Position numbers and translations under genes: made by a program
In this document: positions 1 to 64,000 of the stretch, in pieces
Numbering within the stretch: the first letter of the stretch is position 1
Layout: each line of letters opens with the position of its first letter
The notes under the pieces: model-generated
Told to the model about the DNA's origin: nothing
Seen by the model: only the letters and a program-made list of their open reading frames with translations
The model's database searches: none
NCBI GenBank assembly: GCA_036169595.1
Contig: CM069766.1
Span: 2,560,001-2,624,000 of the forward strand
Origin: Dictyostelium firmibasis
Taxonomy: Eukaryota > Evosea > Eumycetozoa > Dictyosteliales > Dictyosteliaceae
DNA length: 64,000 nucleotides
Direction: 5' to 3'

Positions 1-1068
1 GGTTATGTTAAAGAAATTGGTAAAGGAATAGTAATGGACGAAGAAAAGGTAAACACTAATATACATAGATATACAAGATGTATAAATATTAATATTTTAT
101 TTTTCTTTTTTTCCCCCTAAACAGACAAAAGAAACTGGTACATATTTCCAATCATTATTAGATCTTAAAGATAAATATGACAACCTTTTACAAAATGCAT
201 TATATAATGATAAACAATTCATTCATTCAATTCAACAAGTAAGTAGTTTTTTTTTACAGAAAAGAGAAAAAAAAAAAACTAATTATTATTATTTTAATTA
301 TTATTATTTTAATTATTAGGCATTTGAATATTTTATAAATTTAAATTCAAAATCACCAGAGTATATTTCATTATTTATTGATGAGAAATTAAAGAAAGGA
401 TTAAAGGGAGTTAGTGAAGAGGAAGTAGATATCATATTGGATAAGATATTGATGTTGTTTAGATTAATTCAAGAGAAAGATGTATTTGAGAAATACTATA
501 AACAACATTTAGCCAAACGTTTACTTTTGGGTAGAAGTATATCGGATGATGCAGAACGTAACATGATCGCAAAGTTAAAGACAGAGTGTGGCTATCAATT
601 TACCTCAAAGTTAGAGGGTATGTTCACCGATATGAGATTATCACAGGATACAATGAGTGGTTTCAAAACTTATATTCAAAATCTAAAGAAGGCATTACCA
701 ATCGATTTGAATGTTCACGTTTTAACCACAGGTTTTTGGCCAACCCAAAACACTGCAAACTGTAATTTACCCCGTGAAATCCTCTTATGTTGTGAGGCTT
801 TCAAATCCTATTACCTTTCAAATCATAATGGTCGTTTATTGTTGTGGCAAACTAATATGGGTACCGCTGAAATCAAGGCAAATTTCCCTTCAAAATCTCA
901 TGAACTTCAAGTTTCTTCATATCAAATGGTCATTTTATTGCTCTTCAACGATCAATCGAAATTAACTTTTAAAGAGATTGCCGATCAAACTGGTATTCCA
1001 ACCACTGATTTAAAGAGAAATCTTTTAGCTTTAACAAATCCAAAGAATAAAATTTTGGAGAGAGAATT

Positions 1069-1114
<46 letters not shown>

Positions 1115-1537
1115 ACAACAACAACAACAACAACTACAACAGCTGGTGGTCCTTCATCTTCATCTACTGCAACACCAACACCAAGTAAATCGATCGATGA
1201 ATCCGATGTATTTATCTTTAATACTAAATTTAAGAGTAAATTATTCCGTGTTAAAGTTATGGCAGTAGTCCAAAAAGAAACTCCAGTTGAGGAGAAAGAA
1301 ACTCGTGATAAGGTTGATGAAGATAGAAAACATCAAATCGAGGCTTCAATCGTTCGTATCATGAAGGCACGTAAAACACTTGAGCACTCTAATCTTGTCT
1401 CTGAGGTTATTAAACAACTTCAATCTCGTTTTGTTCCAAATCCAGTCATTGTAAAGAAACGTATCGAATCACTAATTGAAAGAGAGTACCTTGAAAGATC
1501 AAAACAAGATAGAAAAATTTATAATTATATGGCTTAA
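1..1537 (+). CDS. culC: Cullin-3, C-terminal part (5' end outside window)
   Basis: Scaffold of CUL3-RING ubiquitin ligases: it binds BTB adaptors at the N-terminus and the RING protein plus E2 at the C-terminus. Seen: exons 1-48, 125-238 and 320-1537, joined in one frame through GT..AG introns, give about 459 C-terminal residues. The cullin homology core (EKDVFEKYYKQHLAKRLL, then LKTECGYQFTSKLEGMF) matches animal CUL3 better than CUL1, CUL2 or CUL4. The C-terminal winged helix carries the neddylation site (Lys in IVRIMKARK) and ends in YNYMA, like animal CUL3 (YTYVA). An Ala/Thr/Ser low-complexity insert (about 1066-1185) separates the cullin core from the winged helix and looks lineage-specific. 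Family length is about 770 residues, so roughly 300 N-terminal residues lie upstream of the window. Confidence 0.95.
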
Positions 1538-1577
<40 letters not shown>

Positions 1578-1919
1578 AAACAACCTTTTTTTTCCAAATT
1601 AACCTATGTTAACCACAATTATTTTTATAAAAACCAAAAACAAAAAAACAAACATTTAAAAAAAAAGAAACAAATAAATAAAAACATTTTTTAAAAAAAA
1701 TTATTACTTTGTCATTTCTTTTTCCAAGTGCTTTTTAGTGAATGTTTTTTTAGTGAATTTTTTTCAAAAAAATAAAAGATATTCAAAATAATTTGATTCT
1801 TTTATAAACAATTCCTCACAAACAAATAACCTATTTTCGAATTTTTTTTTTTTGAATTTTTTTATATTTTTTTTTAATTTTTTTTAACCTTAATTTTTTT
1901 TTTTTTATAGCAAGGGATA
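1538..1919. other. Intergenic, cullin-3 3' flank and isochorismatase promoter
   Basis: A 40-nt A run starts just after the cullin stop codon, followed by A/T-rich sequence with T runs typical of Dictyostelium promoters. A T-rich stretch ending TTTTTATAG just before the next ATG could be a 5' UTR splice acceptor. No coding signal seen. Confidence 0.5.
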
Positions 1920-3007
<1,088 letters not shown>

Positions 3008-4007
3008 TTTAATTATCATCTGTATCTTTGGGAAAGGATAATATGTTTGTCTTTGATTTAAAATCTCTGTAGTATAATTTGACTCAGATGTTATATTGTT
3101 TATTGTATATTAGCAAAATGTTAAATAAAAAAATTATAAATATTTTAGACTAACAATTATTGCTTAAAGATTTATTTCATAGAGTTTTTTTATTTTTATA
3201 CCAATTTTTAATTTTTTCAAAAAACACACCAAATTCAAAATGGTGGTGAAATGTTAAAATAAAAAAAATTATGGGTGAAAATTTTTTTCTTTTATTTTTT
3301 TTGCATGGAAATTTTTTTTTATTTAACATTTCGCGCACCAACATTTTAACACCTTTTTCAAAATAACATTTATATTTCGACATCTTGGATGCCAAAAACA
3401 GTTCAAAAAAAAAGAGACTTGATTAGACATGAAACTAATGTCCCATTATTGCCATGAACCACTTGGATGCACTTATAGAAAGCACCTTAAAGGAAAGACT
3501 GGTTTTATTTGTGATCAATGCCAACAACCATACAGCACAAAACAAAGATTGTTAAGTATACAATCATCCACAACCAGCCATTGAAAATAATTATGAACAA
3601 GCACAAACAGTCTTGAATTTGATACTAAATGATGTACAAAAGGAACCAGTATTTTTTAAATTTACAATGGACGCTGGTAGTTATTGCAACAATTGAGATA
3701 ATAGATGAATTCATTTAAATTTTGTAGTGTTGCGCTATAAAAAAATTTATTTATCCATCCTTTCTCTTTAATATTAAAATTATTATACTAACTCGCAGTT
3801 CTGTGGTGTGTTATAATGAATTTTTTTTTTAACATTTCACCCCCTTTCGAATTTGTTGTGTTTATTTTATTTATTTTTTATTTATTTATTATTTTTTTTT
3901 TTTTTTTTTTTTTATTTTTTTTTTAAAATTAAATTAATTTCTCAATTGAACTCATTTTTTTTTTTTTTTTTTTGTTTTTTTATTAAAATTTATTTATTTG
4001 TAAAACA
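3008..4007. other. Intergenic between the two isochorismatase copies
   Basis: A 1-kb spacer. The centre (about 3375-3720) holds a zinc-finger-like coding relic, listed separately. The rest is A/T-rich with long T runs (3890-3925, 3957-3980) just upstream of the second copy. A TGGTGGTGAAATGTT motif near 3241 and a related AACATTTCACCCCC near 3831 lie in opposite orientation. Confidence 0.5.
3375..3725 (+). pseudogene. C2H2 zinc-finger-like gene relic
   Basis: Not an intact gene. Two short stretches read as zinc-finger sequence in different frames. One (about 3379-3440) reads HLGCQKQFKKKRDLIRHE, the Cys..Phe..Leu..His half of a C2H2 finger. The other (about 3450-3560) contains PLGCTYRKHLKGKTGFICDQC, which ends in a linker-like KGKTGFxCxxC start of the next finger. 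Several stops and frame changes break the reading. I cannot tell whether the source was a host transcription-factor gene or a mobile element. Confidence 0.45.
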
Positions 4008-4877
4008 ATGATAAAATCACTTGGAAAAATAATTCCTGAAACCTCTGCACTATTTATGTAAGTAACATGTTAATTCTTTTAAAAAAACTTTATTGTTTCA
4101 TATTAAAAAAAAAAAAAAAAAAAAAAAAACAGTTGCGATGTTCAAAGTAAATTTGCAAATCACATATTTAAATTTAATGGAGTTGTTAATCAATCAAAAT
4201 ATATGGTACGATTTATTATTTTTTATAAATAATAATAATAAAATATTTGTCAAGTTTGAGTTAATTAACTTTTAAAAATAATATAATTTAAAATTTAGAT
4301 GAGAGTTTGTAATGAACTTAAAGTACCAATTATTTTTACAGAACAATATCCAAAGGGATTAGGACATACAATTGAAGATTTATTAAAAGAAAGAAGTGAA
4401 CAACATCAATCAAAGATATTTGAAAAAACACTTTATTCAATGTGTACCAATGAAGTTTTAAATCATTTAAAACAAAATCATAAAGATTTAAAATCAATAT
4501 TAATTACAGGTATTGAAACACATGTTTGTGTATTACAATCAACGTTGGATTTTTTAGAGAATGGATATGATGTACATATTCTTTCTGATGCAGTTTCTTC
4601 AAATAATAATAATGATCGTTTGGTTGCATTGGAAAGAATGAGACAATCAGGTGCTTTCATTACTACTACTGAAAGTGTTATTTTTCAATTAACCAGAGGT
4701 AATTATTATATATATATATATTTTTTTTTTTAATTAAAAAAACAACAATTAACTAGCCTCATATTGTGGAAAAAAATAGATGCAACACATAAAAGCTTTA
4801 AAAGTATTGTGCCAATCACCAAACAAAGAAGAGATGATTTATTAGCCGATCCATCATCTTCTCTTTCAAAATTTTAA
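4008..4877 (+). CDS. Isochorismatase-family hydrolase, tandem copy 2
   Basis: Same cysteine-hydrolase family as the gene at 1920. Exons 4008-4057, 4133-4205, 4299-4698 and 4780-4877 give 206 residues. Catalytic-type residues: Asp19 in FICDVQSKF, Lys in EQYPKGLGHT, Cys in GIETHVCVLQ. Intron phases (2, 0, 1) equal those of copy 1, and exon 3 is 400 nt in both. At the protein level the copies are nearly identical through exon 3 (SILI.GIE.HVCVLQSTLDFLEN), while introns and flanks have diverged. The C-terminus DATHKSFKSIV depends on intron 3 (GTAATT..ATAG). No targeting signal is visible, so cytosolic is the default inference. Confidence 0.9.
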
Positions 4878-5239
4878 AATAAAATAAAAATAAAAAAAAA
4901 TGATCCCACACTATCTAATTCTTGGTAGTAATGATGGATAAACTGTATATAAAACCCACGAAAATCCTTTCTTTTATAATTATTCTATGTGCAAAAGAGT
5001 GCATATTTTTTTAGAAATTTGAAAACAATTACTTAAATTTGTTTTTTTTTTTTTCTGCGAATTTAAAAAAATATGACAACAACGACAAACAATGATTTTG
5101 TCACAATATTTTTTTTTTTTTTTTTAATTTTTTAATTAAATTTTAATTTAATTAAAAAAAAAAAAAATTAAAAATAATATTTTCATTTCAAAATTAGCCC
5201 ATATTGGCATATATATATATATACATATATTATTAAATA
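4878..5239. other. Intergenic, A/T-rich
   Basis: Includes a T run near 5110-5125 directly followed by an inverted A/T stretch (about 5105-5175) that could form a long A:T hairpin, and an alternating AT tract at 5210-5230 just upstream of the kinase start. No gene seen. Confidence 0.5.
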
Positions 5240-7397
5240 ATGAATTTAAAAATTCCATTATTATCTAAACTTAAATATAAAGATTTTATAATAACATCTT
5301 TAAAAAACAATAATAATAACCTCAATACAAATAATAAAATTTTAAAGTTTTCAAATAAAAATAATTTTTTTAAAAACAGTAATAATAATAATTATAAAAG
5401 AAATGTAAATTATAATAACAATAATATAATAAATATAGATAATTTAAATAAAATAAATGATGTATATAATATAAAATTTAATTATGCTGAAAATAAAGTG
5501 AAACCATCTTCAACTCAATTGTTTTCATTACTTTCAAATAAATATAATACAAATTCATTCACAACTACTAAAATACAACAACAACAGCAACAACAAAAAC
5601 AACAACAACATCATGATCAAACAACACCACCACAACCACCATCAAACCCAAAGAAAACAAATAAAGATAGAATAAAGGATATTTTGAGAAAAACAGCAAT
5701 TACACCACAAATATTTTTAAAGGTATTAGAAAAATTCGCAAAAAGTAGGTGACTTTTTATTTCTGAAATTCCAATTTCTTTTATAAACTTATGATTAATA
5801 ATAAATTATCATTATTAATTCTATAGGTTATAAGAAAACTATTGCATTTATTTTAGGAGTTATTGCATTTTTAATTTATTCTTATGAAACACCTGATAGC
5901 TATTTTGGATCAATGATGAATGTTATGGTTAGATTTTATAGAACGATGTATTGTGCCGCAAGGATTATGGTAAATTATAAGATTCTTTCCTATACACCAG
6001 AGGATTCGGTAGAGTATTTAGAGAAATCAAAGATGTGTCACCAAGAATCGGCAGAATTAATATTGGAATTATGTTTAACAAATGGTGGATTATATATAAA
6101 GGCAGGTCAATATATTGCTAGTTTAAATCATATATTACCTATTCAATACACTAAAACACTCACAGTTTTACAGGATCAAGCGCCATGGCGTGATTTTTAC
6201 GAAGTTGAGAGTGTTTTCATCAAGGATCTTGGTAACCCACCAAACCATTATTTCTCTGATTTCGATAAACTACCCATAGCAGCTGCCTCATTGGCACAAG
6301 TTCATAGAGCAATTACAAAGGAGGGTGAAGAAGTTGCTGTAAAGGTGCAATATGTTGATTTGCAAAGAAATTTCGATGGTGACATTTTAACTCACAATTG
6401 TTTGTTAACTTTGATCAATATGGCATTCCCAGATTTTGAATTCAATTGGATGGCTGAAGAAATGAAAACTGTTTTAATCAAAGAGTTAGATTTCTGTCAA
6501 GAGGCTGATAATGCAGAACGTGCAGCCGCTGACCTTTCAAATAATAAGAGTGCCTATATTCCAAAGGTATTCAGACCCTATTCATCAAAGAGAATTTTAA
6601 CGTCAGAGTTTATTCATGGTTGTAAGATAAACAACGTTCAGGCCATCAGAGCTATGGGTTTAAGTGAGAAAACTGTCTCCCAAAGATTCATTGAAATCAT
6701 GTGCGAGCAGATTTTCATTCATGCATTTGTTCATGTGGATCCTCACGCAGGTAACGTTTTGGTTAGACAAAATCCTAACAATTTATCTCAACCACAAATA
6801 GTACTATTGGACCATGGTCTCTACAGAGAGTATGGTGAAGAGTTTAGATTAAATTTTTGTAATCTCTACAAAAATTTAGTATTGTGCAACAATAGAAAAG
6901 TAGAAAAATATAGCAAAGCTTTAGGCGTACAAAATTGGAAACTTTTCTCAACTATGATTCTTATGCGTAATTTCGAAGGATCTTCAGTGGGTTTATCAAA
7001 TTCTATCTCCTCCGAGGATTTAGAGAAACTATTGTCTGGTGCACTCGAGAGAATTAAAGATATCAATCTCTTGATGAAAGCAATGCCAAGACATTTACTA
7101 TTGATCTTGAGAAATAATAACCTTTTGAGGTCAATCAATATGGAACTTGGTAGTCCTGTCAATAGATTTTCAATCATGGCTCGTTACGCAGCAAAAGGTT
7201 TAAATAGTAACACTTCAAAAAATAGTGGAATAATTAGATTCGTCAAAAGAGTTGAGGAAAAAGTATCTTTAGAAGTAATGTTAAAAGGTTATGAAATTTA
7301 CTATTACATTGCCAATAGAATCTTATCAATATTAATAAGATTACATTTAATTAATCCTGAAAAATTAATTAAAGATCAAATGAAAAAATTAGGTTAA
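5240..7397 (+). CDS. ABC1/ADCK (UbiB-type) atypical kinase
   Basis: Member of the ABC1/COQ8/ADCK family, whose studied members support coenzyme Q biosynthesis or lipid homeostasis in mitochondria. Exons 5240-5744 and 5827-7397 join (A|GT) to 691 residues. The first 170 residues are Asn/Gln-rich and probably hold a mitochondrial targeting sequence, followed by a hydrophobic segment (TIAFILGVIAFLIYS). Family motifs: KxGQ (KAGQYIASL), the Ala-rich nucleotide loop (AAASLAQVHRA), the ion-pair Lys (VAVKVQY), ExD (KELDFCQEADN), catalytic HVDPHAGNVLV and the DHG metal motif (LLDHGLYREY). All key residues are present, so it should bind nucleotide. It resembles the ADCK1/5 branch more than COQ8, by inspection only. 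It is convergent with the CAP gene at 7570. Confidence 0.92.
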
Positions 7398-7569
7398 CAA
7401 AAAAACAGAAAAAAAAAAATAGTACATGTATAATGATTAATCATTATATAATTAAATAATTTCTTTTTTTTTTTTTTTTACTCCTAAATTTATAAAGCAA
7501 GAAAATAAATTTAAATAATTTTTATTTTATTTTCCAATTTAATTTTTTTATTTTATTTTCTTTTTTTTT

Positions 7570-8533
7570 TTAAATAAATGATACAAATATTGTTAATGTT
7601 AATAATAATAAATATGATTGTAATGATATTGATAATGATTGAGAGTTATTTTCTTGTAATTGGTTTTGACCTAATAAAGAGGAAGTATCTTTTAAATCAT
7701 CAGGAACCAAAAGGTTTGAAAGGTTTTGAGTGGAATATATTGAAATTTCATTAACGCCGCCACAGTTTTCTTTGGTTGAACCAGAGCATTTTACGTTACA
7801 ATTCGGTGTTGGTTTTGGTATTGATGGATTTTCTGTTTGTTGTTCAAAAATAGTATCATTTCCACAGAAACAAAGATTACCACGTGACAAACCAGCAATT
7901 AAATAATGATTTTTGAAACAATGAGCTCTACAACCCTCCACTGTCATATTTTGACTGCTTGCAGATTTTGAGAAATGTCCAATCAATGGCTCGTATGAAA
8001 AACAACCATTATAACTTGTTTTATAAATAGAGATTTTATCATTACCACCACAGATTTTAGATTTATCACCACCACATTTAAAATTACAATCAGACTCTTT
8101 ACGGGCTTTACCATAGTTACCATATGAGTTACCACAATAACATTGTGTTCCTAACTCTGTTCCAGAGTATTTAAATCCATTCTTTGTACAATAAGATTCA
8201 CATTTATCATTGGTCATATTGATTGAGAAAATCTCATTATATGGCAAATCGTGAGCGATTTCATCATTAAAGCATCCAACGAATTTATTATTACTATTGA
8301 ATATTTCGATTGATGACTCAAATGAATTATATGTGTCTGATACTGATGAAGATAATGATGCAGATGTTGATGTCCCTGTTGTTGAAGTCGAAGTAGAAGT
8401 TGAAGTTGTAGTTGAAGTTGAAGTTGAAGTTGAAGTTGAAGTTGAAGTTGAGGTTGAGGTTGAAGTTGTTGGTTCAATGGTTGTTGAAGTTGTAGTACCA
8501 GTTGTCGAAGATGATGATTGTTGTTCGGAATTA

Positions 8534-8609
<76 letters not shown>

Positions 8610-9927
8610 CGTTTGTAGTGGTTGTGGATGGAATCATTGTTGATGATACAGTTGAGGATGAAGATGTTGAAGACCATGAAGATGTTGAAGATGTTGAAGA
8701 TGTTGAAGACCATGAAGATGTTGAAGATGTTGAAGACCAAGAAGAAGTTGATGAATGTGCTCCAGTTGTAGAGTTTAAATTTTCATAAGGACTATATTCA
8801 GTGCCATTGAGTGAATATGATCTTTTACAATTGCCTTCACCAAATGTAGTCAAGTAACCGAAATGAGGATATCTAAAAATTTCAGTTGATTTTGAAAATG
8901 AAAATGAAGTCAATGTAACATTACCTTTATCAGTTACTTGAATGGTTGTATTTGTGGTGTTTGTAACTATTGATTTTTCGAAATAAAAGTAATAATCTCT
9001 ACATGAATCTAAATGTAATAGTTTCTTTGCCAAATCTGTGGCTTCCTCTGTTTTTGATTGCTGTTTTGGTTGTTGTTGTTGTTGTTGTTGTTGTTGTTGG
9101 TTTGCAATGATTGGGACTGATAGAGTGTAGATACCTTTTGATTTTTTACCCATTTCCAAATTCAATTTATGTGGTTTACCACCTATGACAACATAAGCGA
9201 CAGATGGTTCAGTGACATCATACCAATCTACCATAAAAGTTAATTTATTTTGCTCCAAGAAAAGATGAGATCCAGAATGAACTGGTTGATTTGTAATGTT
9301 AAAACATGGTTGGGCACCAAAATCTTGTGTCCAATATGAATGATAGGTACTATCAGAGGTGAAAGAGAAACCAACACCCAATGCCTTAAAGTTTGGACTC
9401 ATAATGTTTGCTCTATGTCCATCTGAACCTGAAGCATCTTGAGCGCATGTTGGGTTTGAGTATGGATCATTAGAGCCATCATCACAAACCCATTGATTAT
9501 TGGTGATCAATGGTGAATCATAACCTGCTGCGATGTTTTCACCGTGAATTTCATCACAACGATAATACTGGTTGATTCTGCTATCAACGTCTGTTCCATC
9601 ACAAGATTCATGTGAAAAACAATTATTAATTGACATATCTCTTGAATGTGCCAAAGCTGATGCTCCCAATGAAAATTCAAAAAATACTGGTGCCACTGAT
9701 GGGTAAATCGATGGTGATAATACATCTTGATTACCAAATTGAGTATACTTATTTTGGTATTCTTTGGGTGCGATTCTAACTGCATTCACTAATACATGAT
9801 TACTTCTTTCAAACCAATTCGGATTACCTCTTAAATTTGGTTCACCATATGATTCAACTTGTTCAATAATAATTATTAATTTTATTAAAAATGAAATTAA
9901 TATTAAATTATTATAATTTATTCTCAT
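7570..9927 (-). CDS. Secreted CAP (SCP/PR-1) protein with two WSC domains
   Basis: Single-exon gene, 785 residues. An N-terminal signal peptide (hydrophobic residues 6-22) precedes a CAP/SCP domain (about 30-210) with the expected HSRDMS, GENIAAG and GHRANIMSPNFKALGVG motifs. Then come a Gln run, a Thr/Ser/Trp mucin-like linker with a poly-Asn tract (about 438-464), and two WSC-type cysteine-rich domains (about 548-635, starting FVGCFNDE, and about 639-735, starting NGCFSYEP), each with CYCG or CFCG and a CGG near its end. The hydrophobic C-terminus after a short Ser/Asn stretch suggests a GPI anchor. WSC domains are known from fungal stress sensors and carbohydrate-binding proteins, so a cell-surface or matrix role is inferred. 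The CAP+WSC pairing is unusual. Confidence 0.88.
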
Positions 9928-10127
9928 TCTTTAATTCTTTTTTTTTCTAAAACAATTATTTTTGCTATATCGGTAATAGTTAAAAAAAAAAGGAGGAAAA
10001 AGAAATAATATTTTTATTATTGAAAATAGTTGATAATAAATTTATATAAAAATATCTATATTTGAAAATAATTCTTTTGGTTTTGGAAAAAAAAATATAA
10101 TTGTCTTATTAATTGTTGTTGCTATTA

Positions 10128-10344
<217 letters not shown>

Positions 10345-10679
10345 CTTTTTTTTAAAAAATAACTTTATATTAAAAAGATAAATTAATTTCACAAAAATAG
10401 TAATAGTAGCAAAACAAAACAAAAAAAAACTCTAAAAAAAATAAAAGTAGAATGTGTGTTGTTAAGTGTTTTACTTTTTTAGGTTTTTAAAGATATAATT
10501 ATTATTTTAATTATTGATTATTATTTTAAAATAATAAAAAAAAAAAAAAAAGTTTATTTATAGAATTAATTTTATTATTATTATTTTTTTTTAACATGTT
10601 TTATTTTTATTTTTTTAAAATAATTGATTAAATTGGTTATTGTTTTAATCTATACCAACAATAAATTTATTACTGAGAG

Positions 10680-10789
10680 ATAAATTAATTGATGGTAGCA
10701 TACAAGGCACACTTGTTAATTTAAAAACATGGATAGAGCATTTTACTACTATAACAGGTCAAATTAAAGTGAAAGGGGGTTCAATTTAA
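10680..10789 (+). pseudogene. Short coding-like relic, family unknown
   Basis: A 36-codon open stretch reading DKLIDGSIQGTLVNL followed by KTWIEHFTTITGQIKV, ending in TAA. The mixed composition is unlike the surrounding A/T-rich DNA. There is no start codon, and splice context on the left is unclear. It could be a fragment of a host gene or of a mobile element. Confidence 0.25.
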
Positions 10790-12527
10790 ACCAAAAAATA
10801 TTGAAATATTTAAATAAATCAAAATGGTGGTCCGAAATTTTATTCAATTTGATTTATTTGAATAATTAATAACAACCAAAAACCAATAACAATAACAGTC
10901 AAAAAAAAAAAAAAAAAAAAAAAAAAAATTAAAAACACAAAAAAAAAAAAAGGTAAACCATAATGAAAAAAATAAAATTTCATATGATATATATAATATA
11001 TTATCCACCCCCTTAATTCCTTATTAATATCATTATAAATACTATACAATATTAAAAACAATTCCAAATATGTCTCAATTAAAAAGATTGCATACACCGA
11101 TGAATTCAATTATTATAATATAATTTGAAATAATATTTATTTATTTAATATGGGTCAACACAAAATAATTATTATCATATCATATTGTTATTATAAATAA
11201 TTTATTATTTCTTTATTAGCACACACACTCCCAAAACACACAACTAAAGTTTTTGCTCGCTATAGATAATTATTATATTTCATTTGATAAAATTGAATTG
11301 GAATTTTATTTTCACTGTAATCTTTTAAATTAAACTGATAATCCACATAATTTTATATTATTTTGTGGGTCAACAAAAAGAGGTATAATTAAAAAAAATA
11401 AAAAAAAAATTGAAAAAAATAAATTAAACATATATATATATATAATATACCCTCTAATATTAAAATGGTTTAATAAATTTATATTTAAATGTTAAAGAGA
11501 TATCCTTAACTAAAACAACTATATCTTGTGGGAAAATGTGAGTGTGGGGGGTTATTATAGTGTCCCTTTGAATTCATAAAATGGGGAGAGTTTGTTGGTG
11601 TGTGTTTTTAAATTTGTTTAATTTGTGTGTGGAAAAAAAAAAATAAAAAAATAATAAAATAATAAAATAAAGGGAAAGGTGAAATTAAAAATATTGTTTT
11701 AGGAGGTGGTTAGGTTGTGATATCTCATCTATATTAAAATGATTAAATCATTTAATAACTAAATTTGGAATAACGAAATAGTTGAAGAATAATATAAATC
11801 AAAAATATACTTTAGATTGCAAGATTATACTGCAAATAAACAAAATTTTGATATTGTCATTTTTGGCTAGAAAGTTTTTTAATGTGTGTTGTATGTCTTG
11901 TGTTAATGTATTATATTGGTTAGAAATATAGGTGAAGGTAATTGATAAACAAATACTCTTTGATTAGTAAGAAATGTAAATTAACCCCACTGTTTATGTA
12001 AATCGTTTTATTTTTGTAAAAAATAATTTTTACAAATTTAAAAAATCATTATATCTAACTATTCCAAATATATTTATATCTAAAAAAATAAACAAATATA
12101 AAATTTTTATTAATAGAAATAATATTTTAATAAATTAAAATAAAATAGTCTGTTTTATTAATAAATTTATTTTATCTTAATTTATTTTTTTTTATTATTT
12201 TATTTTATTTTATTTTTTTTGTGTTAAAGTGAAAAGAATGAAAAAAACTAATTATTTTTAAAAAAAAAATGATTTTTTTTATTATAAAATTGGAAGAATC
12301 GTGATAATGCCAAAAATGAGATTAGGAATTGATAAAAAAAAATAAAAAAAAAAAAATAGAAAAATAAAAAAATAAAAAATAAAAAAATTAAAAAATATGA
12401 AAAAATTAAAAAAAAATAAAAATATATATGTGAATTTTCAATTTATTTATTTTTTTTTTTTTTTTATTTTTTTTTTTTTTTTAAAATAAATTATAATTTA
12501 GTGTGTAAATAAATAAATAATTATTGG

Positions 12528-12902
12528 ATGAGTGACAACAATTTTAAAGACCTTGATAGTAGTGACATAAAAGGAAGTAAATCAAATATTAACGTTATTA
12601 GAAGTGGTAATCGTTTGTCTCCAATTATGAGTTCATTAAATAGTAATATTGTCGGAAATAATGGCGGAAATGTAAATAATAATTTAATAAATATAAATGG
12701 TAATAACAGTACCAATAATGGCAACCAAAATACACCAAATAGTATACGATCGAATAATTTTAATAGTAGTACTTTGAATCCGAATAATGATACCAAATTA
12801 AACAACAATAGTATTAATAATCACAACTCCTTTAGTACAAACGATAAAAATGTTGGAAATAATAATAACAACGTTAGTAATGTAAATAATAGCAACAACA
12901 AC

Positions 12903-12934
<32 letters not shown>

Positions 12935-13228
12935 TGGTAATAATTCTATGTTAACCAATAGTATGGGTAGTGAAGGTAATTTATCAGACCTTCCACCACT
13001 TTCAGCCAATTATGGACACTCTACTAGTCATTTTGAATCAAATTTCGATAATTATTTAGTACATGATAGACAATGTTCAACATATGCCGATAGAGTTTTG
13101 TTTTCAAATAAATATTATTATTCCTATATTGTTATGATTTTAATTAATTTAATTTTAATTATTTGGGTAAACTTATTATTTTTTTTTTAGTAAACTAATT
13201 TTAATATACCCATATACTAACTTTTTTC

Positions 13229-13259
<31 letters not shown>

Positions 13260-13778
13260 AAAAATAAAATCAATTAATTATAAACCAAATTAGTTAATTA
13301 CAAATTTAATAAGAAAGAATACATCAGTACCGTCACATTGGATATTTATAGTGTTGGATATATTAGTTAATGTTACATTGTCAATTGAGATTATATTACA
13401 AATAATATCACAAAAGAAAAAGTACTTTCAAACATGGGCAAACAGATTTGATCTTTTTGTATTGGTAATTTCTATATGTGGTTTGTTTTTATATTTTCAT
13501 TCATCGACCTCTGATAACTATGACTATGAGGGTGTAGTAATTATCTTCTTAACAGCAATTAGATACTTTTTCCAATTCCTAAGATTAATAGCTTTAATTA
13601 ATAGGTACATATTTTTTTTTTTTTTATTCTTTATTTTCTATTCATTATTATGATATATTAACTCCATTATCATCATAGACAAAAACTTAAAAAGAGTACA
13701 TTCAATTCAAGAATTGATTTTACAGAACTAAGAGAAAATGATATTGATTTTGAAATCGATTCAGCTGATGATTTTTAA
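12528..13778 (+). CDS. Voltage-sensor-domain (S1-S4) membrane protein
   Basis: Exons 12528-13166, 13318-13604 and 13679-13778 join to 341 residues. The first 185 residues are hydrophilic and Asn-rich. Then four hydrophobic helices follow: S1 (YYYSYIVMILINLILIIW), S2 (HWIFIVLDILVNVTLSIEIIL, with the acidic residue expected in S2), S3 (NRFDLFVLVIS, with the conserved Asp) and S4 (AIRYFFQFLRLIALINRQK, positive residues spaced 7 apart). The KKKYFQTWANRFDLF link between S2 and S3 is typical of voltage-gated channels. The protein ends about 30 residues after S4, with no pore helices and no phosphatase domain. That makes it an isolated voltage sensor, as in Hv1 or TMEM266-type proteins. Proton conduction is not claimed: the S1 Asp of Hv1 is not evident and S4 arginines are sparse. 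Confidence 0.75.
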
Positions 13779-14271
<493 letters not shown>

Positions 14272-15212
14272 TTAACCAATGACACCTAAATAATCTTCTC
14301 TGATTGATCCAATTGCAAACTAGTAATAATAATAATAAAAAACAGTAAAAAGTTAATGAATTATAATTTTAAAGAAATGAAAAATAGAATCTATCTGTGT
14401 ATAGTAAAAATACGTACGATTTCAGTGGCATCAACACGAGTACCTTTAATTTGTAATCTAACTTCATCGTCTTTACTAATTTTTGAGGAACCATCTTCGG
14501 ATACAAAACATGGAACAGCACTTTGTGCATCGAATATCATATCAGATGGAATCAATTGGGTTGATACAAAAATTGAAAGTGGACCTGCCTCTGCAAAAAA
14601 TCCAAGCTTTTGTATCACACAAAAAAAAAAATAAAAATAAAATAAAATAAAAAAAAGCACAAGATTAGAACCCAAATACATTAATTATTTCCTCTTTATG
14701 TATAATAGTGAGGGATAAATCTTCTATAATAATAAAAACATACATTTGTTACTTTTGTAACTATAGCATCTAAAACTTCACCTTTAAACGGTTTGAAAAT
14801 AATTGCTTTATATTTAACATTGAATACTACATAACCAGATGATTCCAATACCTTTCCTTTTGATAAGAAATCAACAGATGTAATTGTAATGATGAAACCA
14901 TATCTACCTGTACATGTACCTTCTACTTCACTATAAAGTTGTTGTGTTGCAATTGTAAATAAATTTGGTCCACAATGTTTTGGATGCATATGTAAATCTT
15001 TTTCTAATGTTAACTATTTTATCGGAAATAAATATTATAATATAAAAATAATAATTATAATATTATAACTATTGTTAGTATTCTTCTTTTTTTTTTTTAA
15101 TTTCTTTATTTCTTTCTCTCCTGTCAAATTTAATAAAACAAAAAAAAATAAAAATAATAAAACAATGCTAGATTTCATTCAACAAAAATTGATAAATTAC
15201 ATGGAAAAACAT
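14272..15212 (-). CDS. polr2g: RNA polymerase II subunit Rpb7
   Basis: Rpb7 pairs with Rpb4 as the stalk of RNA polymerase II. Exons on the minus strand: 15201-15212 (only 12 nt, MFFH), 14744-15013, 14418-14606 and 14272-14319, giving 172 residues, the same length as human POLR2G. Landmarks: HPKHCGPNL, EVEGTCTGRYGFII, the tip-associated KYKAIIFKPFKGEVLDAIV, then the OB-fold half (FFAEAGPLSIFVS, IPSDMIFD, KDDEVRLQIKGTRVDATEI) and the C-terminus FAIGSIREDYLGVIG. The tiny first exon follows from the conserved N-terminus MFYH and clean GTAATT/ATAG splice sites. Every exon is in phase 0 and intact. Confidence 0.95.
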
Positions 15213-15370
15213 TTTATATATATTTTTATTATTTTTATTTTTATTTTTATTTTATTTTCGATTGGTTTTTTTTTTTTTTTAAATTAATTAATTTGTTAAT
15301 TTAAATTGGTAGGTAATTTTGAAATAAATAAAAAAACAATGAAATGAGAAAAAAAATGTTCAAATTTTTT

Positions 15371-15403
<33 letters not shown>

Positions 15404-15502
15404 TCACCTTTTTTTTTTTTTTTTTATCATAAATGTACAAAATTCAAAAAAAACAAAAAATTTTACCAAGACAATTATTATGAAGTTTTATTGAGAGAAT
15501 CA

Positions 15503-15598
15503 TTATAGATTTTTACAAGTTTTAGATTGACGGCATTTATTACAACATTTACTGCCGCAATTTTTACATGGACATTTTCTTAAACACATACCATCATC
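15503..15598 (-). CDS. Possible cysteine-rich terminal exon or mini-ORF
   Basis: Thirty-one codons on the minus strand reading DDGMCLRKCPCKNCGSKCC, then NKCRQSKTCKNL and stop: 8 Cys in 31 residues with CxC, CxxC and CC pairs, metallothionein-like spacing. It is preceded by a TTAG acceptor in phase 0, so it could be the last exon of a small gene. It could also be a 28-residue ORF starting at the internal ATG. I could not find a convincing upstream exon, and the region also overlaps the plus-strand relic. Hypothetical. Confidence 0.3.
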   Translation of the reverse strand, partial: DDGMCLRKCPCKNCGSKCCNKCRQSKTCKNL

Positions 15599-16050
15599 CT
15601 AATTCAAACCTACCAAAACTTCATTTCAAGAAAAAAAAAACATTCTTTGGTAATGGTAAAGCGTATGCCAATTTAGAAGCTGTTTTTACTGATCAACATG
15701 TTAATTCATTAAGAGGTTATTTCAAAACTATTGGAACTGAATCTGGAAATAATTTCATTGGTCCCAGATGATAAAAATGCAAAATTTTTTTTAATTGATT
15801 CATATCCGAATGGTCACCCAAGATTATCAATAAGAGAATCAACTTGTAAAATAAACCCATTATTTGAAAATTCAAAAGAAAGAATTTGGTTATTGTGTCC
15901 ACTCATGAATGTTGTAAAAAGTACTACAAAAGTGCTCGTTCTTTGGATAATCCTATTAAATCCAACCATACATCATCGATGTTGTTCAACAAGCTTCTTT
16001 AGATGCCGAAATATTATCGTTTACAAAATTTAGATTGGAATTTCAATCAC
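15568..16050 (+). pseudogene. Decayed coding sequence, family not recognised
   Basis: Protein-like sequence is scattered over the plus-strand frames. The stretches include GKAYANLEAVFTDQHVNSLR, then IDSYPNGHPRLSIRESTCK, and further right QQASLDAEILSFTKFRLEF. Codon use and composition look like former coding DNA, but no single frame, nor any GT..AG join I could find, connects them. It is either a relic of a duplicated gene or part of an old element; I do not recognise the family. Confidence 0.4.
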
Positions 16051-16562
16051 CACACAGAAAAAAAAAAAAAAAAAATATATAAAAAAATTATGATATTTTA
16101 TATATTTCTATTGAAAAACTCTTTTTGTTTTTTTATTTTATTTTATTTTTATTTTATTTTTATTTTTATTTTTTTTAATTGTTATAAAGATGAAAAAAAA
16201 GATTCAGATATGTCACATAAAGCTTAGTATATGATTTTCATCTTAATATTAGTGGATAGATAATAAAAATAAAAAGGGGATTTCTGATTAATCTAGAAGT
16301 ATCTTATTGCTTTTGTGTGTGTGGTATTATTTTCCCCCAAAAAATTAAAATTAATAAAAATAAAAATAAAAAAAATAAAATTGAATTGAAAATTTTTTTT
16401 TTTACGTTATTCATTTTCGATTTTGTATTAAACAAAAAAAATCTTTTTTTTAATTTATAAAACAACAAGGAATTATAAAAAAAAAAATAAAAAAAAATTA
16501 AAATAAAAATAAAAACAAAAATAAAAATAAAAACAAAAACAAAAACAAAAATAAAAATAAAA

Positions 16563-17504
16563 ATGGATTCTTTTGTGGATCAATCTTATTCAATAGAAAC
16601 TATAGCAAAACTATCACCATCAATATCATTATCATCATTGCCACAATCAAATGGAATTATAATTTCAAAAAATAAAAAGAATTCATCAAAAAGAGTGATT
16701 ATTATATCAAATGATAATGAAGAATATGAATTTGATGAATTAATAGTGGAAATGTGTAAAACTGTAAAGAATATTGTTAGTGGTAGTATAAAATTTAAAA
16801 ATAGTTTAGGTGGATGGTTTACAGTAGATGGTGAATCCATATATCATAAAAGGGAGGACCGATTACTAGGTTCAATCTATAATAATAGTAAAGAAGAGAT
16901 TAAAATTTGTTTCTCTGATATTAGAGGTTGTATATTGAATATAATTTTACAATTTTGTAAATTTCATTCAACAAATCCATCTTCATTTTTAGCGGCTCAA
17001 TATAATTTTGATTTCATTGAAAAAAAACAAGCTAATATTTGTGAGCTTGCTTCAGCTTCTTATTATTTGGATGTTAAATCTTTAGTTAGTTTAACAAGTA
17101 AAGAAATTGCTGCTCAAATTTCACGTACGTTTATTTTTTTCTTTTTTTTTCTTTTTTTTTTTTTAATTTTAATTAAATCAAGTGATTATTAACTAAAGAT
17201 ATTAATTTTTATAGAGAAGAGTTCAGAAGAATTAAGACAAACATTTAAAAATTTACATTTAATAGCACCAAGTGATGATAAATTTGAAATGGCTGTACTG
17301 TCATTAAAGAAAGGTTCAAAATCAGTAAAATTTCATCAAATAATGGAGCAACAACAAAAAATGATACAAACAAATTCAAAATTTGAAAACAAATCATTGG
17401 ATGAATTATTGGAATTTATTGGAGAAGATGGAAAGAAACCAAAAAAATCGAAAAAGACCAAATCAAATAATAATACCAATAATATAAAAGTCAACTCAAA
17501 CCCC

Positions 17505-17601
<97 letters not shown>

Positions 17602-17900
17602 TAAATTCGGAACCAACTAAGAAACTGGAAAAAGAAAAAGAAATAAAGGTTATTAAAGAAGAGGTTAAAATAAAAGTGATTACAAAAAACAAAGATTTTA
17701 ATAATGGGAGAAATATAATTAATATAGATGACTATAATTTAAATATTAAAGATGAAGAAGATGATGAAGATGATGAAATTGACCCAACTTTACAAGAAGA
17801 AATTGATAAAGAGATTGCTATATTTAAAGAAAGGTTAGACTCCTTTAATAGACAAGTAAATTTGCCTCACACTTCTGCCTGTCTGATGACAAATTATTAA
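16563..17900 (+). CDS. Skp1-like protein (plant ASK20/21-type)
   Basis: Exons 16563-17124 and 17215-17900 (C|AG split codon) give 415 residues. A Ser-rich leader precedes a BTB/POZ-fold Skp1/elongin-C-like domain (about 45-200), recognised by its core ICELASASYYLDVKSLVSLTSKEIA, which parallels LILAANYLDIKGLLDVTCK of Skp1. After it, QKSSEELRQTFKNL matches the Skp1 F-box-binding extension. The C-terminal half is charged, with a long Asn tract (17507-17599) and LDELLEFIGEDGKKPKKSKK, which recalls the tail of plant Skp1-like 20/21 proteins. It is therefore not the canonical 162-residue Skp1, but a long divergent relative. F-box binding is not demonstrable from sequence. Confidence 0.72.
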
Positions 17901-18214
17901 TAAAAAAAAAAAAAAAAAAAATTAAAATTACAAAGATATTTTTAAAGTTCTTTTTTTAACTCCATCCCCCCTTATAATTTTTATTTTTATTTTTATTTTT
18001 ATTTTTATTTTTATTTTTTTTTTTATTTTTTTTTTATTTTTTTTCAAATATTGTGCACACAGATATTTTTGGTTTCATTGTCTTTCGTTTTTCCAAAATT
18101 ATTTTTTTTTTTTTTTTTTAAAATTTTTTTTTTTTCCATCATTTTTTTTTTTCTTTCAATAATTTTTTTTTTTTTTTCTAACACAATAAGGTGTATATTA
18201 AATTTATTATAGTA
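17901..18214. other. Intergenic, T-rich
   Basis: A/T homopolymers and a (TTTTTA)n stretch at 17978-18020. Nothing else seen. Confidence 0.5.
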
Positions 18215-18415
18215 ATGTCAATTAAAAATGATACAAAAACATTTTTAGGGTTTATTGATGAACCAATTGAAAATAAAGAAGAAGAAGATGAAGATGATTA
18301 CCCATACTCAACAAAAATTGGTGGATCACCAGTAAGTTAAAAAATAAAAAAAAAAAAAAAAAAAAAAAAAAAATAAAACGAAAGCAAATAAACTCAAAGA
18401 CCAAAGATTTTAATT

Positions 18416-18446
<31 letters not shown>

Positions 18447-19674
18447 TTTATTAATAGATATGGTGTGCACAACCTCCAAACCATTTAAAGGATCTAAAAT
18501 GTAATATGTGTAGCTCAAATTTATCATTTTTACTTCAAGCATATTGTCCATTAAACTCACTTCCAGATTATGAAAGAAATTTCTACGTTTTTGTTTGTCC
18601 AAACAATGAATGTAATCCATTATCTTCAGGGTAAGAATTTTTAGAAATTTACTTTTTTTTTTTTTTTTTTTTTTTTGAAATTACATACTCATAAATATAT
18701 ATATATATATATATAGTTGGAGAGTAATTAAATGTTTAGATCCATTAAAAGAAGAGGAAGAAGAGATACAACAAAATGAACAACCTCTAGAGGAGGTAAA
18801 ACAAAATGTAATTGAAAAACCAGTTGATGATTGGGGAATTGAAGATACAGATGAATGGGGAATATCTTCATCAACAAACACAACAAAAACAACAACAACA
18901 ACAACAACAACAACATCAGTTACAAATTCAATTGATCAATTATTAAAGATTCGTGATGATGCAATTAAAGAAGAAAAGAAGAGAATTAAAGAAGAGCAAC
19001 AAAAAAAAAACAACAATAAAATTAATATAGAAGATGATTGTATAAATGAGGAGGAGATTATATCTGGTGTAATTATTCCAGATGATAAAAGTAATCAATT
19101 TCAATCATGTACTTTATTCATTGAAGAGGAATCAATTTATACAAAAAAAGATAATAAAAAATCAAAAAATAATAATAATAATAATAGTAATAATGAAGAA
19201 TCAGATTTAAATCAAAGTATTTTAAAAAAGTATCAAGGATTAGAGAGTACATTTGGAGATGATAGCACTGAATGGTCAGATGAAACCTATGAATATGTAA
19301 AAGATCGTGTTTTCAGTAAATTCATTAAAAAGATTTCATTGGCACCAGATCAATGTTTACGTTATTCATATGGTGGTAAACCATTACCAATGACAGCAGA
19401 AGGCGTAAAACTATTGGCATTCAATCAAACCAATAATTTAGCACCACATTGTTCAATTTGTAACTCTGTAAAAGTATTTGAATTCCAAATTCTATCAACT
19501 TTAATAGCTCAAATTAAATTGAGAGATGATTCATCAGATTCAAAAAAGAATCAATTGGAATTTAGTAATGCTTTCATTTACACTTGTCCAAATAATTGTT
19601 TCGATAAACAAAGTGATACTTTTAATAATGTTATTTATAATGAGGAAATCATTAAGGTTGAAAAAAGTATTTAA
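18215..19674 (+). CDS. PDCD2/PDCD2L-family protein
   Basis: Conserved eukaryotic zinc-binding protein; in other organisms PDCD2-type proteins act in 40S ribosomal subunit biogenesis as chaperones of uS5. Exons 18215-18331, 18458-18630 and 18717-19674 join to 415 residues. N-terminal half: FLGFIDEPIE, YSTKIGGSPIWCAQP, then a CxxC pair (CNMCSSNLSFLLQAYCPL) and YVFVCPNNEC. A charged, acidic, low-complexity middle follows. The C-terminal PDCD2_C domain shows VFSKFIKKISLAPDQCLRYS, GGKPLP, HCSICNSVKVFEFQIL and a final Cys pair. All metal-binding cysteines expected of the family appear present. Confidence 0.9.
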
Positions 19675-20063
19675 TATTTTATAAAAAAAAATAAAAATTA
19701 AAATAAAATTTATCAAATAATAAATGAATATTCAATATCCAATCTTATTAGACTTTAAAATCAATATTCATAAGAATTGCTTTTTAATCTTGAATGAATA
19801 TAATTATGGGTTAACATTATTATATAATAAATATTTCTTTTTATTCACTTTAAAAAATAGTTTTTTTTTTTTTTTGAAGTTTTAAATTTTTTTATTATAA
19901 AAAAAATAAATAAAAAAATTCCAGTGGAAAAACAACCTATAACATGGTTAAATCTTTAATTTTTGTCATTTTTCTTTCCACTTTGGTGGTTTATTCTTCT
20001 TTTCTTTACTTTTTCATTTTTCTTGTTTTTTTTTCTTTACTTTTTTTTTTAAAATTTAATTCA
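19675..20063. other. Intergenic between convergent genes
   Basis: A/T-rich 3' flanks of the PDCD2-like (+) and Rab (-) genes, with an ATATTCAATATCC / CAATATTCATAAG near-repeat around 19730-19775. No gene seen. Confidence 0.5.
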
Positions 20064-20846
20064 TTATTTACAATTGAAACAACTAAAGGGCGAGGAAGTT
20101 GATGGTTTGTTAGAGGTATTATCTGATTTTTTAGAAGAAGAACCTAATAAAGTGATTGATGATATTTCTTCCTCAGGGCTATCATTAAATTGTTCACTGG
20201 TTGTGTAAGTATAAATTGAATGATAGTCATTATTAATATTGTTATTTAAAAAATATATACATATATTATATACATATAAAATATATAGTTTCAGGGATAT
20301 ATATATATATATATATAAATATAATATATGGAGATATATATTATTTTTGGTATTGTGGATTCTGTTTGTTGTGCATTATTTAGTTTTAAAAAACTTACTT
20401 ATCAGAATCTTTATCTTGTTCAATAATAACCTCAACTAATTTTAGAATTGATTCTTTAATATTTTTAGAGGATTTTGCAGACACTTCATAATATAAATTA
20501 ACTTTGTGATCGGTGCACCATTGATTAATTTCGGATTGATCGACAGCTCTTGTCAATGAATCCGATTTATTTGCTAATAATAATATAGGTAATTGTTTTT
20601 CTGTCCCATCTGGGTTTATACTTTTTGATTTGAATTGTTTATACCAAAAATTTAAATTTCTAAATGATGATTCATTACCAATATCAAACACTAATATAAC
20701 TGCATCTGATGTTCTCCAAAATGCTGATGTTAAACACCAATACTTTTCTTGTCCTGCTGTATCCCACTATAATATTTATTCGAATAATCATTAATCAAAA
20801 ACATTCTTTATGTTAATATAAATTTTACGATTATATATTGTTATTA

Positions 20847-20913
<67 letters not shown>

Positions 20914-21346
20914 TGATGTTATCCAATATGCTAATTAGGTAGATGTTGCTTTTTATTATTATCATTATCATAATCATTATCATTATCATTATTATTTAAT
21001 AGCCTGAAAAATGATTATTTGAAACTTACTAATTGAATGTGTGTTATAATATCATTTTGATAGAAAGTTTTTGATAAAAAATCTGCACCTATTGTACTTT
21101 TATATTCGTCTGTAAATTTCGAAAAAATAAGCCTGTGAAGAATAGACGTCTTTCCGACACTAAAAAAATTTCAATTAATGCATTAGTATACAACACCTGA
21201 TATTTTTGTTTTAACTTTCTTTCTTTGTGTGGGTGGGTTTGGTTTTTTTTTATTTTTTTTTTAGTTTTGTGTGTTTTTATTGTTTGTTTAAATATTTACT
21301 TCACATCTCCTACTAAAATTAATTTTAATTGTTTGGTTTCTGTCAT
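20064..21346 (-). CDS. Rab-family small GTPase
   Basis: Exons on the minus strand 21300-21346, 21030-21159, 20399-20766 and 20064-20196 give 225 residues. G motifs are intact: P-loop GDVNVGKT (13-20), IGADF effector region, WDTAGQE (60-66), ANKSD (124-128) and SAK (155-157). YKSTIGADF and the overall layout are closest to the Rab7 type by eye. The tail is Ser/Thr-rich and ends SPFSCFNCK, with two cysteines (221, 224) as likely geranylgeranyl sites, though not in a standard CC, CXC or CCXX ending. A longer loop (SKSINPDGTEKQLP) sits before the NKxD motif. It probably acts in endosomal traffic, inferred from the Rab7 likeness. I do not assign one of the many Dictyostelium rab names. Confidence 0.9.
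20840..20911. repeat. (ATT)n tract in Rab intron
   Basis: About 22 ATT units in the intron between 20767 and 21029, followed by an ATTATC repeat at 20956-20995. Confidence 0.85.
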
Positions 21347-22248
21347 ATTTATCATTTATTTTGTATATGTATATATATGTGTGAAAAAAAAAAGAGGTTG
21401 TTGATATTTTAGAATTGAATAATTATATGACAAAAAAATAAAAATAAAAAAAAACAAAATTAAAAAAACAAGAAAAAAAAACAAAAAAAAAAATAAAACA
21501 AAATAAAATAAAAAAAAAAAAAATAGATAATATAAATAAATAAATAATTAAAAATAAAATAAATTAAAAGGATCTCACTAATAAATTTTTTTATTTTTAT
21601 TTTTTTATTTTTTTTTTTTTTTATTTTTTTTTTTTATTTTTTTAAAAATTTTATAAAAATTACCCAAAAAAAAAAAAAAAAAAAAAAAAAAAAACAAAAA
21701 AAGAAAAAAATAAACTCACCAGGGAATTTAGTGTAAACATCAATAGCTTTTGATTGAAAGAAAATAAAAATTAAAAAAAGTAATTGAATAAATTATTTAA
21801 TTTTAATTTACTTTTATTTTTTATTTACCTTTTTCATGTATTTATTATATTTTTTATTTCATTATTTTGTTGAGACAGAAAAGTAAAAGTAAAAATGTTT
21901 GATATTTTTTTTTTTTTTTTTTTTTGAAAAAAAAAATCTTGGTTTTCCCAAAAATGTAATACATTTACAGTAACTTCAAATATTAGTTAATATTATTATT
22001 TTTTATTTACTTTTTTTTTTTATTTTATTTTTTTTTTTTTTATTTGAATAACCACTTTTTTTTTTTTTATTTTGTTTTTTTTTTTATTTATATTTTTTTT
22101 TTTTTTTATAATTAATATCATTTTCTATTTTTCTCTATTAGATTAAGAAGAAAAAATAGAATATTGCAATTGTTTATTTTTATTTTTTTTTTTTATTTTT
22201 TTTTTTTTATTTTATATTTTTTATATTTTTTCTAAAATAAATTCTAGA
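21347..22248. other. Divergent promoter region, 0.9 kb
   Basis: Lies between the Rab gene (-) and the first four-pass gene (+). Mostly A and T runs. A small island of mixed composition (about 21718-21850) has splice-like GT and AG dinucleotides on the minus strand; it could be noncoding 5' exons of the Rab transcript, which I could not prove. Confidence 0.4.
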
Positions 22249-23628
<1,380 letters not shown>

Positions 23629-24052
23629 ATTTTTCAAAATTAAATGAAAATAAAAAAAAATAAAAAAATTTATTGAATAAAAATTAAAAAAAAAAATTGC
23701 TCCCAAATGATTATGGTTGTTATTATGGTGGCGAATTACTCTGTTTGGTGTGTGTGGGTGATATATGTTTTTTTTTTTTCTTATATTTGCTTGTTTATTT
23801 TAGTGCGAAATTAATATTTTTTTTTATTTATTTTTTTGTTTTTTTTATTTTTTTTTATTTTTTTTTTTTAACAATATTAAATTATTCAAATATAATAATT
23901 AAAAAATTTTTTAAATAAATTTATTTTATAATTTCTTCCCAAATCATTATATGAATAAACAATATCATATTATATAAATCATTATACACCTTTTTTTTTT
24001 TTTTTTTATAATTTTTTTTTTTTATTAAAAATTAATTTAATTTTTTTAAACA
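23629..24052. other. Intergenic between paralogues 1 and 2
   Basis: A/T-rich, T runs at 23990-24008. A G/T-rich patch (GGTTGTTATTATGGTGGCG) near 23713. No gene supported. Confidence 0.45.
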
Positions 24053-25245
24053 ATGAAAATTGTTGTTTCAATAGGAAGTGGTATTTCATTTTTTTTCCTA
24101 TTGGTTACAACACTTTTAATTGGTGTCAGTTTATTTTGTCCAATTTATAAGGTTCAATATGAAACTATGAAATATGGAGTTGATTTAAAGGATTCAAATT
24201 ACAATGCAAAGTTGACTTTATATTATTTTGAATATTATGTGGAGTATGAAATTAATCCACTTTTAGGTTCATCAATTTATAGTCAAACCATTGATTTAGA
24301 TTTCTCTAGTAATTTGGCACCAGAATTGATTAAAAGAAATGAAAATAAGAAACAACCAATATTTAATAAAAGTGAAGAAAACTATGACCAAAGTCATAAT
24401 AGAACGAAAATTAGTAATTACTATAATACAAAAATGAATTATTTTCAATCAAATTCACCTTTATATCAATTTTTAAATATTTTTAATTATATAGGAAAGA
24501 TAATTTTATTTTTAAAGATGGTACCAATTATTTTGGTAATTACAAAAATGTCTTTACAATTATATGGTAATACTTTAAGTCAAAGAAATATTAGAGCATT
24601 ACTTAATTTTTCAGTGATTTTAGTTCAAGGTGGAATTTTAATTCTTTTGATTCTAATGGTATTCTTATTATTTCATGTACCTAAAGTTTTTAGATTACAA
24701 GATCGTTTTGAATCAAATTTAATATCTTTAAATAACAACAATAACAGTAATGATAGTAATAGTGATAAATATGTTTATAATCAAACAGATTTATATGGTT
24801 TTAAAGGGACAACACTATATTTAGATACTTGTCAAACTAAACCATTTGATTATTATATTTATTATGGAAGATGTAAAACATTTACAGGAAAAGCTCATAG
24901 TTTAGATGGATTATCAAATGTAAATATAGCGTTGTATATGTATATATAGATAAATTTATTGATTATTTTTTATTAATTAATAAAAAATTTTAAATAAAGG
25001 AATTGGATTATAGGTGGGGACCTTCAATATCATGGTTTTTAACTTTGACATCAACAATATTAGAATTTATTGTATTTGTAATATTGTTAAAAACCTTTGT
25101 CATAGAAAGTATGTATCAAATAAACGGCACAACAATAAATAGGGTGAATAGAAACCCTAATGGAAATGTTGAGATGTCTTCAATTCCTTCGAAAATGGTC
25201 TTTTTAAATATAGAAATTAAATCTGAAATTTCAAATGAAAATTAA
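24053..25245 (+). CDS. Four-pass membrane protein, tandem paralogue 2
   Basis: Exons 24053-24919 and 25000-25245 (phase 0) give 370 residues. TM1 (ISFFFLLVTTLLIGVSLFC), loop starting CPIYKVQYET, TM2 (IILFLKMVPIILVITKM), TM3 (FSVILVQGGILILLILMVF), a Cys-bearing loop (CQTKPFDYYIYYGRC) and TM4 in exon 2 after YRWGPSISWFLTL. It lacks the long Asn tract of its neighbours, so it shows the core layout most clearly. Same exon break just before the W-x-P-x-x-x-W motif as in the other two. Function unknown. Confidence 0.8.
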
Positions 25246-25890
25246 AAATAAAAATAAAATTAAATATTCTATTGATAATAACAAAAATGAAAAACTCAAT
25301 ATCAGTATTCCCAATATTTTATTTATTTTGTTCTTCAAAGAATAAAAATAAATATTTTTTTGTTTTTCAAATAGAATCATCAACAATAAAATAATAATTT
25401 TCATTTGGTTCATTAGAAGATAGAAAAAAAATCATTTGAAGAGAGTATTTGGTATTTTAACCAATGATTTTTGATATTACCAATTTTTAAAAAGAGACTA
25501 AGATTAAACTAAAAATGGTAAAAAAAAAAAAAAAAACAATAATATAATAATTAAAAAAAAAAAAAAAAATAAATGAAAAAAAATCAATTTTAATATGATT
25601 GTAAAATTATAAAGAAAAGGAAATCAATATTGTTGAAAAAAAATAAAATAAAAATAATAAATAAATTATTAAAAAAAAATAGTGTAAAATTAATAATAAA
25701 AAAAAAAAAAAAATTTTGAATTGTTTTTATTATTTTCTTTGTTTTTTTTTTGATAATAAAAGAAAAAATGTGATACCATATATTCGACAACCCAAATATA
25801 ATTATTTTTCCATTTTTGATACAACAAAAAAAAAAAAATCTATTTTTATCAATGAACAATACACACCTTCATTAATAATAATTGTTTTTG

Positions 25891-25893
<3 letters not shown>

Positions 25894-25989
<96 letters not shown>

Positions 25990-26010
25990 TTATTTTTATT
26001 ATTATTATTG
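25894..26010. repeat. (ATT)n tract with ATTTTT interruptions
   Basis: ATT units broken by a few TTTTT insertions toward the right end. Confidence 0.85.
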
Positions 26011-26994
26011 TTATAATTTAAAAAAAAATTTATTAAAATTAATATTGTCATATAATTATAATTATTTTTTTTTTATATTTTGAGGTGGTATATGTAACAT
26101 TATAATTTTTTTTTATTATTGAGCATTTTTTTTTTTTTTATTGTTTATAAAAACAAGTGGCTCACCCATTTAAATCAAAATTTTACAATATTTTTTATGA
26201 GATAACAAAAATAACACTATTTATTATCATCAGTTAAAAAAATGGTATAAATTCATCTCATAACCCCCCCCAAAAATGTATCTATTTTTTTTTTTTAAAA
26301 AAAAAATTTTAATAAATAAAAACAAGGGTGATGTGATAAAATTATTTCCATTGTGTAATTATTTTTTTTTTAAAAAAAAAAAAAATGATCTTAAAAAAAT
26401 TAAAAAAAATATAATAATAACTCAATATAAATATAGTTGGAATTTTACATATTGTTCACTTAATATGATAAGAGAGGAATATAACAGCACTCCCAAAGAA
26501 AAAAAATAGAATATAAAAGTAACACACCCCCAATATGTGGTATATAGACATTTTTGTATCTGCTTTTTTATTTTTTGATGAAATAAAAAAAAAAAAATAA
26601 AAATAAAAAAAAAAAAATAAAAACATATCTTGTGAGCTCACATAACTACCACGCTTTAAAATCTATCAAAATAACAATATCACAAATGTGGAAAACGTTT
26701 TTAGTTAGTGTGTGCGAGAGAAATTTATGTGGGATTATTATTTTTTTTAATTATATTCATATTTTTTTTTTTTTTTTTTGTATTTTTTTTTTAATTTTAT
26801 ATCACAACTATTAATGCGATAACCTTTATAATTTTTTGGTGATATGTGTAACTATTTTTATTGATATTAATTTTATTTTTTATTTTTTTTTCATTTTATT
26901 TTTTTTCATTTTTTTTTTTTTTTTTTATTTTTATCACTTTATTTTTTTTTTTTTTTTTTTAATTAAATTTTAAAATATAAAAACTATATAATCA

Positions 26995-27265
26995 ACACTT
27001 TACCCCACAAAAAGTGTATACATACACACTCTCTCACAATTGGGTTTTCTTTTATCTTCTTGTGACTATTAATTTTTATTATTTAATTAATAATTTAAAA
27101 CACAAAAACATAAAATTTTAATTAAACATCAAAAATAAAAAAATCATTATAAATCTATAAAAAAAAATATAATAAATATATGTACAAATAAATAAATAAA
27201 ATATATATATATAAAATATAACCTCTCCCACCCAAAAACAACATCACCAAATATACCCCACAATA
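26995..27265. promoter_or_regulatory. Candidate C/A-box cluster upstream of paralogue 3
   Basis: In otherwise A/T-only DNA there are several C-rich boxes: ACCCCACAAA (27002), ACACACTCTCTCACAA (27024), CCTCTCCCACCCAAA (27222) and ATACCCCACAATAG (27252). Read on the other strand they are G/T-rich, like the G-boxes used in developmental Dictyostelium promoters. The link to paralogue 3 (ATG at 27779) is by position only. Confidence 0.3.
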
Positions 27266-27628
27266 GAAACATAAAAAAATTTTATTTATTTATTTTTTAT
27301 TTTTTTTTATTTAAAAAAAAAAAAAAATTATAATTTAAACAAACACATATTCAATAAAAAAAAAATTTAAATAAAGTAATAATAAAAAAAAAAAAAACCA
27401 CTGGTTTATTTATTTTTTATTTTAAATACCATTTAAATAAAATAATAATAAAGACTACCAATCTTTTTCATATTTTAAAACAAATTATTAAAAATAATGA
27501 TTTCCAAAATATTTAAAAAATAAAACGCCTATATGTGTCTTCCTAAACAAAATTAAAAAAATATTGAAAAATAAAAAAAAATAAATAAATAAATAAAAAA
27601 TTCATTGATAAAAAAAATAATAATTTTT

Positions 27629-27659
<31 letters not shown>

Positions 27660-27778
27660 CACACTCCATCCATTTTTACATATAAATTTATAAAATATAT
27701 AGTTATATAGGTATAATATAATTTTATTTATTATAATTTTTTTTTTTTTTCTTTGAAAAAAAATTGTTATTTAATAAA

Positions 27779-28957
27779 ATGATATTTAAAATTACAACAT
27801 CTATAATAATACTATTATTTTTGTTGACATTTGACACCTGTTTACTCTATTTTTCAGTATCACAACCATTGTATAAAGCGGATTTTAATTATTATAATAG
27901 TACCAAAGAAAAATACACAAAAAAACAATCTTATTTATTTCACACCGAATATATTTCTCAAGCAGAGAATATTCCATTAACAATAAATGAAAACATTTAC
28001 AATGCAAGCTTTTATTATTATCCAAAAGATAATGTAGTTGGTTCAATTTTAAACTATAGTTATAAATTTACTGTATCAGCATTGGTTTCGAAAGTCATTC
28101 CAATTTTCCTTTTGATTGCATATATGAATCATGTTGGAAAAAGGTTTTTAAATAATGACTTTAATAGAGTATATGACGAAGAAGAACAAATAATCAATGA
28201 TGAATATAATTTTAATTTAAATGATTCTGAAGAAAAAGAATTTCAAAAAAAACAAGAAAAAATATTACGACAACAACAATTATTTTATCAATTTCAATTA
28301 CATCATCATCAATTACAATTACAAAAACAACAACAAAAACAACAACAAAAACATGTAAATAATTCAAATAAACACGACAACAAAAGTAATAACACAAACA
28401 CTATTGATGATAATAATATTAATAATCTAAATTTAGATTTTAAAGAATTTAAAAAATATAACGTAAAAAGAGAAAATAGTACAATAATAGCTGTACTATT
28501 ATTATTTTTTAATATTCTACCATTTATTTTCATATGTGTGGCAATATTTTATCCGTTAGGATTAAATAATGCTTTCAAAGATGAACCATTTATTCAATCA
28601 ATTTGTATAAATAGTACAACTAATGAATACTATGGGCTTTGTACAACATTTTCTGGTTTTTTATTTGTGACTAACCCAAATGGTGATGTAAGTTATTTTA
28701 AATATTTTCCTTCAACAATCATTATAATATTAATTAAAAGTTAACAAAATTTTGTTTAGAGGATTGAATATATTTGGAGACCAACACTGGCATGGTATAG
28801 TTTAGTAATATCAATTATTTTAGAACTTGCAACTATCTGCATTACTATAAAATCATTAATAATGGATAGAAGGAATGATTCAATTAAAAGTATAATTTGT
28901 GGTCTTAAAAATTCCAAAAAGAATAATAAAAAACAAAAGTTAAAACAAAATGGAATA

Positions 28958-28989
<32 letters not shown>

Positions 28990-29236
28990 TAATAATAATA
29001 ATAATATTAATAATAATATTAATAATAATAATAATTATAATATTAACAATTTAATTAATAACAATAGTACCATTACCAATAATACCACTGCCAATGTAAA
29101 TAATACTAGTAATAGCAATATTTTAAATAATATAACACCTGAAACAACCCCCGAAACAACTCCAAATCTCTCATCACAAGATCAACCTTTGCAACCCCTT
29201 TTTTCTGTAAAATCAAATATTGAAATAAAATCTTAA
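27779..29236 (+). CDS. Four-pass membrane protein, tandem paralogue 3
   Basis: Exons 27779-28687 and 28760-29236 (phase 0) give 461 residues. I start at ATG 27779 (MIFKITTSIII), matching the paralogues. TM1 (SIIILLFLLTFDTCLLYF), loop starting QPLYKADFNYY, TM2 (SKVIPIFLLIAYMNHVG), Gln/His/Asn-rich loop (28250-28440), TM3 (IIAVLLLFFNILPFIFICVAIF), Cys loop (CINSTTNEYYGLC followed by FSGF) and TM4 in exon 2 after YIWRPTLAWYSLV. A long Asn-rich cytoplasmic tail follows. It shares the ...YGxCxxFxGF pattern with paralogue 1. Function unknown. Confidence 0.8.
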
Positions 29237-29363
29237 AAAATTTTAAAAATAATATAATAAAGTATATATATATATATGTACCATTATGAGTACATATTTA
29301 TCTATATGTATTTGTATATGTATGTTTATATATAATTTTTTTGTACATAAAATTTCCTATAAT

Positions 29364-30416
29364 CTATTTCTTTTTATTAAATATTTTTTTTGAACCTGAT
29401 GATGATGGTAACTCTGGAGCATATTTAATCTCTGGTTTTTTATTTGCATTATCACCAAATAAATTAAAAACTGAATCACCACTTTTAATTGTTGTTGGTA
29501 AACCTAAAAATTTCGATGCTCTTGGTGAATTAAATGCAAGTGTTTGTGCAATTGTAAATAGGGCTGATGGAATCCAATATAGATAAGTAATACTTGGGAT
29601 AGTTGGACTAAATGCAATTAATAATAACGCCATAGCTCTTGATACCCATTTAATGGCAATCATTATTGGATTTGTATTTTTTGAGAATGCTAACTAAATT
29701 ATTTTAAAATTAATAATTATATATGTATATTGATTAAATATTGAGAATATATATTACTTACTTCAGTTGCAATTATATAAAGTGAAGCACAAATTGATGG
29801 TAAAATGAATAATGGATCACTTTGAGATAAATCAGTGAACCAAAGTATACCTGCATCTTTAAGGGAAGGAAAAGATTCACCCATATCACGGAATGCAACT
29901 ACAGAAGAGATTAAGAATGGTAAATTTGCTAATGGTAAAATATAAGATAAAATTGGATGACAACCTTTTTCTTTCAATAGATTTGTTATCTTTGCTGATG
30001 TTTGAGCACGAACTTGAAATGATGCTTTATTCTTTCTATTCAATTTTTGTTGTTCTTTGAATTTATCCAATTCTGGTTTAATCTCAACTAAACGTAATGA
30101 ATTTATACGATGTTTAATAGAGAGTGGAAGTAATGCTGAACGAATAAATAAAGTAAATACTGGTACAATCACTAACCATGGTAATGCTGTTAATTGATGG
30201 ATATGATATAAAGAAACTTCTATAAATGATGGTAAACCTGTAATTGGAAACATACTTGGATCTAAAGCATAATCTTTTAAATTAATTTCCATGGTTTGGT
30301 CAATTCCACCTCCTAATTTATTAGGATCAAATGTTGCTGTTGATATTGATTCTGATATTTCTGTTGATGGTGTTGATACATTGTTATTACTGTTATTTAA
30401 TGATGATGATGATGAC

Positions 30417-30453
<37 letters not shown>

Positions 30454-30643
30454 GTGATGACGATGATGACGACGATGTATAGAACCTAATTCTATTATTA
30501 TTTTTTAATGGTATACCGCCACCGAAGATACTACTACTATTATTGTATAAACTAAAATTAGAATTATTTTTTCTAACTGTGCTAAAACTTAAATTTAAAA
30601 ATGCTTTTTTACAACCATTGTTGTTTAAAATCCTATTCAACAT
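29364..30643 (-). CDS. Oxa1/YidC/Cox18-family mitochondrial insertase
   Basis: Inserts proteins into the mitochondrial inner membrane. Exons on the minus strand 29762-30643 and 29364-29693 join in phase 0 to 403 residues. The N-terminus is basic and Ser/Asn-rich (likely presequence), with a pure Ser run at about 62-82. The YidC fold follows: TM with LPWLVIVPVFTLFIRSALLPLS, a charged hairpin (LVEIKPELDKFKEQQKLNRK), KGCHPILSYILPLANLPFLISS, GILWFTDLSQSDPLFILP, and in exon 2 the last helices (ITYLYWIPSALFTIAQTLAF). KGCHP and the ILWFTDL block recall Cox18 as much as Oxa1, so the subfamily is open. It lies head to head with no other gene; the closest neighbour is upstream at 30888. Confidence 0.87.
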
Positions 30644-30887
30644 GTTAGATTTTTTTTTTTGATCGTTTTTGTTGAAAAAAAAAAAATGAAATGCTTGTTT
30701 TTTTGTGAAAAATGAAAAAAATTAGAAAAAAAAAAAAAGATATTTTTTTATTTTATTTGTTTTTTTATTTTATTTTATTTTATTTTATTTAAAAATTTTA
30801 TTTAACTACAACCAAATTGATAATAATAATAATAATAATAAAAATACATTGAATTATTACTTTTACATTTTTTTTTTTTTAAAATTT

Positions 30888-31667
30888 CTAATTCCAAGAA
30901 ACATTATTCCATGATGAAGTTGAACTACCGAATGATTGTTTATTGAAATCCATATCATTGTAAACTCTATCTGAATGAGCAACTACACTAAAACATTGGT
31001 TAATTAATTCATATAATCCAACAATTTTATTATTTAAATCAGAGACATCATCACTCTCATCACTTGAAGCTAAAGTTGAAAAAATGAATGAATGAAAAGG
31101 TTAAAAATTTTTTTTTCACTTTTAAAAAGTCTATTAACATATGTGTATAAAAACCTTTTACTGAAATATTAATCTTTAATTGAACAGATGATGTTTTACA
31201 TCTACTAGTTGATTCTAATAACTTTTCTTTTGATTTACCATCTGGTAAGTTTCTTGCAATTTGTGTTGCCTCATCATTCTGTATTGATAGAGAACATATT
31301 AGAATAAAGAGTTGATAGTTAAGTGCAAAGTAGAAAGAATAACATTTTTATGTTTATATAAAATAATTACGATTTGAGTGAAAAATGTTGCCATATCTCT
31401 TGTTGCATGAATCATATTTGATCTCTCACTCTTTTGAATTGAATTTGATAATGCAACACATGATTTTGTGACTTTTTGAAGTAATTCCATAAACTTTTCT
31501 TTTGGTGCTTTAGTTGATAAAAATTTATATTCTAATGGATCAAAATCATTGGTGCTTTCTTCCTCATCATCATCTTCATTATTTATAATATTAGTTTCAA
31601 TGGCATATTTTAAATCCTCAATAAACTTTTCTGATAATTCACTAATTTGTTTTTTAAACTCTGTCAT
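30888..31667 (-). CDS. Unknown 200-residue helical protein
   Basis: Exons on the minus strand 31371-31667, 31155-31278 and 30888-31069 join to 200 residues. The second intron uses a weak donor (AAAG|GTTTTT), chosen because it alone keeps the frame open into DESDDVSDL. The protein is predicted mostly helical, with an acidic stretch (EDDDEEE) near residue 35, no signal peptide and no TM. A region rich in Ser/Thr/Ala helices (KVTKSCVALSNSIQKSERSN) is followed by a third-exon helix (NKIVGLYELINQCFSVVAHS). I do not recognise the family. Expression is likely, because three exons keep coding composition. Confidence 0.7.
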
Positions 31668-32578
31668 TTTTTAATGATTTATTTTATTTTTAAAATTTTT
31701 GGGTGATTTTTTTTAATTTAAAAAAAAAAAAAGAAAAAAAATATTAAAAAAAAAAAAAATAAAAAAAAAATGAAAAATAAAAATGTTGGGTTGGTTTTTT
31801 TTTATATTAATGCATAAGAAGATTAATATAAAATAAAATATTAACCATTTTTGATTTATTTTTCTTTTTAAAAATATTAAAAAAAAAAAAAAATTTTATA
31901 AATTCATTATTTCTTTTGGAATAAAAAAAAAAAAATAAAAATAAAAAAAAATAAAAACTAAACTATGTAATATATTTTAAATTATTGGATGACAATTATA
32001 TATATACACATATGTAACCATATTTTTTTTTTTTATTCTACAAAGTTTTAATTTTTAAAAAACTTGATTGGTTTTGTTATTTGAAATTTTTCCATTTTTG
32101 AAATTTTTTTGAAATTTTTTTGAAATTTTTACCTCCGTGGAAGCACATTCTTCAAATTGACACCATCATATGACTTGGGTCTTCCAGTTCCGAAGTGTTA
32201 TTATTTTTTTCTCGTATTTTAGTTGTGTTAAAAATTATTAAAGAAAAATGTCCCAAAATAACTTTTAAAATACCAAATAAATAATAAAAAAAAAAAAAAA
32301 AAAAAAAAAATTTAAATATACTTTTTTTTTTTTTATTTTTCATTTTAAAAAAAAAAATATAAAATAAAAAAATAATTTACATATATAATAAATAGCAGAT
32401 CTAGATTTGTTGTAAAAATTTTTTTATAAAAAAAAAAAAAAAAATATAAAAAAAAAAAAAAAATTTAAAAAATTGATTTTTTTTTTTTTACGAAATTTTA
32501 AAAAACATTTTTTTTTCTTTTTTTTTTTCTTTTAAAAACCAATAAATATTTTTTATATTTTTATTTGTTTAAATAAAA

Positions 32579-32612
<34 letters not shown>

Positions 32613-32759
32613 TTTTTTTTCAACAGATATTTTTTAAAAAAAAATATAAAAATATAAAATTTTTTCACACACCACAAATAATATAAAAACAAAAAGGAGT
32701 CAAAAAAAAAAAAAAAAAAAAAAAATAAATTTTAACATATATATATATAATTTAAAAAA
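31668..32759. other. 1.1-kb divergent promoter region
   Basis: Between the unknown gene (-) and the ABC transporter (+). A and T homopolymers dominate. A short mixed patch at 32130-32200 includes a triple TTTTTTGAAA repeat (32090-32130). A 30-nt T run (32594-32620) and an A run precede the transporter ATG. No gene. Confidence 0.5.
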
Positions 32760-35700
32760 ATGGGATTTTGTGGTGATATTCCATTTTCAGTATGGCATAA
32801 AGATAACGGAGATTTTACAAAATGTTTTGAAGACTCGGTTGTTATGACTATACCAGCAGTATTTTTATTAGTATTTGGTATGAAGAGGTTATACTATTTA
32901 GAGAATAAGAAACCAGATTTATTTACATTAAAACAATTATCACAGGATTTCCAAACATGGAGAAAAACATTACAATTAGAGATAATTGTATCAATATTAT
33001 TGGTAGCATGGAAGATTTTATTCTTTATTGTTTCCGTTTCAATTTATAATAAACCATTTGAAATTTTATATTCAGTGGTAACAGTAGTTCAATGGACAGT
33101 TTCATTAGGTTTAGTTTACTTGGAAATGAAAAAAGGTCAATCACGTTCATGGGAAATTCGTTTATTTTGGGTTTTAGCATTTTTTGTTGCAACTGTTAAA
33201 TTTAGATCTTTAACACTTTCAATTGCTGGTGTAAGTAAATTATTATCTTTTCAAAAAAAAAAAAAAAAAAAAAATATAAACAAAAAGATTCAAAATCGAT
33301 TTCTAATTTTTTTTTTTTTTTTTATTTCTTCAAAAAAAAAATTAAAAACAAAAAGAAAACAATTGATAATGATGTTGGATTTTTAGAATATTTTTCATAT
33401 TTTGTTGGATATTGTTTAATATTGATATTATCGATTACAAGTGTATTATTCTTTGATAATATAGATAGTTATCAAAATTTAGAAGATCACGAGATCTCAA
33501 AAGAAGTGAATGCAAATCTATTTTCTAGATTAACATTTTGGTGGATAAATTCAGTATTGGTTAAAGGACATAAGAAGGCATTGGAGATCTCTGATGTACC
33601 ATCATTGGGAGAGATTGATCAATCTATACTTCTTAGTGAAAAGTTTGAAAAAGCATGGGAAGAACAATTAACTAAACCAAATCCATCATTACCATGGGCA
33701 TTAGCAAAAGCATTTGGACCACATTTCTATTTAGCAGCTTTATTTAAAATCATACAAGATCTATTGATTTTTGTTGGTCCAACATTATTGAAAAGAGTAT
33801 TGGGATTCGTAAAGGGTACAGATAGCAGTGAGGATACCTATGATGGTTTACTTTATGCATTATTATATTTTTTAGCACCAGTAGTTCAATCATTGTTACT
33901 TCATCAATATTTCCATCGTTGTTATAGAGTTGGTATGTGGTTACGTTCAGCTGTTGTTACAGCAGTCTATAAGAAAGCATTGAAAACATCATTACGTGAG
34001 GGTACAACCATTGGTGAGATTGTCAATCTTATGTCAGTTGATGCTCAAAAGTTTATGGATCTTTGTCCATACCTTCATATGATTTGGTCAGCACCATTAC
34101 AATTGGTGATTTCATTGGTTTTACTCTATCGTATTCTAGGTCCATCAGTTTTTGCAGGTTTAGGTATAATGTTGGTTATGATTCCAATCAATTTAGCAAT
34201 TAGTAATCTCGCTAAAAAGAGACAAACCATATCTATGAAATTAAAAGATCGTCGTACTAAAGCCGTTAATGAAGTTTTGAATGGTATCAAAGTTATTAAA
34301 CTTTATTCTTGGGAACAAAGTTTTATGGATCATGTCAATGAAATTAGAAATAAGGAATTGGATGTTATGAAGGCCATTAAATATATTCAAGGTTTTTCAC
34401 TACTCCTTTGGTCAATGAGTCCTGTATTTGTTAGTGTTAGCACATTCACTGTCTACATTTTAACTGGAAATGTTTTAACGGCTGTTCAAGCTTTCCCTGC
34501 ATTATCACTTTTCAACGTAATGCAATTCCCAATCAATATGTTACCAAGTGTAGTTAGTTCAATCATTGAGGCATCAGTTTCAATTGCTCGTCTTCAAAAG
34601 TTCCTCTTAAAGAAAGATTTAGATCCAAACGTTGTAGAACATCACATTAGCGAAGAAGGTATTGCCATTAAAATTGAAAAGGCAACATTGGAATGGGAAC
34701 CAAATAAACCAATACTTCATGACATTAATTTAAAGATTAAACAAGGTGAGTTGGTTGCAATTGTTGGTCAAGTAGGTTCAGGTAAATCAAGTATCGTTAG
34801 TAGTTTAGTTGGTGATTTAGATAAAACTAAAGGTATCGTCGCAGTTAAAGGATCAGTTGCTTTGGTTAGTCAACAAGCATGGATTCAAAATGCTACCTTG
34901 AAAAATAATATCCTTTTTGCTAAGGAATTAAATGAGGATAAATATCAATCAGTGGTTCAAGCATGTTGTTTAGAGCCAGATATTAAAATTTTACCAGGTG
35001 GCGACCAAACTGAAATCGGTGAAAAGGGTATTAATTTATCAGGTGGTCAAAAACAACGTGTTTCAATCGCTCGTGCAGTCTATAATAATGCTGACATATA
35101 CATATTTGATGATCCATTATCTGCAGTAGATGCTCATGTAGGTAAAGCAATCTTTAAGAATGTACTCTCCAATCAAGATGGTATACTTCGTAATAAAACT
35201 AGAATACTCGTTACACATGCAGTTCATTATTTACCATATGTAGATAGAATCATTCTAATGAAAGATGGCAGAGTCGCTGAGGAAGGTACCTTTGATTCTT
35301 TAATAGAGGCAGGTAGTCATTTCACAGAATTAATGTCTCATGATGAACAACAACAACAATTACAACAACAACCTGATAAATCAATTAATGATAATAATAA
35401 AGATGAAAATGGTGAAGAACAAGACAACAACAACAACGAAGAAGAAGAAGAAGAAGATGGCGAAAATGAAAAATTATTGGATGATAATGTTATAAGAAAG
35501 TCAAGATCAAGATCACCATCACCATCAGTAAATGATAATATTGCATCAGGTAGTGGAAGTATTTTACAAACAACTAGAACACCAGAAGAAGATGAAGAAG
35601 ATGAAAGGGAATTAATGGAGGATATAGATATTGATGGTAGTGAAAATATTCAAACACCATTACAAAAGGGTGAGAAATCATCAATGTTAAAACAACCATT

Positions 35701-37627
35701 AAACTTGTTAAAGAAATTACCTGGCTCAATTAATAAGAGATTAAATAGTGATTCTGGTGTTGCAATGAAACCAATTACTATTGTAAATGCTACAAACAAC
35801 AATACACCAGCAGATAAGAACAAAATCATTTCAGTGGAAACTAAACAAGAGGGTAAAGTTTCATTCAAAATATATCTTTCATATTTCAAAGCTATTGGAG
35901 CATTATTAGCAGGTTGTATCGTTGGTTTCTATGCTCTCACTCAGTTGTTATCGATTTTAGCAAATTGGTGGTTATCAGTTTGGACTGATTCCGATAGTAA
36001 TGATGGTAGTACTAGTTTAACAGCATCAGAAGAGAATGATAAAGCAAAATATTATCTTGGCATTTATGTAGCTTTCAGTTGTGGTACAATTGCTGCTACA
36101 TTCTTACGTTCATTCGCTATGGTATTTGGTTCTATTAAAGGTTCAAAACTTTTCCATGAGAAAATGTTCAAAGCAGTCATTCTTTCACCAATGTCATTCT
36201 TTGATACAACTCCAATCGGTAGAATTTTAAATCGTTTCTCAAAGGATCAATTAACTATTGATGAATCAATTGCACGTACATTGGGTATGTTTTTAAATAC
36301 ATTCTGTCAAGTTGTTGGTTCAATCATTGTTATTGCATTGGTTTCACCATTTATTATCTTGGCAATGGTTCCAGTTGCAGCATTATTTTACTTTATTCAA
36401 AAGTATTATTTAAATTCTTCAAGAGAATTAACTCGTTTAGAGGGTGTTAGTAGATCACCAATCTATGCTCATTTCAGTGAGACATTGGCAGGTGTAACTA
36501 CAATTAGAGCCTTTAAAGACGTTGCAAGATTTGTCACAGAGAATGAGCGTCTATTGGATGACAATCAAAAATGTTACTATATAAACATTTCCTCAAATAG
36601 ATGGTTAGCAATTCGTTTAGAGTTCCTTGGTGCTTGCTTAGTTAGTTGTGCAGTACTCTATACGGTTTTAGCAAGAAATAGAATTGATCCAGGTACAGCT
36701 GGTTTGGTTATCACCTATGCATTGGCAATTACTGGTAATATGAATTGGATGGTTAGAATGTCTTGTGATCTTGAAAACAGTGTTGTTTCAATTGAAAGAA
36801 TTCAAGAATACTGTTTACTTCCATCAGAAGCACCATTATACAACGATAAATCAGTACCAATGAGTTGGCCATCACAAGGTAAGATTGTTTTCAAGAATCT
36901 TTGGTTAACATATCGTGAAGGTTTGGATCCAGTGTTACGTGGTATCAATTGTACCATTGAACCAAAAACCAAAGTTGGTATTGTAGGTAGAACTGGTGCA
37001 GGTAAATCTTCTTTAACTCAAGCACTCTTCCGTTTGGTTGAACCATTACGTGGTACCATTGAAATCGATGGTATTGATATCACTGAATTAGGTTTAAATC
37101 CACTTCGTAGTCGTATGGCAATTATTCCACAAGATCCAGTTTTATTTGCTGGTAGTGTTCGTTACAATCTTGATCCATTCGATCAATATGACGACCATGA
37201 AATTTGGGAGGCAATCGAAAATGCTCATCTCTTAAAGGCAATCAAAGATTTAGATGGTGGTTTAGATGCTATGGTTCAAGATGGTGGTGATAATTTCAGT
37301 GTTGGTCAACGTCAACTATTGGTTATTGGTCGTGCTCTCCTTAAAAAAGCAAACATTATCGTATTGGATGAAGCTTCCTCAAGTATTGATATTGCAAGTG
37401 ATGCTTTGATTCAAGAAACTATTCGTACTAAATTCGCCGATTGTACAGTTTTAACAATCGCCCATAGACTTGGAACTATCGCTGATAGTGACAAAATTAT
37501 GGTTTTAGATAAAGGTGAATTAATTGAATATGATTCTCCTTCAGAATTATTGAAAAATTCTGATTCAATCTATTATAGTTTGGTTAAAGCAAGTGAATCA
37601 AAACAAGATAATGAAACAACTCAATAA
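32760..37627 (+). CDS. ABC transporter, subfamily C (MRP type)
   Basis: Full-length ABCC exporter, 1580 residues from exons 32760-33230 and 33356-37627. The acceptor at 33355 was chosen because it keeps phase and yields SLTLSIAG then KTIDNDVGFLEYF. Order: N-terminal TMD0-like membrane region (about 1-190), first six-helix domain, NBD1 (Walker A GQVGSGKSS near 627, signature LSGGQKQR near 717, Walker B IYIFDDPLSAVD), a long acidic linker (nt 35340-35690), second six-helix domain, NBD2 (Walker A GRTGAGKSS near 1365, Walker B IIVLDEASSSID, H-loop TIAHRL). The NBD2 signature is FSVGQRQ, common in ABCC. NBD1 has Asp after Walker B (DDP) instead of Glu, also usual for ABCC, so one degenerate ATP site. 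Probably exports anionic conjugates or drugs at plasma or endosomal membranes; substrate unknown. Confidence 0.93.
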
Positions 37628-37631
37628 AAAA

Positions 37632-37665
<34 letters not shown>

Positions 37666-38352
37666 GTAATTATTTTTTTTTTTTTTGTCAGTACTATTAA
37701 ATTATCAAATAAAAAATAATTAAAAAAATAATACATTAAAGTAAATTCTATGTCATTCATTGAATATTCAATCAAACTAGTTTGTATTTTTATTGTAATA
37801 TTAATTCTGGTCCAAACTAAAAAAAAGCAGATTACGAAATTTATTTTATTTCTTGTATTTTGGCTTTCTTTATATTTTCTTTTTGGTTTAACATTATTAT
37901 AGCATTCTTTCCTTACCAAAGGATCATTGTTTGTTTTAAGGTTATACTATATTATCATTAATATTCTTTACCACACTTTCATTTTGTAAAATTTGTTTTA
38001 TGTGATCTGGTGATGAATCTTTGAAATGTTTATTTGCTTCATAAATTTAACTCCATTATGATTTATTCTCCAATATATTTTATTTTGATTACCAGTAAAA
38101 AATTGAACAACACTTTTTTACCAAAACTTTATGTATTACACTATGAATTATTCAATATAGTTGGATAATTGGGTGGAAAAGGAAAAATTGAAAGAAAATA
38201 AATTTAAAAAAAAGATTTTTTTTTTTATTTTTTTTTTATTTTTTTTTTTTTAGTTTTGAAAAATTAAAATAAAAAACAAAAAATATATAAAAAAAAAAAA
38301 CAACCATCTTGTATAATAAAATCAATCAAATATATAGATATACATAAATAGA
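37628..38352. other. Intergenic with a minus-strand relic
   Basis: A 31-nt A run follows the transporter stop. A coding-like relic on the minus strand covers about 37830-38115 (own entry). T/A-rich promoter DNA precedes COMMD2. Confidence 0.5.
37830..38115 (-). pseudogene. Coding relic, family not recognised
   Basis: On the minus strand three stretches read as protein: VVQFFTGNQNKIYWRINHNG, then EANKHFKDSSPDHIKQILQN with SVVKNINDNIV and a stop, then NNDPLVRKECYNNVKPKRKY. They lie in order but in different frames, without plausible introns. Composition is coding-like, unlike the surrounding DNA. I read this as a decayed copy of a host gene; a real gene with an assembly error is possible but less likely. 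Confidence 0.4.
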
Positions 38353-39355
<1,003 letters not shown>

Positions 39356-40268
39356 AAAAAATAAATAAAAAAAATAATAAAAAAAGAAAAATAAAATAAA
39401 AATAAAAAAATATATGATAGTAATTATATCAATTAAAACATAATTTTTTTTTTTTTTGAAAAAGATCTTATTTTGCCTCTAATAATATCATAATAAAAAA
39501 AAAAAATAAAACAAAAAAAGAATAATCAAACAAAAAAAAAAAAAAGAAATTGGTGTCGATCTCAAACTATTTTTTTCTAATTGAATAAACTACAATAGGT
39601 CATGTCTGTGTCAATGTCTGCATTTAAAACTGAAATATTCTAGTAAAGAGTTTGGATGAATCTAGCGACAATTATAGAGTTTTCATTATTAGAAGTTGGT
39701 CTGCCAATACAGAAAAAAAATAAAAAATAAAAAACTAGTATTTTTAGTTAAAAAAGATACCATGGTATGTCAATTGAATTCCAATAGGATTGAGATGATT
39801 CAGTGTATACAATTTGGTTTTGTTGCTATTATCAATATTTACAACATTTTATATATTATTAATACCCAGTTTATAAAAATGATGCTATGAATTAATGGAA
39901 AAAAAATAAATTATTTGAATAATAAAGAATATATTAAAAAATTAAAATAATTAAAATAATAAAATTCTTTAAAAAGGATTTACCACAATTTCAAAAAAAA
40001 ATAAAAAAATAAAAAAAATAAAAAAAATAATTGTAAAAAATACAAAAAGAAAAAGCAAATAAATAATTTAGAAAATAAAAAAGAAAGAGGAAATTAAAAA
40101 TTTTTTTTTTATTTTTTCATATGAAAAAAGTATGTGAATGACAATCTTTGCAAACTATTTTAAGAATATTGTCATTCCAAAAGTTTTCTTATAAAATTTT
40201 TACATGAAAATCATTTTTTTTTATTTTTTATAATTAATTTTTTTTTTTTTTTTTATAATTAATTTTTT

Positions 40269-40307
<39 letters not shown>

Positions 40308-40687
40308 TGAAAAAAATTAAAATTAAATTAAAAAATTTTTTTTTTTTTTTTTTTTTTATTCTTTTTTTATTTTACTTTTAATTCTTTCTGGTGGATTCTC
40401 TATCAAAAAATAAAACATTCTTATATTTTTTTTAGTATAACAACTTCCAAAGATATAATTATTTTATTTATTTTCAATTTAAATAAAATTTTAAAAAATT
40501 TAAAAAAATAAAAAAAAAAAAAATATAAAACCCACTTTTTTTATTTTTTTTCACAAATTTTCACCACTTTATTCGCATAGTTTTATTATCATATATTATT
40601 TATATATATAAACACCAAAACTTTTTAATAAATAAACAATTTGTGTAATCATATAATAGAAACTTTTTTTTTTTTTTTTTTAATAAA
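39356..40687. other. 1.3-kb intergenic region
   Basis: Between COMMD2 and the E2 gene. A mixed-composition patch at 39590-39890 (GGTCATGTCTGTGTCAATG and on) has no convincing frame. Two imperfect repeats TTTTTATAATTAATTTTT at 40226 and 40252 precede a 35-nt T run. The last 150 bases before the E2 ATG contain TATATATAAACACC and T runs, typical promoter context. Confidence 0.5.
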
Positions 40688-41333
40688 ATGGCAGCTCAAA
40701 AACGTTTACAAAAAGTAAGTTAAAGATGGAGTATGGAAAGAAAAAAAAAAGAAAGAAAAAAAAAATAAATAAATAAAAAAAAAATATAGTTTAATATCAT
40801 TATATTAATAGCTCTTTCATTTTTTTTTCTCTTTTTAAAGGAATTCAATGATATGCTTAGAGCACCACCATCATGGTGTTCAGCTCAACTTGTAGAAGAG
40901 AATTTACAAAAATGGAAAGCAACTGTTCAAGGACCAGTAAGTTTTTAATAAAAACATATATAATGAGCAGAGTTGAAACTTTACTAACCATTTGCTTTTT
41001 ATAAATTTTTAGGAAGGATCACCATTCGAAAAGGGTGTATTTGGTATGGAAATTGACATTCCAGCAGATTACCCATTCAAACCACCAACAGTAAAATTCA
41101 CAACTAAAATCTACCATCCAAATATCAAATCTGATGGAGCAATTTGTGCAGAAGTATTCTCAACATGGAGCCCCCAATTAAAGATTCTTGATGTTCTCAC
41201 CACCATTCGTTCAATTCTTACTGATCCAAATCCAGATAATCCATTGGAAACTGAAATCGCTCAACAATTCAAAACTGATAGAAATGCATTCAATAAAACC
41301 GCAAAAGAATGGACCAAAAAATATGCCAAGTAG
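40688..41333 (+). CDS. Ubiquitin-conjugating enzyme E2
   Basis: Accepts ubiquitin (or a ubiquitin-like protein) from E1 as a thioester and passes it on. Exons 40688-40714, 40841-40936 and 41013-41333 give 147 residues, the usual single-domain UBC length. Landmarks: N-terminal helix [40 protein letters not shown] motif (76-78), active-site Cys86 in [27 protein letters not shown] and C-terminal [11 protein letters not shown]. The stretch after the active Cys (AEVFSTWSP) is one residue shorter than UBE2D (LDILRSQWSP), so it is not a plain UBE2D orthologue. Nothing in the context identifies the partner E3. Confidence 0.93.
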
Positions 41334-41659
41334 AAACGCGAAATGTAATGGTATAAAGAGAGGAGAGAAAGATGAGAAAAAAATAAAAAATTAAGGTTTG
41401 GTTCTTAAATTAACCAATCTTTCTTTTTTTAATTTTCTTTTTCTTTTTTTTTGGATATGTATATTTATAAATAAAAAAAAAATATTTTAAAAAAATTTTC
41501 TTTTTCTTTTTCTTTATTTTTTTTTCTTTAATTCATTTTGTTTTTTTTTACATCCCCTTTAACTATTTGCGCCATTTTTTTTTTTCTTAACTTTTTTTTT
41601 TTTTTTTTTTTATTATTTTTTATTTCACTTACATAAAGCCACATAACAATTATAATGTG
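41334..41659. other. Intergenic, pyrimidine-rich
   Basis: E2 3' flank and promoter of the next gene. TTTTCTTTTTCTTTTTCT tract at 41495-41512. No gene. Confidence 0.5.
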
Positions 41660-45136
<3,477 letters not shown>

Positions 45137-45210
45137 GCCTTAGTAGCTCAGTTGGTACGAGCGTGAGACTGAAGATCTTAAGGTCGCTGGTTCGATCCCG
45201 GCCTGAGGCA
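45137..45210 (+). tRNA. tRNA-Phe (GAA)
   Basis: A complete cloverleaf. Acceptor GCCTTAG pairs with CTGAGGC, discriminator A. The D arm is GCTC/GAGC. Anticodon stem TGAGA/TCTTA encloses loop CTGAAGA, anticodon GAA at 45171-45173. The T arm is GCTGG TTCGATC CCGGC. No intron. A T run at 45215-45219 is the Pol III terminator. A second B-box-like sequence lies 33 bases downstream, and a tRNA-like repeat copy follows at 45261. Confidence 0.95.
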
Positions 45211-45242
45211 AAGATTTTTGTAAAAAATAAAACTAGATCAAT

Positions 45243-45252
45243 GGTTCGATTC
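45243..45252 (+). promoter_or_regulatory. External B-box-like element after tRNA-Phe
   Basis: GGTTCGATTC, a B-box match outside the tRNA, 33 bases past its end. Dictyostelium tRNA genes are known to carry such an extra downstream B box (exB). The Lys and Tyr tRNA genes here have one at almost the same distance. Confidence 0.6.
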
Positions 45253-45260
45253 TTGGCCCG

Positions 45261-45371
45261 GGGGCTTGGCGTGGTGGTTCCACGCTGAATTACAGGTCTC
45301 CGTGGTCAAGACCTTGGGATCGAGTCTTGGTCATTTTAACCTTGCGTCTAATCATAGGTAAAAAAAAAAAA
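45261..45371 (+). mobile_element. SINE-like tRNA-related repeat, copy A, poly(A) end
   Basis: Starts GGGGCTTGGCGTGGTGGTTC (A-box-like, with a GCG..CGC stem), continues CACGCTGAATTACAG, then CAAGACCTTGGGATCGAGTCTTGG, where CAAGAC/GTCTTG forms a stem around a B-box-like loop. The 3' ACCACG..CGTGGT hairpin of other copies is replaced here by TCATTTTAACCTTGCG. It ends CTAATCATAGGT followed by an A run, the same end as a fragment at 55722. See copies B-G. Confidence 0.6.
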
Positions 45372-45861
45372 TCAAATGCAATCACAAAAAAAAATTTCAA
45401 ATTTAAACAATTATAAAAAATTAAAAAAAATAATTTTTTTTTTTTTTTATTTGATTTTGGTTTTTTTGAAATGATAAATATAGATTTTATTTAATATATT
45501 TAACTATTGATATATGCTTTTACCAATTTGTTTCATATAATCGGATCATATCCCCAGGAGAAATAATTTACCAATTAAAAAAAATAAAAATAAAATAAAT
45601 AATAATATATATAAAAAATATATATATATATTAAAAAAAAAAAAGTTAATTAAAAAGATAAAAGTTCTAGATTAACCTTTTTTTAAAATTTTATTTGAAC
45701 TTGGGTGGGTTTAAAAGAATTTTTCATTTGTTTTGTGTGATTTAAAAAACTCAAATGACGAAGCACCAATTTTTATGAATTTTTTTTTTTTTAATTTTTT
45801 TTTTTTTTTTTTTTTTTTTTATTTTTGAAGTTTCTAAAATCCTCAAACAAATTAATCTAAA
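45372..45861. other. Intergenic upstream of SDF2-like gene
   Basis: A/T-rich, with TATATATATA (45622-45632), GGGTGGGT (45702) and a 37-nt T-rich run just before the ATG. No gene. Confidence 0.5.
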
Positions 45862-47259
<1,398 letters not shown>

Positions 47260-47382
47260 GACAATAAAAAAAAAAACTATGGATATACAAAAAAAAAAAG
47301 ATAACAAAATTTTAATTGATAAAAATTACATGTTTATTATTATATAATTGGAAATATTATTATTTTTATAAAAAATTTTAGT

Positions 47383-50300
47383 TTATTTTTTTGAAGTTAA
47401 AACTTTTGATTCTTTTGGTAAATTTGATAAAGATTTTTGAATAGCTTCAATCCAAGATGATTTTTCTTGAGAAGTTGAACAAGAGAAAGACCACCATTGA
47501 TTTGATTTAATGATGAAACCATTGTTAACACTTGGAAGTTCTTCGATGGTGGTAGTTGCAGAGAATTGACAAGAGTAACGATATTTGTATTCATTTGGTT
47601 TATTTGGATGTTTAATAGTCATCATAACCATATCATTGAAGAGGAAAACAATTGGATCCTTATCTTTGAAAGAACCACTTGATGAACCGAAATGGACTGC
47701 ACCTTCACGAATGAATTTACGATGTGGAGCCACGAAATTGTTTGGTACTTTACCATGTACTTGTTGATGAATTTGTAACATTGCGAATGCATCTTCAGCA
47801 TCTCTTTTCTTTTCATTGATGATACCAGTGATATGTTTAATTTTATCCAAAGCTTCGGTCAATGGCTTATAGTCAGGATGATCGTCATGAGTATTACGAA
47901 TTAAATCTTGAATTAACATAATATAACGTGGTAATTGTTGAACTGGTGTGATCAAAAGATTCTCTAATTCACGATCATTCAATTCTGGATCTGACTCAAC
48001 TTTTTTAATGAATTGGGCAAATGGGAGATTGGTCTTTTTGGTCTCGTTGTATGTCTTTATCGATTGATTGTAATTGTTGATGTATTTACTGTAATCTTGC
48101 ATGAAACCACCAATCTTTTGGAAAATGTCACCAATAATCAAATGATCCTTTTTATTATCAGCCAACCATCTCTTGATACGAGAGGTGAGACCATCTGAGA
48201 AGATAGAATTGTGATTTTGAATGTTTTCAATGGTTGAAAAGATTTGAGTGATACGATCTGGTGTCAAGAGTGGACGTTTACTAGTAGAGAGTTGAGCCAA
48301 TGGATGAAGGAATTTTCTGACCATGAGAGTGAGATTCTTGACATAGTTGACCTCGACCTGCATTATCTCTTGAACGATGTGAGTTCTCTTTTGAGCACGT
48401 GCAGCCTCTTGAGCGAGTCTAGCTGATTCTTGCGAGGCTTTGTCTTGTTGATCCTTGAGTTTCTTTTCTTGTTCTTCACGTTTTCTACGCTCCTCTTCTT
48501 CAACCTTTTGACGACGAATATCTTCTTCACGTTGTTTGATCTCAGCTTCCATGAGTCTCAAGTTTTCCTCTTCGATGGCTCTCATTCTGTCCTCTTCGGC
48601 TTGTCTCTCTTTGGCGAGACGCTCCTCCTCTTGAACTCTTAATCTTTCATCCTCAATCTCTTTCTCTTTACGAATACGTTCCTCTTGTTCCTTTTGTAAT
48701 CTTAATGTCTCTAATTTTTCGAGACGTTCTGCTTCATCTTTCTTGGCTTTCTCCAATGCAATCTTGGCTTCAGCCTCTTCTTTTTGTTTTTGTTGTTCAG
48801 TGAGTTGTTTGATACGTTCTTGTTCTGCGGCTTCTTTTTCTTTGACGACACGTTGTTCTTCTGCCAATCTAAGTTTTTCAGCTTCGGCGGCTGCTGCAGC
48901 CTCTTGTTCCAATTTCAATTTCTCCATTGCCTCTTGTGCTAATCTTAATTTCTCTGCCTCTTCTTTCTTTTGACGTTGTTCTTGCTCCTCTTGAAGTCTC
49001 TTTTCATGTTCAGCTTTACGACGTTCTTCAATTCTTTTGACCTCTTCTTGCATAATACGTTTACGTTCCTCAACTTCCTTTTCTGCTGCCAATCTAAGCT
49101 CCTCCTCTTCTTGACGACGACGTTCATCTTTTTCTGCTTCATCTTCATCATCATCATCATCTTCGTCATCTCTTTCATATTGTGATTGCATAAAGATTGG
49201 CATGGCATCCTCCATTTGATCCAAACCTTCATAGGAAGCTTCGTAAGGGAAAGCCAAATTATTCAATGAGACTTCACTTTGAAGTTTAATATCACTAACA
49301 GATGAAGAGGTGAGTGCTTTAAGGGCTGGAATGAGATCTGGTGCTTGTTCATTCATAACCTTACGATTTCTACCACTGATAGCAAGATTAGTGGCAATCT
49401 TGGCACCTTGTAATTGAAGTTCTGGATCGGTTGAAGTCAAGAGTTGAACAACTATTGAAAGACCACCCTTTTGACAAAAAGAGATACGTGCTTGTTCATT
49501 CAATGAAAGATTAACCAAAAGTTTGGTGCCCAACATTTTCAAATCCTTCTCCTGTGAGTTAATTAAACGAATACTGTGCTCTAAACCTTTAGATTCATAG
49601 AGTTTCTCTTCGTTATGGGTGTTACGTGCTAAATTAACCAAAGCACGAGCTGCTTGTTTAACCAACTCTTTATCGGCTTGTAATAAAAGTTCGACACAAA
49701 GTTTAACACCACCTTGTGCACCAATTTCTGCTCTAACATCATCATAGTATGGAGTTGCATTGGCGAGTGCACGAGCAGCCTCTCTTCTAACTTCAGCTGA
49801 TGGAAGTTGAATCATTTCAACCAACAATGTAATGACACCTTGTTCAACAGCAGCTTGTTGAACCTCTTCAATAGTAATGAGTGCACTAATGATACAAGAG
49901 GCTTTGACAAGTATCGATTGATGGGTGGTATTTGTTAATGGCATACCTTTGGTAGCACCAACTAATTTAGGGATAATACCACTCTTTGCAACGGTATCAA
50001 TGAGATTCTCTTCAGAGACTAAATTTTGAATCACTGTTAAAACTTGATCCAATAATGCATCACTACAGCCTTGACCATAGGTAGATGGGAAAACATTGTA
50101 GATTACTTGAAGAACACTCTCTTGATTGTTGATTGCATATTCAATGGTTTGTCTATCCACTGCCATATTGGAGAGTGCTTTCAATGATAACAATGTCAAT
50201 GCCTCTGCTTGACCACTCAACATTGATGCCAAAGTTTCCAAACCTTTACAACGTCTAATTGCCTCTCTATTGGCATCTGTAATCGTCATATTGTATAACA

Positions 50301-51278
50301 TTCTCAATGAACTATCTTGAATTGATGGTTTAGTTGATTTCAATAATTTTAATACATTTTCAATGCAACCTGCAACTCTACAATTCTCTTTATTTTCCTC
50401 TTTATTTTAAAAGAAAAAAGAATTTTAATATTAATATAAAAGTATTATTGTTATTGTTTTTATTTTATTTTCATTTTAAAATGAATAATGTAATAATAAT
50501 TGGTTGACTTACTATGCATACAAATATTATTTGTTGCTGATAAAGATTTCTCTTGAATTTGTAATTGAAGATCTAAATTTTGTGGATTCTCATAGCCGAG
50601 GAGTGAATTTAAAACCAAAAAGTTTTGGACAGTACCCATAACTTCTCTGTTTGATTGTAATGATGCTAAAAATATAACCAAATTTAATGATTGTGAAAGT
50701 GATGATACAATATCTTCCTTTTTAACATCTTCTGGTGGTGATTTAATCATTACTAATAAATCACGTAATAATTCAAAGATTGTGTCAATTCCTTTTAAAT
50801 CTGCAATTTCTTTTTTATTTTCATCAGCTATTTTAATATTAAAAAAAAAAAAAAAAAAATTTATAAAATTGGTTAAAATAAATACTATTTTTCTGGTTTT
50901 TCCATGGATGGTTTTTTTTTTTTTTTTTTTTTCCAAATTTATGAAAAAAATTAGAAACTTACAATGATTAGCTAAAAACATTAAACCCATTGAAGCATGC
51001 TTAACCATTGGCAATACAGTGATAATTTTAGATGGATGGCAATATTCAAGGAAAAGTTTGATTAAACCAGCTTCACGTGATGCGTCTTTATTTACAGCTG
51101 GTTGATTGGCAAATGCCAAGAAAGCAATTGCATTGTAACTAATTGATTTCTCTTCACAAGTTAACAATGATTTTAATTTATCAACTGTTGTTCCTGTCTT
51201 TACTGTTAAAAAATCATCAACATCTCCTAAAAATTGATTAACTTGTTGTTCTAAATTTGCATCGAATTGAATTGACAT
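47383..51278 (-). CDS. Armadillo-repeat / coiled-coil / RhoGEF / PH protein
   Basis: Exons on the minus strand 50963-51278, 50513-50827 and 47383-50399 join to 1215 residues, ATG at 51278 (MSIQFDANLEQQ). Order: armadillo/HEAT-type repeats over about the first 600 residues (AARALANATPYYDD, LVKQAARALVNLARN, GAKIATNLAISG), a highly charged Glu/Lys/Arg coiled coil (about 610-860), a RhoGEF (DH) domain (AQKRTHIVQEIMQVEVNYVK, LLITPVQQLPRYIMLIQDL) and a PH domain (FVAPHRKFIREGAVHFG to WIEAIQKSL). It should activate a Rho/Rac GTPase; the armadillo region probably gives targeting. This combination is uncommon outside amoebae, to my knowledge. I do not assign a gxc gene name. Confidence 0.9.
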
Positions 51279-51523
51279 TTTGTTTCTTTTTTTTTTCTCT
51301 TTTTTTCTTTTTTTTATTATATACAATTACAAAAACAAATAAATAAATAAATAAATATAGATAAATAAATAGATAAATATGAAAAAAAAAAATAATAATA
51401 ATAATATATAGGGGTTTTTTTTTTTTTTTTTATAAAATATAAATAAATAAACAAACTTCCAAAATTGTTTGATATTAAGTACAAAAAAAAAAAAAAAAAT
51501 TTAAAACTTTTTTTTTTGAGGGG

Positions 51524-51559
<36 letters not shown>

Positions 51560-51851
51560 TAAAAATGGGTTGGATTTCAAATAATCATTTTTACAAATTT
51601 TTTATTTTTTAATTTTTTTATTTTTTTTTTTAAATTTTCATTTTGGTTATAATAAATATTGATGATCATCAAATTTTTTTTTTTTTTTTTTGTTTTTGTT
51701 TTTTTTCCTATTAAACCTATTTGATGAATACCATATTATTTTGAAAAAAAAAAATTTTATTTTGTAACCATGGTATCATGAAAATTGAATTAATTTTTTA
51801 AAAAAGAAAAATGATTTATTTATTTATTTATTTATTATTTATTCTATTAAT
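51279..51851. other. Intergenic, A/T-rich
   Basis: Promoter of the RhoGEF gene and 3' flank of the PI synthase gene. It holds AAATAAATAGAT-type repeats (51335-51378) and a 27-nt A run (51529-51557). No gene. Confidence 0.5.
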
Positions 51852-52584
51852 TTATTTTTTAATTTTTCTTGCTTGATCATCTAAAGAAACGATATCATCA
51901 ACAGCTTGGAAAAATTGGATTGCATTGATGATTTGTTTACCAGCACAAATTGGGAAGAAGAAACCCCAAAGGATGTAGAAAACGGTGGTATTTGCATAAA
52001 AGTGATAGAGATAAGACCAGAGGAAGAAACCTTCATTACCAAAACACATGAAGGCTAAAAAGTATTTATTCTCATAGTATACTTTCATGATTTTTAAGTG
52101 ATTCTCTTTGACTGCTTTATGTGATTTACTACCACTTTGTAAGGTGGCACATAAACGTGCGAAATGACTAACGATATCGAGGGTAATTAATGCGATGAAA
52201 TAATTTTCATAATCTTTATAGAAATGTGATAATACTACCATTAATGCAATTGTTGAACATCTATCTGTAATCATATCTAATAATGCTCCAAATTGTGAAC
52301 CTTTTTTTTTTTTTTTTTTAATGCAAAATAAATTATTATTAATTTTTTTTTTTAATATTATTATTATTATTATTATTATTCCAAATTGAAAAGTTAGATA
52401 TATTACATTGATTTAATAAACGGGCAGCATGGCCATCAGCCATATCTAATAATGCACTAATTGCATAGAAAACAAAGAATTTGACATAATCGTCATGTGA
52501 ATATTTGAATGCCAAGATTGCAAAAATCACTCTAAAATATCCGATGATATTTGGTACATATGTATAAACTTTTGAAAATGCCAT
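51852..52584 (-). CDS. Phosphatidylinositol synthase (CDP-DAG:inositol phosphatidyltransferase)
   Basis: Joins CDP-diacylglycerol and myo-inositol to make phosphatidylinositol at the ER. Exons on the minus strand 52407-52584 and 51852-52300 give 208 residues (human CDIPT 213). The CDP-alcohol phosphotransferase signature is complete across the splice: D47-x2-D50-G51-x2-A54-R55-x8-G64-x3-D68-x3-D72, in ALLDMADGHAARLLNQC and SQFGALLDMITDR. Several hydrophobic helices follow. The cytosolic tail ends in KK near the terminus (ARKIKK), consistent with ER retention. The start MAFSKVYTYVPNIIGY matches the family N-terminus. Confidence 0.95.
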
Positions 52585-53033
52585 TATATTGATTTAGTAA
52601 TACTACTTTATATGTAAACTATTGATGCGTATCTGATGTGTGGTGGGTGAATGTGTTAAGATTGTATCGTTCAATGTATGTGGTTTTTTTTTTTTTTTTT
52701 TTTTTTTTTTCTTATAATATATAATTATTTATTATTTTTTTTATTTTTTTTTTGTTTTGAAATTTAAAAAAATAATATCTTATATGTGTGTGTGATAAAA
52801 AAATAGAATGAAATCAAGATAAAAAAAAAGAAAAAAAAAAAAATAAAAAAATAAAATATAAAAAAATTTGAAAAATAAAAAAAAAATAAAAAAATAAAAA
52901 AAAAAAAAAATTCATTTTAGTGAATTTAATTCGACGAAATTTTGGTTGTTTTTTAAAACGTATGACCTTTTGATGTCATTTTAAAATCCCATTCACTCAA
53001 TAATTATTTATTTTTAAATTTATTTATATAAAA
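52585..53033. other. Intergenic, A/T-rich
   Basis: Promoter region of the PI synthase gene, with GTGTGGTGGGTGAATGTG at 52638 (G-box-like) and a 28-nt T run at 52684-52710. No gene. Confidence 0.45.
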
Positions 53034-53963
53034 TTAAAAATTATTTATTATTATTGGCGTTATTGTTATTATGGAAAAACTGATTAAAAATAAATTTGAA
53101 AATGAAAAGATATTATTAAATTTAGAGGGTGAAAAGTTTGCTTTTGAATCACTATTGGAATCTCCTGTTGTTGTTGTTGTCGAATATTGCCAATTTAATT
53201 CACAAACTTCAATACCACCAATTGAACAGAGCATTGAAATACCAGTACAATCGATATAGCTATTGGCCATACAGGTGATAGTATAATTTGGTAAAACACT
53301 TGTACACAAAGAATTACTACACAACATATCAGGAGAGCCATTACATTGAATATATGGTGAATTACTATTGTATGTTACAATAACTGTTGATTTTGATTTC
53401 TCACTATCACAAGTTGCCCCCTTTACACCACCACCACCACCACCTCCTGATGTAGATGATCCAGCGGATGATAAGGATGATGCAGCATTTGATGCAGCCG
53501 ATATAACTGTGGTTATTGAACTGGCTCCACTACCACCTGTTGAAGTTGATGATGAAATTGATGAAACAGTTGATAAAATTGATGTAACACCTGATAATAT
53601 TGATGCCAATGAGCTTGCAAATGATGAATGAGTTGTTACTCCTGGTGTGTTACAGGTAACTTTATATTTTCCTGGGAAACCATCACTAGGACATGAAAAC
53701 ATTATAAGATTTGCTGGAATGAAATCTGTACATTCTTGGTTATCATAAAAACTTGCTGTATATGAGCCCATAATGGCATCATCTGCTGTCACCTTTACTG
53801 CTTGGTATCCACAAGAGTTTATAAATAAACATTGATCAAGTCCAACAGTAATTGAACTCCCACAATCTATTAGTTCAATTGAAAAGGTAATCTCATTTTG
53901 TCCATTAATTAAATTAATAAAAAAAACTATCAGAAACAAAATTACAAATTTTTTAAGTTGCAT
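53034..53963 (-). CDS. Secreted, probably GPI-anchored Ser/Gly-rich protein
   Basis: Single exon, 309 residues. A signal peptide (FVILFLIVFFINLINGQ) precedes a cysteine-containing N-terminal domain (about 22-110: CGSSITVGLDQCLFINSCGY, CTDFIPANLIMFSCPSDGFP, YKVTC). A Ser/Ala/Gly-rich linker with a seven-Gly run follows (about 115-180). A second Cys-containing module (about 182-255) has CNGSPDMLCSNSLC, CMANSYIDC and CSIGGIEVC. After Ser/Asn-rich sequence the C-terminus is hydrophobic (LFLISFSIITITPIIINNF), as for GPI attachment. No family recognised; such proteins are numerous in Dictyostelium. A cell-surface location is inferred. Confidence 0.8.
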   Translation of the reverse strand: MQLKKFVILFLIVFFINLINGQNEITFSIELIDCGSSITVGLDQCLFINSCGYQAVKVTADDAIMGSYTASFYDNQECTDFIPANLIMFSCPSDGFPGKYKVTCNTPGVTTHSSFASSLASILSGVTSILSTVSSISSSTSTGGSGASSITTVISAASNAASSLSSAGSSTSGGGGGGGVKGATCDSEKSKSTVIVTYNSNSPYIQCNGSPDMLCSNSLCTSVLPNYTITCMANSYIDCTGISMLCSIGGIEVCELNWQYSTTTTTGDSNSDSKANFSPSKFNNIFSFSNLFLISFSIITITPIIINNF

Positions 53964-54134
53964 ACTATTTGTTTTTTTTTCTTTAATTTTTTTATTTTTT
54001 TTTTTCCCAACCTTTTTCCTTTTTTTTTATTTTTTTTTATTTTTTTTGTTTTATTCTTTTTTTTTTTTTTGCACTAAGAAAAATTAAAAAAAAATTTTTA
54101 AAAAAAAAGCTTTGTTGGTCCAACATCTGATAAG

Positions 54135-54171
<37 letters not shown>

Positions 54172-54380
54172 CGGTCAATAACCAAGAAAATCGTATTTTT
54201 TTTAAAAAAAATAAAATTAATTTTCAATAAAATCCCCACATCCATTCACCCAAATTATTTCTTTTAATTTTAATTTTTAAAAAATTGTTGAATCTAGATT
54301 TTTTTTTTTTATTCTAATTCCACCATTTCTTACTAATAACCTGAGAAAAGAACTTTTGTTTAATGAGTTGTTATTGTTAT

Positions 54381-54415
<35 letters not shown>

Positions 54416-54565
54416 GTTGTAGAGGTTGTTTAGTGTATGTTGTATTGTATTAAGTTCTTGGGTAATTTAATAGAGTGTAGTTTTGAGTTCCATTTTTTGT
54501 TGAACCTTTTTCTTTTTTTTTTAAATTGGATATTGTTTTCAAAACATACTTTTTTTTTTTTTAAA
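53964..54565. other. Intergenic, T-rich, left edge of the repeat island
   Basis: Many T runs (54060-54071, 54137-54172, 54382-54412). GTTGTAGAGGTTGTTTAGTGTATGTTG near 54416 is of mixed composition, with no frame. Nothing assignable. Confidence 0.5.
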
Positions 54566-54737
54566 ATAACCCCATCCAATTGGATGTGTTCGAATCATGT
54601 TTTTATTTATTAATTATTTTATTTTAAAAATTTTTTTCTGTGACCACATTAATTCGTGGTAGGACCGAGACTTGAACCAAGGCCATGGAGGCTGTGTTAT
54701 TCAGCGTGAAACCACTATGCTAAGCCCTCCAGAAAAG
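54566..54737 (-). mobile_element. SINE-like tRNA-related repeat, copy B with tail block
   Basis: Read on the minus strand: GGGCTTAGCATAGTGGTTTC (A-box-like), CACGCTGAATAACACAGCCT, CCATGGCCTTGGTTCAAGTC (B-box-like GGTTCAAGTC), then the 3' hairpin ACCACGAATTAATGTGGT. An A/T-rich spacer and a conserved block (AACATGATTCGAACACATCC, AATTGGATGGGGTTATTTT) follow. With the tail, about 170 bp. The tail block recurs at 56722-56772 next to copies F and G. Probably the fullest copy in the window. Confidence 0.6.
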
Positions 54738-54879
54738 ATTTTTTTTTTTTTTTTTTTTTTTTTAAATTGAATATCACAGTTTTTTAGGCTGTCTCTCCTC
54801 GAGAATAGAACTCGTGTTTATTGTTTTTTTTTTTTTTTTTTTACAGGCTCAATTAATGTATAAAATTAATGTTTTGAGT

Positions 54880-54985
54880 GTGTGGCACAAAGGGGAAATA
54901 ATGTGTCTTTATCTGGCTGGTAACATTTGGTGTTAATTACAAACAGTGATATTTGATACTTGTGTTAACATTCAAACCAGCACCT
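54880..54985 (+). repeat. Diverged copy of the 121-bp repeat
   Basis: GGCACAAAGGGGAAATAATG, then GGTGTTAATTACAAACAGTG and ATATTTGATACTTGTGTTAAC match the right-hand pair of repeats (55204, 55421) with many substitutions. An older member of the same duplicated sequence. Confidence 0.6.
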
Positions 54986-55095
54986 TTTTGAATTGATACT
55001 TTGGGGTTGATATTTTTTTTTGATATTTTTAGTTTGATATTTTAATTTGATTATTTTTTTTTAATTATTTTTCATTTTTTTTTTTTAATTTTTTT

Positions 55096-55128
<33 letters not shown>

Positions 55129-55203
55129 CCGGATTTTTTTTGCAAAATTTCCTTTATTCTAAAAAAAAAAGAGTATCAAAATGAATTTGAAAAAATGAAT
55201 TGT

Positions 55204-55324
55204 TGATAGTTGTTTGTAATCTGTACACAAATGAGAAATAATGTGTCGTGTGGTTGGTGATTTTTGATGTTAATTACAAATAATGATATTTGATACGGGT
55301 GTTAACATTTGAAAGTGGCACAAC
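55204..55324 (+). repeat. Perfect direct repeat, left member (121 bp)
   Basis: From TGATAGTTGTTTGTAATCTG to GAAAGTGGCACAAC, identical base for base to 55421-55541. There is no open reading frame and no tRNA fold. The source is unknown. Confidence 0.9.
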
Positions 55325-55420
55325 GAAAATGAAAAAAAACTGCGTTTTTTTTCATTTGGTCGATATTTTTTAATTATTTATTATTATTTTTTTTTTTTTA
55401 TTTTTTTTAGAAATAAAAAG

Positions 55421-55541
55421 TGATAGTTGTTTGTAATCTGTACACAAATGAGAAATAATGTGTCGTGTGGTTGGTGATTTTTGATGTTAATTACAAATAA
55501 TGATATTTGATACGGGTGTTAACATTTGAAAGTGGCACAAC
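55421..55541 (+). repeat. Perfect direct repeat, right member (121 bp)
   Basis: Identical to 55204-55324, 217 bp downstream. The right edge runs directly into CCCTCCAGAAAAGAT, the sequence that also borders SINE-like copy B (54724-54739), so the breakpoint coincides with a repeat edge. Confidence 0.9.
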
Positions 55542-55591
55542 CCCTCCAGAAAAGATGGGTTTAGCCTATTTTTCGGGAAAAATTTCAAAAT

Positions 55592-55664
55592 GCCCGGCTA
55601 GCTCAGTCGGTAGAGCGCCAGACTCTTAATCTGGTGGTCGGGGGTTCGAGCCCCCCGTTGGGCG
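55592..55664 (+). tRNA. tRNA-Lys (CTT)
   Basis: 73 nt. Acceptor GCCCGGC pairs with GTTGGGC (two G:T), discriminator G. D arm GCTC/GAGC, anticodon stem CCAGA/TCTGG with loop CTCTTAA, anticodon CTT at 55625-55627. T arm GGGGG TTCGAGC CCCCC. No intron. A short TTTT at 55668 may terminate transcription. Downstream exB-like box at 55696. Confidence 0.96.
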
Positions 55665-55680
55665 AAATTTTAAATAATAT

Positions 55681-55739
55681 GAACTTGAGTTCGCGGGTTC
55701 GAATCTGGGTATGGAAGCCAAATCATAGGTAAAAAAAAA
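55681..55739 (+). mobile_element. Downstream B box (55696-55705) fused to SINE-like 3' end
   Basis: GGTTCGAATC, 32 bases after tRNA-Lys, is an exB-like element. The following GGGTATGGAAGCCAAATCATAGGT with an A run is the same 3' end as copy A (AATCATAGGT-An). So either a 5'-truncated repeat copy sits here, or the exB sequence is itself part of a repeat. SINE-like copy C starts at the end of the A run. Confidence 0.5.
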
Positions 55740-55830
55740 GGGGCTTAGCGTAGGGGTTCCACGCTGAGTTACAAGCCTCCGTGGCCAAGACCTTGGGTTT
55801 GAGTCTTGGTCATACCACGAAGTAACGTGG
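55740..55830 (+). mobile_element. SINE-like tRNA-related repeat, copy C
   Basis: GGGGCTTAGCGTAGGGGTTC (A-box-like), CACGCTGAGTTACAAGCCTC, then CCAAGACCTTGGGTTTGAGTCTTGG, a 7-bp stem (CCAAGAC/GTCTTGG) around a B-box-like loop. It ends in a perfect hairpin ACCACG-AAGTAA-CGTGGT. Starts right after the A run of the previous fragment, as retroposed copies often do. Confidence 0.6.
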
Positions 55831-55852
55831 TAATAATTAAACCCTCATTATT

Positions 55853-55940
55853 GGAGGCTATATGTAGAGGTTCTGCTCTGAATCACACAGTCCATGGCCT
55901 TGGTTAGAACCTTAGGTCATACCACGAAGTAAAATGGTCA
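55853..55940 (+). mobile_element. SINE-like tRNA-related repeat, copy D (diverged)
   Basis: GGAGGCTATATGTAGAGGTTC, CTGCTCTGAATCACACAGTC, CATGGCCTTGGTTAGAACCT, then GTCATACCACGAAGTAAAATGGTC. Clearly the same family in the same order, with a decayed A-box and a partly lost 3' hairpin. Directly follows copy C in tandem. Confidence 0.55.
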
Positions 55941-56012
55941 TAAATAATACACCTCATAATCAACCGAAAAAAAGCTAGACTTCCAATAATATTAAAAAAA
56001 AAAAACATGGCG

Positions 56013-56109
56013 ATTAGAAATTCTAATCCCAATAATAGTAAAAAAAAAAAAAAATAAAAAAAAAAAAAAAAAAAGAAATTCTAATCCCAATAATATTAAA
56101 AAAAAAAAC
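56013..56109 (+). repeat. Duplicated short fragments with A-rich ends
   Basis: AGAAATTCTAATCCCAATAAT followed by A runs occurs twice (about 56014 and 56076), and a weaker third version (CTTCCAATAATATTA-An) precedes it at about 55980. They look like serial short copies with poly(A) ends between copies D and E. Confidence 0.55.
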
Positions 56110-56164
56110 GGGGCTTAGCGTAGTGGTTCCACGCTGAATCACAAGCCTCCGTGGCCAAGACCTT
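56110..56164 (+). mobile_element. SINE-like tRNA-related repeat, copy E, truncated
   Basis: GGGGCTTAGCGTAGTGGTTC, CACGCTGAATCACAAGCCTC, CGTGGCCAAGACCTT, then the match stops inside the B-box stem and unrelated sequence begins (ACAACAGGTAGACCC). Its 5' half is very close to copy C. Confidence 0.6.
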
Positions 56165-56640
56165 ACAACAGGTAGACCCTTTGAATACAACAATGTAATA
56201 GCATTAGTTATGCATCACATATGTATATGGTGACAAAATACCAATTTGGATTTTGAACTGTTAACAAACAAATGGCACAAACTAGCATCACTAGAATATA
56301 TTAAACTATTAAAAGACTACAAGCTATCAGCAGCCAAATACCCACAAATCTTTTGCGATAATAATTCATACTACAGTAAAATGAAAAAAATCAAAAACCG
56401 AATAACAATCAAATACTATATCCTTAGAAAATCACTTCCTAATAATGTGATGGTAGACTTTTTCATATAAAAATTAAAATTTCATAGGAGAAAAATAACA
56501 ATAACTTAAAAAAAAACTTATAAAAAAAAAAAAAAAAACCTAATAAATAAACTTTATTATTGTTAAGACTAAGGTCATAAAAATAATCATTAATATTAAA
56601 AAATAAAAAAATAAAAAAAAATATAAATTATTTTAATTTT
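56165..56640 (+). other. Unassigned segment with a 74-codon open frame
   Basis: Sequence of mixed composition joined to truncated copy E. An open frame at 56246-56470 reads MDFELLTNKWHKLASLEYIK, then LLKDYKLSAAKYPQIF and a Lys-rich end. It continues upstream for a few codons without a start. After the stop come an A run and AATAAATAAACTTTATT. It may be the 3' part of an element inserted at copy E, or a small host gene. I do not recognise it. Confidence 0.35.
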
Positions 56641-56651
56641 AAATTTTTTTT

Positions 56652-56712
56652 CTGAGACCCACGTTATTTCGTTGTATGACCAAGACTTCAACCAAGAATG
56701 GAGCCTAATTTT
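56652..56712 (-). mobile_element. SINE-like tRNA-related repeat, copy F, 3' half only
   Basis: Read on the minus strand: TTAGGCTCCATTCTTGGTTG, AAGTCTTGGTCATACAACGA, AATAACGTGGGTCTCAG. That is the B-box part and 3' hairpin without the A-box half. Confidence 0.5.
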
Positions 56713-56721
56713 TTCTTTTTT

Positions 56722-56880
56722 TAATAACCTTATCCAATTGGATGTGTTCGAATCATGTTTATTTATTGATTAATATAATTTTAAATTTTTTTAAGTCACC
56801 ACGTTAATTCCTGGTATGATCAAGACTTAACACAGCCTCTGTGGTCTTGGTTCACTAACTAAGCCCCCTTATTGAGGCTA
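56722..56880 (-). mobile_element. SINE-like tRNA-related repeat, copy G, centre inverted, with tail block
   Basis: The tail block (ATCCAATTGGATGTGTTCGA on the plus strand, 56731-56758) matches the tail beside copy B. The body reads in the minus direction (CACCACGTTAATTCCTGG, ATGATCAAGACTT ... AACTAAGCCCCC on plus). The central 25 bases at 56829-56853 (AACACAGCCTCTGTGGTCTT, then GGTTC) are in the opposite orientation to the flanks. Confidence 0.6.
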
Positions 56881-56914
56881 AATTTACCTGTGTAATCAAA
56901 AAAGATATGGAAAT

Positions 56915-57000
56915 CCGGCTTTGGCGCAATGGTAGCGCGATTGACTGTAGTAATGAAAAGTGATCAATCGGTTGCTAGTTCGAATCTGGCAAGCCGGAAA
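56915..57000 (+). tRNA. tRNA-Tyr (GTA) with a short intron
   Basis: Acceptor TCCGGCT pairs with AGCCGGA, discriminator A. D stem GCGC/GCGC. Anticodon stem ATTGA/TCAAT, anticodon GTA at 56948-56950. An intron of about 12 nt follows one base after the anticodon (TAATGAAAAGTG), the usual place, and is usual for eukaryotic tRNA-Tyr. T arm GCTAG TTCGAAT CTGGC. The T run at 57001-57010 is the terminator. Confidence 0.95.
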
Positions 57001-57031
57001 TTTTTTTTTTAGAGCGACCGATAAGATCAAG

Positions 57032-57041
57032 GGATCGAATC
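57032..57041 (+). promoter_or_regulatory. External B-box-like element after tRNA-Tyr
   Basis: GGATCGAATC, 32 bases past the tRNA end, at the same spacing as behind tRNA-Lys and tRNA-Phe. Confidence 0.55.
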
Positions 57042-57203
57042 TCGGAGAGGTAAAATGCTTTTAGGCTTTCAAAGATTAAAAAAAAAAATACCTCCGTGAA
57101 TTGAAGGTTGTTAAGAAAGAATTCTAAAAATAATTTCGAAATAGCTCGAGTTAGTTTGCTTTTTGTATTAAAGTTTTTATTTTGTTTTTTTATTTTTCAT
57201 TTT

Positions 57204-60200
57204 TTAAAAATCTTTTACATTACGACAGATACCACAACCTAAAGCTTGCTCCTTACCGGCATCATTATGATTCTTCAAACCCAATGGACAAGGACCTTTT
57301 GGTAACTCCACGGAGCCAGGGCCCAAAGGGCAATGACCAAATTTAGTTTGACTTGCAAGTCTGCCATTATTTTGGTGACAAATTTCGCAAAAGTGAGTTG
57401 TACCAAAACAGAACCAAATTGCCACCGAGCAACAGTATCTACATTTGAATTCGAGGTAATCTTTACCATGTTTTGGACAAATGGACTGTGGATCATCACC
57501 AGAGGAACAACCACCACAAATCAACTCTTCATGATTGAAATTGGTTGGTAAAGCAACACCCGCAGCACATTGATTGAGGCCACCGAAATAAGGTTGTTTA
57601 CATTTGAAACAGAGATAGTAGGAGAATTGATCCAACACATAGTCATCTGGACGACCCTCAAATCTGCCACCTGCCAATAGCAATGGATCATTGTTTAGAT
57701 TTTGATACTCGATACGAAGTTTACCTTTACGAATGATTTCATCACGAATATGTTCAATCTCGTTGGTTAAAATTTTCAATGATGGATGTTTAATGCCTTG
57801 TTTACAAATTGGACATTGTAAACAATTGAAAACAATACGACCACTCCAACGAGACTCTATCAATTTCTTTGAACAATCGTGATGAAAAACATGACCACAT
57901 TCCAATTGAATGGAGGGAGATTCGACCAATGATTCAGTCCAACAAATCATACACATATCATCGACATCTTGAGTTAACTTCTTTTTATCACCGTTTTCAC
58001 CACTTTCACAGCCATGTAAACATTGTAAACACTCTTCCTCACCTCTTATACCATAGCAAATATGGCCACATTGGTGAGTTTTAATACAAGATGATGAAGC
58101 TTTTTGTCTGCATTCTTCATTGGAGCAAACACTAGAAACCCCATCGTATGGTAAAAGATTATGAGAATCCAATTTCGATTTGCAGAATCTACATTGATCG
58201 GCACTGCTGTTATTAACAGATTGAACGATTGCTTTCAATTTCTCTTTATCAACAACGACGAGATTAGAGGAAACTTTCATACGAACACAAGACTCACGTA
58301 CTTCAATGGTAAAGGATTCATTATCTAAATTGGTACGACTATGATCTCTTGATTTCTTTGAGAGATGAAGGAATCTATCACATTCATTACAAAGATTTAG
58401 ATTACAACCTTGACAATGATAGAATGCTTCGGTGACGCCATCGTCATGATTTTGACAGGTTTTGATTTCAGTTTCTGATTGATTGGTATTTAAAGATTTA
58501 ATGAAATCATCATCATCTGCGACAACTAATAGACATGCCAACGATAACCATAGTGTATGAGAACCATTCAATAATTGTGCTGCGCTACTACCACTTGAAA
58601 ACTCTTTTCTAATTTTGTTTGATAAGATTAGATTGATATTTGATTGTAAATATTCTTTCCAAGAGGAGGATTTAATGATTAATTGTTTAACCAAATGTAC
58701 CAATTCCTTTGCATTCTCTAAACTAACCACACCCTTAATACCCTTTACCAATTGTTGAGATTTATCAAAGGTAAACTCGGTGGTGTTTAATGAGCCATTG
58801 GATTTAACTTGAACCGATAAAGATTTGGTAATGCAAGTTAAAAGGAATTGAGCAAAAGTCGAACCTTTCAAAAGAGGAGATTCATGATCCAAAAGGAACT
58901 CATCGAATATTTGTGGCTTAATATTGACAATCATTAATTTACAAATTGAGATCACCAATTGCTGGGTTCTTTCAGTACCACGATAAAGAATTGACAATAA
59001 TGAATACATCATTGCTTTCGATGGTACAAATGATTTACCTTCTTCACTTTCGAATAATGTTTGTAGAGTTGTCAATAATTCACATAAATAATTATCTTGC
59101 AATCTCGATGTTGATAATTCCTCTTCTTGTGGTTGTTCATCTTTTCCTTCTAATTTTTCTCCTTTCTTTTCAGTGTCATTATTTTTATAATTATTAATAT
59201 TTTTATCCTTATTTTCTTTTAATTTCTCTTTATTATAAGTGAGTTCTTGATTGATATCTTCTTTGTCATTTATCAATGAAATGAAATGACTAATTTCTTT
59301 TTGAACCTCTGTTGAAATTAAAGAGAAAATTTGTCTTTGAATGGAACTAACACCAGAGACAGAGAGTAAATTTTGAATATGATCTTTCAAGTTTTTAGAG
59401 ATTTTCTTGTTATCATTTGAGATACCAAAAATTTGGAAAGTCAAAAGTTTCAAGAGTGAAACGGTTGAATCGAATTTAGAGATTTGATAATTTTTCAATG
59501 TAAGCTCATCTTTTTCAGGATCGGTAACGAAAACTCTCAATTGTCTAACTCTTATTGCTTCATCACCAATGAAATTCATTTGGACCGATTTCAATTGTTT
59601 ACCATTGAATGGAATTGTAAACCAACTTGAAGTTAATGAAAGATCCAATTTACCAATGGAGGAAACATTTTGATCATCTTCAATTCTCCAATTGATTAAT
59701 GATACGGTATTGGCTGGTGCTGTATTATCAATATAAACACAAACCTGATAAATTGATCTTATTGGTTCTATTTTAATAGTAATTGAACTATTTGATGGTG
59801 CTTCCCAAAATGTATTGGTTGAGTCATCAAACAATGATGCCAACATCTCTGGATTCTTTGATAATTGAACTATTAATTTATTTGAAACGTTCATATAACT
59901 TGTACTCTTAATTGATTTATTAATTATTATTGGAGTTATAGTTGATGAATTATTATTATTTGGTGAAAATGGTGAAACTAATGTTGAGCCAATGTTGTTA
60001 CTACCAGAACCATTAATATCTTCAGATGGAATAATAGATTCAATTAATTTTTCTTTACCTTTTGGTGACGCAATTACCATTGGTGACGTGGTAATCTTTA
60101 AATTTTTAACAGGACCAACTTTTTGTGGAGTATTCAAGGTTGATGGTAAATCATTGTTACTGCCACTTGTATGCATTTGTGATAAAATCTTTGAAATCAT

Positions 60201-62471
60201 TGGGAAGATCTCACTATTTTGAACAAATTTAATGTCATCAGGTAAAAGGAAGATTGAAAAACAAAAGAGGGAATTCAAAACGATTGAGTCAGAGTAATTA
60301 CCATTTTTAATTTTTTCACTTAAAGTTGCCAAAAGTGAATGGAAGGCATTGGAAAATTCTTTCTTACAGTCATCTTTAATTTGACAAGTGGTTATTGGAT
60401 TTTGTGCAACTTTACCTTGCCAATCGTCTGGTAATGTTTCTTTTGATGCTTGTTTGGAATGTAACATCGATGCCAATATCCAAATAGTATTCTCTAATGA
60501 TGATGGTGCGACAGAGATTTGAATTAATTTTGTAATCAAATTTAATGCCAATGCCTTATCATTTGAATTCTCAGTTGATTTTTCTTCCTTTCTCTTTGGA
60601 ATAAATGAATTATATTCAATTGGTAATACTTCTTCATCTAATAATGCCAACAAACCAACCGTTATACTTGATTCATTCAAATTATTTACTAAAGTAGACT
60701 TTGAAATTGTTGGTTTATTAGTTGGTTGTTGTAATTGTAGTTGCTGTTGATTATTATTATTATTCGTAGAGGATAAGGATGATGATGCTCCTGAACTTTG
60801 ATGTTTTGTATAAAATTGTAAACCAATTTGGCTTTGATTGATATTACTTGGATTCATAAATTCTTCGAAAGAATATTTAATTGATTTACTATTTTTCTCA
60901 TCGTCATCAATGTTCCCTAATGAGATTTTGGTTGAAGTTGATTTTACTAATGTTGAAGGAATTGGGGCGATTGATGATGATGATGGTTGTTCATATGGTG
61001 TCAAATGAGTTAAAAGTTTTATGAAATGATTTAATTTATCAAAAGAAACTTCCTCTATTTCTGGTTCTTGAATGTCCTCATCACCAAATAAGTTTATGAA
61101 TGCAACATCAACATCTTGAGAATCTGCCCATTTGTTCAATTTTCCTTGAATTTTTCTCCAAAAGAGAATAAATGGTTTGAATGATTGGATATGTAATAAC
61201 TCTGTGAATGGTAATTTTTGTTTACAATATACATCGGTTACAGCCTTTAAAAACTCATCATCAACATTATTAATTCTAATAAAATCTAAAAAGATTTTCT
61301 TTGAGGTTTTACAATATTCACTTTGCTTTATAAATGCTGATAAATTTTCTTTTGGTAATTCTTTTACGGAATTTTCAGTTGAAATCCTTGTTGACATTGG
61401 TTTTTTACCGTTTTTATCATCTTCATCAAATTCTTCAGTTGTTGTAGTCTTGGTTGCAGTAGAGGTAGTTGTTGTTTTTGCTTCTTTATCTTCATTGGCT
61501 GGAGTTTTACTTACTTTTTCTTCTTCATCATTTTTGTTTGATATTTCCTTTTCTACTTTTACGTCATCTTTTACATCATCTTTTACATCATCTTTTACAT
61601 CATCTTTTACATCATCTTTTACATCCTTTACATCTTTTTCTTTATCACAATCTTTTTTATCATTTTTTTCATCATCTGTAGAAAAATCATAAGCAATCTC
61701 TAACTCAGACTCAGAATCCGACTCTTTTTCTTCTTCACTTGAAGAAGAGGAATCATCGTCATCGTCATCAGAATCACTTTCAATATTGTCTTTTTTAATC
61801 TTTTTAAAATCTTTTTCACGTTGGGCCAAAAGTTTTTTAAGGAATTTCTTTCTTTTAATAATTTGGTTAATTCTTTCTTGTGCTAATTTTTTAGAAATTT
61901 CTCTTGTATTTTTTACCTCTTCCAATGTTAAAGTTTCTTGTGAAGTGGACAATTTTGTGGTTTTACTCTCTAATGATGGTGAGGAAATTGGTGGTGTGGA
62001 TGATGAGGATGCAACATCTCTGTCATCTTCTTTGTTATTGCTATTTTCACCATCTAAATCAATGATCGTTGTAACTTTATATGGTTTAATATCTGTTTTT
62101 GTTGTTGGTTTTTCATTTGAGGAAGGCTCAATCGATTTATTATCTTTGAAAAGGAAATTTTCATTTTCTATTGGGAATTTATTTAATAAGAGTTCATATT
62201 TAATTTGAATTTTTGGTTTATTCTTATCTTTTTCATCGACTTTATCATCTTTTTTATCTTTTTCTTTACCATCCTCGCCATCTTTTTTCTCTTTGCCATC
62301 TTTTGATTTACCATCTTTTGATTTCTTTTCTTTTTTATCTTCAACTTTTTCTGCGATTGGTAAACCAAGTGTTGTAAAAAATTTTGATAAATCACCACCA
62401 ATAGTATTTTCTGTACCTTTAATGAAATCATTTTCTTCAAATATTTCATTGTTTGGTGTTGTTTTTGTAGT

Positions 62472-62527
<56 letters not shown>

Positions 62528-64000
62528 CTGTAGCTTCATCATTAACAATTGGAGAATCGTCCTTAATTGATTCTGATGATTTAAATGGAAAGGTTTTAGA
62601 TTGATCATATTCAACATTCTCTTTAATACGATCCCAAATTCTTTGGAAGTATAGTTGACTCTTTAAAATCTTTGGATCCTTTGGTTTTTGTTCGGTTGTG
62701 TTGTTTGATGATGACGATGATGATTGATCATTTTGTTCAGCTAAGTCTTCAGAAATGAGAAAATCTTGGATTGGAAGTTCAAGTTTATTTGATTCTTTGA
62801 TTAATTTCTTTAATTCTTGAAGAGCTTTGTTTTCCTTCTTTTTAACTTTATTCTTTTGTTCTTTTAGTTTCTTCTTTCTATCTTCTGCACGTCTGATCTT
62901 TTGTGCCTCATCCTCATCAGAGTCTGAGTATTCTGATTCACTTGATGATTTTTCCTCTTCTTTTTCTTCTTCATCCTCTTTTTCTTTTTCATCTTTCTTT
63001 TTCTTTTTTTTATCATCGTCAGATTCATCAACATTTGAATCTTCATCAGAATCTTCCTCGTCATTATCTTCATCCTCTTCCCCTTCATCACTACTATTAT
63101 CAATATTATTATTTGCCTCTGGGTTTTTAGCCTCCTCTTCTTTTTTTAATTTCTTTCTTCTTAATAAAAATTGTTCCAATTTTTTATGAACCAATGGTGA
63201 TTTAATTGTTTCTAAATCCTCGTTGTTAAATAAAATTTTGGTTGAATAAATTGCTATATAGAATGCTAATTGGTTCTCTAAAATTAAAAGTGGATATGGT
63301 GATGACGATGACGATGAAGATGATGATGATGGAATTGATGAAGTTGATGACAATAAATCAAAATCATTATTGATTTGTGGTAAAATATCATATCCATAGA
63401 CATTACAAGCAAAACCGAATTTATTTGCATTTGGAATATTTGGTAAAGCAGAAGCTGATTGAAAATCAAATAATAATTTGTTACCAGGGATCAAGAATGA
63501 GTTTGTTGGGAATTTCTTATAGAAACCCTTTTCACGTAATAAGGTTTCATGCTTATGATCAGTGTAGATTTGTAATCTATCAGATTTTTGGAAAGTCATT
63601 GACCTACTATCGAATTGAATTAACATCCATTTTGTTGTATCTGGGAATTGAATCTTTTGGACTTGTTTGGAGACTTCCTCATATGGATGAGAACTTTCAA
63701 TTCTAATTAATTGCATTGAATTTTGACTTCCACCAATATCAATGGTTTTGTGATTTGAAAATATTTTATTAATACTGGTAACAACCTCAAACAATGGCAT
63801 TAAAATTTGATTGATTGAACTCTCATCATTGGGGCCATCATTGTTGTTTTTGTTGATTGAAACTGAATTGACTAACAAATCAATTGAAAGTGGTAAAATT
63901 CTTTGATAGAATGGATCAGATTTCAAAGATTTAAGCAATTGATTCATACGATAAGAGTTGGAGGTTGACTCTGTTGAAAACTTTAATAAGGAGAGAGAAG
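57204..64000 (-). CDS. MYCBP2/PAM/Highwire-type RING-Cys-relay E3 ligase, C-terminal part
   Basis: An open frame runs from the right window edge to the stop at 57204. The first in-window Met (63947) is not the start, since the frame stays open to 64000. About 2265 residues of a protein that is over 4000 in animals. Order: acidic Ser/Glu/Asp/Lys-rich regions with five near-identical KDDV units (about 61560-61640), a DOC/APC10-like domain (INWRIEDDQNV, FTIPFNG, RVRQLRVFV; nt about 59530-59800), a B-box zinc finger (CQNHDDGVTEAFYHCQGCN; nt about 58340-58460), a RING-H2 finger (DDMCMICWTESLVESP, ECGHVFHHDC, CPICKQ; nt about 57790-57960) and the tandem-cysteine region (ELICGGCSSG, CPKHGKDYLEFKCRYCCSVA, FGTTHFCEICH, CGICRN). 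These cysteines match the relay domain that lets MYCBP2 esterify ubiquitin to Thr/Ser. Nervous-system roles in animals cannot apply here. Confidence 0.93.

What the first reader, a model, noticed from the sequence alone, without database searches (positions are those of the whole stretch)
54566..56880. A SINE-like, tRNA-related repeat family clustered around tRNA genes
Seen: at least six copies (B 54566, C 55740, D 55853, E 56110, F 56652, G 56722), plus copy A at 45261, in both orientations. They share an order: A-box-like GGCTTAGCGTAGTGG with a GCG..CGC stem, ACGCTGAATNACA, GCCTCCRTGGCCAAGACC, a B-box-like GGTTYGAGTC set in a CCAAGAC/GTCTTGG stem, then the hairpin ACCACG-loop-CGTGGT. None folds as a proper tRNA (no acceptor pairing). 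Known: SINEs descend from tRNA genes and keep A and B boxes. I do not recall a SINE family in the standard Dictyostelium repeat lists. Inference: a Pol III-driven nonautonomous family that favours tRNA neighbourhoods.
Basis: partly seen in the sequence, partly recalled or inferred. Interest (0 to 1): 0.78.

Follow-up and report, generated by a model that had tools for sequence, protein, structure and literature searches.

The report
Two amoeba SINEs flanking tRNA genes
The repeats belong to two families of short, non-coding jumping DNA in a social amoeba that share a tRNA-like front half; one family lands just before tRNA genes and the other just after them, apparently by borrowing the machinery of two different larger jumping elements.

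Summary
S5 (window copies B, F, G): about 170 bp; one tRNA-like head, A/T linker, hairpin tail, poly(A); 240 tail sites genome-wide, reversed-pattern control 0. S3 (C+D together; A and E in part): about 310 bp; two tandem heads, another tail, poly(A); 105 head sites, control 0. Both have common ends and target-site duplications. In the stretches fetched, 37 of 38 S5 with a tRNA in reach lie upstream on the opposite strand and 42 of 42 S3 downstream on the same strand: the reported rules of the LINEs TRE5 and TRE3. Some SINE heads run into TRE 3' ends; the one S5 head on the S3 side carries a TRE3-type 3' end. Best reading: sister SINEs with a shared head and different tails, moved by TRE5 and TRE3. 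Pol III transcription and mobilisation in trans are inferred. Nine repeat-related searches of the held open-access library showed no description beyond one unnamed RepeatMasker count.

The parts
45137..45210 (+). tRNA-Phe gene, anchor for copy A
   Evidence: ARAGORN
45257..45334 (+). Copy A, first part: S3 module 1 (78 bp, 92% to S3)
45339..45364 (+). Copy A, second part: 3' terminus of TRE3-type group G1146 (26/26), then poly(A); SINE::LINE fusion
   Evidence: sequence
54368..54517 (-). Fragment of the 3' part of a TRE5-type element (group G1163, 86% over 155 bp)
54565..54731 (-). Copy B: complete S5 SINE (94% to S5 over 167 bp); no clear target-site duplication
54740..55543 (-). Short TRE5-A-type element (about 800 bp, repeated inner module); its far edge lies about 48 bp before tRNA-Lys, between the tRNA and S5 copy B. 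Edges by eye
   Evidence: label from position and repeated module (PMC5006619 passage)
55591..55665 (+). tRNA-Lys gene
   Evidence: ARAGORN, Rfam
55740..56037 (+). Copies C + D: one S3 SINE (90% over 303 columns); module 1 about 55738-55840, module 2 about 55850-55948, then linker and hairpin tail; A run after it
56045..56097 (+). Second S3 tail fragment before E
56110..56164 (+). Copy E, first part: S3 head (98% over 55 bp)
56165..56602 (+). Copy E, second part: 3' end of TRE3-type group G1244 (56333-56602 aligned at 89%; 56165-56332 lies upstream of the LINE stretch held and is assigned by continuity only)
56622..56706 (-). Copy F: S5 fragment, S5 positions 40-123
56723..56869 (-). Copy G: S5 positions 60-166 (56723-56828) with S5 34-60 inverted at 56828-56854; its edge lies about 45 bp before tRNA-Leu
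   Evidence: edge read
56914..56999 (+). tRNA-Leu gene, anchor for G and F
   Evidence: ARAGORN, Rfam

Best explanation
Two related SINE families. Each copy is proposed to be transcribed by RNA polymerase III from A and B boxes in a tRNA-like head, into a poly(A)-ended RNA that a LINE captures. S5 RNA is used by TRE5-type LINEs, which insert about 50 bp upstream of tRNA genes on the opposite strand; S3 RNA is used by TRE3-type LINEs, which insert some 50-170 bp downstream on the same strand. The families share a head and differ in tail, so the 3' end, by choosing the LINE, would set the side of the tRNA gene. Shown here: copy number, ends, poly(A), target-site duplications, box motifs, placement, and SINE heads fused to LINE 3' ends. 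Inferred: Pol III transcription, mobilisation in trans, template switching as the source of the fusions, and recognition through the tail.
For: Copy number and controls. Unit lengths 158-171 bp (46 of 52 S5 heads have the tail) and 298-325 bp (31 of the 34 tailed S3, of 44 heads); poly(A) medians 12 and 32. Target-site duplications (exact, effective length >=9): S5 26 of 46, mispaired control 4.7%; S3 25 of 34, control 1.5%. Placement: S5 37 of 38 upstream/opposite, S3 42 of 42 downstream/same. Test from 54 tRNA genes chosen by score alone: 14 have one of 100 listed S3 heads within 200 bp, all downstream/same (67-169 bp); 11 have one of 100 listed S5 heads within 400 bp, 10 upstream/opposite, 8 of them at 42-55 bp; shifted controls within 400 bp 0.18 and 0.195 of 54. 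Boxes: S5 A+B at gap 34 in 38 of 46, shuffles 1 of 920; TTTT in 0 of 34 S3, shuffles 283 of 680. Fusions: S3 heads with TRE3-type 3' ends by BLAST at four places; S5 with a TRE3-type 3' end at one, the only one of the 38 off the S5 rule; S5 with TRE5-type matches at two, less clean. None of the 150 RVT_1 matches listed falls in ten longer S3 loci (compared by eye).
Against: No transcript data. S3 module 1 usually departs by one base from the B box; a strict A+B pair at 20-90 bp is in 1 of 34 S3 copies. S5 has TTTT in 17 of 46 copies, in 16 near position 97, a possible early Pol III stop. Tails share no significant sequence with the LINE 3' ends examined, so the basis of the pairing is open. 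tRNA ancestry is weak: S5's best tRNA match is a 16-nt A-box stretch, S3 modules score close to shuffles. The head fold has 1 of 26 pairs with a change on both sides. 20 of 46 S5 and 9 of 34 S3 lack a TSD by the rule used. 14 of 52 S5 and 2 of 44 S3 heads have no tRNA within 1.6 kb in what is held; for 8 and 1 of these at least 1.6 kb on the 5' side was held. One of 11 tRNA-centred S5 cases is upstream on the same strand. That the 3' end and not the head sets the side rests on one fusion.
Confidence: 0.85

Rival explanations
1. The repeats are the 5' UTR or internally deleted copies of TRE3 and TRE5 themselves, not independent SINEs. This was my own first reading (note).
For: Placement follows the reported TRE rules; fusions with TRE 3' ends occur; a short TRE5-A-type element sits in the window.
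Against: In 9 of 10 longer S3 loci the head is followed within 272-297 bp by the S3 tail (the tenth, L075, has an S3 head without S3 tail), and none of the 150 listed RVT_1 matches lies in these loci. Heads and tails do not match 9.5 kb of TRE ends from five groups plus the window's TRE5-A-type element below E 0.05. 34 of 44 S3 and 46 of 52 S5 heads end in their own tail. The 5' ends of groups G1195 and G1146 were not clearly seen.
Confidence: 0.08
2. Tandem or segmental duplication of tRNA neighbourhoods, not retrotransposition, spread the repeats.
For: 17 of 25 same-strand S5 pairs within 500 bp, among 100 listed heads, are spaced 189-204 bp; seven S3 pairs lie 358-476 bp apart.
Against: Different tRNA species at the sites, separate target-site duplications and variable poly(A). 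Tandem units carry poly(A) and often a repeat of the same TSD, as expected for repeated insertion at one site.
Confidence: 0.03
3. The heads also act as mobile Pol III docking sites: an inserted S3 or S5 attracts further insertions, so clusters grow by self-targeting as well as by the tRNA gene. This would add to the best explanation, not replace it.
For: S3 sits inside S3, same strand, 92, 96 and 133 bp after the outer head at three places. S5 pairs head-to-head at 53-55 bp at two places. TRE5-A is reported to use A/B box sites without tRNA context (PMC5391098, passages).
Against: Few cases. Both S5 pairs also hit the palindrome in the S5 tail, so sequence preference is not separated from promoter targeting.
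Confidence: 0.3

Closest known systems
tRNA-derived SINEs with LINE partners (general kind; features recalled)
   Same: Short, no room for an RT, A and B boxes, poly(A), TSDs, dispersed, LINE-like insertion
   Different: Placement fixed relative to tRNA genes; two families with one head and two tails on opposite sides; tRNA parentage not firmly shown
TRE5 non-LTR retrotransposons of Dictyostelium
   Same: S5 shares position about 50 bp upstream and opposite strand (rule from PMC5911963 passages)
   Different: S5 is 170 bp and its head and tail do not match the TRE5-type ends examined
TRE3 non-LTR retrotransposons of Dictyostelium
   Same: S3 shares position downstream, same strand (40-150 bp, PMC5911963 passages) and, by eye, a similar last 10 or so bases before poly(A) with groups G1244/G1229
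   Different: No RT beside S3; head not found at the TRE3-type 5' ends seen
H3R elements (solo LTRs of DGLT-A)
   Same: Repeats upstream of tRNA genes
   Different: LTRs, with DGLT-A reported about 15 or 13-33 bp upstream (PMC5006619, PMC5911963 passages); S5 lies mostly at 42-72 bp and has poly(A). Sequences not compared
EhSINEs of Entamoeba (recalled, not looked up)
   Same: SINEs of an amoebozoan paired with LINEs
   Different: No tRNA-gene placement recalled; sequences not compared

Membership tests
SINE | Short, dispersed unit with common ends and no RT | tested here: met
   S5 158-171 bp in 46 of 52; S3 298-325 bp in 31 of 34 tailed (44 heads); 240 and 105 sites
SINE | 3' poly(A) or A-rich tail | tested here: met
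   Median 12 (S5) and 32 (S3)
SINE | Target-site duplications | tested here: met
   26 of 46 and 25 of 34 against 4.7% and 1.5% in mispaired controls
SINE | Internal Pol III promoter motifs (A and B box) | tested here: met
   S5 A+B in 38 of 46. S3 A in 32 of 34 and B in 30 of 34, but the strict pair at 20-90 bp in 1 of 34, so met in full only for S5
SINE | Transcribed by RNA polymerase III | not testable with these tools
   No transcript data here
SINE | Mobilised in trans by a LINE | tested here: inconclusive
   Indirect: placement rules and fusions; no assay
SINE (tRNA-derived subtype) | Head descends from a tRNA gene | tested here: inconclusive
   S5 head scores 32 with tRNA-Trp, shuffles 17.9 +/- 1.7, but over 16 nt only; S3 modules 25 and 20 against 18.9 +/- 2.8 and 18.6 +/- 1.9; no Rfam tRNA match
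TRE3 / TRE5 | Two ORFs with APE, RT and zinc finger | tested here: not met
   None of 150 listed RVT_1 matches lies in ten longer S3 loci; S5 is 170 bp
TRE3 / TRE5 internal-deletion derivative | Shares 5' and 3' ends with its parent LINE | tested here: not met
   No match below E 0.05 to TRE ends of five groups plus the window's TRE5-A-type element; not all 5' ends seen
H3R (DGLT-A solo LTR) | Position about 13-33 bp upstream of tRNA; LTR without poly(A) | tested here: not met
   S5 nearest copies 48-70 bp in 16 of 27, farther in 11; 42-72 bp in 9 of 11; poly(A) present; sequence comparison not done

The most novel reading that the evidence does not exclude
One tRNA-like head has been paired with two different tails, giving sister SINEs that exploit two LINE clades reading the same Pol III complex from opposite sides. 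The 3' end alone decides whether the parasite lands before or after a tRNA gene, and natural head/tail fusions in this genome act as ready-made swap experiments.
Probability: 0.65. Interest if true: 0.75.

Novelty: new variant of a known kind. Interest (0 to 1): 0.66.

Why it matters
The passages I read on Dictyostelium elements at tRNA genes name LINEs and LTR elements but no SINE, and the D. firmibasis annotation looked for transposable elements by tblastx with D. discoideum Repbase entries, which could easily miss short non-coding repeats. Two families with at least 240 and 105 sites would add a missing layer to a well-studied case of LINE targeting to Pol III genes. Because S3 and S5 share a head but land on opposite sides, they allow a direct test of which part of a LINE RNP chooses the side of the tRNA gene, and of how a LINE picks its SINE RNA.

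Tried and rejected
My first reading, that A, C, D and E are the 5' UTR of TRE3-A, was written into notes and dropped when 9 of 10 longer S3 loci showed a private tail 272-297 bp after the head. The H3R idea was dropped on position and poly(A). Rfam gave only true tRNA genes. A search for a tRNA parent gave only a short A-box match. A shared-tail search between SINEs and LINEs found nothing below E 0.05; both kinds fold a small hairpin before poly(A), and S3 and the TRE3-type groups G1244/G1229 end alike for about 10 nt, the latter by eye. The head fold gave 1 pair of 26 changed on both sides. Head-to-head S5 pairs first looked like clean self-targeting; reading them showed insertion in an S5 tail palindrome, so they stay ambiguous. 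The blastn table was swamped by A/T runs and not used, apart from the S3-S5 head comparison at its end. Deletion after insertion was not excluded as a source of the head::LINE fusions, since no TSD spanning a fusion was sought.

Limits: S5 and S3 statistics rest on 60 merged stretches (281,888 bp), mostly picked by similarity to window copies. Distances run from the first G of GGCTTAG, a few bases inside the unit. Genome-wide lists were cut by the tool: 100 of 240 S5 tails, 100 of 136 S5 heads and 100 of 105 S3 heads were listed; the last two lists were used. Only 63 tRNA matches were scored of 2401 candidates; the 9 on contig C12 were dropped as probably mitochondrial, leaving 54. Two S3 rows are nested copies that share one tail. 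C5:1720156 continues after 211 bp of S3 into sequence I did not identify. No other dictyostelid genome was searched. Ten paper searches were made: nine on repeats, one on the species. Only open-licence papers are held; Glockner 2001 (PMC311061) is not. PMC4683709 (one passage) lists 88 'SINEs' in D. discoideum and 57 in D. purpureum from a default RepeatMasker run without naming them, so earlier detection of something related cannot be excluded.
Full report
What is there. The window lies at C2:2560001-2624000 of a 31,455,843-base, 12-contig genome. Contig number, size, largest contig (9.41 Mb) and a 4.39 Mb contig match the published Dictyostelium firmibasis TNS-C-14 assembly (31.5 Mbp, 12 contigs, 9.4 Mbp largest, N50 4.39; PMC11193728, passages).

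Two families. A search with copy A gave 43 matches from 40 scored of 120 candidates; a search with copy B gave 75 matches from 40 scored of 188 candidates. Reading the loci separates them. S5 (B, F, G) is one tRNA-like head of about 95 bp, an A/T linker, and a tail ending GATTCGAACACATCCAATTGGATGAGGTTATT before poly(A). S3 (C+D) is two tandem heads, a linker, and a tail ending GATTAGAAATTCTAATCCCAATAATATT before poly(A). S3 module 1 matches the S5 head at 84% over 97 columns and module 2 at 86% over 78. Pattern counts with up to 3 mismatches are 240 for the S5 tail and 105 for the S3 head, each 0 for the reversed control; the S5 head 21-mer with up to 1 mismatch gives 136, control 0.

SINE anatomy. 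In 60 merged stretches (281,888 bp, 57 ARAGORN tRNAs) there are 52 S5 and 44 S3 heads. S5 units measure 158-171 bp; 31 of the 34 S3 measure 298-325 bp, the rest being one deletion (184) and two nested copies (401, 417). Exact target-site duplications of effective length 9 or more are found in 26 of 46 S5 and 25 of 34 S3, against 4.7% and 1.5% when 5' and 3' flanks are mispaired. Median identity to the majority sequence is 97.5% for S5 (n=46) and 99.3% for S3 (n=31), with poly(A) medians of 12 and 32, so S3 looks younger. In 9 of 10 longer S3 loci the S3 tail follows the head at 272-297 bp; the tenth (L075) has an S3 head without S3 tail. None of the 150 RVT_1 matches listed lies in those ten loci (by eye).

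Promoter motifs. Using the A box TRRYNNARYNG and B box GTTCRANNC given for Dictyostelium (PMC5391098, passages), S5 has an A box in 43 of 46, a B box in 40 of 46, and both at a gap of 34 in 38 of 46 (shuffles 1 of 920). S3 has an A box in 32 of 34 and a B box in 30 of 34, but the consensus B box is in module 2; module 1 mostly has a one-base variant, so the strict pair at 20-90 bp is found in 1 of 34. TTTT occurs in 0 of 34 S3 (shuffles 283 of 680) and in 17 of 46 S5, in 16 of these near position 97 (shuffles 663 of 920). These fit Pol III genes, with the S5 T-runs as a reservation. No transcript was examined.

Placement. Of 38 S5 heads with a tRNA within 1.6 kb, 37 are upstream and on the opposite strand; the copies nearest to 27 tRNA genes lie at 48-70 bp in 16 cases (48-55 in 12) and at 114-1294 bp in 11. 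Of 42 S3 heads with a tRNA in reach, 42 are downstream on the same strand; nearest copies to 33 tRNA genes run from 53 to 1114 bp, 24 of them at 53-163. 14 S5 and 2 S3 heads had no tRNA within 1.6 kb; for 8 and 1 of these at least 1.6 kb was held on the 5' side, so for them the link is missing or lies farther off. The reverse test starts from 54 tRNA genes chosen by score alone (63 scored, 9 on C12 dropped): 14 have an S3 head within 200 bp, all downstream/same at 67-169 bp; 11 have an S5 head within 400 bp, 10 upstream/opposite (42, 48, 49, 51, 54, 54, 54, 55, 72, 217 bp) and 1 upstream/same at 389 bp. Controls with shifted tRNA positions (400 bp) give 0.18 and 0.195 of 54. TRE5 is reported to insert 44-54 bp upstream in opposite orientation and TRE3 40-150 bp downstream in the same orientation (PMC5911963, passages).

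Link to the LINEs. I fetched short stretches around ends of RT-bearing elements. By eye group G1229 starts about 120 bp after a tRNA-Leu on the same strand, as TRE3 would; the window's TRE5-A-type element has its far edge about 48 bp before tRNA-Lys on the opposite strand and resembles group G1163 at its 3' end (79% over 98 bp). G1244 and G1146 are called TRE3-type because of similarity to G1229 (G1244) and because their fusions lie downstream on the same strand. Several SINE heads run into LINE 3' ends: S3 with G1146 (window copy A, 26/26), with G1244 (window copy E, 89% over 199 bp; C5:1739671, 93% over 146 bp) and with G1229 (C3:3865565, 87% over 278 bp); S5 with G1146 (C1:480648, 99% over 94 bp). 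Two S5 heads are followed by G1163 matches (C3:299162, 27/27, in a complex locus with an inverted S5 tail; C5:215932, 75% over 60 bp after an unmatched stretch); these are less clean. By eye, C1:7326318 runs from S3 into LINE-like coding sequence 1.5 kb before an RT match and C5:2004751 ends in the G1229 terminus. The S5::G1146 fusion is the only one of the 38 tRNA-linked S5 heads that lies downstream on the same strand, beside two S3 copies: in this one case placement went with the 3' end and not the head. Such fusions are expected if a LINE reverse transcriptase switches template to a SINE RNA (known for mammalian L1, recalled); later deletion is not excluded.

What it is not. Heads and tails do not match the TRE ends examined (9,513 bp; lowest E 0.078), so these do not look like TRE deletion derivatives, though not every TRE 5' end was seen. 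They are not H3R solo LTRs by position and poly(A). tRNA origin of the head is plausible but unproven, and its predicted three-hairpin fold is not supported by covariation.

How it likely works. Inferred: Pol III makes an RNA from the head promoter; the RNA ends in poly(A); a TRE5 or TRE3 complex takes it up, guided by something in the tail, and inserts it at that LINE's preferred site beside a Pol III gene. Repeated insertions at the same site push older ones outward, which would explain stacks such as tRNA-Lys in this window: outward on the 5' side a TRE5-A-type element, S5 copy B and a TRE5 fragment; on the 3' side S3 (C+D) and the fusion E. Three S3-in-S3 insertions 92-133 bp after the head suggest that S3 itself can serve as a target.

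Literature. Ten searches of the open-licence library were made, nine on repeats and one on the species. Passages of seven papers were read (PMC5006619, PMC5911963, PMC5391098, PMC2888827, PMC4683709, PMC11193728, PMC12324515); other papers were seen in search listings only. None of this names a SINE family of dictyostelids; PMC4683709 gives a count of 88 SINEs for D. discoideum and 57 for D. purpureum by default RepeatMasker, unnamed. Repbase and subscription papers could not be checked, so prior description elsewhere is possible; my guess is about one in five.

Noticed in passing
window 54740-55543: Short TRE5-A-type element with repeated inner module, about 48 bp before tRNA-Lys and abutting S5 copy B; six other places in the genome match across the same S5 / TRE5-A junction.
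   Followed up: partly
L067 and L046, just 5' of the S5 copy: By eye, ultra-short TRE5-like insertions of about a dozen bases plus poly(A), seemingly flanked by duplicated target sequence: extreme 5' truncation.
   Followed up: no
window 56828-56854: S5 copy G carries an inverted inner piece (S5 34-60), as 5' inversion during LINE-type insertion could leave.
   Followed up: no
L086 (C4:3154870-3155075) and L088 (C1:7785997-7786050): S5 copies inserted into the palindrome CATCCAATTGGATG of other S5 tails, in opposite orientation, 53-55 bp from the next S5 head.
   Followed up: partly
L033/L034 (C1:1848470/1848566), L020 (C4:2070014/2070106), L089 (C5:524508/524641): S3 inserted inside S3 on the same strand, 92-133 bp after the outer head.
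   Followed up: partly
L080 about 187-680: Long CAGCAA/CAACAA-type simple repeat after the 3' end of a TRE3-type element (group G1195).
   Followed up: no
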